Of a stretch of 49,677 bases of DNA, positions 1-49,677 are shown piece by piece; positions within the stretch are counted from its first letter, which is position 1, and the number at the start of each line of letters is the position of its first letter. The notes beneath the pieces were generated by a model. It ran no database searches. It was not told where the DNA came from and saw nothing but the letters and a program-made list of their open reading frames with translations. The stretch is taken from NCBI GenBank assembly GCA_029856235.1, contig JAHQWP010000042.1, positions 1-49,677 on the forward strand, given 5' to 3'. The position numbers and the translations under genes are program-made. This DNA is from Promethearchaeia archaeon (lineage in GTDB: Archaea > Asgardarchaeota > Lokiarchaeia > Sigyniarchaeales > SOKP01).

Positions 1-294
1 TATTCCAACAATGAGATTATGCTGAGGAGAATAATATATTCGAAATGGATGTTTTAGAACTCCCTCGTAAAACACAGAAATTGGGGGTAAATATTCGCTG
101 GTAACAAATCCTAACTCTTTAATATCCGGAATTTGCTCGATTAAAGTATTTGCTACTATTGGTCCGATTAAACCAACTCCAGCAAATCCTAAAATCATTG
201 TTGCTCCTTCTTGTATATCGGTTTTCAAGTCCTCAATAATAATTGAGGATCTTTTACCTTTTTCGCATATATATTCCTTTTTAACCATATTCAT
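1..294 (-). CDS. PAC2-family protein (proteasome assembly chaperone-like), C-terminus beyond window
   Basis: Manual reverse translation: MNMVKKEYICEKGKRSSIIIEDLKTDIQEGATMILGFAGVGLIGPIVANTLIEQIPDIKELGFVTSEYLPPISVFYEGVLKHPFRIYYSPQHNLIVGI; PAC2-type GFAGVGLIGPIVANTL start. Not in ORF track because it is truncated by the window edge. Confidence 0.75.
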   Translation of the reverse strand, partial: MNMVKKEYICEKGKRSSIIIEDLKTDIQEGATMILGFAGVGLIGPIVANTLIEQIPDIKELGFVTSEYLPPISVFYEGVLKHPFRIYYSPQHNLIVGI

Positions 295-531
295 TTCCTT
301 TTAGGTGAATTATTTAATTTTTTAATTATCAATTTAATTGCTTCTAATATAATATTTAGGAAACATTTCAATATTAAAATTCCTCTTATGAATTTTTTAT
401 TAATTATAAGAGCATTCTTGATTCAAATCATAAGAAAGTCATTTTGAATAAAAATTTATTAACATTAAATATTAAAAATTTGACGAATTATAAGGGCATA
501 ATAAATATAATAACAACTCGAGGATAGTTAA

Positions 532-1329
532 TTGTTATTAGAACTGAGTGGAGTAACAATTCCAACTTTTGACCAGAAGTGCGTCATTTTAAATGATGTT
601 TCTTTTGGAATTAAGGAGGGTTCGATTCACGCTATAGTGGGACCAAACGGATCCGGTAAATCGACTTTAGCATATACCATAATGGGATTAGGGGATTATA
701 AAGCGTTAAATGGAAAGATATACTTTGATGGTATTGACATTACTAATTTGAATATAACCGAAAGAGCAAGGCTTGGAATTACTTTAACATGGCAAGAACC
801 CGCGAGAATAGATGGTTTATCTGTGTATAAATATGTTTCTTTAGGTATGAAAGATAAATCAAAAATCAAAGAAAAAGTCTTTGAAGTTTTAAAAATTGTC
901 AATTTGGAACCCGAAAGGTATTACAACCGAATAATTGATAAATCGCTAAGTGGAGGAGAAAGAAAGAGAGTAGAATTAGCCGCAGCTATAGCAATGAATC
1001 CCCGATTAATTATATTGGACGAACCTGACAGTGGTTTGGACTTTATCGTGCTGGAGGATTTTATGAATATTTTTGATAACATAAAAAAACTAAACATGAC
1101 GATCTTATTAATTACTCATCGCGAAGACATTGGAATGGTAGCAGATTATGGAACATTGTTATGGCGTGGCAACCATATTATTACTGATGAGTTTCCGAGA
1201 GTAATGCTTAGATATTGTGCTAAAGCAGGGCTTAAAGCGTTTTGCAAAAGAACTTTGTTTAAAAATGGAGCAGTATGCTTTGATGACGATTATATTGATA
1301 GAATATTTAGAGAAGAGAACTTATCATGA
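532..1329 (+). CDS. sufC: Fe-S cluster assembly ATPase SufC
   Basis: ABC ATPase: Walker A GPNGSGKST, signature LSGGERKR, Walker B LIILDEPDSGLD; TTG start; overlaps a SufB/D gene by ATGA. Confidence 0.9.
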   Translation: MLLELSGVTIPTFDQKCVILNDVSFGIKEGSIHAIVGPNGSGKSTLAYTIMGLGDYKALNGKIYFDGIDITNLNITERARLGITLTWQEPARIDGLSVYKYVSLGMKDKSKIKEKVFEVLKIVNLEPERYYNRIIDKSLSGGERKRVELAAAIAMNPRLIILDEPDSGLDFIVLEDFMNIFDNIKKLNMTILLITHREDIGMVADYGTLLWRGNHIITDEFPRVMLRYCAKAGLKAFCKRTLFKNGAVCFDDDYIDRIFREENLS

Positions 1330-2297
1330 AAACTAGCGATTACCCTGAAGATATATTGCAAAGTCTTGAAGATTATAACATAGATATTCGAAATTTTTTA
1401 CCTGGTCACGGCAAAGGTGCCAAACTATTATTGGATTTCAACAAAATATCCGGTATCGAACAAGTTGATGGTATAATATTAAAGGGACGTGAAATTCCTA
1501 ATGGAATAGTTGCTGATATCCTTATAAAAGAAGGAACGAAACTTGAAGACCCCGTTCATTTATGTTTTGGGATAAATAAGGAAACCGGAGTTCAAGAGAT
1601 TTTTCCAAGAATTATAGCCGAAGATAATACAGATGTAAAAATTCAAGCTCACTGTAGCTTTCCAAATGCAAATGGGTTAATTCATAAAATGTTTGGTCAT
1701 TATTACATAGGGAAAAATTGCAACTTTACATATAGTGAAACTCATTACCATGGTGAAAAGAGTGGGGCTTTAGTTGCTCCAGTAAGCTATATATATGTTG
1801 GAGAAAATAGCGTTTTCGAAAATAATTTTAATCTTACTAAAGGAACACCTGGTAGGGTTAAAATATTAATTGACATTTACGCAATGAAAGATAGTATTAT
1901 TAGATCAAATGTTAGAGCTTTTGGAAAAAATATTAAAGATTCTGTAAGAATTCGTGATTCAGTTTTTCTTGAAGGAGAAAATGCTAGAAGCGTTATTAAA
2001 ATGAAAGCTGCTGCAAAGGATGGAGGAGAAGTTTTAATGTACGGAATTACAGAAGGTAATGCCCCTTATTGCAACGGGCATGTTGAATGTAGTGAGATTG
2101 TTCTTGGGCGTGGTTCAATATGTAGAGCTCGCCCTTTCATTAGAGCTACCGACCCAACTTCAAGCATTTCACACGAAGCTTCTTTAGGTCGGTTTCCACA
2201 AAAATGGCTAGATGAACTTATGGCTAAGGGTTTATCCGAAGAAGAAGCAACAGACATTCTTATAGAAGCAATGCTTCAAGAGGAAGTAAAATTATAA
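1326..2297 (+). CDS. SufB/SufD family Fe-S assembly scaffold
   Basis: SufBD beta-helix style sequence (GHVECSEIVLGRGSICRARPFIRATDPTSSISHEASLGRF) directly coupled to sufC. Confidence 0.88.
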   Translation: MKTSDYPEDILQSLEDYNIDIRNFLPGHGKGAKLLLDFNKISGIEQVDGIILKGREIPNGIVADILIKEGTKLEDPVHLCFGINKETGVQEIFPRIIAEDNTDVKIQAHCSFPNANGLIHKMFGHYYIGKNCNFTYSETHYHGEKSGALVAPVSYIYVGENSVFENNFNLTKGTPGRVKILIDIYAMKDSIIRSNVRAFGKNIKDSVRIRDSVFLEGENARSVIKMKAAAKDGGEVLMYGITEGNAPYCNGHVECSEIVLGRGSICRARPFIRATDPTSSISHEASLGRFPQKWLDELMAKGLSEEEATDILIEAMLQEEVKL

Positions 2298-2347
2298 ATA
2301 AAATAATGTAATGTAATCTAAAAATAAAAAAAAAGTGAAAATAAAAA

Positions 2348-2866
2348 ATGAGTAAGAATAATATAAAGGAAGGAGATAAAGCTCCTTTGTTCAAAATTGA
2401 TTCCTACAATGCTGGAACAATTGAATTAGGAGAACTGATAGGGAAAAAAAAGATTGTTTTAATTTTCTCAAGGTATTTTGGCTGTCCAATTTGTCAATTG
2501 GATCTAAATATACTAATGGAGAAAGTCACTGAAATAAGAAATAAAGGAGCTAAATTAATCTATGTAACTCAATCTGGTGAAAAGGTCGCTAAAGAGTTTA
2601 TTGAGAAATATAAAATTGACTTTCCTGTAATACCTTCAACGAAAGACGAGTTATACGCAGAATACGGATTAGGATTAATGACCGCTGAAGCAGTAACAAA
2701 AGTTAGAAGCAAATTGAAGGAAGCAGTAAAGTTGGGGCTTCAACACGGCGAATATGAAGGCTGGGAGAAACAGGGTCCCGGACAATTTGTTATTGACGAA
2801 AAAGGAACCATAATTCACGAAAGAAAAGGATGGTTATTGCTCCCAGAGATACTTGAAGTATTATAG
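2348..2866 (+). CDS. Peroxiredoxin / AhpC-TSA (thioredoxin-fold) family protein
   Basis: FSRYFGCPICQLDL redox motif, thioredoxin-fold context, GQFVIDEKGTIIH strand. Confidence 0.8.
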   Translation: MSKNNIKEGDKAPLFKIDSYNAGTIELGELIGKKKIVLIFSRYFGCPICQLDLNILMEKVTEIRNKGAKLIYVTQSGEKVAKEFIEKYKIDFPVIPSTKDELYAEYGLGLMTAEAVTKVRSKLKEAVKLGLQHGEYEGWEKQGPGQFVIDEKGTIIHERKGWLLLPEILEVL

Positions 2867-2884
2867 GGAAATTTAAATTTTAGA

Positions 2885-3565
2885 TTGTTAAATAATATTG
2901 TCAAGACTAAGGAGGAAAGAATGAAAGAGAACACGAAGTACCAGAATTACCGTTTTAGGGGAAAAATAAACATCGACGAGATTGAACCCTGGTTTGATTT
3001 TGGAACAATGCAACCTTGGGATGAGTTAGAAGTTCCATGGGTGTTAGAAAATAAGGTAAGAAGAGAGATTCTAATTACGCTCGCCAAAAGTCCGAAAAGA
3101 TTCGAAGAACTGTATGAAAATCTAAATTTTTCACCGAATCCTCTGTTAATATCAAAAGAAGAATACGAATGTAAGCTAAAATATCAATGGGATAAAGAAA
3201 CAATCAAAAATCACCTTTTAAATTTAGAATGGTATAATTTAGTTAAATTACAAGGAAACAAATACACAGTAACATTTCCAATATTTACCATGGAGAGTTT
3301 AGATGATATGGAAGAGTATATTTTAAAATTTGCGGAGGGTTGGGTAAAAATTGTTAACGATACCAAGGAAAAAATTAAAAAGAAACTCGACATTGACGAA
3401 AAAGAGACAAAATTATATGGTATTTTAATCGAAAAAGCACTCGAGAAACTTTATGAACTTTTAAAAAATCAAAATTTGCTACCGGACCAACCCAATATCA
3501 AAGTACTTTGGGCAGAAGAACTTAGAAAGATTAAATTTGAAGATTGGCTTGAAAAGCACTTTTAA
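2885..3565 (+). CDS. ArsR-like winged-helix transcriptional regulator (probable start ATG 2921)
   Basis: WVLENKVRREILITLAKSPKRFEELYENL ... ETIKNHLLNLEWYNLVKLQGNKYTVT: winged-helix pattern; an internal ATG follows an AGGAGG-like motif. Confidence 0.65.
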   Translation: MLNNIVKTKEERMKENTKYQNYRFRGKINIDEIEPWFDFGTMQPWDELEVPWVLENKVRREILITLAKSPKRFEELYENLNFSPNPLLISKEEYECKLKYQWDKETIKNHLLNLEWYNLVKLQGNKYTVTFPIFTMESLDDMEEYILKFAEGWVKIVNDTKEKIKKKLDIDEKETKLYGILIEKALEKLYELLKNQNLLPDQPNIKVLWAEELRKIKFEDWLEKHF

Positions 3566-3839
3566 TCTTCTTAAAAATAACATTCCTATTATAAGATAAT
3601 TTTTACCTTTTTAAACATAGTTTTGCTATAGTTTGATCTTATTGCTATAGTTATTTTCTTTTTGTACTGATTTAGCAAAGATCTAATTAGTCGGCTATTT
3701 AAGTATATAATGGTATTACCTGCATATCACTCAGTTTGAAAAGAACAAGAATTCTGATTTCTATATATATGTAGATATTTCAAGGCTATTATCTGAATGT
3801 CTACAATTAGAAAAAAAGTCGAATAGAAAATTCCGCAGG

Positions 3840-4112
3840 TTGCCGATAATGATAACATCGAGATTAAATGATTCAGAGCCTATTCTCAATCTTAAGGATT
3901 TGTTTTACGATGAAGAACTTAAGGAAGAAATTGAAGCTAAGATATCAAATCTACCGGAAAAGACCAAAAGATCGAATTTTAAACTGCTCCAGGAGATTCA
4001 AACCGTTTTACAGAGATGTACGCACTTAACGGAAAAGCAAAGATTAATGTATTGCGAGAGTCAAAGGTATTTCATGAAGCAATATCTGCGGGAAATGAAT
4101 AAACAACCTTGA
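3840..4112 (+). CDS. Hypothetical small protein (likely start ATG 3849)
   Basis: 90-codon ORF, charged helical composition; no recognised family. Confidence 0.5.
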   Translation: MPIMITSRLNDSEPILNLKDLFYDEELKEEIEAKISNLPEKTKRSNFKLLQEIQTVLQRCTHLTEKQRLMYCESQRYFMKQYLREMNKQP

Positions 4113-4115
4113 ATT

Positions 4116-5843
4116 TCACGTTGAATAGTATTTCCTTACTTCTTCTATTACTAAATTAATTAAATCTTTACTGTTCTTAATTGTGTAAAATGTTACTTTT
4201 TCTAATAAGCCTTTAAATTTATCTTTAGGTATTTTAGAGGCTCCAATGAAAAAACCCACAATTTTGTGTCCTTTATTAGTTAAACTTAGAAGTAACTTTT
4301 TTGCGTTATTCCAATTATAGATTCCAAAGTCAGTTATAATAAAAAGTAAAACTTCTCTATCCGATTTTTCGCATTGCTTTTCTATCGCTTTTATTGGTAA
4401 CTGCGTCCCTCCACCTTGATATCTTAATAGTGTTCGTTCTGCTTTTTGGTAGTTATGAGTCCAATCACATATATCAGCACGATTAGAAAAATTAATAATG
4501 CTAAATTTAACACCTTTATGAGCAGCAAAATGGAGCGCTGCAAAAGATGCTAATAAAGCAGTATGATAAACCCCACTGGCTTTCTTTGCCAAATAATTCC
4601 ATTTCATAGAACCTGAAGAATCAAGTACGAGCAATAAATCGGGTATTTGCTTTTCTACTAAATGCCCCTCACCTATTTTCTTAGCCCATTTTCGCGTAGT
4701 TATATTTGGAATAATTATAGGACTACTCAGTATAGTTTGAACGATATCCAACTCGTCTAAAGGATCTCCAAGACGCCAAACTTCAGGGTAAACAGGTAGT
4801 TGTCCTCCTGGTTTCTCTTCGAAAATTTTAATCTGAATTAAATCTTTTGCCAAACCTCTATACCATGTGGCTAAAGGATTTCCATCAATCATTATTCCTG
4901 CTTGACCTGCAGGGGCTCCAAACTCTGAGAAAGGTGTTTTTCTTGCGAATTCTTCTGCTTTTTGTCTTAGTTCGTCGCCTCTATCCTCTTTCAATTTATC
5001 TCGATTCTTGTTTTCTAAAGGATTATCCATGATCTCTAAAATATCCTCGGGGAATTCCACATTAAAACCACCCCTTCCTGGGGATTTTCGAGTAGCTTTA
5101 CCCTCACCGCATTCAGTTCTTGAACCTACCAATGTAAATGTATTGTTCACGAGCGATTTTAGATGATAGGCTATTCTAGAAACTTTATCTTCCCAGAGGG
5201 TTTCATCTTCCAAATCCTTTTTTACAACATTCACTACCCGACTCGAAAGGCCTTCCACGCTGGAGAAAAAGCCATCATCAGCAATATTAACATCCAAAAG
5301 TTTCTCGTAACTTCTAAATAGAAATTTCGAGAACTCACTTAGTTTATTTTTACTATTGTCCAAGAGCTTAGCATAGGTTTTAGTTAGTTCCCAATAGATT
5401 AATTCGGGGTTTTTTTTATAAAGTTTAGCGTCAATAATCAAATCTGCGAAAATATTAACTACAATTGGGGCAAAATTTTCGTTTATATATATCATAGCAG
5501 CTTTTAATAGGTTCGCATTGATTAAACCGTCATATGGAATAATTTGGTAGTGAGATACTTCATGAAGAGATATAGCATAGAAATAGTTTATATAGTCTTG
5601 ATCTTCTATGAAAATTGGCGTGTTTGCTAAATTCATAGTAATTTTCCATTTATTTTCAGGGTCAATATAAAAACCTTCTAAATTTGAGTAATCAAATATG
5701 AAATTAGGCGTGTCTAATGGAGGGAAAAAGAATTCTTGTTGTGTTCGAGACCAAGCGATTTTCGCTAATTTGATAACATGTTGTTCTTTTGGGGTTAAAA
5801 CCTTTTTGGGAGCACTCATTATCTTCCTTTTAGTTTTTGCCAT
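4116..5843 (-). CDS. VWA-domain protein with N-terminal putative metallopeptidase-like (HExxH) region, MoxR partner
   Basis: SLHEVSHY zincin-like motif in the N-terminal half; C-terminal VWA: LLVLDSSGSMKW (MIDAS DxSxS), GGGTQLP, IITDFG; encoded directly downstream of a MoxR AAA+ gene. Confidence 0.82.
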   Translation of the reverse strand: MAKTKRKIMSAPKKVLTPKEQHVIKLAKIAWSRTQQEFFFPPLDTPNFIFDYSNLEGFYIDPENKWKITMNLANTPIFIEDQDYINYFYAISLHEVSHYQIIPYDGLINANLLKAAMIYINENFAPIVVNIFADLIIDAKLYKKNPELIYWELTKTYAKLLDNSKNKLSEFSKFLFRSYEKLLDVNIADDGFFSSVEGLSSRVVNVVKKDLEDETLWEDKVSRIAYHLKSLVNNTFTLVGSRTECGEGKATRKSPGRGGFNVEFPEDILEIMDNPLENKNRDKLKEDRGDELRQKAEEFARKTPFSEFGAPAGQAGIMIDGNPLATWYRGLAKDLIQIKIFEEKPGGQLPVYPEVWRLGDPLDELDIVQTILSSPIIIPNITTRKWAKKIGEGHLVEKQIPDLLLVLDSSGSMKWNYLAKKASGVYHTALLASFAALHFAAHKGVKFSIINFSNRADICDWTHNYQKAERTLLRYQGGGTQLPIKAIEKQCEKSDREVLLFIITDFGIYNWNNAKKLLLSLTNKGHKIVGFFIGASKIPKDKFKGLLEKVTFYTIKNSKDLINLVIEEVRKYYST

Positions 5844-5860
5844 ACCGAATCTATCCTATA

Positions 5861-7588
5861 CTAGTCCTCCTTCTGAATGTAGTCTATTTTATCTAAAATA
5901 GCTCTCAATTTTAGAGCTTCTGAGCCCCCTGAAATCTGAATGTTAACTAAAGAATCATCATTTATTCCCGTAACATTTATTTCAATAAGTAAATCTTCTG
6001 TCCTGATTTGTCGAGTCTGCCTTCTTTTAAAAGCTTCTAGCAAAGGCTTTTCTAATTTGGGAAACTCGCTAGCGATGTCCGCCCAGATTTCTTTGTGGTT
6101 TACATACTTAAAAAGATAATCCGTGACTGTTTGTTTATATAACTCTTGGTTACATAGATTAATTAAATAGGCTCTGTTAGGGAAATCAATATCTTCAATC
6201 AAATCATTTCTTATTTTTGCAAGCGTATCTATGTCTCCATTTTTCGACGCATTTTGTATCTTTTGGGCAATTTTAGAATACTTTTTATCCTTGACCGAAT
6301 TAACGAAAGGTAGTAGATCGTTTTTAACAATCAAATCGTTTTTTTGGTAATTTTTTAATGTAGCTAAATCTTCATCTTTAGATATCCCGTCCCTAAATCT
6401 CTTCGCTATTTGGTAACAAACTTCGCGATTGATATAACGTTTCTGAATTAAATCCAAAATATTCCTTGAAAAATCGTATGGGTTTCCCCAAAATGGTGAT
6501 TTTTCTAACTCTCTTCTTGAATACATTACTCTATGAGAAATCACATACGGAGCGATTGTATTTACAAGGTTAATGTCCACTTGTTTAAGATTTAATAACC
6601 ACGTTAAAGCTTTCGAATATCTTAAAAGATCTTTAGCTACTCTTACACTTAATATAGATTCAATTTTATTACAAACATTCTGGTTTGTATTAAAGTGACA
6701 TCCCGAGCATAATCCTGTACTTGGTTTAAGATTTTCAGAACTTCCTTTATCTACTCTTACGCATAACGTAAAGTCTCTGATGATAGCGTGGATATAATTA
6801 TTTACCTCTGCATCGAATGGAATCTTATTTACATAATACCATATTTCCATTAGTTCATCAATTGTTAGGATTTTTGGTACTTGGATGAGTTCGTCATAAC
6901 CACTATACTTTTCATCTTTGCCCTTTAAAATCAGTTCTAAATCGTGACTAGCAGGCATAACAATTGGAATTGAAATTCCAAACCGATCCAAAAAAGGATT
7001 CGACAATTCAAATGTTCCGACATCTTGAGGATTTATTGTTGCATATAAACAGTATTTATCAACAGTTTTGATCTCATCGTAATATTTGATTGTTCCTTCG
7101 GCTAATAGAGACAAAAGAATATCTTGAGCGTATGGAGTTAAACGGTTAACTTCATCAATGATTTTCCAGAAATGCGTAACGAATTGTCTCCATACAACTT
7201 CCTCTTCCCCATCATGCATCAATTTCCCAAGTTTAAGAGTTCCAATCAACTTTTCTTCAGTTAGTTGAGGATGTCCTCTTATAATTGAATTTTCAATCTC
7301 ACTTAGCGAATCCCCAGTAAACATCCTACCTAGAAGCTTTGTAAGACTCGTTTTCCCACCCCCGTGTCCACCAACTAATAACATTGCTGAATTTGGAACC
7401 AGAGCATTTAATACGCATAAAGACAATATTTCGGGTAGGGTTTTTGTATTAACTTTTTGAGTTTCTTTATTATAATATTTTATTTCCAGATTCTTAGAAT
7501 GAACAAATAACTGATTCGCTTGAGTTAAATTAATTATCTTCCAAACTTTTTTTCTTAATGAATCTTCTTCTGCTATTTTTGTCGACAT
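5861..7588 (-). CDS. MoxR-like AAA+ ATPase with Cys-containing insert
   Basis: Walker A GGHGGGKTS, Walker B-like WKIIDEVNRL, sensor LYATINPQDVGTFELSNPFLDRFG; insert CVRVDKGSSENLKPSTGLCSGCHFNTNQNVCNK. Confidence 0.85.
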   Translation of the reverse strand: MSTKIAEEDSLRKKVWKIINLTQANQLFVHSKNLEIKYYNKETQKVNTKTLPEILSLCVLNALVPNSAMLLVGGHGGGKTSLTKLLGRMFTGDSLSEIENSIIRGHPQLTEEKLIGTLKLGKLMHDGEEEVVWRQFVTHFWKIIDEVNRLTPYAQDILLSLLAEGTIKYYDEIKTVDKYCLYATINPQDVGTFELSNPFLDRFGISIPIVMPASHDLELILKGKDEKYSGYDELIQVPKILTIDELMEIWYYVNKIPFDAEVNNYIHAIIRDFTLCVRVDKGSSENLKPSTGLCSGCHFNTNQNVCNKIESILSVRVAKDLLRYSKALTWLLNLKQVDINLVNTIAPYVISHRVMYSRRELEKSPFWGNPYDFSRNILDLIQKRYINREVCYQIAKRFRDGISKDEDLATLKNYQKNDLIVKNDLLPFVNSVKDKKYSKIAQKIQNASKNGDIDTLAKIRNDLIEDIDFPNRAYLINLCNQELYKQTVTDYLFKYVNHKEIWADIASEFPKLEKPLLEAFKRRQTRQIRTEDLLIEINVTGINDDSLVNIQISGGSEALKLRAILDKIDYIQKED

Positions 7589-7673
7589 TTGGGGAATTCT
7601 CGTAAAGATTTTTAATATTATTTAAAAATCAGTTCACTTATATAAAAATTAGTATTATTTCATTAATTTCATT

Positions 7674-8027
7674 TTAAAAATAACCAATATGCCCTAAATT
7701 ATTTTCATCTTCGTCTAAAGCGTAAACTAATCCCATTGAAAGTGGTTCTTCACCGCTGTCTTTAGTAGATTTTGCAACGTGCTTTATTGTCTTCAATTTT
7801 AAAATGAAAGTTCCTCCACACTTCTTACACTTAATATAGATTTTTCGAACTTGCTCCTTGTCATTTTCGAAATCTTCTTTCTTAAAGGGTACCAGTAATT
7901 TTGAGTCGTCATTATCGCAGTTTTTTAAAAAGCATTGGTCTAATGAAATTTTTTCCATTCCTCTTCTAGCTAGTGATATATAGGCATAAGATGGAATTTC
8001 ATCTCTTAGATCTTCTTCGTCAGTCAT
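7674..8027 (-). CDS. Small putative zinc-binding protein
   Basis: 117 aa with CFLKNC and CKKC pairs; upstream of the MoxR/VWA pair on the same strand. Confidence 0.55.
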   Translation of the reverse strand: MTDEEDLRDEIPSYAYISLARRGMEKISLDQCFLKNCDNDDSKLLVPFKKEDFENDKEQVRKIYIKCKKCGGTFILKLKTIKHVAKSTKDSGEEPLSMGLVYALDEDENNLGHIGYF

Positions 8028-8176
8028 AATTAATAAAAAAGAATATTATAATTAACTCTTTTTATTATTATTTATTGATCTCTCTATTAATTTACTTCAG
8101 AGTGTAATATGATCAAGCTTAATTATATCCAAGGATTATACTTTCTGGAGTAATAACCATTTTTAATTATTTAATT

Positions 8177-8482
8177 ATGTCAGAGAAGGAAGACTTTTCA
8201 GAAGAGACACTAGAGCATATCTCGAAGTTAGCATTGTTAGATTTATCTGAAGAAGAGAAAAACAAACTAGCTAAACAACTAGGAGATATTCTTGATTACT
8301 TTAAAAAGCTAAACGATTTAGATACTTCAGATGTTAAACCAATGACGCACCCAATTGAAGGCCTTAAAAATGTTTTTAGAAAAGATATTCCTTGGAAATC
8401 GCTTTCAAATGAAGACGCACTAAAGAACGCTAAACACACTAAGGATGGATATTTTAAAACATCAAAAGTAGTAAAAAAGTAA
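8177..8482 (+). CDS. gatC: Asp/Glu-tRNA amidotransferase subunit C
   Basis: ETLEHISKLALLDLSEEEKNKLAKQLGDILDYFKKLNDLDTSDVKPMTHP is the GatC signature. Confidence 0.9.
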   Translation: MSEKEDFSEETLEHISKLALLDLSEEEKNKLAKQLGDILDYFKKLNDLDTSDVKPMTHPIEGLKNVFRKDIPWKSLSNEDALKNAKHTKDGYFKTSKVVKK

Positions 8483-8486
8483 TAGT

Positions 8487-9491
8487 TTATTCTTTGTATT
8501 CTTTATCTAAGAACTCTATGGCTTTTTCCATGTCTTTTAGCGCTTTTTTTCTCTCTTTGGGACTCATATTATAGAAATCGTCCTCGGAATCGGTCCCAAT
8601 TTTTTGAGATTCTGCCTGCGATTTAAATTTTTTATAGACTAAAGCGTTTATATAGCGTTCGTAATGGCCGAAAGCTTTGTTAAGGTCGGGACTATCTTTA
8701 ATTTGGTCCCATAACTCTAAAGTTTCTAATGATCGTATGCCTATATCAATTCTAAACCAGCTAATTGGGAATAATAATTTCTTTTTAATGCCGTATTCGA
8801 TTACTTTGATATTCTCATCATCGATATACACTTCGGCTATTTCATCCTTGCTAAAAACGATGTTGTCGCTCATAATATACATATTGGCTGCGTTTCTTGA
8901 GGTACATACAATTCCTACAGCAAATCCCTTGGCCAAGCGCAATTTATTGATAAGGTCTTCTAATTTTGAACCCATAATATGAACATTCGCTTTTTTAGTC
9001 CCTTGAAATTCAATTTTTATTTTTTTAATATCTTGAGAGTCGCTAATAATTTTAGGAAACAAATCTTTTTCTCGGGATCTTTTATGAGCTTCCAATAATT
9101 TATTAATAATCTCATAATCTAACTTTAGTCCGGGGATAACAGTTGTATTTGCGTCTAAGAATGCATCTACTTCAAAATCGGCGATTCCATAAAAAATTTT
9201 TCGATTGTTAATAATCTGATAGATGGTCTTAACAATCGTATCTACTAGTGCTTCTGGATCTTCTCTGATCGAGTCATATTCAGTGGTAGTAAAAGTATCA
9301 ATACTATCCTCTAATCCTTCTTCTTCGTAAAAAGCAGCCCAAGACATCTCAGTATAGATATTTCCTTCGTTGTAGAAATTATGTTCACTATCTATGCTGA
9401 TGATCGATTTGGCTCCTCCTATTTCTACACCTTTTTTAGTACTTGAAGAACTAAATATTCTCAAGGGGGGATTATAAAATTCAAGCGACAT
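8487..9491 (-). CDS. Hypothetical protein
   Basis: 334-codon ORF with coding-like composition; charged helical C-terminus (SPKERKKALKDMEKAIEFLDKEYKE). Confidence 0.5.
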   Translation of the reverse strand: MSLEFYNPPLRIFSSSSTKKGVEIGGAKSIISIDSEHNFYNEGNIYTEMSWAAFYEEEGLEDSIDTFTTTEYDSIREDPEALVDTIVKTIYQIINNRKIFYGIADFEVDAFLDANTTVIPGLKLDYEIINKLLEAHKRSREKDLFPKIISDSQDIKKIKIEFQGTKKANVHIMGSKLEDLINKLRLAKGFAVGIVCTSRNAANMYIMSDNIVFSKDEIAEVYIDDENIKVIEYGIKKKLLFPISWFRIDIGIRSLETLELWDQIKDSPDLNKAFGHYERYINALVYKKFKSQAESQKIGTDSEDDFYNMSPKERKKALKDMEKAIEFLDKEYKE

Positions 9492-9620
9492 TAAAATGAC
9501 CTTTTTAATACAATTGCTTTAAAATATAAATAGAGTTCATATTATTAAATATGGGTTTTTTAAGCATCTAATTATAAAAAATAAGAAGTTATTCAAAGAT
9601 TTATCTTAATTTTTTAAATT

Positions 9621-12620
9621 TTAGTTAATGGGAATCTTAACTATAAACTTAGAACCTTTACTTTTTCCTTCAGATTCAGCCCAAATGTCTCCTCGGTGGA
9701 GATTAATAATTTCCTTCGATAAAAACAATCCTAATCCCGTACTTCCTAAATCCATGTTAAGATCTTTTTTGAGTGGAGACTCAATTGTACTGAATTTTTT
9801 GAATAGATTGTCAATTTCCTCTTTTGTTAATCCAACTCCTGAGTCTTTTATTTCTATATGGGCAAAATGAGCATCAGCCTTCAATTTAATATTAATTTTC
9901 CCATTAGGAGGAGTGTATTTTATTGCATTTGAAATAATATTCGTTAAAACAAGTTCTATTCGAGACTCGTCTATGTTCATATAAAGATCAGGTATAATAT
10001 CAAGGTTTATTTGGTGGTTGCGCTTGTTGCTAAAGTACTTCATTTCTTTGATGCAATTTATTATTATGTCACTAATGTTAGTTTTACTTTTATGGAGTTT
10101 AAAAGTTTCAGATTCCATTAAAGAAATGTCAAGTAGATCGTCTACGAGTTTTTTAATTCTTTTAGTTCCAATAGATGCCATTTCTAATAATTCCAATTGA
10201 TCTGGATTGAAATTATCTTTATGTAAAAGGTCTAAAAGTTGGTAGGCTCCATAAACTGTTGTGATTGGAGTTTTTAACTCGTGAGAGGCTCTATCTATAA
10301 ATTCCTTTCTCATCTCATTTAATTCCTTTAGTTTTATCTCTAATTCTTTTGTACCAGAAATATCGTGAACCATCACCATTAGAATTGGTTTTTCTTCCAA
10401 TTTCACCAATGATGATTCAATAGTTACCCATATGAGACTTCCATCTTTTTTCGTTAATCGTATCTCGATTGGATTAATCAATTCTCCGCTAGCTATAATT
10501 TTAAGCCTTTTTGATAGAATGGGTAAATATTCAGGAAGAATTATATTAAGATTGGCAAAATGTTTACCAATAAGTTCATTTCTATTGTAATTTATCAGTT
10601 TTTCTAAAGAGGGATTACAATCTTCAATTTTACCCGAGGAATCAATTAATAATATCGAAACTGGTGATTTTTCAAATAGGACCCTATATTTTTCCTCAGA
10701 TTCTTTTAATTCCTCTTTTGCCTTTTTTTTTTCAGTTATATCTATGTAGGATGTTAAGAAAGCTGGCTTATTTTGAAACATAATACTTTTGTTGTAGACA
10801 TCTAACCAAATTATATTACCGTTTTTATGAATACCTCGAGCTTCATAAAATTGGAACATATTCTCGTTTTGCTTTCCCATTTTGGTTGCTATTTCAATGA
10901 TTTTTTTCTTATCTTCGGGATATATAATTTTAAAAAATTCTCCTGTAGACCAACTCAAAAGTTCATTTGCAGAATATCCTAGGATGTCCGCAAGTGTTTC
11001 ATTGACATATTTTATCTTTTCTTCTTGGATAATAGATATACCCATTAAAGATTGCTCAGTAATCGTTCGGAACTGTTCTTCAGATTCTTTAATTCTTTCT
11101 TCAGCTTTAACCATTTCAGTAACATCGTGGATTATACTCCGCATGCCTACAATTTTTGAACCCTTATAAATCGGGGTAGCTTTAATAGTTCCGTAAAAAA
11201 GAGATCCGTCTTTTTTTCTGAATTGCATTATACCAGGATCGACAGTTTTACCCCTAAATATTAGGTTAAGGTTCCTAATAACTTCATCTCTATCTTCTTC
11301 TCGAATGAAATCATTTGCATTTAGTCCTTTTTTGAAGTCTTCATGGGAATATCCGAATATTTCTGAAGCGATTGCATTAGTATAGACTAATTTGAAATTT
11401 AAATCTATTTCAAAGATAACTTCTGGCAATGAGTTTGCTAAATCTTTGTATTTCTTTTCTGATTCAATTAAATTTTGAGCAGCTTCCTTTCTTTCACTTA
11501 TATCTCTTGCAATAGTGAGAACATAGTTATTCCCATCTGGATTTTTATAGTAATCAGCAGTTGTTTCCATCCAGACATACTTACCATTATTATTTCTAAT
11601 CCTTGTTTCAATGGACTTATACCTGTCTTTTAATGCTTTTATGACTAATTCTCGATCATCAGGGTGAATAAGATCTAATGCTTTTTTACCTAATAATTCC
11701 TCTGAAGAATATCCCATCAATCTTTTATGAGCTCTTTCGTTAATATAAACTATTTTTAAGTGATTATCAACCACTGTTATTAAATCTTGGGCATTTTCTG
11801 ATAATAATCTATACTTTTCTTCCGAATCTTTTATTTTGTCTTGAGCAATTTTCATTTCTGTAATGTCGTGAATTATACACCTAACTCCAATAACTTTACT
11901 TTCTTTGAAAATTCGGCTTGCGTAAACATTAGCAAAAAAAGATGTTCCATCTTTTCTCTTTAAATTCAATATTAATGGCTTTATATATTCTCCCCTAAAA
12001 ATTTGCTTAGTTTGTTTTAGAACCACTTCTTTATCGTCTAAAGATATGAATTGAAAAATATCCATGCCACCTCTGAATTCCTCCATCGTATAACCAAATA
12101 TTTTAGAGGCGATTAAATTAGTATAAGTTATATTAAAAGCTAAGTCAATATCAAAAATAACCTCTGGAAGAGAATCTGCTAAAACTCGATATTTTTCTTC
12201 AGATTCTTTGACTTCTTGTTCTAAACTCTTGCGTAGGCTTATGTCTTGCGTTAAGACTTGAATATAAGTTTTATTATCAAGCTCAATTTTTGATGCTGTT
12301 ACATTAACCCAAATGAGTTTTTTATCATAATTATAGATTTGAATATCTTCCGGGCCGAATATACCCCCCTCGAATAAATGTGTGAAGACTTTTTTCATAC
12401 GGACCATTTCCTCTTCGGAAACATCGTAGAGTTCGGAAAACTGACGACCAATTAAGGTTTCTCTTTTAAAACCAAAAAGATTTAAAGTGGCAGAATTCAT
12501 CTCTACAACTCGACCATTAATATCTATTAGTACGATAGAAATTGGAGTCTTGTCAAAAAGTAGTCTATAATTATCTTGAGGGAGGAAAAATTCCTCTGCT
12601 TCATTATTAGGGCTTGTCAA
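9621..12620 (-). CDS. Multi-PAS sensor histidine kinase (soluble, about six PAS domains)
   Basis: Six PAS-like repeats (e.g. SLPEVIFDIDLAFNITYTNLIASKIFGYTMEEF); H-box FIDRASHELKTPITTVYGAYQLL; N-box LTNIISNAIKYTPPNGKI; G-boxes DSGVGLTKEEI, STGLGLFLSKEIINLHRGDIWAES. Confidence 0.93.
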   Translation of the reverse strand: MTSPNNEAEEFFLPQDNYRLLFDKTPISIVLIDINGRVVEMNSATLNLFGFKRETLIGRQFSELYDVSEEEMVRMKKVFTHLFEGGIFGPEDIQIYNYDKKLIWVNVTASKIELDNKTYIQVLTQDISLRKSLEQEVKESEEKYRVLADSLPEVIFDIDLAFNITYTNLIASKIFGYTMEEFRGGMDIFQFISLDDKEVVLKQTKQIFRGEYIKPLILNLKRKDGTSFFANVYASRIFKESKVIGVRCIIHDITEMKIAQDKIKDSEEKYRLLSENAQDLITVVDNHLKIVYINERAHKRLMGYSSEELLGKKALDLIHPDDRELVIKALKDRYKSIETRIRNNNGKYVWMETTADYYKNPDGNNYVLTIARDISERKEAAQNLIESEKKYKDLANSLPEVIFEIDLNFKLVYTNAIASEIFGYSHEDFKKGLNANDFIREEDRDEVIRNLNLIFRGKTVDPGIMQFRKKDGSLFYGTIKATPIYKGSKIVGMRSIIHDVTEMVKAEERIKESEEQFRTITEQSLMGISIIQEEKIKYVNETLADILGYSANELLSWSTGEFFKIIYPEDKKKIIEIATKMGKQNENMFQFYEARGIHKNGNIIWLDVYNKSIMFQNKPAFLTSYIDITEKKKAKEELKESEEKYRVLFEKSPVSILLIDSSGKIEDCNPSLEKLINYNRNELIGKHFANLNIILPEYLPILSKRLKIIASGELINPIEIRLTKKDGSLIWVTIESSLVKLEEKPILMVMVHDISGTKELEIKLKELNEMRKEFIDRASHELKTPITTVYGAYQLLDLLHKDNFNPDQLELLEMASIGTKRIKKLVDDLLDISLMESETFKLHKSKTNISDIIINCIKEMKYFSNKRNHQINLDIIPDLYMNIDESRIELVLTNIISNAIKYTPPNGKINIKLKADAHFAHIEIKDSGVGLTKEEIDNLFKKFSTIESPLKKDLNMDLGSTGLGLFLSKEIINLHRGDIWAESEGKSKGSKFIVKIPIN

Positions 12621-12750
12621 AATTCTTAATTAATAAGAATCCAATTGATTCTATTTTCAATTTATTAAATTAGTAAATTAATAAATTCAGTATTTTTTAA
12701 TATTCTCTTTATCCTCAAAGTGCGTTTGACTTTCTAAAATAAAAATTTTG

Positions 12751-14274
12751 TTAAGTATGTTTTTTTCTGTGTTCTGAATACTGATAAAGTACTTTTAAAC
12801 ATTTTGGTGGAGCATCCCAAAAATCAAAAGTAGGTAATTCTGATGATATGAATTTTTGAAACCAAGGAAATCGGTATGGAAAAGGTCCACAAAAATAAAC
12901 AGGTATAGAATACTTCTGCATAAGTCTCTTAACAGGTTTTAAGACAGATCTTTCTAACATAAAAGACATTTTTTTTAAATTTTCATCGATCACCATACCA
13001 GAGTTTTCAATTGTTTCCATTACATCATCAAAATCAAAGAGTCCCCATACAATTATCCCATCAATTTCTCCTGATTTCATCAACATTTTAGGAAATTTAT
13101 AGAATAGGTTAAAGAAGTTTGCATCGAAAGTAACATCGATAGGATTGTTCGCGCTTGCAGTAAATGGTATCAATTCTGATAACTCATCCTTTAGTTGCGT
13201 AGAAAATTCTGGAACCTCTAATCCATAGAGTTCTAAAGATTTTGCCATCATTGAACCACTACCTCCTGAATCGGTAATAATTCCAACCCGTTTACCTTTC
13301 ATAAATATGTTGTATTTTTGAGCAAACGATAATGTTCTCAAATAGTATAAGAAATCCTTAACGGAATTTGTTGAAATTATACCTGAATCTTTGAAAACAG
13401 CATCATAAATTTTTTGATTACCACTTAGAGAACCTGTGTGACTTTTAATCGACCTATTTGCGGCAATAGTTCCACCGGTATAAATTGCCACAATTGGTTT
13501 AAAAGGGGTGATTTCCTTTGCAACTTTAATAAACTCTTTTCCTCGTTTGATTTCTTCGATATAAAGCCCAATTACCTCGGTGCGGGGATCATCTTTAAAG
13601 TATTGTAGAAAATCGACCATGTCGATATTTCTTTCATTACCAATTGATATTGATGTACTAATATTTACACCCATTTCTTTAGCATGCCAGAAAGTTTGAG
13701 CCGCGATTGTGCCTGATTGGCTTATAATTGAAATATTTCCTCTTTTTGGTATTGCGTAGGGCCAAAAAGTATTCAAATATGCATCCTCCATTTCAGGAAA
13801 TCCATACCAGGCATTATAAATTCCTAGACAGTTCGGACCGATAAACCGCATATTATATTTTGTGGCGATATCGTCGATCTTTTTTGAGAACTTAACTCCC
13901 TCTTCTCCAATCTCTCTAAATCCACCTGAAGTTATTAGCAGGTTTTTAATTCCTTTTTGACCACATTCTTCCATAACTTGAGGAACAGCTCTTGTAGGTA
14001 ATATAAGGAATGCGAGATCAGGTATTATTGGTAGATCTTTTACTGATTCATATGCCTTAAATCCTTGAATCGTTTCTAGTCTGGGATGCACTGGATATAT
14101 ACTATTAGCAAATCCTCCACCGGCTATAATGTTTCGCAGCTGCATTGAACCCATCGTGGTAAGTAAATTATCATTTGCACCAAATATCGCAATACTCGTT
14201 GGATTAAGAAATTGATGCAAAAAATGATCCTTCTTCAGTTCCTTTTCTTCGTTTTCAGCCAAAATTAAACTCAA
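12751..14274 (-). CDS. Acetate/acyl-CoA ligase (ADP-forming), alpha-subunit-type (CoA-binding and ligase-CoA domains)
   Basis: PTSIAIFGANDN, LLITSGGFREIGEEG, RFIGPNCLGIYN, SISIGNERNIDMVDFLQYF, SHTGSLSGN. Confidence 0.85.
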   Translation of the reverse strand: MSLILAENEEKELKKDHFLHQFLNPTSIAIFGANDNLLTTMGSMQLRNIIAGGGFANSIYPVHPRLETIQGFKAYESVKDLPIIPDLAFLILPTRAVPQVMEECGQKGIKNLLITSGGFREIGEEGVKFSKKIDDIATKYNMRFIGPNCLGIYNAWYGFPEMEDAYLNTFWPYAIPKRGNISIISQSGTIAAQTFWHAKEMGVNISTSISIGNERNIDMVDFLQYFKDDPRTEVIGLYIEEIKRGKEFIKVAKEITPFKPIVAIYTGGTIAANRSIKSHTGSLSGNQKIYDAVFKDSGIISTNSVKDFLYYLRTLSFAQKYNIFMKGKRVGIITDSGGSGSMMAKSLELYGLEVPEFSTQLKDELSELIPFTASANNPIDVTFDANFFNLFYKFPKMLMKSGEIDGIIVWGLFDFDDVMETIENSGMVIDENLKKMSFMLERSVLKPVKRLMQKYSIPVYFCGPFPYRFPWFQKFISSELPTFDFWDAPPKCLKVLYQYSEHRKKHT

Positions 14275-14349
14275 ATATAAGAATTATTTTTGTGTAAAAT
14301 CAATTAATGCATAAAGTATTGCTTAAAATTTGAGGGTTTTTTTTTTTCA

Positions 14350-14493
14350 CTACATAAATGAAAGATTTTTAAGTAATCTGACTCCTTCAAATTCTTCCTG
14401 ACATAAGGTTTGTAATTCCTTGTAATTCAATTTTCCCCCGCTTTCTTCTAGCTTGTTGACGATGAATTCTTCTTCTATTGATAATTCTGACAT
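14350..14493 (-). CDS. Small ORF, 47 aa (MSELSIEEEFIVNKLEESGGKLNYKELQTLCQEEFEGVRLLKNLSFM)
   Basis: Manual translation; resembles a truncated winged-helix half. Below ORF-track cutoff. Confidence 0.35.
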   Translation of the reverse strand: MSELSIEEEFIVNKLEESGGKLNYKELQTLCQEEFEGVRLLKNLSFM

Positions 14494-14535
14494 AATAATA
14501 TAGTTAAAACATTTGGTATAAATATTTAATTTATT

Positions 14536-15045
14536 TCATTTTTTACCAGTACTGCCGAATCCTCCTAAACCTCGTTCGGATTCGGGTAATTCATCAGTTT
14601 CTACAAATTCATAGTCATGAATTTTGCCTAGAATTATTTGACATATCCTTTCTCCTTTTCTTAAAATAACATCAGTATTTGAAAGGTTTACAACGATCGC
14701 CATCCATTCGTTTCTATACCCAGTGTCAATTGTTCCGGGAGAGTTTACAATAGACAACCCTTCCCACAAACCTAATCCACTTCGTGGAACGACCTTGAAG
14801 TAATATCCCTCTGGAATTGCTGTTGCAAACCCCAAAGGACAACCAATTCGTTCTAAGGGTTTGAGAGTATAGGAGTCAGATTTAATTTCTAATAACTCTC
14901 TTTTACCATTTTCGTTGATAATTTTCTTAAAACCTAGAATGTGTGCGTCAGCACCAGCATCTCCTTTCTTTGACGGTTTAGGGACGATAGCTTCCTTATT
15001 AATTTTCTTAAAAGGGATCTTCAACTTGTTTGTATACTCTTTCAT
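14536..15045 (-). CDS. dut: dUTP diphosphatase (dUTPase)
   Basis: KKGDAGADAH, VVPRSGLGL, NSPGTIDTGYRNEW, GERICQIIL and C-terminal RGLGGFGSTG motifs. Confidence 0.92.
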   Translation of the reverse strand: MKEYTNKLKIPFKKINKEAIVPKPSKKGDAGADAHILGFKKIINENGKRELLEIKSDSYTLKPLERIGCPLGFATAIPEGYYFKVVPRSGLGLWEGLSIVNSPGTIDTGYRNEWMAIVVNLSNTDVILRKGERICQIILGKIHDYEFVETDELPESERGLGGFGSTGKK

Positions 15046-15195
15046 CTTAGTATATCTTATATTTCAGAATATAAAAAAGAGTTTTTATTAAAGAATAATT
15101 AAAACTGATAAGAAATAATAATATAAAATCATTAATCATTAACAGAACTATCATCTAAAGATTTAACTTATGAAATAATGATTAAATGAGAGATT

Positions 15196-15651
15196 ATGAT
15201 AGAGACCGAACGATATGATCCCAGGTTAGATAGAGAAAGTCTTTTCTCTATTTTTGAAGATTTTATCCAAAATAAGTCCTATTTCGTATCAACTTGGCAG
15301 GAATTTGAAAAAGAATTAAACAAACGAGTTTTAGACCTTCAATATCGGAATTCTATGATAGTTGCTAAAGAAGATGGAGTAATTGTTGGATGGGGGACTT
15401 ACACTTTAATTGAAGATTACTTGGGTAAAAAAAGAGCCCTTATACACCAAGTCTTAACAAAAAGGGAAAATTCTTATAGAAAGGGAATTGAAGAGATTAT
15501 AATTCGCGAACTGCAAATGTATATTAAAAGAAGCCTTAATTTAGATAAAGTATTTTTAATTTGCCAAGATTCAGATAGCGCTCTAAGAAACTTAGTTATG
15601 AAGCTTGGTGCGAAGAAATCCAAGGATTATTGGTATGAAACGGAAATCTAA
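15196..15651 (+). CDS. Putative GNAT-like acetyltransferase
   Basis: MIVAKEDGVIVGWGTYTLI ... LIHQVLTKRENSYRKGIEEIIIRELQMY ... SALRNLVMKLGAKKSKDYWYETE: GNAT-like order. Confidence 0.55.
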   Translation: MIETERYDPRLDRESLFSIFEDFIQNKSYFVSTWQEFEKELNKRVLDLQYRNSMIVAKEDGVIVGWGTYTLIEDYLGKKRALIHQVLTKRENSYRKGIEEIIIRELQMYIKRSLNLDKVFLICQDSDSALRNLVMKLGAKKSKDYWYETEI

Positions 15652-15661
15652 GTGGTAATTT

Positions 15662-16408
15662 TTGATTGATAAAGAGAAGCTTGTTGAAAAAGCAAAAAAT
15701 CTAGTAAAAAATGAAGAGTTCGAAAAAGCAATAAAAATTTTCGAAGATCTCTATCAAGAAAAGCCTGACAACGACATAAAAAATAATCTTATAGATGCTA
15801 TGTTAGCATATGGTGGATTTTTAAATGATGAATATGTTCTAGAGTACCAGAAATCAATCAGTATTTTCAAACGGATAATAGATCTCGACTCAGAAAACTA
15901 CAGGGCACATTATAACCTAGGAATTGCCTATTTTAATTTAAACCGATTTGAGGAGGCTCTGAACTCATACGAAATGGCGATTTCGATCAACCCGGATTAT
16001 AAACATGGCTATTATAACATCGGATTACTCCATGAAGCAACTGAAAACTTAGAGAAAGCTGCTAAGTCTTATGAGAAAGCTTTGGAAATTGATCCAAATT
16101 ATGTTTACGCCATGCACGCACTGAAAGCAGTTAGGATGAATATGGATAATTCCGTTGAAACCAAAAACAAAACTCAAGAGATTAAAGATAAAGTTGAGAA
16201 ATTGAAATCAGTATTAAGTATTTCAAAACGAGTAAGATTTGACATGATACAAGATATTCTAAATGTGAATAAAGAAACCCTTCTGGATATTATTATTATC
16301 TGGGGAAATAAAAATTATTGCGAAATCGATGGAGATTATTTAATTATAAACAAAGAATCCTTAGCTCAATTTTTTGAAGATTTAAATCAAAATAGCCTAG
16401 AGATTTAA
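15662..16408 (+). CDS. TPR-repeat protein
   Basis: YRAHYNLGIAYFNLNRFEEALNSYEMAISINPDYKHGYYNIGLLHEATENLEKAAKSYEKALEIDPNYVYA; TTG start. Confidence 0.88.
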   Translation: MIDKEKLVEKAKNLVKNEEFEKAIKIFEDLYQEKPDNDIKNNLIDAMLAYGGFLNDEYVLEYQKSISIFKRIIDLDSENYRAHYNLGIAYFNLNRFEEALNSYEMAISINPDYKHGYYNIGLLHEATENLEKAAKSYEKALEIDPNYVYAMHALKAVRMNMDNSVETKNKTQEIKDKVEKLKSVLSISKRVRFDMIQDILNVNKETLLDIIIIWGNKNYCEIDGDYLIINKESLAQFFEDLNQNSLEI

Positions 16409-16418
16409 CTTTTTTAGA

Positions 16419-16526
16419 TTATTTTTTTAAGAGTTTATTGTTTATAACGCAACATGCTATAATAACAACTAAAGATATAATTCCCGCGACAATATACCCC
16501 CCGTAAGTATCAAACAGTGCGTCCAT
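16419..16526 (-). CDS. Predicted 35-aa single-TM peptide
   Basis: Manual translation MDALFDTYGGYIVAGIISLVVIIACCVINNKLLKK: one hydrophobic span plus Lys-rich tail. Absent from ORF track. Confidence 0.5.
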   Translation of the reverse strand: MDALFDTYGGYIVAGIISLVVIIACCVINNKLLKK

Positions 16527-16677
16527 AATAATTCCGTTGTTTTTTTCATTTTTATAAATTTATTTTATATGAAAATCTAAACTATGTATGTTTTTAAAAT
16601 TATTTTATAAAAATAATTGAATTTGGAATATGAGGTCAGAAATAAGAAAAAAATAGAAAAATTAATTTAATAATCCT

Positions 16678-16884
16678 TTACCGCTCAATCTGGAAATTGA
16701 CTTGTACTCGAACTCGATATATGAGCTTGTCTTGATCTTCTTTTACCTTGACATCTGATTCGACGATTTGGATATTTCTTATACCACGAAGCGATTTTTT
16801 AGCCTCGTCGAAAGCAACTCTTACTGCATCTGCCCAATTTTTATCGCTTGTGGCTACTAATTGAATACTTTTATATACTGATAT
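16678..16884 (-). CDS. Dodecin-family flavin-binding protein, apparent AUA start codon
   Basis: Manual translation from ATA: (M)SVYKSIQLVATSDKNWADAVRVAFDEAKKSLRGIRNIQIVESDVKVKEDQDKLIYRVRVQVNFQIER. The only other upstream in-frame codons are ATT AAA, preceded by TGA; AGGTGA lies upstream of ATA. Confidence 0.85.
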   Translation of the reverse strand: MSVYKSIQLVATSDKNWADAVRVAFDEAKKSLRGIRNIQIVESDVKVKEDQDKLIYRVRVQVNFQIER

Positions 16885-16910
16885 TTTAATTCACCTTTTA
16901 AAATTTATTT

Positions 16911-16940
16911 TTACTAAAATCATTGTAGAAATTTTAGTAA
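16911..16940. repeat. Perfect 10-bp inverted repeat, TTACTAAAAT-cattgtagaa-ATTTTAGTAA
   Basis: Arms 16911-16920 and 16931-16940 are exact reverse complements, between the thiolase stop and dodecin start. Confidence 0.7.
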
Positions 16941-17043
16941 GACTAATTGTAATTGTTTGATATTTAAATATTTCTGAAATAATTTCTGAAGTTTAAAAAA
17001 AAGAGAAAAAAATAGTATTTATGTAATTATTTAAAAAAACAGA

Positions 17044-18321
17044 TTAAGCATCGATATTTTCGATTATTGTAGCAACGCCCTGTCCACCACCGCAACAGGC
17101 ATTAGCAATCCCATATTTCGCTTTTTTATCTTTTAATATTCGAGCTAATGTGCCAGGTAATCTAATCATGGTAGCCCCTAATGGATGTCCAATTGCTGTG
17201 GAGCCGCCCATAATGTTAACTTTTTCTTCTGGGATGTTGAAATGTTTCATACAGTTTAACGCGACAATGCAGAATGCTTCATTTATTTCCCAATAATCTA
17301 TGTCGTCTGCAGTTAAACCAGCGTGTTTTAAAGCCATTTCGGTTGCAGGAACGGGACCACGCCCCATAACACTAGGTTCTACACCTGCCCATCCAATCGA
17401 TACTATTTTTGCTAATGGTTCTAATCCTCGTTTTTTTGCTTCTTCAGCTTCCATCATAAGGCAAGTAGTAGCCCCTGCATTCAATGGAGACGAATTTCCC
17501 GCGGTTATTACGCCCTCAGCAGTACCTTCCCTTTCTTTATAGCCTGCTCTGCCTCCATTCTTTTCCAAATAAAATGGTTTTGACAATCTTCGTAATCCCG
17601 CAACACTTTCAAGAGTAGATTTTCTTGCAGCCATATCCTTTTCAACCATCATTGGCTCTTCGATATTACCATCAACATGGCCCTCAACGCCTATAATTTC
17701 GCCTTTAAACCAACCGGCTTCTTGATTATCAACTGTCAAATTATGAGCTCTGACGCCAAATTTGTCCATATCTTCTTTAGTGAATTTAGGCATTTCCTCT
17801 TCGTACAATTTTTGAGCCGTCTGTAACATATTAATCGTTGTCATAAGATCATATTGGGGTCGATACCATTTGCTCTTTTTATTCACCATTCCTAAATTTG
17901 GGTTAACATGGGTATTTTGCATGTCAACACGAGTCATATGTTCAACTCCTCCTGCTAAACAGATTTTGCTATATCCTGTCATGATTTCCATAATTCCAAC
18001 ATGCATTCCACTCCCAGCGGAACCACATTGTCGATCTACAAACATGGCAGGTACAGTTACTGGAAATTCTGCTAGAAATAACGGAAGTCTACCTCCATAA
18101 GTCCAATTTTCAAAAACACCCATAGCAGTTCCTACTGTAAACTCATCAATATCCTTTTTCTCGATGCCTTTATCTGCTAATTTTTGATCAAAAAATTTCA
18201 TCAATAATGTAGCTAACAATTCATCGCTTCTAATCGCGCCAAACACATCTCTCTCGGGCTGTTTTGGTCTAGATCTAGAAAAAGCGGTTCGTGCGTAATC
18301 AATTAACCATACTTCTTTCAT
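17044..18321 (-). CDS. Thiolase (acetyl-CoA C-acetyltransferase family)
   Basis: DRQCGSAGSGMHVGIMEIMTGYSKICLAGGVEHMTRV; NEAFCIVAL; GGSTAIGHPLGATM; NACCGGGQGVATI. Confidence 0.93.
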   Translation of the reverse strand: MKEVWLIDYARTAFSRSRPKQPERDVFGAIRSDELLATLLMKFFDQKLADKGIEKKDIDEFTVGTAMGVFENWTYGGRLPLFLAEFPVTVPAMFVDRQCGSAGSGMHVGIMEIMTGYSKICLAGGVEHMTRVDMQNTHVNPNLGMVNKKSKWYRPQYDLMTTINMLQTAQKLYEEEMPKFTKEDMDKFGVRAHNLTVDNQEAGWFKGEIIGVEGHVDGNIEEPMMVEKDMAARKSTLESVAGLRRLSKPFYLEKNGGRAGYKEREGTAEGVITAGNSSPLNAGATTCLMMEAEEAKKRGLEPLAKIVSIGWAGVEPSVMGRGPVPATEMALKHAGLTADDIDYWEINEAFCIVALNCMKHFNIPEEKVNIMGGSTAIGHPLGATMIRLPGTLARILKDKKAKYGIANACCGGGQGVATIIENIDA

Positions 18322-18533
18322 ACTTTTTTATCCCTCTTATTTTATTATGTTATTAATAGATATTTTCAATTAAATTTTTGATATTAAGGTATGAAGGTGC
18401 AAAAATGTATTAAAGTTTTTGATGATTAGTCTATGGAACTTCAAACATTCATTTACTCATTTTGCTAATATGCTCGAAAAATTATTAAGATTTTATTAGT
18501 ATCATTTTTATTTTTGGAACATTTAGTTAAAAT

Positions 18534-18932
18534 ATGGTAGAAACGATTGTATCGATCATCGCTGGTTCTGAATCCGACAAAGATGTTTATGAAAAGGCAG
18601 AAAAAGTTTTGAAGGAAAATAACATCCCTTATGAACTAAAAATTATTTCTGCTCACCGGGATCCAGACAAATTAGACGATTATTTAAAAAGTTGCCAATC
18701 TTTAGTATATATTACTGTTGCGGGATTGTCTGCAGCTTTACCCGGCGTTGTGGCTTCAAAAACAGATAAACCCGTTATTGGAGTGCCTGTTAGTGCTAAA
18801 TTAGGGGGATTAGATGCGCTATTATCTATAGTCCAAATGCCTCCCAGAATCCCTGTGGCATGCGTAGGAATAGATAGAGGTGAAAATGCAGCGTATTTAG
18901 CAATTAGAATCCTCAATTTATCCAAGAAATAA
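18534..18932 (+). CDS. purE: 5-(carboxyamino)imidazole ribonucleotide mutase / AIR carboxylase
   Basis: [47 protein letters not shown]: PurE signature. Confidence 0.92.
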
Positions 18933-18936
18933 TAAT

Positions 18937-19653
18937 ATGGTGATTATTTTGGATGAAAACTTAATTGAACTTGGAAAGAAGAACTCTGCTTTTAAGGTAG
19001 TTGAAGAAAATGTTAAAAAAGGCATGATCTTGGGAATTGGGAGTGGATCTACTGTTGTATATGCCGTGAAAAAGATCGCGGAGATAAATCAGAAAAATAA
19101 TTTGAATCTAAAATGCATCCCAACTTCATTTCAATCTCGCCAATTAATAGTTGAGAACGGACTTACTCTAGTTTCTTTAGATCAATATCCCGATATTGAT
19201 CTGGATATTGATGGAGCAGATGAAATTGACAACGCTTTAAATTTAATTAAGGGTGGGGGAGGATGTTTAGTCCAAGAGAAAATTGTGGCGTCCGCTTCAA
19301 AGAAATTAATAATTATTGCGGATTATACTAAAAAATCAGAGTATCTGGGAGAAAACTGGAAAAAAGGAGTGCCAATTGAGGTAATTCCTTTAGCTTATGT
19401 TCCTATTATGAAGAAATTAGATAAATTAGGAGGTACCCCTGTATTGAGAATGGCTCATGCAAAAGCAGGACCAATTGTCAGCGATAATGGTAACTTTATT
19501 ATCGATGTTGATTTTGGTAAAATCGAAAATCCCTCTGATCTAAACATGAAACTATTGAAGATTCCTGGTGTCGTTGATACCGGCCTTTTTGTAAACATGG
19601 CATCAAAAGCATATATTGGCCAAAAAGATGGAACTGTGACAGTTATTAATTAA
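18937..19653 (+). CDS. rpiA: Ribose-5-phosphate isomerase A
   Basis: GIGSGSTVVYAVKKI, DLDIDGADEID, KGGGGCLVQEKIVASASKKLIIIAD; 4 nt downstream of purE. Confidence 0.92.
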   Translation: MVIILDENLIELGKKNSAFKVVEENVKKGMILGIGSGSTVVYAVKKIAEINQKNNLNLKCIPTSFQSRQLIVENGLTLVSLDQYPDIDLDIDGADEIDNALNLIKGGGGCLVQEKIVASASKKLIIIADYTKKSEYLGENWKKGVPIEVIPLAYVPIMKKLDKLGGTPVLRMAHAKAGPIVSDNGNFIIDVDFGKIENPSDLNMKLLKIPGVVDTGLFVNMASKAYIGQKDGTVTVIN

Positions 19654-19730
19654 AAAATATTACTCTGATTTTCTTACATTTAATAAAATTCTGCTTCTTT
19701 AATTAATTTGGAATAAAAAAAAGGTATGAG

Positions 19731-22700
19731 TTATTGTCCTTGGAATTTTAATGATTTACCACAGCTTGGGCAGAAATTTCTTAGAGAAGTTAATTGGTAC
19801 CCACAATAAGGACAGTAATGAACATTTATGTGGGTTTGATCGTATGGCTCTTGAATAGAATCATCTCCATAATAATGTTCATAATATCCTTCGGACGGAG
19901 TTGATATTCGAGATAATTTCTTTTTTCTTAAAAATAATAAAATGCCCGCAATTACTCCAATAACAACTACAATAGCTACTATTACTACTAAAACTAAAAC
20001 TAAATCTAATTCTAGAGACGATTGAATTAAAAAAGCTATTATAAAGTCTTCTGACTCGCCCTCACTATCAAAAGCAGTAATCCATAATATTGCTAAATAG
20101 CCATCTTGAGTAGCAGTATCGTATTGTGACGCTGTTGAAATTTCTTTAGTTCCAGTTATAGATGGAAAGCTCATAGTATATGGGACTGTAAATCTACCAT
20201 TATGAGTGTTCGAGCTCGGTTCATAAGCCAATTCAGAAAGAATATAAGTTCTTGGATTTATAGGTACTATTGTATTATCTTCGGAGATTGATACGATAAA
20301 AAGATTGACAGACACCCTCATTTCTGAACTGTCTTGATCTTCATAACTGACTGAATCCGTCAAGTTTACTTCGAAATCTAATTGATTTCCCTGAGATACA
20401 GAATAAACATTTACACTATCCTCTGTATGAGTCTCATCAAAAAAAAGTGTTTTAGAACTATCGATTATTAATACGCTGGAACTTTCTTCGACGAACTCCG
20501 GGGGATTATTGACGATTCCTGAAACTAATCTTGGAGAATAAGGATTGTAGTAATTATTAATGGGATTGTAAGGTAGGATATAAAATGTTGCAACGCCAGA
20601 AGGATCCACAGAAGTTGGAATAAAGCTATTTGAGTAATCAAAAGGATTAGGGCTAGAATTAGATAATACAAACGTTTTATTTATTGTGCTTTGTTTGTTG
20701 TAATAAGAAAACGGTAAAATTGACATATAAGATACAACATTATAACTAGTTCCATCAAGCGTAGCTTCAATATCTAGCGAATCGAATCCATTTCTTTCTA
20801 TGCCAATAGTACTAAACGTACTTGTAAATTGTGGTATTTGGGATGAATTGTAATATAAGATTTTGGAGATTTTCATGTAAATATTACCTCCATATGTTAG
20901 GTTTACTTTAATAATATATGGTTTATCACTTGGGGCTGGTAGAGAAAATGTTGTATTGATGGAAATTCCATCTGAGTTAGAAATCATGCCCACGATATCA
21001 GAATACCCATCGTTTTCTATTGAAACATTTAAATAATTATTAAGATAAGTTGAGCTAATTGGTACATCTCCAATCTGATCTTTAATAAAAACTGAAATGT
21101 TAAGTTGAGGTGATGGTGTACTTTCAGATGGCAAAGAAATATCGATTGATACATTTTCAGTTTCTAAGAAATATTTCATTAGATTTCTTGTTAAGAATTG
21201 ATGATCTTGACGGTAAGAAGATGATTTATATAATTCAGCAGCCCAATGTAAATCACCAAAAGCCACGAAACGACCCCCTCCACTAACTCTATTATCATAT
21301 GCCGCGGCTAATGCATTTCCATTTGAAGCGGCAATAACTTCAGCAGCTCCTGTAACGTTTAAGGTGCTTCCATAGTTCCATACAAATTTACTCACATTTT
21401 GAAAGATATCTGAATGGGTAAGATCAGTTATGGATTGAGAGCTCACCGTTGCTCCAAGTCCTAGCCAAGTTTCGTCAGCTATATTTTCTTCATTAATTTC
21501 TATTCCCAAATTAAGAAACGAAAATAGATCGTTTATGTTAGTAACGCACAAATCTTGATATCTCGTTCCTAAAAATAGAATATTACCCCCACTATCAAAA
21601 TACTCTTTCAAATTTTTAAATTCAAGAGGATTAAACGGTAGAATAGGATTTTGTAATACAATCAAATCGTATCGAGCTAAAAGTTCTTCTGTTAATATAG
21701 AATTACTCGTAGATCTATCGTAATTTGGAGTCCAAAATTCTGCTAAATAATCAATAGATATATTTAAATCTGCAATATCTCTCATCCAATTATAAAGGTC
21801 CATCTGATAGAACGAAAGATCTGAGAACCAATCATTTAGTCCATGGTAAGATTCCATTAATATTTTATATTCTGGCAATCGAACTTCAAACGTAAGTTCT
21901 ATTTTATCGTATAATCTAACTCCAGATGTGATATTTATTTCAAATGTTCTTGTTCCTGGGGCAGCGTTCGATTCTATCTCTGCATTTACTGCTACGAAAT
22001 CTACTGCAGCATCAGCAAAGATTATCTGAGATTTATCTAAAGATAAAAATATTCCATCTATATTATTTGGAAAATTGATATCTAATGTAATGTCTTTACC
22101 AGAGAGCACTGTTAAATTATATACTTGGTGATCTCCTGGAAAGTGTAACAAATCATATGGTTCAATAGGGAGTTCATTAGGAGTAATTTTAGCTACATTG
22201 TTAACATCAGAATAAGTCGCATTCAAATACTCTAAATATGTAAGTGATGCGGATACATTAATTAGTCCATATCCAGACTTCAAAAATTCAGCATCTTCAG
22301 CATTAGAAAGGGTTTGAGCGCCTTCTAAAAGAGCAATTCTTGCGGTTTCAGGGGTTATGGAAGGATATGCTTGTTTCAAGATTGCTAAAGCCCCAGCAAC
22401 CATAGGGCAAGACATACTCGTACCACTTAAAGGAATATAATCCCCAACACCGGGATAATCAAAATAATCTCCAATAAAACGATATTCATCTGATATTACC
22501 GATTCTGGTGCCTCTGTTGAAATAATGTTTACCCCCGGAGCAACTACATCTGGATAACTTAAATACGATAATGATGGACCCCAACTACTAAAAGAAGATA
22601 GATTATTATTACTATCGGAAGCACCTACTGAGATAACATCAACACCAGATGCTGGAGAGCCACCAGAAATATATTCTGGTCCGGAATTTCCCGCTGATGA

Positions 22701-23696
22701 AACACAAATTACTCCAAGATCGGTGGCCGCGGCAAGTGCTAATATTAAAGGATCGCTTCCGATGGGGTAGTTATCACCAAAACTCATAGAAATAATGTCA
22801 GCGTTGGCAGTATTTACGCTCCATTCGATCGCACTAATAATATCGCCTTCTTCTAATCCAGAAAGACTACCCGATTTTGCGTTTATCAGAGATACCCCTG
22901 GAGCAACTCCTTTATACTTCCCGCTTGAAGCACTACCATTCCCTCCAATGATGCCTGCAACATGTGTTCCATGACCGTAATAATCTTCAAAGGAAGATTC
23001 ATCAGATACAAAATTTTCGCTCGCTATTATGTTTAAATCAGGATGTTCATAAATTCCCGTATCGAGCACCGCAACTTTAACTCCAGTACCGTCATACATT
23101 AGATTTTCGGCCCCTATTGCAGGTAACCACCAATTAGGATAATTATTTGAACTTAAAGCGCTTGATTCTGGAAGTTCTTCTTGATAGTAAGGCGACTCAT
23201 AATTTCTTGATTTGAAAACTTTCTCTAATGCTATTTTTTCTTCCAGTTTTTCCTTTTTTGTAAACAATTCATTAGGATCACACTTCAGATATACAGCCGG
23301 AATGATGTCGTAATTTTCTATAATTTCATACTCATCTAAAATAGATGTTATTACCTCAATCCGCTCTGATTTTGAAGTTTTTTCTTGAAATAACATAATA
23401 ATTTTGATTTCATTAATATTAGATTCTTGGAATAATTCGAAGCTATTAATCAAAAGGTCTCCAAATAGACTATCATGTTGATTTAATAGTAATGTTGAAT
23501 CAAGATATTCATTACTTGCATAGTTTGAAGTAATAATCGATAAATCATCAAATTTTAATTCGGTTTCGCTAAGACTATATGGATTCGAGACTAATAACAT
23601 ACTTGCTCCTAGAATTGGACTAATTATCGAGTTAATTATCAGAACACCAATTAATAGAAATTTACTTTTGCTCCAAAGATTTTTCATAGTCTTCAA
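19731..23696 (-). CDS. Secreted, C-terminally membrane-anchored S8 subtilase with GATase-like domain and cytosolic zinc-ribbon tail
   Basis: Signal peptide; Asp VAVLDTGIYEHPDL, His YGHGTHVAGIIGG, Ser LSGTSMSCPMVAGALAI; YDLIVLQNPILPF...YFDSGGNILFLG...GGGRFVAFGDLHW; TM LVVIVAIVVVIGVIAGILLFLRKKK; CPYCGYQLTSLRNFCPSCG. Confidence 0.93.
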   Translation of the reverse strand: MKTMKNLWSKSKFLLIGVLIINSIISPILGASMLLVSNPYSLSETELKFDDLSIITSNYASNEYLDSTLLLNQHDSLFGDLLINSFELFQESNINEIKIIMLFQEKTSKSERIEVITSILDEYEIIENYDIIPAVYLKCDPNELFTKKEKLEEKIALEKVFKSRNYESPYYQEELPESSALSSNNYPNWWLPAIGAENLMYDGTGVKVAVLDTGIYEHPDLNIIASENFVSDESSFEDYYGHGTHVAGIIGGNGSASSGKYKGVAPGVSLINAKSGSLSGLEEGDIISAIEWSVNTANADIISMSFGDNYPIGSDPLILALAAATDLGVICVSSAGNSGPEYISGGSPASGVDVISVGASDSNNNLSSFSSWGPSLSYLSYPDVVAPGVNIISTEAPESVISDEYRFIGDYFDYPGVGDYIPLSGTSMSCPMVAGALAILKQAYPSITPETARIALLEGAQTLSNAEDAEFLKSGYGLINVSASLTYLEYLNATYSDVNNVAKITPNELPIEPYDLLHFPGDHQVYNLTVLSGKDITLDINFPNNIDGIFLSLDKSQIIFADAAVDFVAVNAEIESNAAPGTRTFEINITSGVRLYDKIELTFEVRLPEYKILMESYHGLNDWFSDLSFYQMDLYNWMRDIADLNISIDYLAEFWTPNYDRSTSNSILTEELLARYDLIVLQNPILPFNPLEFKNLKEYFDSGGNILFLGTRYQDLCVTNINDLFSFLNLGIEINEENIADETWLGLGATVSSQSITDLTHSDIFQNVSKFVWNYGSTLNVTGAAEVIAASNGNALAAAYDNRVSGGGRFVAFGDLHWAAELYKSSSYRQDHQFLTRNLMKYFLETENVSIDISLPSESTPSPQLNISVFIKDQIGDVPISSTYLNNYLNVSIENDGYSDIVGMISNSDGISINTTFSLPAPSDKPYIIKVNLTYGGNIYMKISKILYYNSSQIPQFTSTFSTIGIERNGFDSLDIEATLDGTSYNVVSYMSILPFSYYNKQSTINKTFVLSNSSPNPFDYSNSFIPTSVDPSGVATFYILPYNPINNYYNPYSPRLVSGIVNNPPEFVEESSSVLIIDSSKTLFFDETHTEDSVNVYSVSQGNQLDFEVNLTDSVSYEDQDSSEMRVSVNLFIVSISEDNTIVPINPRTYILSELAYEPSSNTHNGRFTVPYTMSFPSITGTKEISTASQYDTATQDGYLAILWITAFDSEGESEDFIIAFLIQSSLELDLVLVLVVIVAIVVVIGVIAGILLFLRKKKLSRISTPSEGYYEHYYGDDSIQEPYDQTHINVHYCPYCGYQLTSLRNFCPSCGKSLKFQGQ

Positions 23697-23837
23697 ATAA
23701 CAAAATAGCTATTTAATTCTAACTTTAATAGTTAAAAAACCATAATTTTTTTTAGAAATACATTATTATTTAATTCTACAGCTAACGATCTTTTATCTGT
23801 CTGAAAATTACAGAATTAAGTAAGTTATTTTTCATAA

Positions 23838-23909
23838 GGGGCTGTGGATTAGTCGCAGATCGTTCGCTTGGCATGCGAAAGGCCGGGGGTTCAATTCCCC
23901 CCAGCTCCA
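23838..23909 (+). tRNA. tRNA-Ala (anticodon GGC)
   Basis: Full cloverleaf by hand: acceptor GGGGCTG/CAGCTCC with G3:U70, D-arm GATT/GATC, anticodon stem TTCGC-TTGGCAT-GCGAA, T-arm GGGGG-TTCAATT-CCCCC, discriminator A. No intron, CCA not encoded. Confidence 0.95.
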
Positions 23910-23981
23910 CTATTTATTTTAATTTGAATTCTCTTCTAATTTATTTGGATCTAAAAAAAGAAAAAGAAAAAATAAAGATGT

Positions 23982-24473
23982 TTATTCTTTCAAAGCTAAT
24001 CCGAGTATTCCACCAATAAGCATTAAAGCGGCATCCACAAATAAAAAAGAACCAGATAAAGAGACTGGAACTGAAATTACAATTGTTATAGTTCCTAAGG
24101 GTACAATCATTCCAACAATACCAAGTATTCCTCCAATTAACGCTAAAATACTTCCGAACTTCTTACCCATTAGGGCAAGTATCCCTCCAATAATCCCTAA
24201 GACACCCCAGAGTAATGTAAGTATAAACCTTAGATACATTAATTCTCGAGAAAAGCCAACATCCGCCCATGAAAGTCCTCCATCTGCTAAACTAGCTTCG
24301 TTTAAGGCAATTGAACTAAAAACAAAATATCCTGACATAAGCATAATGCCGCCTCCAACTAAAGCTAAAATAGGTCCTACCAATAATTTGCCTTTGACAA
24401 CCATTTTATTCATCTTAATTAAATGAAATTTAATGTATATTTGTGTGTTTTGTATATATAAGAATATAAGCAA
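23982..24473 (-). CDS. Small multi-TM membrane protein (likely start at MNKMVVKGK)
   Basis: Four hydrophobic spans with Gly-rich repeats (VGGGIMLMSGYFVF, GVLGIIGGILALMG, ALIGGILGIVGMI, ALMLIGGILGLALKE). Confidence 0.65.
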   Translation of the reverse strand: MLIFLYIQNTQIYIKFHLIKMNKMVVKGKLLVGPILALVGGGIMLMSGYFVFSSIALNEASLADGGLSWADVGFSRELMYLRFILTLLWGVLGIIGGILALMGKKFGSILALIGGILGIVGMIVPLGTITIVISVPVSLSGSFLFVDAALMLIGGILGLALKE

Positions 24474-24486
24474 TTTTGATTTTTAA

Positions 24487-24510
24487 TTCGTGAAATTCCG
24501 GTTTCACGAA
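24487..24510. repeat. 9-bp inverted repeat TTCGTGAAA-ttccgg-TTTCACGAA in divergent promoter region
   Basis: Arms 24487-24495 and 24502-24510 are exact reverse complements, between divergent genes. Confidence 0.7.
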
Positions 24511-24549
24511 GATTTTATGCATTTATAAATTAGCAAAACTTAATTTAAT

Positions 24550-25254
24550 TTGATGGAAATGAAAAAAGTTGGAATATTAGGCGGAATGTCATATGAATCG
24601 ACAATAAAATATTATGATTTGCTTCTTCAGAAGTATTACGATAGATACCAAGACTATCATTATCCAGAAGTGTTAATTTATAGTCTTGATTTTCAAAAAG
24701 TAATCGATTATGAATTGGGTGACGATGAAGGTATTTATGTGGATTATTTAATGAAAGGGATTAACTCTTTAAAAATGGGGGGATCAGAATTCATTATTAT
24801 GGCGGCAAATTCGCCTCATGCAGTTTATAATAAATTGGTTCAAAAATCAGAAGTCCCAATACTGAGTATTGTAGAAGCTACAGCAACGGAAGCGAAACGC
24901 AAGAATTTGAGTACACTTTTATTATTGGGAATCAAATATACGATGCAATCTTCATTCTATAAAGACTATTTTGCGAAATTAGATTTGAAGGTTATAACTC
25001 CTTTAGAATCAGAACAAGATAAAATAAACCAAATTATTTTTGATGAGTTAGTAATCGGTAAGTTTACGAAAAAGAGCAAAGAAACGCTCTTAAAAATAAT
25101 AAACAGCTACGTTGTAGATGGGGTTATTCTTGGATGCACCGAATTGCCTTTAATACTCCAACAAAATGATAGTGATGTAATTTTGCTCGATACAGTTGAA
25201 ATTCATGTAGATGCCGCCTTAAAATATTGCCTAGAAAAGAGAGGATCGCTGTAA
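24550..25254 (+). CDS. Aspartate/glutamate racemase family protein
   Basis: KKVGILGGMSYESTIKYYDLL, MAANSPHAVY, DGVILGCTELPLIL, LLDTVEIHVDAAL. Confidence 0.87.
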   Translation: MMEMKKVGILGGMSYESTIKYYDLLLQKYYDRYQDYHYPEVLIYSLDFQKVIDYELGDDEGIYVDYLMKGINSLKMGGSEFIIMAANSPHAVYNKLVQKSEVPILSIVEATATEAKRKNLSTLLLLGIKYTMQSSFYKDYFAKLDLKVITPLESEQDKINQIIFDELVIGKFTKKSKETLLKIINSYVVDGVILGCTELPLILQQNDSDVILLDTVEIHVDAALKYCLEKRGSL

Positions 25255-25352
25255 TTATCATACTTTCCGAAGTTTTTTTTGTAAATTTCCAACTGTTTGA
25301 AAGCTTTTTTAATTCCCAACTGCTATTTAATAATTAAGATAATAATGAATAA

Positions 25353-27635
25353 TTGGTAATTTCTATAGTGCGCTTTAAGCTAACGAGGATTAAAGTAAAG
25401 GATTTAGCTCCAATTATTTTAGTCATGTTATTACTATTCGTGTCAATTGCCTGCGCCAATATGCTAATTCCAAGCTATGGCGTTATTCAATTTGAGTTTG
25501 GTATTCCTGAGGCGCTCATAGCAATTCCAGATTCGTTTTTTTTGTTGACTAGTGCGACCTTTGCCTTAATTTGGGGATATTATACCGATAGAATTGATAG
25601 AACCAAAGTAATAATCGCAGGTGCATTTTCTTGGACTCTCGGTATGATGTTGACGGGTTTTTCAACATCATTCGTAGTAATACTGATTTCGAGAATGATA
25701 AGCGGAATCGGATTGGGATGTGTAATACCAGTTGGCTATTCCATTATCTCCGATGCGATTCCTCCTGATGAAAGATCCGGCTGGTTCGGCACGCTCGCGA
25801 TTTTGAGCTCAATTTCTAACGGTAGTGGTCAAGCCTTGTCTTCCTTCATAGGACCGATATTGGGTTGGAGATTTCCATTCTTTTTGTTATCGGGAATTAG
25901 TATAGTGATAGTATGTGTCTTATTTTTTGTCAAAATCCCTCAACGGGGTGCCAGTGAGAACGAGTTATTAGATCTCGTCGAATTGAATTTAGAATATAGT
26001 TATAAAATATCAAAAAAAGATTTAGGTAATATACTAAAAAAGAAGACAAACAAATATTTAATCATCCAGGGCTTTTTCGCGATAATCCCAGGAACGCTTT
26101 TCGTTTACTTTATGACTTCTATGCTCTCAACTCATTATTTCTATATACTACCAATTGATATAAAACTTCAAACCGCCGCGATATTTGCTGGTCTTTTAGG
26201 AGTTGGTTATTTGTTAGGAAATGCAATTATGTCATATATAGGCGATATTTTATTTCGAAAAAACAAAAAAAATCGAACTCGATTAGCAACAGCTTGTATG
26301 CTCCTCAGTATTCCATTTGTACTTTTAATGTTATTTTCTATACAACCTATTAGCAACGAAGTGGTAACTAATCTAAATTATCCAACTCCAATACCTCCCG
26401 GAGAGATGGCAGAATATGTAATTTTAACGATTATAGAGATTTTTAAAGTTTCTCCAAATTATATTTATTATTTCGTATTTGGATTTATAGGAGCAGTGTT
26501 TAGTACAGGTTGGGTGTCAAACAAGAATGCAGTTATGGTGGATGTTAATCTTCCTGAGCACAAAGGAACTTCTACTTCCTTTTTTAGTCTAGCAGAGCAA
26601 ATGGGAAAAGGAATTACGCTATTGATATCCTTTTCTTTGATCTCATTTTTTGGAAGTGTGTTTAATATGATGCTCTTTTCGGTATTTCTTTGGGTACCTT
26701 CCGCTTTACTATGGTTCCTCGCTGGTAGATCTGTTGAAGCCGATATGGAATATAAATCTACGATTCTTTCGGAAAGAAAGCAGATAAATTTGTTGGATTT
26801 TATCTTTGAATTAGAAATTCAAATGGATAGAGCTACTCAAAAAATCCAAGATTCAAAGTACTACATTTTATCAGATACGTTGAAATTTAATAAATTGCTA
26901 GAAGAAGCTATTGCAATTTTAAGTTATTGTGAAAAGGAAGGAGAATTTAGGAGCATTACCAAAATAGAGAAAAGAGCACACGATCTTAATGTTAAGGCAA
27001 ACTCAATCAAAAATATGGCTAATCAAATTTTTAAGATTCTTGAGTTAGAGGATTTAACCGCTAAAGAAATAGATATGTTTAACGAAGATTTAAGACAGAT
27101 TAGGTTAAAAATTGCGGAAGGAGAAAGAAGTACTTTTGGAGATCTTCAAATCCTTTATGAAGATGCTTATTTGAAAATAATAGAAGCTCGGCTACTAAGA
27201 AAAAACGATTTAATTAAGAGTAGGGGTAAAGTTTTAGACTCAATCAAAATCTACGAGAGAGTAAAAAACCTATTAAATGAGCGATTAGACGTCATTTTAG
27301 ACAATTCAGAGCTACGTGACGAGGAAAAGTTTGTATACGATAAAGAACAAGAACTATTAGAAAAATGTTCTAAAGCCTTAACAGCGACAAATAATTTGAA
27401 AGAAGAATTCGAAGGGATATTCGAAAAATTAGAAGAAAAAGGGATTACTGAAAAAGACCTAAAAAATATATCTGAGTTAACACTTGAGTATAATATTAAC
27501 CTCTATAAAGTAATTGTGGAAACTTTTGGTCAGGATAAGAAGACTAAAGACACAATTTTGGAAGTATTGGACGAAATTGATGCTATTTTTAACGATTATG
27601 ATAATTTGAAGGAATTAGAATTGAAAGTGTTCTAA
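25353..27635 (+). CDS. MFS transporter with about 280-aa cytosolic helical C-terminal extension
   Basis: About 12 TM spans, loop WGYYTDRIDRTKVIIAG and RMISGIGLGCVIPVGYSIISD; charged helical tail (EKRAHDLNVKANSIKNMANQIFKILELEDLTAKEIDMFNEDLRQIRLK...). TTG start with an internal GTG at 25368. Confidence 0.85.
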   Translation: MVISIVRFKLTRIKVKDLAPIILVMLLLFVSIACANMLIPSYGVIQFEFGIPEALIAIPDSFFLLTSATFALIWGYYTDRIDRTKVIIAGAFSWTLGMMLTGFSTSFVVILISRMISGIGLGCVIPVGYSIISDAIPPDERSGWFGTLAILSSISNGSGQALSSFIGPILGWRFPFFLLSGISIVIVCVLFFVKIPQRGASENELLDLVELNLEYSYKISKKDLGNILKKKTNKYLIIQGFFAIIPGTLFVYFMTSMLSTHYFYILPIDIKLQTAAIFAGLLGVGYLLGNAIMSYIGDILFRKNKKNRTRLATACMLLSIPFVLLMLFSIQPISNEVVTNLNYPTPIPPGEMAEYVILTIIEIFKVSPNYIYYFVFGFIGAVFSTGWVSNKNAVMVDVNLPEHKGTSTSFFSLAEQMGKGITLLISFSLISFFGSVFNMMLFSVFLWVPSALLWFLAGRSVEADMEYKSTILSERKQINLLDFIFELEIQMDRATQKIQDSKYYILSDTLKFNKLLEEAIAILSYCEKEGEFRSITKIEKRAHDLNVKANSIKNMANQIFKILELEDLTAKEIDMFNEDLRQIRLKIAEGERSTFGDLQILYEDAYLKIIEARLLRKNDLIKSRGKVLDSIKIYERVKNLLNERLDVILDNSELRDEEKFVYDKEQELLEKCSKALTATNNLKEEFEGIFEKLEEKGITEKDLKNISELTLEYNINLYKVIVETFGQDKKTKDTILEVLDEIDAIFNDYDNLKELELKVF

Positions 27636-27655
27636 AATTATTAATATTTAATTCA

Positions 27656-28036
27656 TTAGTTGTTTAAAAATTCTGATTTTAAAATCTCTTTATAATCATC
27701 TCTTTCGTTATTTACTAACTCCTTGGTGCTTTTTCCTTTATGATTGTAGTTATCGGGACTATCATTATTTGAGAATAAATTTACAAGTAAAATTAAACAA
27801 TTTTTGAGTTCTAAATCGTTTGTTCTTCCCGAATTAAAGTTATTCATAATTTTAATAAGGAGATTGCTTAACCAAACCTTGTTAAATTGAGATATGTCGA
27901 TCTCCTCATCCTTAGATTTTCTATTGTAAAAATCTAAGATATTTGCTACGCAATCCATTTTAAATTTATTCCTATACCCTTGTGAGAGTTCAAGAATTAC
28001 ATAAATTTGCGCTCTTGAAAATCTCTTAATCTTCAA
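27656..28036 (-). CDS. Hypothetical helical protein
   Basis: 126-codon ORF, TTG start; no recognised family. Confidence 0.45.
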   Translation of the reverse strand: MKIKRFSRAQIYVILELSQGYRNKFKMDCVANILDFYNRKSKDEEIDISQFNKVWLSNLLIKIMNNFNSGRTNDLELKNCLILLVNLFSNNDSPDNYNHKGKSTKELVNNERDDYKEILKSEFLNN

Positions 28037-28154
28037 TATTCTATTTACTGATACATGATAATTCGAGTATAAAAATATTCTTGGCTAAATGTCGCAAGAG
28101 AAAAAAGAAGATAATCCAATATTACTCGAAGAGCTATAAATTTGGATATTTTTT

Positions 28155-28709
28155 TTATATGCCTACTTCGACTCGTTCTATAAAATTATCAATAGCCTGT
28201 TCAAGATCAATTAAATCCTCGACTTCTTTTATATCAGAACTCGCAATTCTATTTAGAAATTCCTTTAAAAGCTTTTCTTTCTCTTTATCTTGAGGAAAGA
28301 TTAAACTACTTTTGTAATGCTCGTAATCTAATATATTAGTAAACACCAAGAAAAGTATCTCAATATGACTGTAGTCTATCATACTAAGAAGTTTCTCTTT
28401 CGTGATCAGAGTTTTAGTCTGGTCTTTGTAAAATCCGGAAAGATCGTTGTAATAATTTGTTATACGAGCAATATTATCTAGCTGTGCTTGTAACGCAGCT
28501 TGACTTATAGGACTATCGTCGCTATACATAATCTCAAAATAGGCGCTGATGAAATCTTTTAATTTTTGGAGTTTTTGCTGAAATACGCGTGTTTTAACGA
28601 TTCTCGTAAACATCGGGCTCTCTTTATCTTTATAAAACTTCAATTCAAACTTAACAATAGCTAAGATATCGAGAAATAATTCCTTAATATCAATATTATC
28701 TTTTTCCAT
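28155..28709 (-). CDS. Hypothetical helical protein
   Basis: 184-codon ORF, ATG start, coding-like composition; no recognised family. Confidence 0.5.
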   Translation of the reverse strand: MEKDNIDIKELFLDILAIVKFELKFYKDKESPMFTRIVKTRVFQQKLQKLKDFISAYFEIMYSDDSPISQAALQAQLDNIARITNYYNDLSGFYKDQTKTLITKEKLLSMIDYSHIEILFLVFTNILDYEHYKSSLIFPQDKEKEKLLKEFLNRIASSDIKEVEDLIDLEQAIDNFIERVEVGI

Positions 28710-28878
28710 TTTAATAGAAGTTAATCGTAAGTGAATTTTTATTTCTAATTACTAATATAGCTTTGATAATATAAAAATATCCTATCTAAAGAATTCTAAT
28801 TTACCAATTAATATAATTTTTAAGGTTAGTCATTCCATCTAAAGTTAAGAATGTATAAGCTTACACTATTACTCTTAG

Positions 28879-29868
28879 TTAATAAGTCAATGGAAAATAT
28901 CTTGGCTCTGGAATCTGTTTTTTAGATTGCGATGGCTTTCTGCTTATTTTTTTTTTTGTCAGCTTTCTGAAGAGTATTGCTTTCACATGAATCTTCAGAA
29001 TTCTAATAGGTGTATATATCATAAACTTTAGATCGTTGGATGGTTTTCGTCTTAGTTTGATAAATCTTCGGTAAAATTTCTCAGCATTCATTCTTTTTTT
29101 AGGTTTTTCAAATGAAATGAATCTATCAACGATTTTATCTATCAATGCTGAATCTTCATAGCAATAATAATTTGAAGCTTTTAACGACCATTTGATAGCT
29201 TCTAGTTGGTATTTTATTGAATTCAATTCTTTAATTGGTCCAATGAGTAGCGCAAAAAAAGAAATAAAGAGATTCATGACACAACTTCTAACCATCTCAC
29301 GAACAGAAATTTTAATTTTATTCTTGAGGTCATTTCTGAGATCATCACCGTATAAAATAGTACTGTTTTTAATAACATTACCTAAAACAATATTTCGAGG
29401 CGCAAATAATGCTGAAAACACGCGGTTTACCCGAAAAATCTTATAAAAAATCGCCTGTTCCCAATATTTTTGCTTAGTTAGAAAATGACTCATAAACATT
29501 CCCGTTGATTGCTGAATGACACTAAGTACTTCGCTGGTTAGCTTAGCTGTTGGTTCTTTAAAACTGTGCTTAATTTCTAGTGCCAGAAAATACCTTTCGA
29601 TTTCTTTAATATGATGGCTTGAGACTCGATTTTTAAAAATGAAGAGCAGATCGCAATCAGACACAATAGTGCTTTCTGATTCTTCTTGTTGGCTTCCAAA
29701 TAAAAGAAGAGATACGATTTTATTAATGCCAATTTCTTTATTGATTAAATCTACGATGTCTTTAATGTAATTACGTGATTGTTCATTTAAACCTTTTAGA
29801 TTACTAGAGATATAATGCTTTATTTTATCATTTGTTTCTCTAGAGCTACTCGAATCGATATCTTGCAT
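28879..29868 (-). CDS. Pol-beta superfamily nucleotidyltransferase-like protein with long basic C-terminus
   Basis: VSLLLFGSQQEESESTIVSDCDLLFIFKNR matches the GS...DxD nucleotidyltransferase motif; helical C-terminal domain; basic tail KLTKKKISRKPSQSKKQ. Confidence 0.7.
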   Translation of the reverse strand: MQDIDSSSSRETNDKIKHYISSNLKGLNEQSRNYIKDIVDLINKEIGINKIVSLLLFGSQQEESESTIVSDCDLLFIFKNRVSSHHIKEIERYFLALEIKHSFKEPTAKLTSEVLSVIQQSTGMFMSHFLTKQKYWEQAIFYKIFRVNRVFSALFAPRNIVLGNVIKNSTILYGDDLRNDLKNKIKISVREMVRSCVMNLFISFFALLIGPIKELNSIKYQLEAIKWSLKASNYYCYEDSALIDKIVDRFISFEKPKKRMNAEKFYRRFIKLRRKPSNDLKFMIYTPIRILKIHVKAILFRKLTKKKISRKPSQSKKQIPEPRYFPLTY

Positions 29869-29934
29869 CTTTTCTTGAAATACAATTTCCTATAATAAAA
29901 ATTTAAAATGAAAATTAAAAGTTGAGTAAAAAAC

Positions 29935-31944
29935 TTAAATTCGGTTACCGAGATTATATCCCCTACTAATAGCTTCCATAACAGTTTGTGGTTTTTTAGC
30001 ATCCCCAAGCTTTTCAACTGGAATTTTTAAAGATTTTATCTCTTTAAAAAGAGAATCGTTCGGTTTAACACCTGTAGCATAATAAACATAATCAATATCG
30101 TTAATTTGTTGTTCGGTATCGTTAGCGTCGATGTAAGATACATAATCCTTACCTATTTCAGTCACTTTTACACTAGTATACTTTTTCACCCCAAGATAAT
30201 CGCACTTGTCTAAAAGAACCCATTTAGTCGTCTTACCGAGTGCAGTTCCTAATTTAGGTAGTTGTTCTAGAACAGTCACTTTGTTCCTGCCTTCTTGCAT
30301 CATTTTCAATGCTACTTCTGGCTCTAATGCTTTATAGAGGGTGAGAAAATTAAACGAGTCAGGATCCATCGATCCGTATTTAGCGATATATATAGCTAAT
30401 TCTATACCTGTAGCTCCCCCCCCAATGATTACGTTATTTCTCCCTACTGGGGCATCTCCTTTAAACACATCATTTGCCCAAAATACATTATCTCCTTCAA
30501 TTCCTGCAATTTTAGGCTTAATAGGAGTGGAACCAGTTGCTACAAACACAACATCGGGATTTACTTCTTTAACTCTATCAATTGTTACTTCTTGTTGTAG
30601 GTGAACTCGAATATTATATTTCTGAATCCAATAATTGTAGCTTTCAATAATTCTCTTAAATTCGTTCCTTCCTGGCGGAATCCATATTATATTTAATAAT
30701 CCACCAATTTTATCATCCTTTTCATATAAATGCACTTCATGACCTCTCATGGCGGCAACGCGAGCTGCTTCTAATCCTGCCGGGCCTGATCCAATTATCA
30801 TGACATTTTTCTTGGTTTCAAGTGGATTTAACTCAGTTTTAGCTTCTCTACCAGCTCTCGCGTTTCGTAAACAACCAACTGACTGCATGTTAAAAATGGC
30901 ATCAAAACATCCTTGATTGCAGCCAATACAATTCATAATATCGTTTAATTCTCCTCTCTTTGCCTTTTCAGGGAGATAGGGATCAGCAATTAAAGTTCGA
31001 CCCATACATACGGCATCAGCTTTTCCAGCCATTAAAATCTTCTCAGCTAATTCTGCTGTGTTTATTCTATTGGAAGAAAATACTGGTATAGAAACATGAT
31101 TCTTTATATTTTCTGCTAAATAGGAATAACATCCTTCTGGAACGTCCATTGTTGTTTGAGGGGTTTTAGTTTCATGCCACCCCCCAGTCACATTGAGATA
31201 ATCTAGGTATTTGGAAAGTTCTTCAGCTATAACCGCCTTCTCTTTATATGTATTACTGTTCGGTACAAAATCATCCCCAGATATCCTATAACCAAGTGGG
31301 ATATCTCCTAACTTAGATCTCATTAACTCCATAGTTTCAATAGGAAATCTAAGTCGGTCTTCAAGGTCACCACCGTAATTATCAGTTCGTTTGTTCGTTT
31401 TTGGGGATATAAATTGAGTCATTAAGTAGCCAGCATTAGCACAAATTTCGACCGCATCGAAACCCGCTTTTTTTGCGCGCAAACCAGCATCGGCGAATGC
31501 TTGCTGTTCATTTTTGATGTCTTCAAGAGTCATTTCTCGAGGTGTAGTTTTACTAAATTTACTATATACTGCCGAAGGGGCAATTGGGGCCTTACCAATT
31601 ACTAAAGGCATAGTATATGCGCCACCATGGTACATTTGAGCACAAATCTTTACATCATCCCTCGCATCATGGACTGCTTGTGTTAATTGGGTCAAAGTTG
31701 GTAGATAATCATCACTATCAATGGAGATCATCATCGGATGTCCTTTTGCATAAAGATCTACATAACATCCTCCTACAATAAGCATTCCAGCACCACCCTT
31801 TGCTCTTTCAACATAAAAATCAATTAACTTTTGAGTAATATACCCATCGCTAGCCATATTGAGATTTATTGCGGGCATAACTATACGATTTGAAACGCTC
31901 ATTTGTCCAATCTTAAATGGGGTAAACAATTTATAAAACTTCAT
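29935..31944 (-). CDS. NADH:flavin oxidoreductase / 2,4-dienoyl-CoA reductase-type (OYE-like, Fe-S, FAD/NAD domains)
   Basis: LFTPFKIGQMSVSNRIVMPAIN; CIGCNQGCFDAIFNMQSVGCLRNARAG cluster; GSGPAGLEAARVAAMRGHEVHLYE; GGGATGIELAIYIAKYG. Confidence 0.92.
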   Translation of the reverse strand: MKFYKLFTPFKIGQMSVSNRIVMPAINLNMASDGYITQKLIDFYVERAKGGAGMLIVGGCYVDLYAKGHPMMISIDSDDYLPTLTQLTQAVHDARDDVKICAQMYHGGAYTMPLVIGKAPIAPSAVYSKFSKTTPREMTLEDIKNEQQAFADAGLRAKKAGFDAVEICANAGYLMTQFISPKTNKRTDNYGGDLEDRLRFPIETMELMRSKLGDIPLGYRISGDDFVPNSNTYKEKAVIAEELSKYLDYLNVTGGWHETKTPQTTMDVPEGCYSYLAENIKNHVSIPVFSSNRINTAELAEKILMAGKADAVCMGRTLIADPYLPEKAKRGELNDIMNCIGCNQGCFDAIFNMQSVGCLRNARAGREAKTELNPLETKKNVMIIGSGPAGLEAARVAAMRGHEVHLYEKDDKIGGLLNIIWIPPGRNEFKRIIESYNYWIQKYNIRVHLQQEVTIDRVKEVNPDVVFVATGSTPIKPKIAGIEGDNVFWANDVFKGDAPVGRNNVIIGGGATGIELAIYIAKYGSMDPDSFNFLTLYKALEPEVALKMMQEGRNKVTVLEQLPKLGTALGKTTKWVLLDKCDYLGVKKYTSVKVTEIGKDYVSYIDANDTEQQINDIDYVYYATGVKPNDSLFKEIKSLKIPVEKLGDAKKPQTVMEAISRGYNLGNRI

Positions 31945-32053
31945 ATTTAACCTTTTTCACTGAATTTATTGTTATATAGTTATTAAATTAAAATTATCCT
32001 TAACCAAATAAATTTATACTTTTGGGTTATTCCAAAAAAAAATAATACAAAAA

Positions 32054-32845
32054 TTATCTAAAATAAGAATCGGAACCAGGATCCTCTTGAGGTCCTTTCA
32101 TAAATTGATTTGCTTGTTTTTTATATGTATCAATTACATGTTCCATTTCTTCGATTTTTGAATTTAATTCATCGAAGTTCATCTCAATATTAAAATATTC
32201 CTTCAAAATTACAAGTAATGCTTTAGATGCTCGAGGGTCTAGAGCCATCATCGGGAGGGGCAATGTTTCTGCTAACAAACATACACCGGGAGCGTAACCC
32301 TTTTGGCCCGCCCATGCAGGTAATATTCCATTTGCTCCCGCAATAACTCCAACTTCCATTAGAATCGTATTTTCATATTTTAAAAACGAATTAACAATTT
32401 CCTGATCTGTCCCGCAAACGTGAACCAGAGGGATGTCTCTTATTTTATCAGTTACCATAGCGCCAGCACTGATATACATTTTGATTTTACCTTCTGTTAG
32501 CTTATCCATCTCTTCACAAAACTTTTGTGAAAACTCAAATACCCCTCCTGAAGTTTGAGGTTGATAATTCGCGGTTAAAATAAATAAATCTGGTTTATTC
32601 TTTTGTTTTCTAGATTTAAAATAAACTTTAGCTGATGGAAGTTCCATTTTCCCCTTTTCAACATTTGATTTTGGCGGAAAATCAAAATATTCAATTTCTA
32701 AAAACTTTTTTGCATTAATCGAGTCTTTAATAGATGTAATCGCTAATTGAGCTACTAAAGCAATTCCAGGCCACCCTATTAAGACAATAGGATCGTGTAA
32801 ATCGTCTGGATTTAATTCAAACTGTTGAGTTATGTTTATATACAT
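32054..32845 (-). CDS. PAC2-family protein
   Basis: IVLIGWPGIALVAQLAITSI...GVIAGANGILPAWAGQKGYAPGVCLLAETLPLPMMALDPRASKALLVIL. Confidence 0.88.
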   Translation of the reverse strand: MYINITQQFELNPDDLHDPIVLIGWPGIALVAQLAITSIKDSINAKKFLEIEYFDFPPKSNVEKGKMELPSAKVYFKSRKQKNKPDLFILTANYQPQTSGGVFEFSQKFCEEMDKLTEGKIKMYISAGAMVTDKIRDIPLVHVCGTDQEIVNSFLKYENTILMEVGVIAGANGILPAWAGQKGYAPGVCLLAETLPLPMMALDPRASKALLVILKEYFNIEMNFDELNSKIEEMEHVIDTYKKQANQFMKGPQEDPGSDSYFR

Positions 32846-32862
32846 TATATAACACTAATTTT

Positions 32863-33870
32863 TTATTCTATTTCAAAATTTAGGCTTTCTCCACAATGTA
32901 GACAAAAATCGAATTTAGTTCTCATAAAGTTCCCACAGAAGGGACAATAAATCCCAGAACCACTTACAGCTTCATAATGGGTCGCTTTATAACTCTGAGG
33001 GACTTCTTGGTAAGATGATTTGTACAGTAGAGATTGTTCTTTTTTCTTCTTTAAATTAACATATAATGACGTTAGTAAACAAATTAATAATGGTGAAAAT
33101 AGAAAAGGAACAATACTATGAATGAAATCATAAAGGATAATTACTCCATAATCTCTAGTTAAAGGATTATAGAATAAAGGGTCATAAAAATCTACGAAAT
33201 TTTCTATAATAATGCGATATATAGTATCGCATACAACAATTATTAGATTATAAAAAATAAATGTGCCAATGATTTTCCAGAATTCTCCTTTTGCGACACG
33301 GCGAGCATCCTTTATAGGATGTTCAGAATCCTCAGAATGATATGTAAAGATATAAAATATGTAGAATCCAAAGAGTATTATTCCAGGTATAAACAACAGC
33401 CATCCCACAGAAAATGCAACTCCTAATAAAAGTAACACTAATAAAAATCTCCCATTCAAAGCCCTTTTTAATTCAGATATTAAACTTGTCTCCCTACCAA
33501 TAAATTTGTTGTACAAATAGTTACTCACTAAGCATAATGGGATTACTGTGAATACGGTAGAAATAAGACTATCTAAGAAAATACTAGAAAGCCCAACAAC
33601 CATGAATCTAAACAATAGTTCAAATTCAGCGGGTGTTAGAAGAGTCGGATCCCCTTCAAGGATAACTCCAATAGCGGGAGTCATAGTAATTAGTTGCCAT
33701 TCAAGTTCGACAATTATTAAATTTTTAATTATTAACGAAACTATAAAAAATAAGCCTATAGGTAGGATTAAAGTCAACCAATTTTTGCCAAATAAATAAA
33801 AACCTTCAGCTATAATAACATTAAATCGTTTACTTGCATAGCTGTTCAGTTTTGGATATTCATCTGACAT
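32863..33870 (-). CDS. Multi-TM membrane protein with C-terminal zinc ribbon
   Basis: Several TM spans and GRETSLISELKRALNGRFLLVLLLLGVAF; C-terminus IYCPFCGNFMRTKFDFCLHCGESLNF. Confidence 0.75.
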   Translation of the reverse strand: MSDEYPKLNSYASKRFNVIIAEGFYLFGKNWLTLILPIGLFFIVSLIIKNLIIVELEWQLITMTPAIGVILEGDPTLLTPAEFELLFRFMVVGLSSIFLDSLISTVFTVIPLCLVSNYLYNKFIGRETSLISELKRALNGRFLLVLLLLGVAFSVGWLLFIPGIILFGFYIFYIFTYHSEDSEHPIKDARRVAKGEFWKIIGTFIFYNLIIVVCDTIYRIIIENFVDFYDPLFYNPLTRDYGVIILYDFIHSIVPFLFSPLLICLLTSLYVNLKKKKEQSLLYKSSYQEVPQSYKATHYEAVSGSGIYCPFCGNFMRTKFDFCLHCGESLNFEIE

Positions 33871-33997
33871 AATTTCTAATATTTTTTTAATTATTTATAA
33901 TTTTTTAAACACATTTAATTATAAGGATACTTCATTAAATTAAAAGTAGGAATAGTAAAAATTTTAATAAGAAATAATTTTTATAATAATACCGTTT

Positions 33998-35905
33998 ATG
34001 TATGCACAACAACCACCATCTCGTCATATTCCCGGGATTTTATCCTATTTAGATTTTTTCTCTACTAAAAAATCAGCGCTCGTATTATTTTTTTGCCTAC
34101 CTGGTATTATAAGTTTCCTATCTTTTATTTTAAATTCACTTTTTACCAATATTTGGAACTTTTTTTATTTATCTAATGTCTTAATCACAATATATTTAAC
34201 TTCTGGAGGAGGAGTATTAATATCAATTATATTTTTCTCCAAAAGATCACCTCTCTTAACTCTACCTCCAAAAGGATGGGCACTTCAAATGAATTCTCTT
34301 TTTACTGGAGTAATGGGACTTTCACTTTTAATCGGTCAAACTATTGCGATTTTCCTAAGAAGCGCAGCCTTTCAAGAAGTATTTCTTATTCTTGGGACAA
34401 TAATATCTTTTATCATTACCTATGTCGTATATTTTTCTTTCACTACAGTTGGAAAATATGGCAACTTTATATTAGCGTTTGTACAACCTGCTATAGAAAT
34501 AACTTTTTATAGTATTTTCGCATCACAACTCCCCTTCTTTTTTTTCCTTAGAGCTATGTTATTTTTTACCGTGTGTGCCGTTATTTTTGCAATTCCTTAC
34601 GCAAGAAGTCTATCTGGAGTAAGTAACATATACAGACAAGCAACGGGGATAGGGGGGTATCCTTTCATTCGAGCTTTTGTGCTTTCCATGTTAACGGAAG
34701 GCAACGATGAGTTGCTGGAAAGTTTTTTTGATAAAATTGGAGTAGATTCAAATGTGAAAATCCAGTATTTAGCGATAAGAAGTGAAAAAACTAAAAATAT
34801 CAAGGGTTTATTTGTTATTCCTCAAGTCCATTTTGGACCCTTTAAAACTTGTGGTTCTTCTGATCTTCCAGCTCATATTTATGATACATTCAAGAACATT
34901 AAAGGTACAACAATTTACCATACAACCAACGATCACGCTCTGAATCTAACCTCCCAGAAAGAACTTGAAAAGGTTTTGAGCAAAATAAAAAGCGACGTAA
35001 AGCTTATTCAAGAAGATTCAAAAATCGAATGGATCAAAGAAGTAAACACAACATCGAGAAATATGTATAATTCCGCTAAATTATTAGGTATCGAGATAAA
35101 TAACGTTGCTATTGTGTTTTTAACAAGACACCCTTTACCTTCTGATGATATTCAAATGCAAGTTGGAGAAGAAATTAGGAAAATAGCTAAAGCAAAAGGT
35201 TATCGAGAAATTATTATTATCGACTCTCACAATTCCATAATTGGGGATGAAGTCTTAATAAGAAATAGTTCACTAGAAGCTAACGATCTTATCTCTGTTT
35301 CTGAAAAATTTTTAGTTTCTAATAAAAAAAGTGATCGCTCTAACAAGATTTTAGTCCAATACGGTAATGCAAAAGATTTAATGCTTGAATATTCAGAGAA
35401 GGATGGAATAGGTATTGGTGGTTTGGTAGTTCATCTTTTTAAGGATGTCGTTTCAAACCAAAAAACTGTGCTTATCCACTTTGATGCTAATAATGCTTAT
35501 GTAGATATTCGTTCATTTGTACTTAACCAACTGCAGAATCGAGGAATAGAATGGGGAGAAGTAACAACTTCGGATTCTCATACCGTTGCAAGGCAATTTT
35601 CTCCGCGAGGTTACAGCCCAATAGGGGATAAGATAACTTTAGCAAAGATTTTAGAAAAAATTGATACCTTGCTTGTTGAAGCAGAGAACAATTTAGAAGA
35701 AGTTGAATTTTGCTATCATGATTCAGTTGTCGAAAGGGTTAAAATTTGGGGAGATCCGAAATATTTCGAAGTCATTATGAATACACTTTTTAAATGCATA
35801 AAAGTTTCTCAAGGGCTATTTACTTACAGTTTAATTATCCCAGCGTTATTTTCAATTATTTTGCTTATATTCTTTTACAATATTACATTTAGTACGATTC
35901 TCTAA
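33998..35905 (+). CDS. DUF2070-family archaeal membrane protein
   Basis: N-terminal TM bundle, then FVIPQVHFGPFKTCGSSDLPAHIYDTF and IIDSHNSIIGDE typical of DUF2070, C-terminal TM. Confidence 0.8.
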   Translation: MYAQQPPSRHIPGILSYLDFFSTKKSALVLFFCLPGIISFLSFILNSLFTNIWNFFYLSNVLITIYLTSGGGVLISIIFFSKRSPLLTLPPKGWALQMNSLFTGVMGLSLLIGQTIAIFLRSAAFQEVFLILGTIISFIITYVVYFSFTTVGKYGNFILAFVQPAIEITFYSIFASQLPFFFFLRAMLFFTVCAVIFAIPYARSLSGVSNIYRQATGIGGYPFIRAFVLSMLTEGNDELLESFFDKIGVDSNVKIQYLAIRSEKTKNIKGLFVIPQVHFGPFKTCGSSDLPAHIYDTFKNIKGTTIYHTTNDHALNLTSQKELEKVLSKIKSDVKLIQEDSKIEWIKEVNTTSRNMYNSAKLLGIEINNVAIVFLTRHPLPSDDIQMQVGEEIRKIAKAKGYREIIIIDSHNSIIGDEVLIRNSSLEANDLISVSEKFLVSNKKSDRSNKILVQYGNAKDLMLEYSEKDGIGIGGLVVHLFKDVVSNQKTVLIHFDANNAYVDIRSFVLNQLQNRGIEWGEVTTSDSHTVARQFSPRGYSPIGDKITLAKILEKIDTLLVEAENNLEEVEFCYHDSVVERVKIWGDPKYFEVIMNTLFKCIKVSQGLFTYSLIIPALFSIILLIFFYNITFSTIL

Positions 35906-36012
35906 AGTGAGAAATCTCAATTTTTTAACATATGATCTATATATTACTTGGATATATCTAGATGACTTCACATTTTTTCTTTAAAAATATTCTTTTCGTA
36001 ATGTATTAAGTA

Positions 36013-36552
36013 ATGCTAAGTTCGGAAATTTCAAAATTAATGAAAGTTACATTCATAGGTTCGCCCGCAGTTGGAAAAACTACTATGTTAAGGCTCCTTT
36101 CAAAAGATTTTATTGATAAATTTTATTTTCCCACTCATGGATTTGATTTAAAGACCATTAAACTAGACAATTTTAATATCCGTATTTGGGATTTTGGGGG
36201 TCAACAAAGCTACCTAAAAACTTATTCCAGAGATTATCTATTAGGCTCAGATGTCCTTTTTGTAGTAACTGATTCTACGCCTAGGAATGTTTTAAATTCT
36301 AGAGAATTAATCAATTACGCTACTCATTTTGTTGATGAAGAATGTCCAATAGTTGCAATCGCAAATAAACAAGATCTTAAAAAAAACGATGGTCGAATGA
36401 ATCCCAAAAGAGTGGAAGATATTCTTCACGTTAAAACATATGGGCTCACAGCTATTAACCCGAGTGAAAGACTTAAATTAATGGATATTATAAGAAAAGA
36501 ATTAAATCAAATTGTAATAAGAAGGAGGTCAAAAAAAGATGAATTTCAATGA
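36013..36552 (+). CDS. Arf/Ras-superfamily small GTPase
   Basis: G1 GSPAVGKTT, switch-I-like FPTHGFDLKTI, G3 WDFGGQQ, G4 ANKQD. Confidence 0.92.
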   Translation: MLSSEISKLMKVTFIGSPAVGKTTMLRLLSKDFIDKFYFPTHGFDLKTIKLDNFNIRIWDFGGQQSYLKTYSRDYLLGSDVLFVVTDSTPRNVLNSRELINYATHFVDEECPIVAIANKQDLKKNDGRMNPKRVEDILHVKTYGLTAINPSERLKLMDIIRKELNQIVIRRRSKKDEFQ

Positions 36553-37093
36553 AAATGAACTTTTTGGCGCAGCTTTAATAGGATTCGATATGATAGACGG
36601 CCCTTTCCTTAAATGGAAAAAAGAATATGGAAGATCTACAAATCTTATGAAATTAGATGACTTCGCTATGAATTTTTACCTAGCTTTTCGAGGAGGTAAC
36701 GCGGGAAAAAAACCGAGAGCGATTTTGTACGATAAGTTTTACATCGTTGCATTCCCGAACGACTTAGAACTCTGCTGTTTATTTATGAAACCACAAGGAA
36801 TTGATAATAGTATTAAACAACTTAACAAGATTGCAACTAGAATTATTCACGAGATGGATATTACCGAAGTAGAAAACGATGTCCCAGTTGAATCCAATGA
36901 AAACACGATTGAAGAAATGAAACGATTAATCGTAAATCTACTGAGCGGGGTAGAAATGTCTACTCCAGAATTAAGAAAGTATTTTAAACTAAGTAATTCA
37001 CAGATTTGGAAGGTCATGGCAGATTTAGAGAGTTCTAGAAAAGTCAAACGCGCAAGAAAACAAGGTAGAACTGTTTTATGGACAGTTAACTAG
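36539..37093 (+). CDS. Longin/roadblock-like N-terminal domain fused to a winged-helix C-terminal domain
   Basis: FGAALIGFDMIDGPFLKWKKEY...YDKFYIVAFPNDLELCCLFMK (longin/roadblock-like) then MSTPELRKYFKLSNSQIWKVMADLESSRKVKRARKQGRTVLWTV (wHTH); overlaps GTPase by 14 nt with AAGGAGGT upstream. Confidence 0.68.
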   Translation: MNFNENELFGAALIGFDMIDGPFLKWKKEYGRSTNLMKLDDFAMNFYLAFRGGNAGKKPRAILYDKFYIVAFPNDLELCCLFMKPQGIDNSIKQLNKIATRIIHEMDITEVENDVPVESNENTIEEMKRLIVNLLSGVEMSTPELRKYFKLSNSQIWKVMADLESSRKVKRARKQGRTVLWTVN

Positions 37094-37129
37094 TTTTTTT
37101 TCTAATTTTTTATATTTTTCATGAATTAT

Positions 37130-37939
37130 TTACATAAGGTTATGTTTCCAATTCTTCATTTTTGTGAAATATCTAGAAAACATAATATAGCAAATATCTG
37201 GCAATTTCTTATCTAAATTGTTTAATGTAATATAGCGAAGAACATGATTGATTAGGAAAATACCTAAAAATTCCATGTGATAACTACCTATTTTTTTAGA
37301 AAGAGTTTCGCCTTCATAAGCGATATCTAGTTTCCCTTGAATGCCGTATGTTAATTCAATAAAGATTCCCGGAAAAACCTCTTTTTTAATTCTCCAACCA
37401 TTTTCTGTATTCCATACCTTAGCACCTAGAAAAGAAGCGAGTTTGTTCTGATCACTATCTTTTAATAAGCTAAACGGTTCAATCCGCTGGATTAATACCT
37501 TCTTCATCAAATCTGTTTTTGTTTCGTAAGATTTCTCAAAAGGATCTTTATGATTAATCATTCGTTCTATAAAATCAAAGATAATGTCAACATAAGTTAC
37601 GCTATCTTCACCGGGTACGATTATCGCTCTTTCTCCAGAAAAATAACACTTAAATTGAGCTGTAATGCCATCCCCAAATTCATCGCCAAAATACGAATAG
37701 GCTAAATGAATATTTACTTCAGGGAACATTTCTAAGGTGATCGTCCAATCTTCGTTTAATCCAATGTTTTCAATTTTCCCTCCAATATCCTCTGTTATTA
37801 TCTTTTTCAGCGTATCCATGTTAATATCAACAAAGAGCGAGTATTTTGCATTGCTAATGTCTTCAAATTCCTTCTCGTGAGGACCTCTTACTCCAGTAGC
37901 ATCAATTTGTCCTACAGTCCAATACTTAGAATCAGTTAT
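37130..37939 (-). CDS. Hypothetical protein with internal tandem duplication; ORF track starts at 37819 but frame is open to an apparent AUA start at 37939
   Basis: Frame stays open upstream of ATG 37819: (M)TDSKYWTVGQIDATGVRGPHEKEFEDISNAKYSLFVDIN-MDTLKK...; no ATG/GTG/TTG in that stretch; AAGGTG precedes ATTAAA-ATA. Repeats share FPEVNIHLAYS / FPGIFIELTYG. Confidence 0.6.
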   Translation of the reverse strand: MTDSKYWTVGQIDATGVRGPHEKEFEDISNAKYSLFVDINMDTLKKIITEDIGGKIENIGLNEDWTITLEMFPEVNIHLAYSYFGDEFGDGITAQFKCYFSGERAIIVPGEDSVTYVDIIFDFIERMINHKDPFEKSYETKTDLMKKVLIQRIEPFSLLKDSDQNKLASFLGAKVWNTENGWRIKKEVFPGIFIELTYGIQGKLDIAYEGETLSKKIGSYHMEFLGIFLINHVLRYITLNNLDKKLPDICYIMFSRYFTKMKNWKHNLM

Positions 37940-37972
37940 TTTAATTACACCTTAGAAAAACTTGTTTTAGTA

Positions 37973-39301
37973 TTATAGAATTTTTTTTTTTTTGAATTTT
38001 GCGATAAAAAAACCTTTAGTCTGGTGGGTTGCCGGAAATAATCTTCCGGTTCCGGGAATGTGATTGTTTTCAATCTTATAACTTGGAGAAAACCATGGTG
38101 GAAGCTCCATTGGTTTAAAATGGTTTAAAATTTTCAGAACTTGGTGCTCTCCTTCCTCGGGATAAAGACTGCATGTAGAATAAACGAGAATTCCAGAAGG
38201 TTTTAATAGATTAGTTGCGCTTTTAAGCAACTTCTCTTGGAGAATAAGATTCTGGTGTAGGAATCCATCATTCTGTCGCCATTTAAGTTCGGGATTAGTC
38301 GAAAATGTACCACTTCCAGTACAGGGAGCGTCCAATAATATTTTATCAAAAAAGTTTGCAAATCTGATGGGAAGTTTAATACCATCGGAAATCATCAGGT
38401 TAGTTTTTAATACATTTAATTTTCTGAAGAGCGGTCTCATTACGCTTAATCGAAGTTTGCTAAAGTCGTTGGCTATAATTTTCGCTTGATTCTGAGATAA
38501 CTGAGCGATAATGCTAGTTTTAATTCCGGGAGCAGCACACATGTCGCATATCAGCTCATTTGCTTGGGGTTCTAAAAGGTGGGTTACAGCAAAAGAAGCT
38601 TTATCCTGTAAAATGATTTTGCCTTCTTTATACAATCTATTCAAAAGAATTTTCTTTTTATTTTGTATGTCTGTATAAAAAACTTTTGAGAAATGTGGAT
38701 CTTGCTTAGCACTAATTCCCTGTTCTTCTAAATACTTCAATCTAAAATCTAAGGACTTATGTTGGTTTTTATCAAAAATTAAATTAGTAAACCGAAAAAA
38801 TAACGGTTCTTTGCCCTCTTTACTGTCCATTCGTTTAATATTTGCTCTAATGGTTTTTAAATCCATTACAGCTAATAGTCTATTTATTGCAAAAGAAGGA
38901 ATTGCGAGTTGTAAGCTTAACTTCTCAATTTCATTTTTGTTTGATAATGCTTTCTTCCAAGAAAAGAATTCAAGGTTCTTTATAAGATCTATTACATCAG
39001 AACTGAAATTAAGTTCATTACCTACTTTTAAAACATTTTCCTTCTCCCATATGATTCGATAAATAGCAACAAGATACTTAGCAGTATCGTAACTACTTAT
39101 AGTAATTAAATTTTTAGTGAAATTAAGTTTTCGTTTTAAAATAAAATTAATTTTATTCCAATTGCGGATTATTTCGTAATAATAATGAACTAACTCAGCA
39201 TTACTACGATTGTTAATTGAAAAAGTGCTTGTTTTTCTCTCAAGGAAATTAATTAATAATTTAATTAAACTCCCTAAAACTTTTTGATTGATAATGGGCA
39301 C
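37973..39301 (-). CDS. NOL1/NOP2/Sun-family RNA (cytosine-C5)-methyltransferase
   Basis: CDMCAAPGIKTSIIAQL, ILLDAPCTGSGTFSTNPELKWRQ, LVYSTCSLYPEEGEHQV; GTG start. Confidence 0.92.
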   Translation of the reverse strand: MPIINQKVLGSLIKLLINFLERKTSTFSINNRSNAELVHYYYEIIRNWNKINFILKRKLNFTKNLITISSYDTAKYLVAIYRIIWEKENVLKVGNELNFSSDVIDLIKNLEFFSWKKALSNKNEIEKLSLQLAIPSFAINRLLAVMDLKTIRANIKRMDSKEGKEPLFFRFTNLIFDKNQHKSLDFRLKYLEEQGISAKQDPHFSKVFYTDIQNKKKILLNRLYKEGKIILQDKASFAVTHLLEPQANELICDMCAAPGIKTSIIAQLSQNQAKIIANDFSKLRLSVMRPLFRKLNVLKTNLMISDGIKLPIRFANFFDKILLDAPCTGSGTFSTNPELKWRQNDGFLHQNLILQEKLLKSATNLLKPSGILVYSTCSLYPEEGEHQVLKILNHFKPMELPPWFSPSYKIENNHIPGTGRLFPATHQTKGFFIAKFKKKKIL

Positions 39302-39393
39302 TCTCCAATAATATGATTATTTTTAGAGCTTTAATTATCAATAATGTTTACGCTAAAAAAAAGAGTAAGTAATTAAAAAAAAATTGAATTTGA

Positions 39394-39775
39394 TTAAATC
39401 TCTACTGGTATTAGAATTCCTTTATTTTTTAAAGTAAGTATAGTACTGATAATCTGGTATCTTAATTCTTTTCTACCCGCAATTCCAAAACTGAGCAAGC
39501 TGGAAACAAAGAAAAGCTTCCTTTCTTCACTTGAAAAACAATACTCAATCTTTCTAGTGTCCTTCCATCACCATTAAGAACTCTCAAATTTTTTATTTGT
39601 ATAGAATATGGCCAAATCACCTTCACAGAAAAAATAAAGGCAAAAATTTCAATAGATCAATGAAAAAGGTTATAATTATTCATTGAAAATATCTCAAATT
39701 ACAAAATAAGTCAAAAACTGTTTTAATGGAATAATTTAAATTCTCCAAAAGAGATTGTTTTGGCTCTAAATTCAT
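39394..39775 (-). pseudogene. Frame-disrupted remnant of an unidentified gene
   Basis: Successive open pieces on the minus strand: MNLEPKQSLLENLNYSIKTVFDLFCNLRYFQ*; SIEIFAFIFSVKVIWPYSIQIKNLRVLNGDGRTLERLSIVFQ; then a shifted frame CFSSEERKLFFVSSLLSFGIAGRKELRYQIISTILTLKNKGILIPVEI*. Confidence 0.5.
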
Positions 39776-39826
39776 CTGTAATTATCTAAAATGATTGAAA
39801 ATATAACAAATATTGAGAATTATAAT

Positions 39827-40354
39827 TTAAGTATTATGCCCTAATCTAATCCTAATAATATCAAATAACAGAATCCCTAAAGAAGCGAGAATAACTTCAG
39901 CAATTAGTACTTGAATAAACATTAACCAGATAGGCAGCATAAAGACGAGATTTAAAACGATCGCTACATAAATAGAGATTATTATAGCATAAAGGATACC
40001 CCCCAGATACTTCAGATATTTTTTATCTCTGAAAAAAACTATGCAATAGAGCGCTGGTATGTTTACAATGCAACTAATTAAATCGATTGGTCCTAAAGGC
40101 GAAGTTAGGTTAACGAAAAACACTCCGATAACATTACCGATCAAACCTTCAATGGGAAAAAGAATGCACATTCCCACGATTAATTCTGCTAAGCGGAATT
40201 GAAGTCCTAAAAAACTTATAGGTTGAAAAACATACCCTAATGTAATATAAAGCGCTGCAGTAATTGCTGTTAAAGCAACTTTCAGACTTAATGGATTTTG
40301 TGTGAAAAATAGAGATTTTGACTTCTTTGAATCGTCTTGTTCAGAGGATATCAT
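39827..40354 (-). CDS. QueT-family ECF transporter S component
   Basis: LSLKVALTAITAALYITLGYVFQPISFLGLQFRLAELIVGMCILFPIEGLIGNVIGVFFVNLTSPLGPIDLISCIVN matches QueT-like organisation. Confidence 0.8.
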   Translation of the reverse strand: MISSEQDDSKKSKSLFFTQNPLSLKVALTAITAALYITLGYVFQPISFLGLQFRLAELIVGMCILFPIEGLIGNVIGVFFVNLTSPLGPIDLISCIVNIPALYCIVFFRDKKYLKYLGGILYAIIISIYVAIVLNLVFMLPIWLMFIQVLIAEVILASLGILLFDIIRIRLGHNT

Positions 40355-40533
40355 GATATATCTTCCTTTTTAATTCTATTAATCGAATTTATGAATTATT
40401 GAATATAAATCTAATTTATTGCGATTTATGTGTTATTTTCAATCCAATACGAGTAAAAATGAAATTACAAAAATTAACTGTAAATTAACTAAAATTTATC
40501 AAAAATTAGAAATAAAAAAAAAATTAAATAAAT

Positions 40534-41361
40534 TTATTTTCTCTTTTTCATTATTACCAAAATTAAAACTACCATTGTGCTTAATGAAGCAACTGTTAGT
40601 ACTGAAAGTCCAAATCCAGGAATCTCAGCGGCAGTAGTTAACTCTATAGAAAATTCGTAAATCGTGGTACTGTTAGCTTGTAATTTATATCCAATCCACG
40701 ATCCATATGTGCTATCATAGGACCAGGTTTCAGTACAGTTGTGAAGATATTGAAAGGTATAGAAAGAATGCCAATCTCCTGCAACTGCATTATGTACAAC
40801 TGTATTGCCTACATTTTCCCATTTTGGTTCCCACACTATTGCACCCAAATATTGAGACACAGATGTGGGTAGCTGGGCAAAATGAATAGCCCCATTCTGA
40901 ATGGTAACATTCATAGCAAAAATTGTATTGACAACAGCGGTAAGATCAGTAGGATCGTACAATGAAGCAACCATATCGCCAATGGAATCAGCTACCGCAC
41001 CAAATGAACCTTTGGTCCAATCCCAATTACTAGTATTGTATAACGTACCATCGAGAAATCCAAGACCAAAAAATGAATAATCTATTTTATGAGTAAAATT
41101 CACATCGGTCACCAGTGATTTCTTCTTTGCTCCTACCATTAACGCTCCCGATCCAAAAGAACCTTCTATTACTCCAACATATCCCGGTCCAAAAACTATC
41201 TCTAAACTAGCATTATTCGCTGTCCTTACTACCAATGTTTTTTCATTTCCTGCAGCTCCGTGGAATGTATATGTGCCAATTTGCGGAGTAGCTGTGGGAA
41301 TAAATGAAAAAGCAATTGAAAATGCAAGTAAAATCAATAATATTATCTTCGTTTTTTTCAT
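40534..41361 (-). CDS. Secreted surface protein with CTERM-like sorting tail
   Basis: Signal peptide MKKTKIILLILLAFSIAFSFIPTATP; C-terminus IPGFGLSVLTVASLSTMVVLILVIMKKRK (PGFG, TM, basic end). Confidence 0.75.
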   Translation of the reverse strand: MKKTKIILLILLAFSIAFSFIPTATPQIGTYTFHGAAGNEKTLVVRTANNASLEIVFGPGYVGVIEGSFGSGALMVGAKKKSLVTDVNFTHKIDYSFFGLGFLDGTLYNTSNWDWTKGSFGAVADSIGDMVASLYDPTDLTAVVNTIFAMNVTIQNGAIHFAQLPTSVSQYLGAIVWEPKWENVGNTVVHNAVAGDWHSFYTFQYLHNCTETWSYDSTYGSWIGYKLQANSTTIYEFSIELTTAAEIPGFGLSVLTVASLSTMVVLILVIMKKRK

Positions 41362-41538
41362 TTTTAACCCTATATTTTTATTTTGTTTTTAAATTTATAT
41401 TTAATCTATATTTTACTGGTTATCTATATAAATCTTACTCTAATGCGAAATTTGCAAAAAAAGGCTACGAAATTGTAAGATGTTTAAAATAAAATATTTT
41501 TTTTATTGGTAAATTTATTATATAAAAAGTGAGTATCA

Positions 41539-42321
41539 ATGTATATGGAACATTATTCTCCAGAAAAAAACATAGAAATAGCATACCAAATTAGTGGTAA
41601 CGAAAATGGGCCCAAAATGGTCTTAATTCATGGTCTCTTTTTAAATAGCGATTGCTGGAAATTTCAACTTGCTTTTTTTGAATCAAAATTTCATGTATTG
41701 CGGTTTGATCTCCGCGGTCACGGAAGATCCACCAAACCTAAGAAGCGATTTACGATTCGTAATTATGTAGATGATATGTTTGGTCTATTAAATCATGTTA
41801 ATTGGAATAAGGAGCTCTACTTGGTAGGTCATTCTTTGGGTGGTATGATTGCTTTAGTTTATGGTCTTGAAAATCCTACGCATGTTAATAAAATGGTAGT
41901 AGCAGACAGTTTCTGTTTTATTAGCCAAGAAGCAATTACAGATGTATTGGGACGAGTTAATAATAGTAAGTTAGAACAATTTGCTATAGGGATAAGTGTA
42001 AGAGGAATGGTCCCTTATGATGATGATAAAGCAAAGTTTGTGGCCAAGTTAGTAACAGATCACATGACAAAAAAAGACTGTTTACAAGCAACGGCAGCTT
42101 CAGCTGGTTTTAATATATGTGAAAATTTGAAATCCCTCACCATTCCAGTTTTGATTCCAGTAGGAAAAAAAGACATCACTACTCCAGTATGGGCAAGCGA
42201 GATGATTCATGAATGGTTACCACAATCAGAATTAATAATCATTCCAGACGCAGGTCACTTGACTATTCTCGATCATCCTGATGAATTTAACGATCTTGTT
42301 CATACATTTTGGGAAAAATAA
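41539..42321 (+). CDS. Alpha/beta hydrolase
   Basis: MVLIHGLFLNSDCW, RFDLRGHGRSTKP, LVGHSLGGMIAL, PDAGHLTILDHPDEF. Confidence 0.92.
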   Translation: MYMEHYSPEKNIEIAYQISGNENGPKMVLIHGLFLNSDCWKFQLAFFESKFHVLRFDLRGHGRSTKPKKRFTIRNYVDDMFGLLNHVNWNKELYLVGHSLGGMIALVYGLENPTHVNKMVVADSFCFISQEAITDVLGRVNNSKLEQFAIGISVRGMVPYDDDKAKFVAKLVTDHMTKKDCLQATAASAGFNICENLKSLTIPVLIPVGKKDITTPVWASEMIHEWLPQSELIIIPDAGHLTILDHPDEFNDLVHTFWEK

Positions 42322-42333
42322 AAAAAAAGTATA

Positions 42334-43362
42334 TTAATCCTTATTACCCCATCTTATTACACCCGCATTCCAAGCCCATCCAATTCCTGCTGATACAATA
42401 ACAATAATATCTCCATTTTTGATTTTTCCATCCCTAATTCCGTATTCGATAGAAATTATGCCGTCATTTTGCCCATTATGTCCAATATCTTCAAAGTAAG
42501 TCGATTGAGTATAAGGATCTACACCAACAGTTTTAGCCACATACTCAAATGCACTTCTTTTCATGTGTAATAAAGCTAAATAATTAATATCTTCTCGCTT
42601 ATAACCAGACTGTGCTAAGGCATTATCAATTACCTTTACAAATGAATCCATCGAGAATTTATCTAATCTATCCTTTAAACCCTCAGAATCAGGAACATCT
42701 AAATAATTTAATCCATCAGCTAATGCTTTTGAAGTAATAGGTTGAATTGTTCCTCCTGCTGGAACATAAACATCATCAGCAAATTTACCATTTGAAATAA
42801 CACTAATACCTAAAATTTCATTTCTTCTATAATCAGCACGAACTATAGCAGCTACACCACTTGCTGCTAAACTAATCATGAATCTGGATCTTGGATTTTT
42901 GTAATTAATTAAATCACAATTCCTATAACCACTTGCTACTAATATTCTATTAATTTTCGGGTTCGTTTGAATTAAACTTTTTGCAACTAACATTCCTACC
43001 AAAAATGTTCCGCACCGCTGATTGATATCAAAAGCCCACGATTTCATCGGATTTCCTAGTAATTGTTGAAGTTTTATACCGTTTACTACCATTGGATGTT
43101 CAGCATAGACTTCTCCGGCCCAGATTATTACATCTAAATCTTCTGGAGTAAGATTAGCTCTTTTAAGGGCTTGAAAACTCGCATTAGCGCCCATTTGGAC
43201 AGTATGATCTTCTGGTCCGGGAACACTCTTTCCTAAAAGTCCGAATTTTTCTTCAATAATATTTTTAGGAATTCCAGTCTCTTTAGATATATATTCACTA
43301 GTATGTCTTTCTTTAGGAATATAAACTCCCCAAGCTTCTAATCCAACTGGACGATATTCCAC
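42334..43362 (-). CDS. 3-oxoacyl-ACP synthase III / HMG-CoA synthase-like thiolase-fold protein
   Basis: INQRCGTFLVGMLVAKSLI (Cys), LALLHMKRSAFEYVAK (His), EDIGHNGQNDGIISIEYG; GTG start after AGGTGA. Confidence 0.82.
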   Translation of the reverse strand: MEYRPVGLEAWGVYIPKERHTSEYISKETGIPKNIIEEKFGLLGKSVPGPEDHTVQMGANASFQALKRANLTPEDLDVIIWAGEVYAEHPMVVNGIKLQQLLGNPMKSWAFDINQRCGTFLVGMLVAKSLIQTNPKINRILVASGYRNCDLINYKNPRSRFMISLAASGVAAIVRADYRRNEILGISVISNGKFADDVYVPAGGTIQPITSKALADGLNYLDVPDSEGLKDRLDKFSMDSFVKVIDNALAQSGYKREDINYLALLHMKRSAFEYVAKTVGVDPYTQSTYFEDIGHNGQNDGIISIEYGIRDGKIKNGDIIVIVSAGIGWAWNAGVIRWGNKD

Positions 43363-43373
43363 TTAAAATTCAC

Positions 43374-44936
43374 CTATTTTAATTCTCTTTTTAAAATTTT
43401 ACCAGTAGCACTTAGAGGTAACGAATTCTTTATTTCAAAATACTTAGGAATTTTATATTTTGCGAGGTTAGTCGTTAAGTATTCTCGAATTTCTTCCGAT
43501 TTAAGAGATTTCCCCGGTTTTAGAGTTAAGAAAGCTTTTCCTACTTCGCCCCATTTTTCATCAGGAACACCTATAACGGCAGCAAGATCAATGGCAGGAT
43601 GTTTAAAGAGAATCTCTTCTATTTCAACAGGGTATATGTTTTCTCCCCCACTAATATACATTTCTTTCCTACGACCTACAATGTAATAATATCCATCCTC
43701 ATCTTGCATGACTAAATCTCCAGTATGAACCCATCCGTCTTGTTCAATTGTCTTTCTTGTATCCTCTGGGTCTTCCCAATACCCAGAAAAGATGTGTGGT
43801 CCTTTTAATAATAATTCTCCTACATCACCTTCTTTTACAACTTGATTTGTCTTAGTATCTATAATCTTCGTATCACAATGAAAAACAGGTAATCCTACTG
43901 ATGTTGGTCTTTTTTTAATTTCTTGTTCAGGTAAGTAAAAATTATTTGGTCCAACCTCAGTTAAGCCATAACCCATTTTAAAAGGTTTATTTTTTACCCA
44001 ATATTTTTCCATGATAGCAACGGGGCAAGGAGCACCTCCAGAAATAAATATTTTAACAGAATCGAAATTGGTTTCATTAAATATTGGTAAATTCGACATA
44101 GCGTGAAACATAGTAGGAACGCCTATTACTATAGTACTCTTTTCGCGTTCAATTACCCTAATTGTCTCTTCTGGATCAAAATCTCCCATCAATATAGTTT
44201 TTGCTCCAAGATGATAAAACGGAACAAGCAGTACATTCCAACCTCCAGTGTGAAACAAGGGAAAGAGTAAAGGTTGGATGTCTTCAGGTGTTAAACTCCA
44301 CGAAAGTATCGTGTTTACAGAATTCCAGAAAATTAATCGATGAGGGATAGTTGCTCCTTTAGGTAGTCCAGTAGTGCCCCCTGTAAATAGAATGAGATGT
44401 GGATCCTCAAAATTTAAAATTGGACGCTCAATATTGGAACTTGAAACTTTCTCTGTCATCTCTTTAGTTGTATTATCGTCTAAAATAGATTTCTTGCCCA
44501 TAACAATATTTCTTCTAATTAAATCCATATTCTTAATTTCTTGAGCTTTATCCTCTAATCTCGGTTCATAGAAGAAGATTGAGGGAGAAGTTTTCTTAAT
44601 TAAATACTCAAGCTCTGGCATAGATAACCGAATATTGAACGGAACTAGAATTGCTCCAATTTTACCCGTTGCTAAAAATAAATCTATACATTCAAGTCTG
44701 TTAGTAGAGAACATTGCAACACGATCGCCTTTGGATATACCCTCGTTTAATAGAACACGGGCAAGCTTATTCGCTCTTATGTTAAGATCACTGAAAGTAT
44801 AGAGGTTTTTTTCGATGTTATCGAATAATGCCTCCCGGTTTGGTGTTAAAATAGCACGTCGTCCAGCCCAATCACCTATCCATTCGAATTCAGTTGAAAT
44901 TGAAATGTCTCCAGCTTTATACAATGTGTATATCAC
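43374..44936 (-). CDS. AMP-dependent acyl-CoA synthetase/ligase
   Basis: LILFTGGTTGLPKGATIPH, GYGLTEVGPN, DGWVHTGDLVMQDEDGYYYIVGRRKEMYISGGENIYPVEIE, SATGKILKREL. True start may be the TTG four codons in. Confidence 0.94.
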   Translation of the reverse strand: MIYTLYKAGDISISTEFEWIGDWAGRRAILTPNREALFDNIEKNLYTFSDLNIRANKLARVLLNEGISKGDRVAMFSTNRLECIDLFLATGKIGAILVPFNIRLSMPELEYLIKKTSPSIFFYEPRLEDKAQEIKNMDLIRRNIVMGKKSILDDNTTKEMTEKVSSSNIERPILNFEDPHLILFTGGTTGLPKGATIPHRLIFWNSVNTILSWSLTPEDIQPLLFPLFHTGGWNVLLVPFYHLGAKTILMGDFDPEETIRVIEREKSTIVIGVPTMFHAMSNLPIFNETNFDSVKIFISGGAPCPVAIMEKYWVKNKPFKMGYGLTEVGPNNFYLPEQEIKKRPTSVGLPVFHCDTKIIDTKTNQVVKEGDVGELLLKGPHIFSGYWEDPEDTRKTIEQDGWVHTGDLVMQDEDGYYYIVGRRKEMYISGGENIYPVEIEEILFKHPAIDLAAVIGVPDEKWGEVGKAFLTLKPGKSLKSEEIREYLTTNLAKYKIPKYFEIKNSLPLSATGKILKRELK

Positions 44937-46166
44937 CTAAACTGCGCGATAAATAGGCCATTTTCTCCAAACATATGCAAATAATATTTCAATCCAAAGG
45001 AACCACAGTACAAACGGAGTAGGATTCATCAACCAATAATTTGTATTATCTCCAAACATGATTGGTGATAAGAGATAATATGCGAAAAAGGTCAATGTTC
45101 CAATACCAATAACCAACAGAAATCTATAAAGAAAATTCTTCCATTGAGTATATTTTTTTGGCCAATTGTCAAAGAATAAAGACACTAATACTACAGCACA
45201 GATGAGAAATATAGCGTAGGTAATACTCATCATATACCAACCTTTAAGTCTTGGTACTGGACCAGGTGGTATTCCTCCAATTGCTATAAAAAATGGATCA
45301 AAAATGAATTGAGCAATATAAGGAAACAATATCGACACTACTAAGCCTAAAACTATACAAGCTCCCGTTGCTATCATACCTATAAACGGTTGTTTTCGAC
45401 CCAATTTACTCCACGGCCAATATTCAAAAACCATCATTGTTAGTAAGGAAAAGAAAATTAACCATTGGGTCCATCCAAGTGAAAATGCGTAACTAGGGAA
45501 CCCGGTTATTGGTTTAACTGCACTAGCTTCAGATGTAGCTGTGCGTTCACCTGCTGGAAAAAATAGCAGAAACCAAACTAGGATAGTGATTGCACTTCCA
45601 ATAATCCAGACAATTATTCCGCGTTTAGGTTGTTTAATCTTAAAAAATGGCCAGTACATAGTTCCTGCGACCCATAACACTGCAAAAGAAAAGCAAGAAC
45701 CACTCAGAGCTCCTAAGATAGAAGCTCCAACGAACCATGCAATATAAGGATCATCTGGAAGACCTCTTGCGATTATTTCACTACCATACAATGATGTAAA
45801 CCATGGCAAAAGTAAAAGTGAAAAAATCAAGATGATCACAAAATTTAACGCAGTTCCCACTAATCCTACTTTCCACGGAGTGCGAAACCAATTGTAATAA
45901 GGCCAATTTTCAAACCAAATCGCCCAAACTACTCCGATTAATCCAAAACCACCTATTACTGTTGCCCATGCCGTAATTTCCATTTCTTGGTTCGGATAAG
46001 GATTGTGCCATCGTGGATCGAAAAAAATCCACCAAGTTATAATACTGATTACAAAAACAAGAGCGATTGATAAAATCCCTGCAATTGGTTGCTTATAACG
46101 CGCCATTACAATCATAGGGGCTTCATCTGCGCTAGGTATTCCGATTTTTTCGCCTGCTAAAGCCAT
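44937..46166 (-). CDS. Multi-TM protein with repeated Trp-Pro modules, unknown function
   Basis: Repeats FENWPYYNWFRTPW, TMYWPFFKIKQPK, FEYWPWSKLGRKQ, FDNWPKKYTQWK, VWRKWPIYRAV between hydrophobic spans; adjoining the acyl-CoA ligase. Confidence 0.8.
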   Translation of the reverse strand: MALAGEKIGIPSADEAPMIVMARYKQPIAGILSIALVFVISIITWWIFFDPRWHNPYPNQEMEITAWATVIGGFGLIGVVWAIWFENWPYYNWFRTPWKVGLVGTALNFVIILIFSLLLLPWFTSLYGSEIIARGLPDDPYIAWFVGASILGALSGSCFSFAVLWVAGTMYWPFFKIKQPKRGIIVWIIGSAITILVWFLLFFPAGERTATSEASAVKPITGFPSYAFSLGWTQWLIFFSLLTMMVFEYWPWSKLGRKQPFIGMIATGACIVLGLVVSILFPYIAQFIFDPFFIAIGGIPPGPVPRLKGWYMMSITYAIFLICAVVLVSLFFDNWPKKYTQWKNFLYRFLLVIGIGTLTFFAYYLLSPIMFGDNTNYWLMNPTPFVLWFLWIEILFAYVWRKWPIYRAV

Positions 46167-46256
46167 AATTTCACCTATTTTTTATATTTTTTATTTTATG
46201 TTGTTTAATAATATTAATTTACTGCTCTGTTATTTAAAAATATTCTCAATTGACTG

Positions 46257-47147
46257 TTATTTTGGGAGTGTAGAAAAATGATTTTCTTCTATTCCCCATA
46301 ATTTTAGTATTTCTGCAGCTTCAAACATTATTTTTTCTATCAATTCATTAATAGAAACAATTTCCTTCTGGTGAGCAATAGATGCAGAAAGTACTCTAGT
46401 ACTTCTTAAATCCCGATGATACAATTGTCTATGGTACTCTTCAGAAAGAACATCAGTTTCACGCCATCTCTCCTTCGCATCTTGAGCTGCGGGACTTTCT
46501 TTTGTGGTGAGGATCGCTGAACCTAAACAAACACCCTCAGCACCCATACCTATTGCCCCTAAAAATCCACGCGCATCTCCAATTCCACCTGCTGCGATGA
46601 TTGGTGTTTTTAGTAGTCGTTTAGCTAAAGTGATATTCATTAGAGTAGTATGTTGGAAAGGATTTTTAAAGCCTGAAGCTTCCATCCCTATTAATGTAAT
46701 AGCACTTGCTCCAGCTCTTTCAGCCGAAATAGCATGTCGAAGTAAAGCGCATTTGTGAAACCAAAAACACCCTGCTTCTATTACTCTTTCTCCAATATGA
46801 GTCGCTTGATACGCAGATGTAGTAAAGACTTCTACTCCTTCGTCTATTGCTATTTCTAAATACTTCAAGTAATCATCTTTGGTCACATTTTTAAGAGGAT
46901 CAAATGTTCTAACACCTGGAGGTAAAACGGTTAAATTTATACCAAACGGTTTATCTGTTAACTCCTTCATTTTTATAAGTTCAGATTTGAAAGAATCTAG
47001 TCTATAATTTAAACCTGTAATAATCCCTAAGCCTCCAGCATTTGAAAATGCTGCCGCAAATTCAGTTCTACCTAACCCGGCAAATGCAGCCATAATTAAT
47101 GGATACTTAGTACCCGTCATTTTGTTTATAGAAGTGCTCCAAATCAT
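46257..47147 (-). CDS. Nitronate monooxygenase / 2-nitropropane dioxygenase-like FMN protein
   Basis: KYPLIMAAFAGLGRTEFAAAFSNAGGLGIITG, TPIIAAGGIGDARGFLGAIGMGAEGVCLGSAIL. Confidence 0.88.
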   Translation of the reverse strand: MIWSTSINKMTGTKYPLIMAAFAGLGRTEFAAAFSNAGGLGIITGLNYRLDSFKSELIKMKELTDKPFGINLTVLPPGVRTFDPLKNVTKDDYLKYLEIAIDEGVEVFTTSAYQATHIGERVIEAGCFWFHKCALLRHAISAERAGASAITLIGMEASGFKNPFQHTTLMNITLAKRLLKTPIIAAGGIGDARGFLGAIGMGAEGVCLGSAILTTKESPAAQDAKERWRETDVLSEEYHRQLYHRDLRSTRVLSASIAHQKEIVSINELIEKIMFEAAEILKLWGIEENHFSTLPK

Positions 47148-47297
47148 TTATACTACCATTTTTGACAATGTTATAATTAGTGTTGAGATTTAATTCTTAA
47201 TTAATCAGAAATAAGAGTATATTTAAAATTTATTTAAAATTATGGATTATTTGAAATTACTAATATTGAAAAAATGAACCTAGTTTTTAAAATGCTT

Positions 47298-48509
47298 TTA
47301 CCTTTTTTTTATCTTTTTAGAGAGAAATCTAACTCCGAGGATCAACACTGGTAGAAACACCATAAATGAATATCCCGTAATTACAGGATTCGGTGGTGCA
47401 GGATTACCTATTGCAGCTATAATAAAATTGTCAATAATATATATATACTCATCAAGTACACCACTAAGAATTCTTGCCGTAAAAGCTATAGTCAAATTAT
47501 GAGCAGGAATTAGAAATATACATTGACCAAGCAATCCCGCAGTATGGTATGCATACTTATCAATCCATACTAAATAGCCGTAAAATCCATTAGGTTGAGG
47601 AATACCCATGTCAAGCATCCAATTTTCAGAAATTACTTGCGTACCATTCCACATTCCATTATTTAACATTAAAAGCCCAACTTTAGCCATGGCTTGAGGC
47701 GTGAAATAGAGCCCATATCCTCCAAAACTCATATTTTCACTATTTTCTTGCCAGTACCACTCTTCTCGAGAAATACCAATAGGATCAAATAAATATTCCT
47801 CTGCAAATTCGGAAGTTTTTTGGCCCGTTGATTTATTTATTATTGCGGATAAGAGGTGTGTGGAAGCGGAACTATATCTAAAAGTATTGCCAGGGGCACT
47901 ATAAAGAGCGGGATTTAGAATTCCTTGAATCGTTTGATCCCAACTAAATTCTGCGTCGTTGTCGCCGTAGATACCTGATGTCATTGTTAATAGATGTTCT
48001 ACACAGATATTTTCTTTGCTGGGGGAACTATAAGTTAGTGTGGGGAAAAAAGATGAAAAAGTCTGACTCCTATTGCTAATATATCCTTCATCGATGGCAA
48101 TTCCTACTAAAAGGGCAATTATGGTTTTAGTGGATGAAAATTGAACATGTAAAGTTCTGTTAATTATAACTTCTATCCCAAAATAATCTGGTTCTGGACC
48201 ATAGCTATTTTCCTCCCTTATTATGGATCCAGAGAGGTACTCTTCATGAATAAGAAATCCATTGCGAACGATTGAAACACTATGAATATTGAGGTTATTT
48301 GTTTCGATATAGTCATACATCTTATAAATTGTTGTATTACTCATGCCTTGATCAGATGGATCAGTAACATTCCATTCTTTTGTAGGCCAATACATTGTCG
48401 TTTTTACTTGCCCTTTTACTATTCCTGTAATTATAAATGCATTGGTAAACACTAGTATTACAAAAACTAATAGAGTTGTTCTCCTCCAATTAATTTTTAT
48501 TTTCATCAT
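47298..48509 (-). CDS. Beta-lactamase-like (class C / serine hydrolase) membrane-associated protein
   Basis: Signal peptide/TM; FSSTKTIIALLVGIAIDEGYI (SxxK), RYSSASTHLLSAIINKSTG (YxS-like), C-terminal TM and KKIKKR. Confidence 0.85.
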   Translation of the reverse strand: MMKIKINWRRTTLLVFVILVFTNAFIITGIVKGQVKTTMYWPTKEWNVTDPSDQGMSNTTIYKMYDYIETNNLNIHSVSIVRNGFLIHEEYLSGSIIREENSYGPEPDYFGIEVIINRTLHVQFSSTKTIIALLVGIAIDEGYISNRSQTFSSFFPTLTYSSPSKENICVEHLLTMTSGIYGDNDAEFSWDQTIQGILNPALYSAPGNTFRYSSASTHLLSAIINKSTGQKTSEFAEEYLFDPIGISREEWYWQENSENMSFGGYGLYFTPQAMAKVGLLMLNNGMWNGTQVISENWMLDMGIPQPNGFYGYLVWIDKYAYHTAGLLGQCIFLIPAHNLTIAFTARILSGVLDEYIYIIDNFIIAAIGNPAPPNPVITGYSFMVFLPVLILGVRFLSKKIKKR

Positions 48510-48547
48510 ATTTTCTCGTTTTTTTGATTTAAAAGTTAAAAGTTAAA

Positions 48548-49531
48548 TTAAACCTCAATATTTTGAAATTCTATTATTTTTGATTCTATTTCCTCATATT
48601 GATTAGGGTAAAACTGTTTAAAAACTCTTACCCAATCATATCCTATTATTGCACCAGCTAAAAAACTCAGCAAGTAACCAAGATTGATCGTCTCCCCAGG
48701 GCTAAGCACATCTTTAGGGATGAATTTTGTGCTATATATGACCATGCTAAACGAAAATCCAGTCAGTAATATTCCAATTGGAAAAAGATACAGTTTTGAT
48801 CGTTTAAAAAAGGAAATATTCTCACGAGTCATTGAATTATAAATAGAAACGTTTTGTTTTGGCTTTTCTTGAGAAGTGGGTAATTTCTTCACAAATTTTA
48901 GGTGGATTATGTCATCGAAATCTCGTAGAATAAAAAACCCTCCAAAAAATAAGAAAAAATACAGAAGGATCATTACGATCGCTAAATAGATCTTATACTC
49001 TTTTGAAAAAACATCAAATTGAAGTAGATATGTGCGGAACGCAAAAAACAGTATACTTAATCCAACTAAGATTAAACCAAATAATCCCTCGTGTAAATGG
49101 TATTTGCCAATAAAGCTTCCTTCAAATTTTGAAGTAAATTTCTTGATGTAGTAAGCGATTAGTATCAATAAACCGGGAGCTACGATGGATGTTGATACAA
49201 ACAATACTATTTCTAAAAAATCATCACTCATGTTTGAGAGTAAATTTAAATCAAGGACAGAGTCGAAATGAGAAACATTCCACGCAACTATTCCAAATAT
49301 TATAAGGAGAAGATAACCTTTTTTGAAAACGCTGATTTTGATTATAATCGCTAAAGCAAGAAAGTAAACATTTAACAACATAAGCGTTGTAGCTCGCATG
49401 ATAGTTAGTTCATACGCATACCATTCATAGGATTGCTTATTAAGCAAATAATCTGCTAATGAGAAGTAGACTAAGAGAGTTAAAGAAAAAATAACTACGA
49501 TTTTTACTTTTACCAAATAACTTCTTTTCAT
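48548..49531 (-). CDS. Multi-TM membrane protein, unknown function
   Basis: 327-codon ORF with about eight hydrophobic spans. Confidence 0.65.
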   Translation of the reverse strand: MKRSYLVKVKIVVIFSLTLLVYFSLADYLLNKQSYEWYAYELTIMRATTLMLLNVYFLALAIIIKISVFKKGYLLLIIFGIVAWNVSHFDSVLDLNLLSNMSDDFLEIVLFVSTSIVAPGLLILIAYYIKKFTSKFEGSFIGKYHLHEGLFGLILVGLSILFFAFRTYLLQFDVFSKEYKIYLAIVMILLYFFLFFGGFFILRDFDDIIHLKFVKKLPTSQEKPKQNVSIYNSMTRENISFFKRSKLYLFPIGILLTGFSFSMVIYSTKFIPKDVLSPGETINLGYLLSFLAGAIIGYDWVRVFKQFYPNQYEEIESKIIEFQNIEV

Positions 49532-49549
49532 TAAATTCTATAAAATAAA

Positions 49550-49677
49550 CTATAATTTTAAAAGTTTCATAGCATTTTTATATAAGATAGCTTCCTTAAA
49601 TCCTTCTGAAATTGGTAAATTTTGCGCAGCAGGTATAATTTTATTCCAATGAACTAGCGGATGATCCGAGGCAAATA
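49550..49677 (-). CDS. C-terminus of an amidohydrolase-2-like protein (5' end beyond window)
   Basis: Manual reverse translation ...FASDHPLVHWNKIIPAAQNLPISEGFKEAILYKNAMKLLKL*: SDHP and ILYKNAMKLL endings typical of amidohydrolase_2. Confidence 0.65.
   Translation of the reverse strand, partial: FASDHPLVHWNKIIPAAQNLPISEGFKEAILYKNAMKLLKL

Follow-up and report, generated by a model that had tools for sequence, protein, structure and literature searches.

The dodecin gene of a Lokiarchaeota MAG very likely starts at an AUA codon, at which initiator Met-tRNA would be positioned by a Shine-Dalgarno (SD) sequence, and such starts on AUU, AUC or AUA (together AUH) are shared by a minority of genes in the genus. 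The gene lies on one contig of the MAG, the whole 49,677-nucleotide stretch that was analysed and that is called the window here. Four observations, all made on nucleotide sequence, carry this reading: AUH and SD are conserved in register among orthologues, the frame has no in-frame canonical start, the encoded protein is under selection, and starts of the same kind recur in other genes.

The dodecin gene of the window

An earlier note on this DNA had described a 70-codon, TGA-bounded frame on the minus strand that ORF calling had missed, and its sequence and coordinates are as claimed there. The frame runs from an in-frame TGA (16893-16891) over the ATA (16884-16882) to a TAA (16680-16678) and comprises 70 codons if counted from an ATT at 16890; the ORF list of the window, based on ATG, GTG and TTG starts, omits it. 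The note had seen no canonical start near the beginning of the frame, and indeed ATG, GTG and TTG are absent from the entire frame. On the minus strand the region reads AAAAGGTGA-ATT-AAA-ATA-TCA-GTA-TAT-AAA, and the TGA of the SD sequence AGGTGA doubles as the in-frame upstream stop. The elements are as follows.

16678 to 16884, minus strand: dodecin gene, 68 codons from ATA to TAA, supported by PF07311, NCBIfam dodecin models and a dN well below dS
16882 to 16884, minus strand: putative ATA start codon; orthologues have ATT, ATA or ATG at the same codon, and the frame has no canonical start
16891 to 16896, minus strand: putative Shine-Dalgarno sequence AGGTGA, 6 nt upstream of ATA; GGTGA has the same spacing in 10 of 10 ATT/ATA orthologues
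16961 to 16968, minus strand: TATA-like box TTTAAATA, read from the sequence, probably the gene's own promoter (predicted, no functional data)

The TTTAAATA element is found at a similar distance in related ATT/ATA dodecin genes. Dodecins are small flavin-binding proteins, and the note's assignment of the frame to this family is supported by a match to PF07311 with 61.2 bits (E 4e-16, curated cut-off 22.5) that covers model positions 1-64 of 64. In length, in its N-terminal VYK and in full coverage of the model the protein is dodecin-like; compared with the PF07311 family, only the start codon of the gene is unusual. Neither an assay nor a structure prediction has addressed dodecamer formation or flavin binding of the product. 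No second dodecin was found in the genome. The nearest named relatives come from Candidatus Lokiarchaeota MAGs, and the dodecins of YT5_023 and Hel_238_bin105 share 99% protein identity with that of the window. Among the ATT/ATA dodecin genes dN ranges from 0 to 0.053 and dS from 0.1 to saturation; pairs with a dS near 1 or at saturation have a dN of 0.03-0.05. Judged by these rates, the dodecin protein is under strong purifying selection.

Start codon and SD register among dodecin orthologues

The bare motif AGGTGA-N6-ATH has 3 matches in the window versus 1.5 expected, which is not significant. The significance of the AUH start therefore comes from the orthologues and not from the motif. Dodecin genes were obtained from 41 contig loci and from 42 of 58 genomes searched. 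The codon before VYK is ATT in seven and ATA in three distinct genes (n = 10, window included), and all remaining orthologues have ATG, except for one GTG. Dodecins with ATA are those of the window, of Hel_238_bin105, and of the more distant YT5_013 (L069); counted by records, ATT or ATA occupies the start position in nine other genomes as well. AUU is the commoner of the two across the genus, which goes beyond what the earlier note had claimed.

The note had suggested aligning orthologous upstream regions, and this comparison came out in favor of its proposed start: ATA, ATT or ATG stands at exactly the same codon, and GGTGA lies exactly 6 nt upstream in each of the ten ATT/ATA genes, compared with 4 of 34 AUG/GUG genes that have it at 4-8 nt (Fisher p = 4e-7). 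This p value is optimistic because related species are not independent. Two ATG dodecins, L044 and L047, have the same SD and register as the ATT/ATA genes. L047 reads GGTGAATTAAA-ATG, i.e. the layout of the window but with AUG, and thus fixes the register of the window start. The ATT at 16890, which the note had kept as an alternative start, finds no support, since it follows GGTGA immediately, too near for initiation, and is AAT in several orthologues. The third base at AUH starts varies as at ordinary Ile codons, and this variation gives no support for selection on one exact start triplet.

A separate observation concerns the coding regions of eight related Lokiarchaeal dodecins (L063, L064, L065, L066, L067, L068, L069 and L071; genes at about locus positions 2980-3235, in L065 at 272-502). 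They carry insertions of roughly 26-34 nt at six different sites, two of them in L071. The insertions hold stops or frame shifts, most have hairpin arms, and the protein is conserved on both sides. They are perhaps mini-introns of the bulge-helix-bulge type in a protein-coding gene, a reading suggested by these features only. The window dodecin has no such insertions, and a literature search for dodecin mini-introns of this kind returned nothing. An intron-aware tRNA search of several loci (e.g. L283, L293, L294, L302) found introns in most tRNA genes, which makes active RNA splicing probable in these archaea.

AUH starts in other genes

Within 415 kb of the same genome, a scan revealed further frames that lack a canonical start and have a strong SD followed by AUH or CUG, among them uS4, an AAA ATPase, a small GTPase, an MBL-fold protein, a UspA protein, GatB (CTG) and others. 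Alignments to curated models begin about at the proposed starts for uS4, the GTPase, GatB and UspA. Within the genus, uS4 has an ATC start in 10 genomes and an ATA start in one, but three sister genomes and every outgroup read have ATG; in the genome of the window, the first canonical start of uS4 lies 43 codons in. The C-terminal tail of the uS4 query was partly guessed, and only N-terminal matches were counted. An intron in the uS4 gene of G021 was considered and ruled out, as the gene simply reaches the contig end. Read from upstream sequence, the uL15 start is either ATT or ATA in four genomes. Other ribosomal proteins have ATG, some uL18 genes GTG or TTG; the starts of uL22, uS3, uL29 and uS11 were left unresolved because the alignment column picked was an internal Met. 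Single cases exist outside the genus, e.g. a permease-type membrane protein with an ATA start in G042. Since the same starts are found in uS4, uL15 and other genes, AUH usage, as inferred from these alignments, is not peculiar to dodecin.

Two further frames were noticed in passing. At 37939 of the window (minus strand), a 269-codon frame has its first canonical start at codon 40 and an ATA behind AAGGTGTAATTAAA. GatB at L103 322 (minus strand) has an apparent CTG start with GGAGGT upstream.

Start codons were counted in two genomes for those predicted genes that have an SD match of 6 bases. G000 has 14 with ATG, 8 with AUH, 4 with GTG, 2 with TTG, 1 with CTG and 6 with all other codons; G007 has 20 with ATG, 10 with AUH, 7 with TTG, 2 with GTG and 11 with all others. 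AUH ranks second behind AUG, at a noise expectation that we estimate at about 1 AUH gene per genome, assuming that Ile makes up about a tenth of codons. Very roughly, AUH starts would serve 1-2% of the genes in the genus (denominators 352 and 549 genes). This figure is rough because a test of 112 orthologue groups gave dodecin, the index gene, as the only clean AUH case. On a ribosomal-protein tree, dodecin, uS4 and uL15 have their AUH starts for the most part within one large subclade, with differing ranges: dodecin has ATG inside this subclade in G010, G012, G017 and G022, and uS4 has ATA outside it in G023. These differing ranges of dodecin and uS4 indicate that the starts have switched more than once.

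Proposed decoding of AUH starts and known parallels

We propose that AGGTGA pairs with the 3' end of 16S rRNA (unread in this genome) and anchors the 30S subunit, and that the 6-nt spacer would then place AUA (16884-16882) in the P site. There, initiator Met-tRNA with the anticodon CAU (likewise unread in this genome) would pair with A and U, a mismatch at the third base being tolerated, and the dodecin protein would begin with Met. SD-dependent AUU, AUC and AUA would serve a minority of genes in the genus in the same manner, including uS4 and uL15. Met as the first residue, decoding with a third-base mismatch and any regulation, such as aIF1 policing weak starts, are inferred without protein-level evidence, and the main objection to this explanation is that no proteomic or ribosome-profiling data stand behind AUH starts.

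A dedicated initiator tRNA with anticodon GAU or UAU, which would make AUH cognate, survives best among the alternatives, even if we regard it as improbable. It would be in line with the Ile-like turnover of the third base and with the persistence of AUH over saturated synonymous divergence. AUG is only one mutation away, and so long a persistence of AUH needs selection, a weak disadvantage or another decoder. However, an intron-less anticodon-stem pattern gave 9 matches, as many as the reversed control, ARAGORN found a tRNA at 0 of these 9 loci, and the strict SD dependence better suits a weak codon. This search is only a weak negative, because many tRNAs here have introns and most tRNA-match loci are unread. 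Less probable still is a spliced leader, in which removal of a small intron would join an upstream AUG in frame. The candidate mini-introns of the eight related dodecin genes make splicing conceivable, but in L031 the 90 nt upstream of the start contain no ATG, conservation is lacking for the upstream ATG of the window, and SD and register are retained in ATG orthologues. Two explanations can practically be dismissed. A sequencing or assembly error with G as the true base would need only one base to give back ATG, and the genome is a MAG, but ATT or ATA stands in the nine other genome records and ATT requires a different base change from ATA. A pseudogene with a lost start codon would fit a frame without canonical start, but not a dN far below dS, the retention of open frame, SD and spacing in every gene, and the same codons starting the essential uS4.

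SD-anchored initiation by Met-tRNA thus remains the preferred reading. In a Sulfolobus system, aIF1 favors discrimination against non-canonical starts (PMC6237735). Loss of aIF1 as the cause of AUH starts is ruled out, since aIF1 (SUI1) is present in 18 of 18 high-quality relatives. A conserved leader hairpin with the SD in the loop and the start in the stem was also rejected: the fold of the window is suggestive (-10.1 kcal/mol, z -1.8), but those of the orthologues are not (z -1.1 to +1.0). It is possible, though we hold it only tentatively and rather doubt it, that AUH starts are a regular SD-dependent class across Lokiarchaeales on which dozens of genes in each genome rely, essential genes among them, and that selection maintains these starts as a form of translational control via aIF1 or a special initiator tRNA.

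NCBI table 11 permits AUH starts, and pcnB has an AUU start. The infC gene, encoding IF3, starts with AUU in E. coli and with ATC in Streptomyces (PMC5472188). The dodecin gene resembles infC and pcnB in that the AUH start is conserved among relatives. Those cases are bacterial single genes with IF3 feedback, whereas here several unrelated genes of Asgard archaea are involved, and a strong SD always precedes the start by about 6 nt. The Streptomyces sigR gene has a GTC start and shown repression by IF3 (PMC5472188). It is likewise a conserved non-canonical start misplaced by annotation, but the codon is another one and IF3 repression is shown for sigR only. In 36 prokaryote groups, a change from AUG to AUU was found in 1 of 61,358 ancestral AUG starts, based on annotated starts (PMC5622118). 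The literature describes Lokiarchaea as rarely using SD sequences (PMC12993045); despite this, all orthology-supported AUH starts stand behind a strong SD. The open-access literature searched gave no description of AUH starts from Asgard archaea (subscription papers and preprints were outside its scope). AUH starts are known as rarities such as infC and pcnB; that Asgard archaea use them recurrently and conserve them, also in uS4, appears to be new.

Gene finders that accept only ATG, GTG and TTG miss or shorten AUH genes in Asgard genomes, and the genes affected include uS4, a common phylogenetic marker. With strong-SD AUH starts in Lokiarchaea, start-codon fidelity becomes open to testing in the closest archaeal relatives of eukaryotes, in which aIF1 is the homologue of eIF1.
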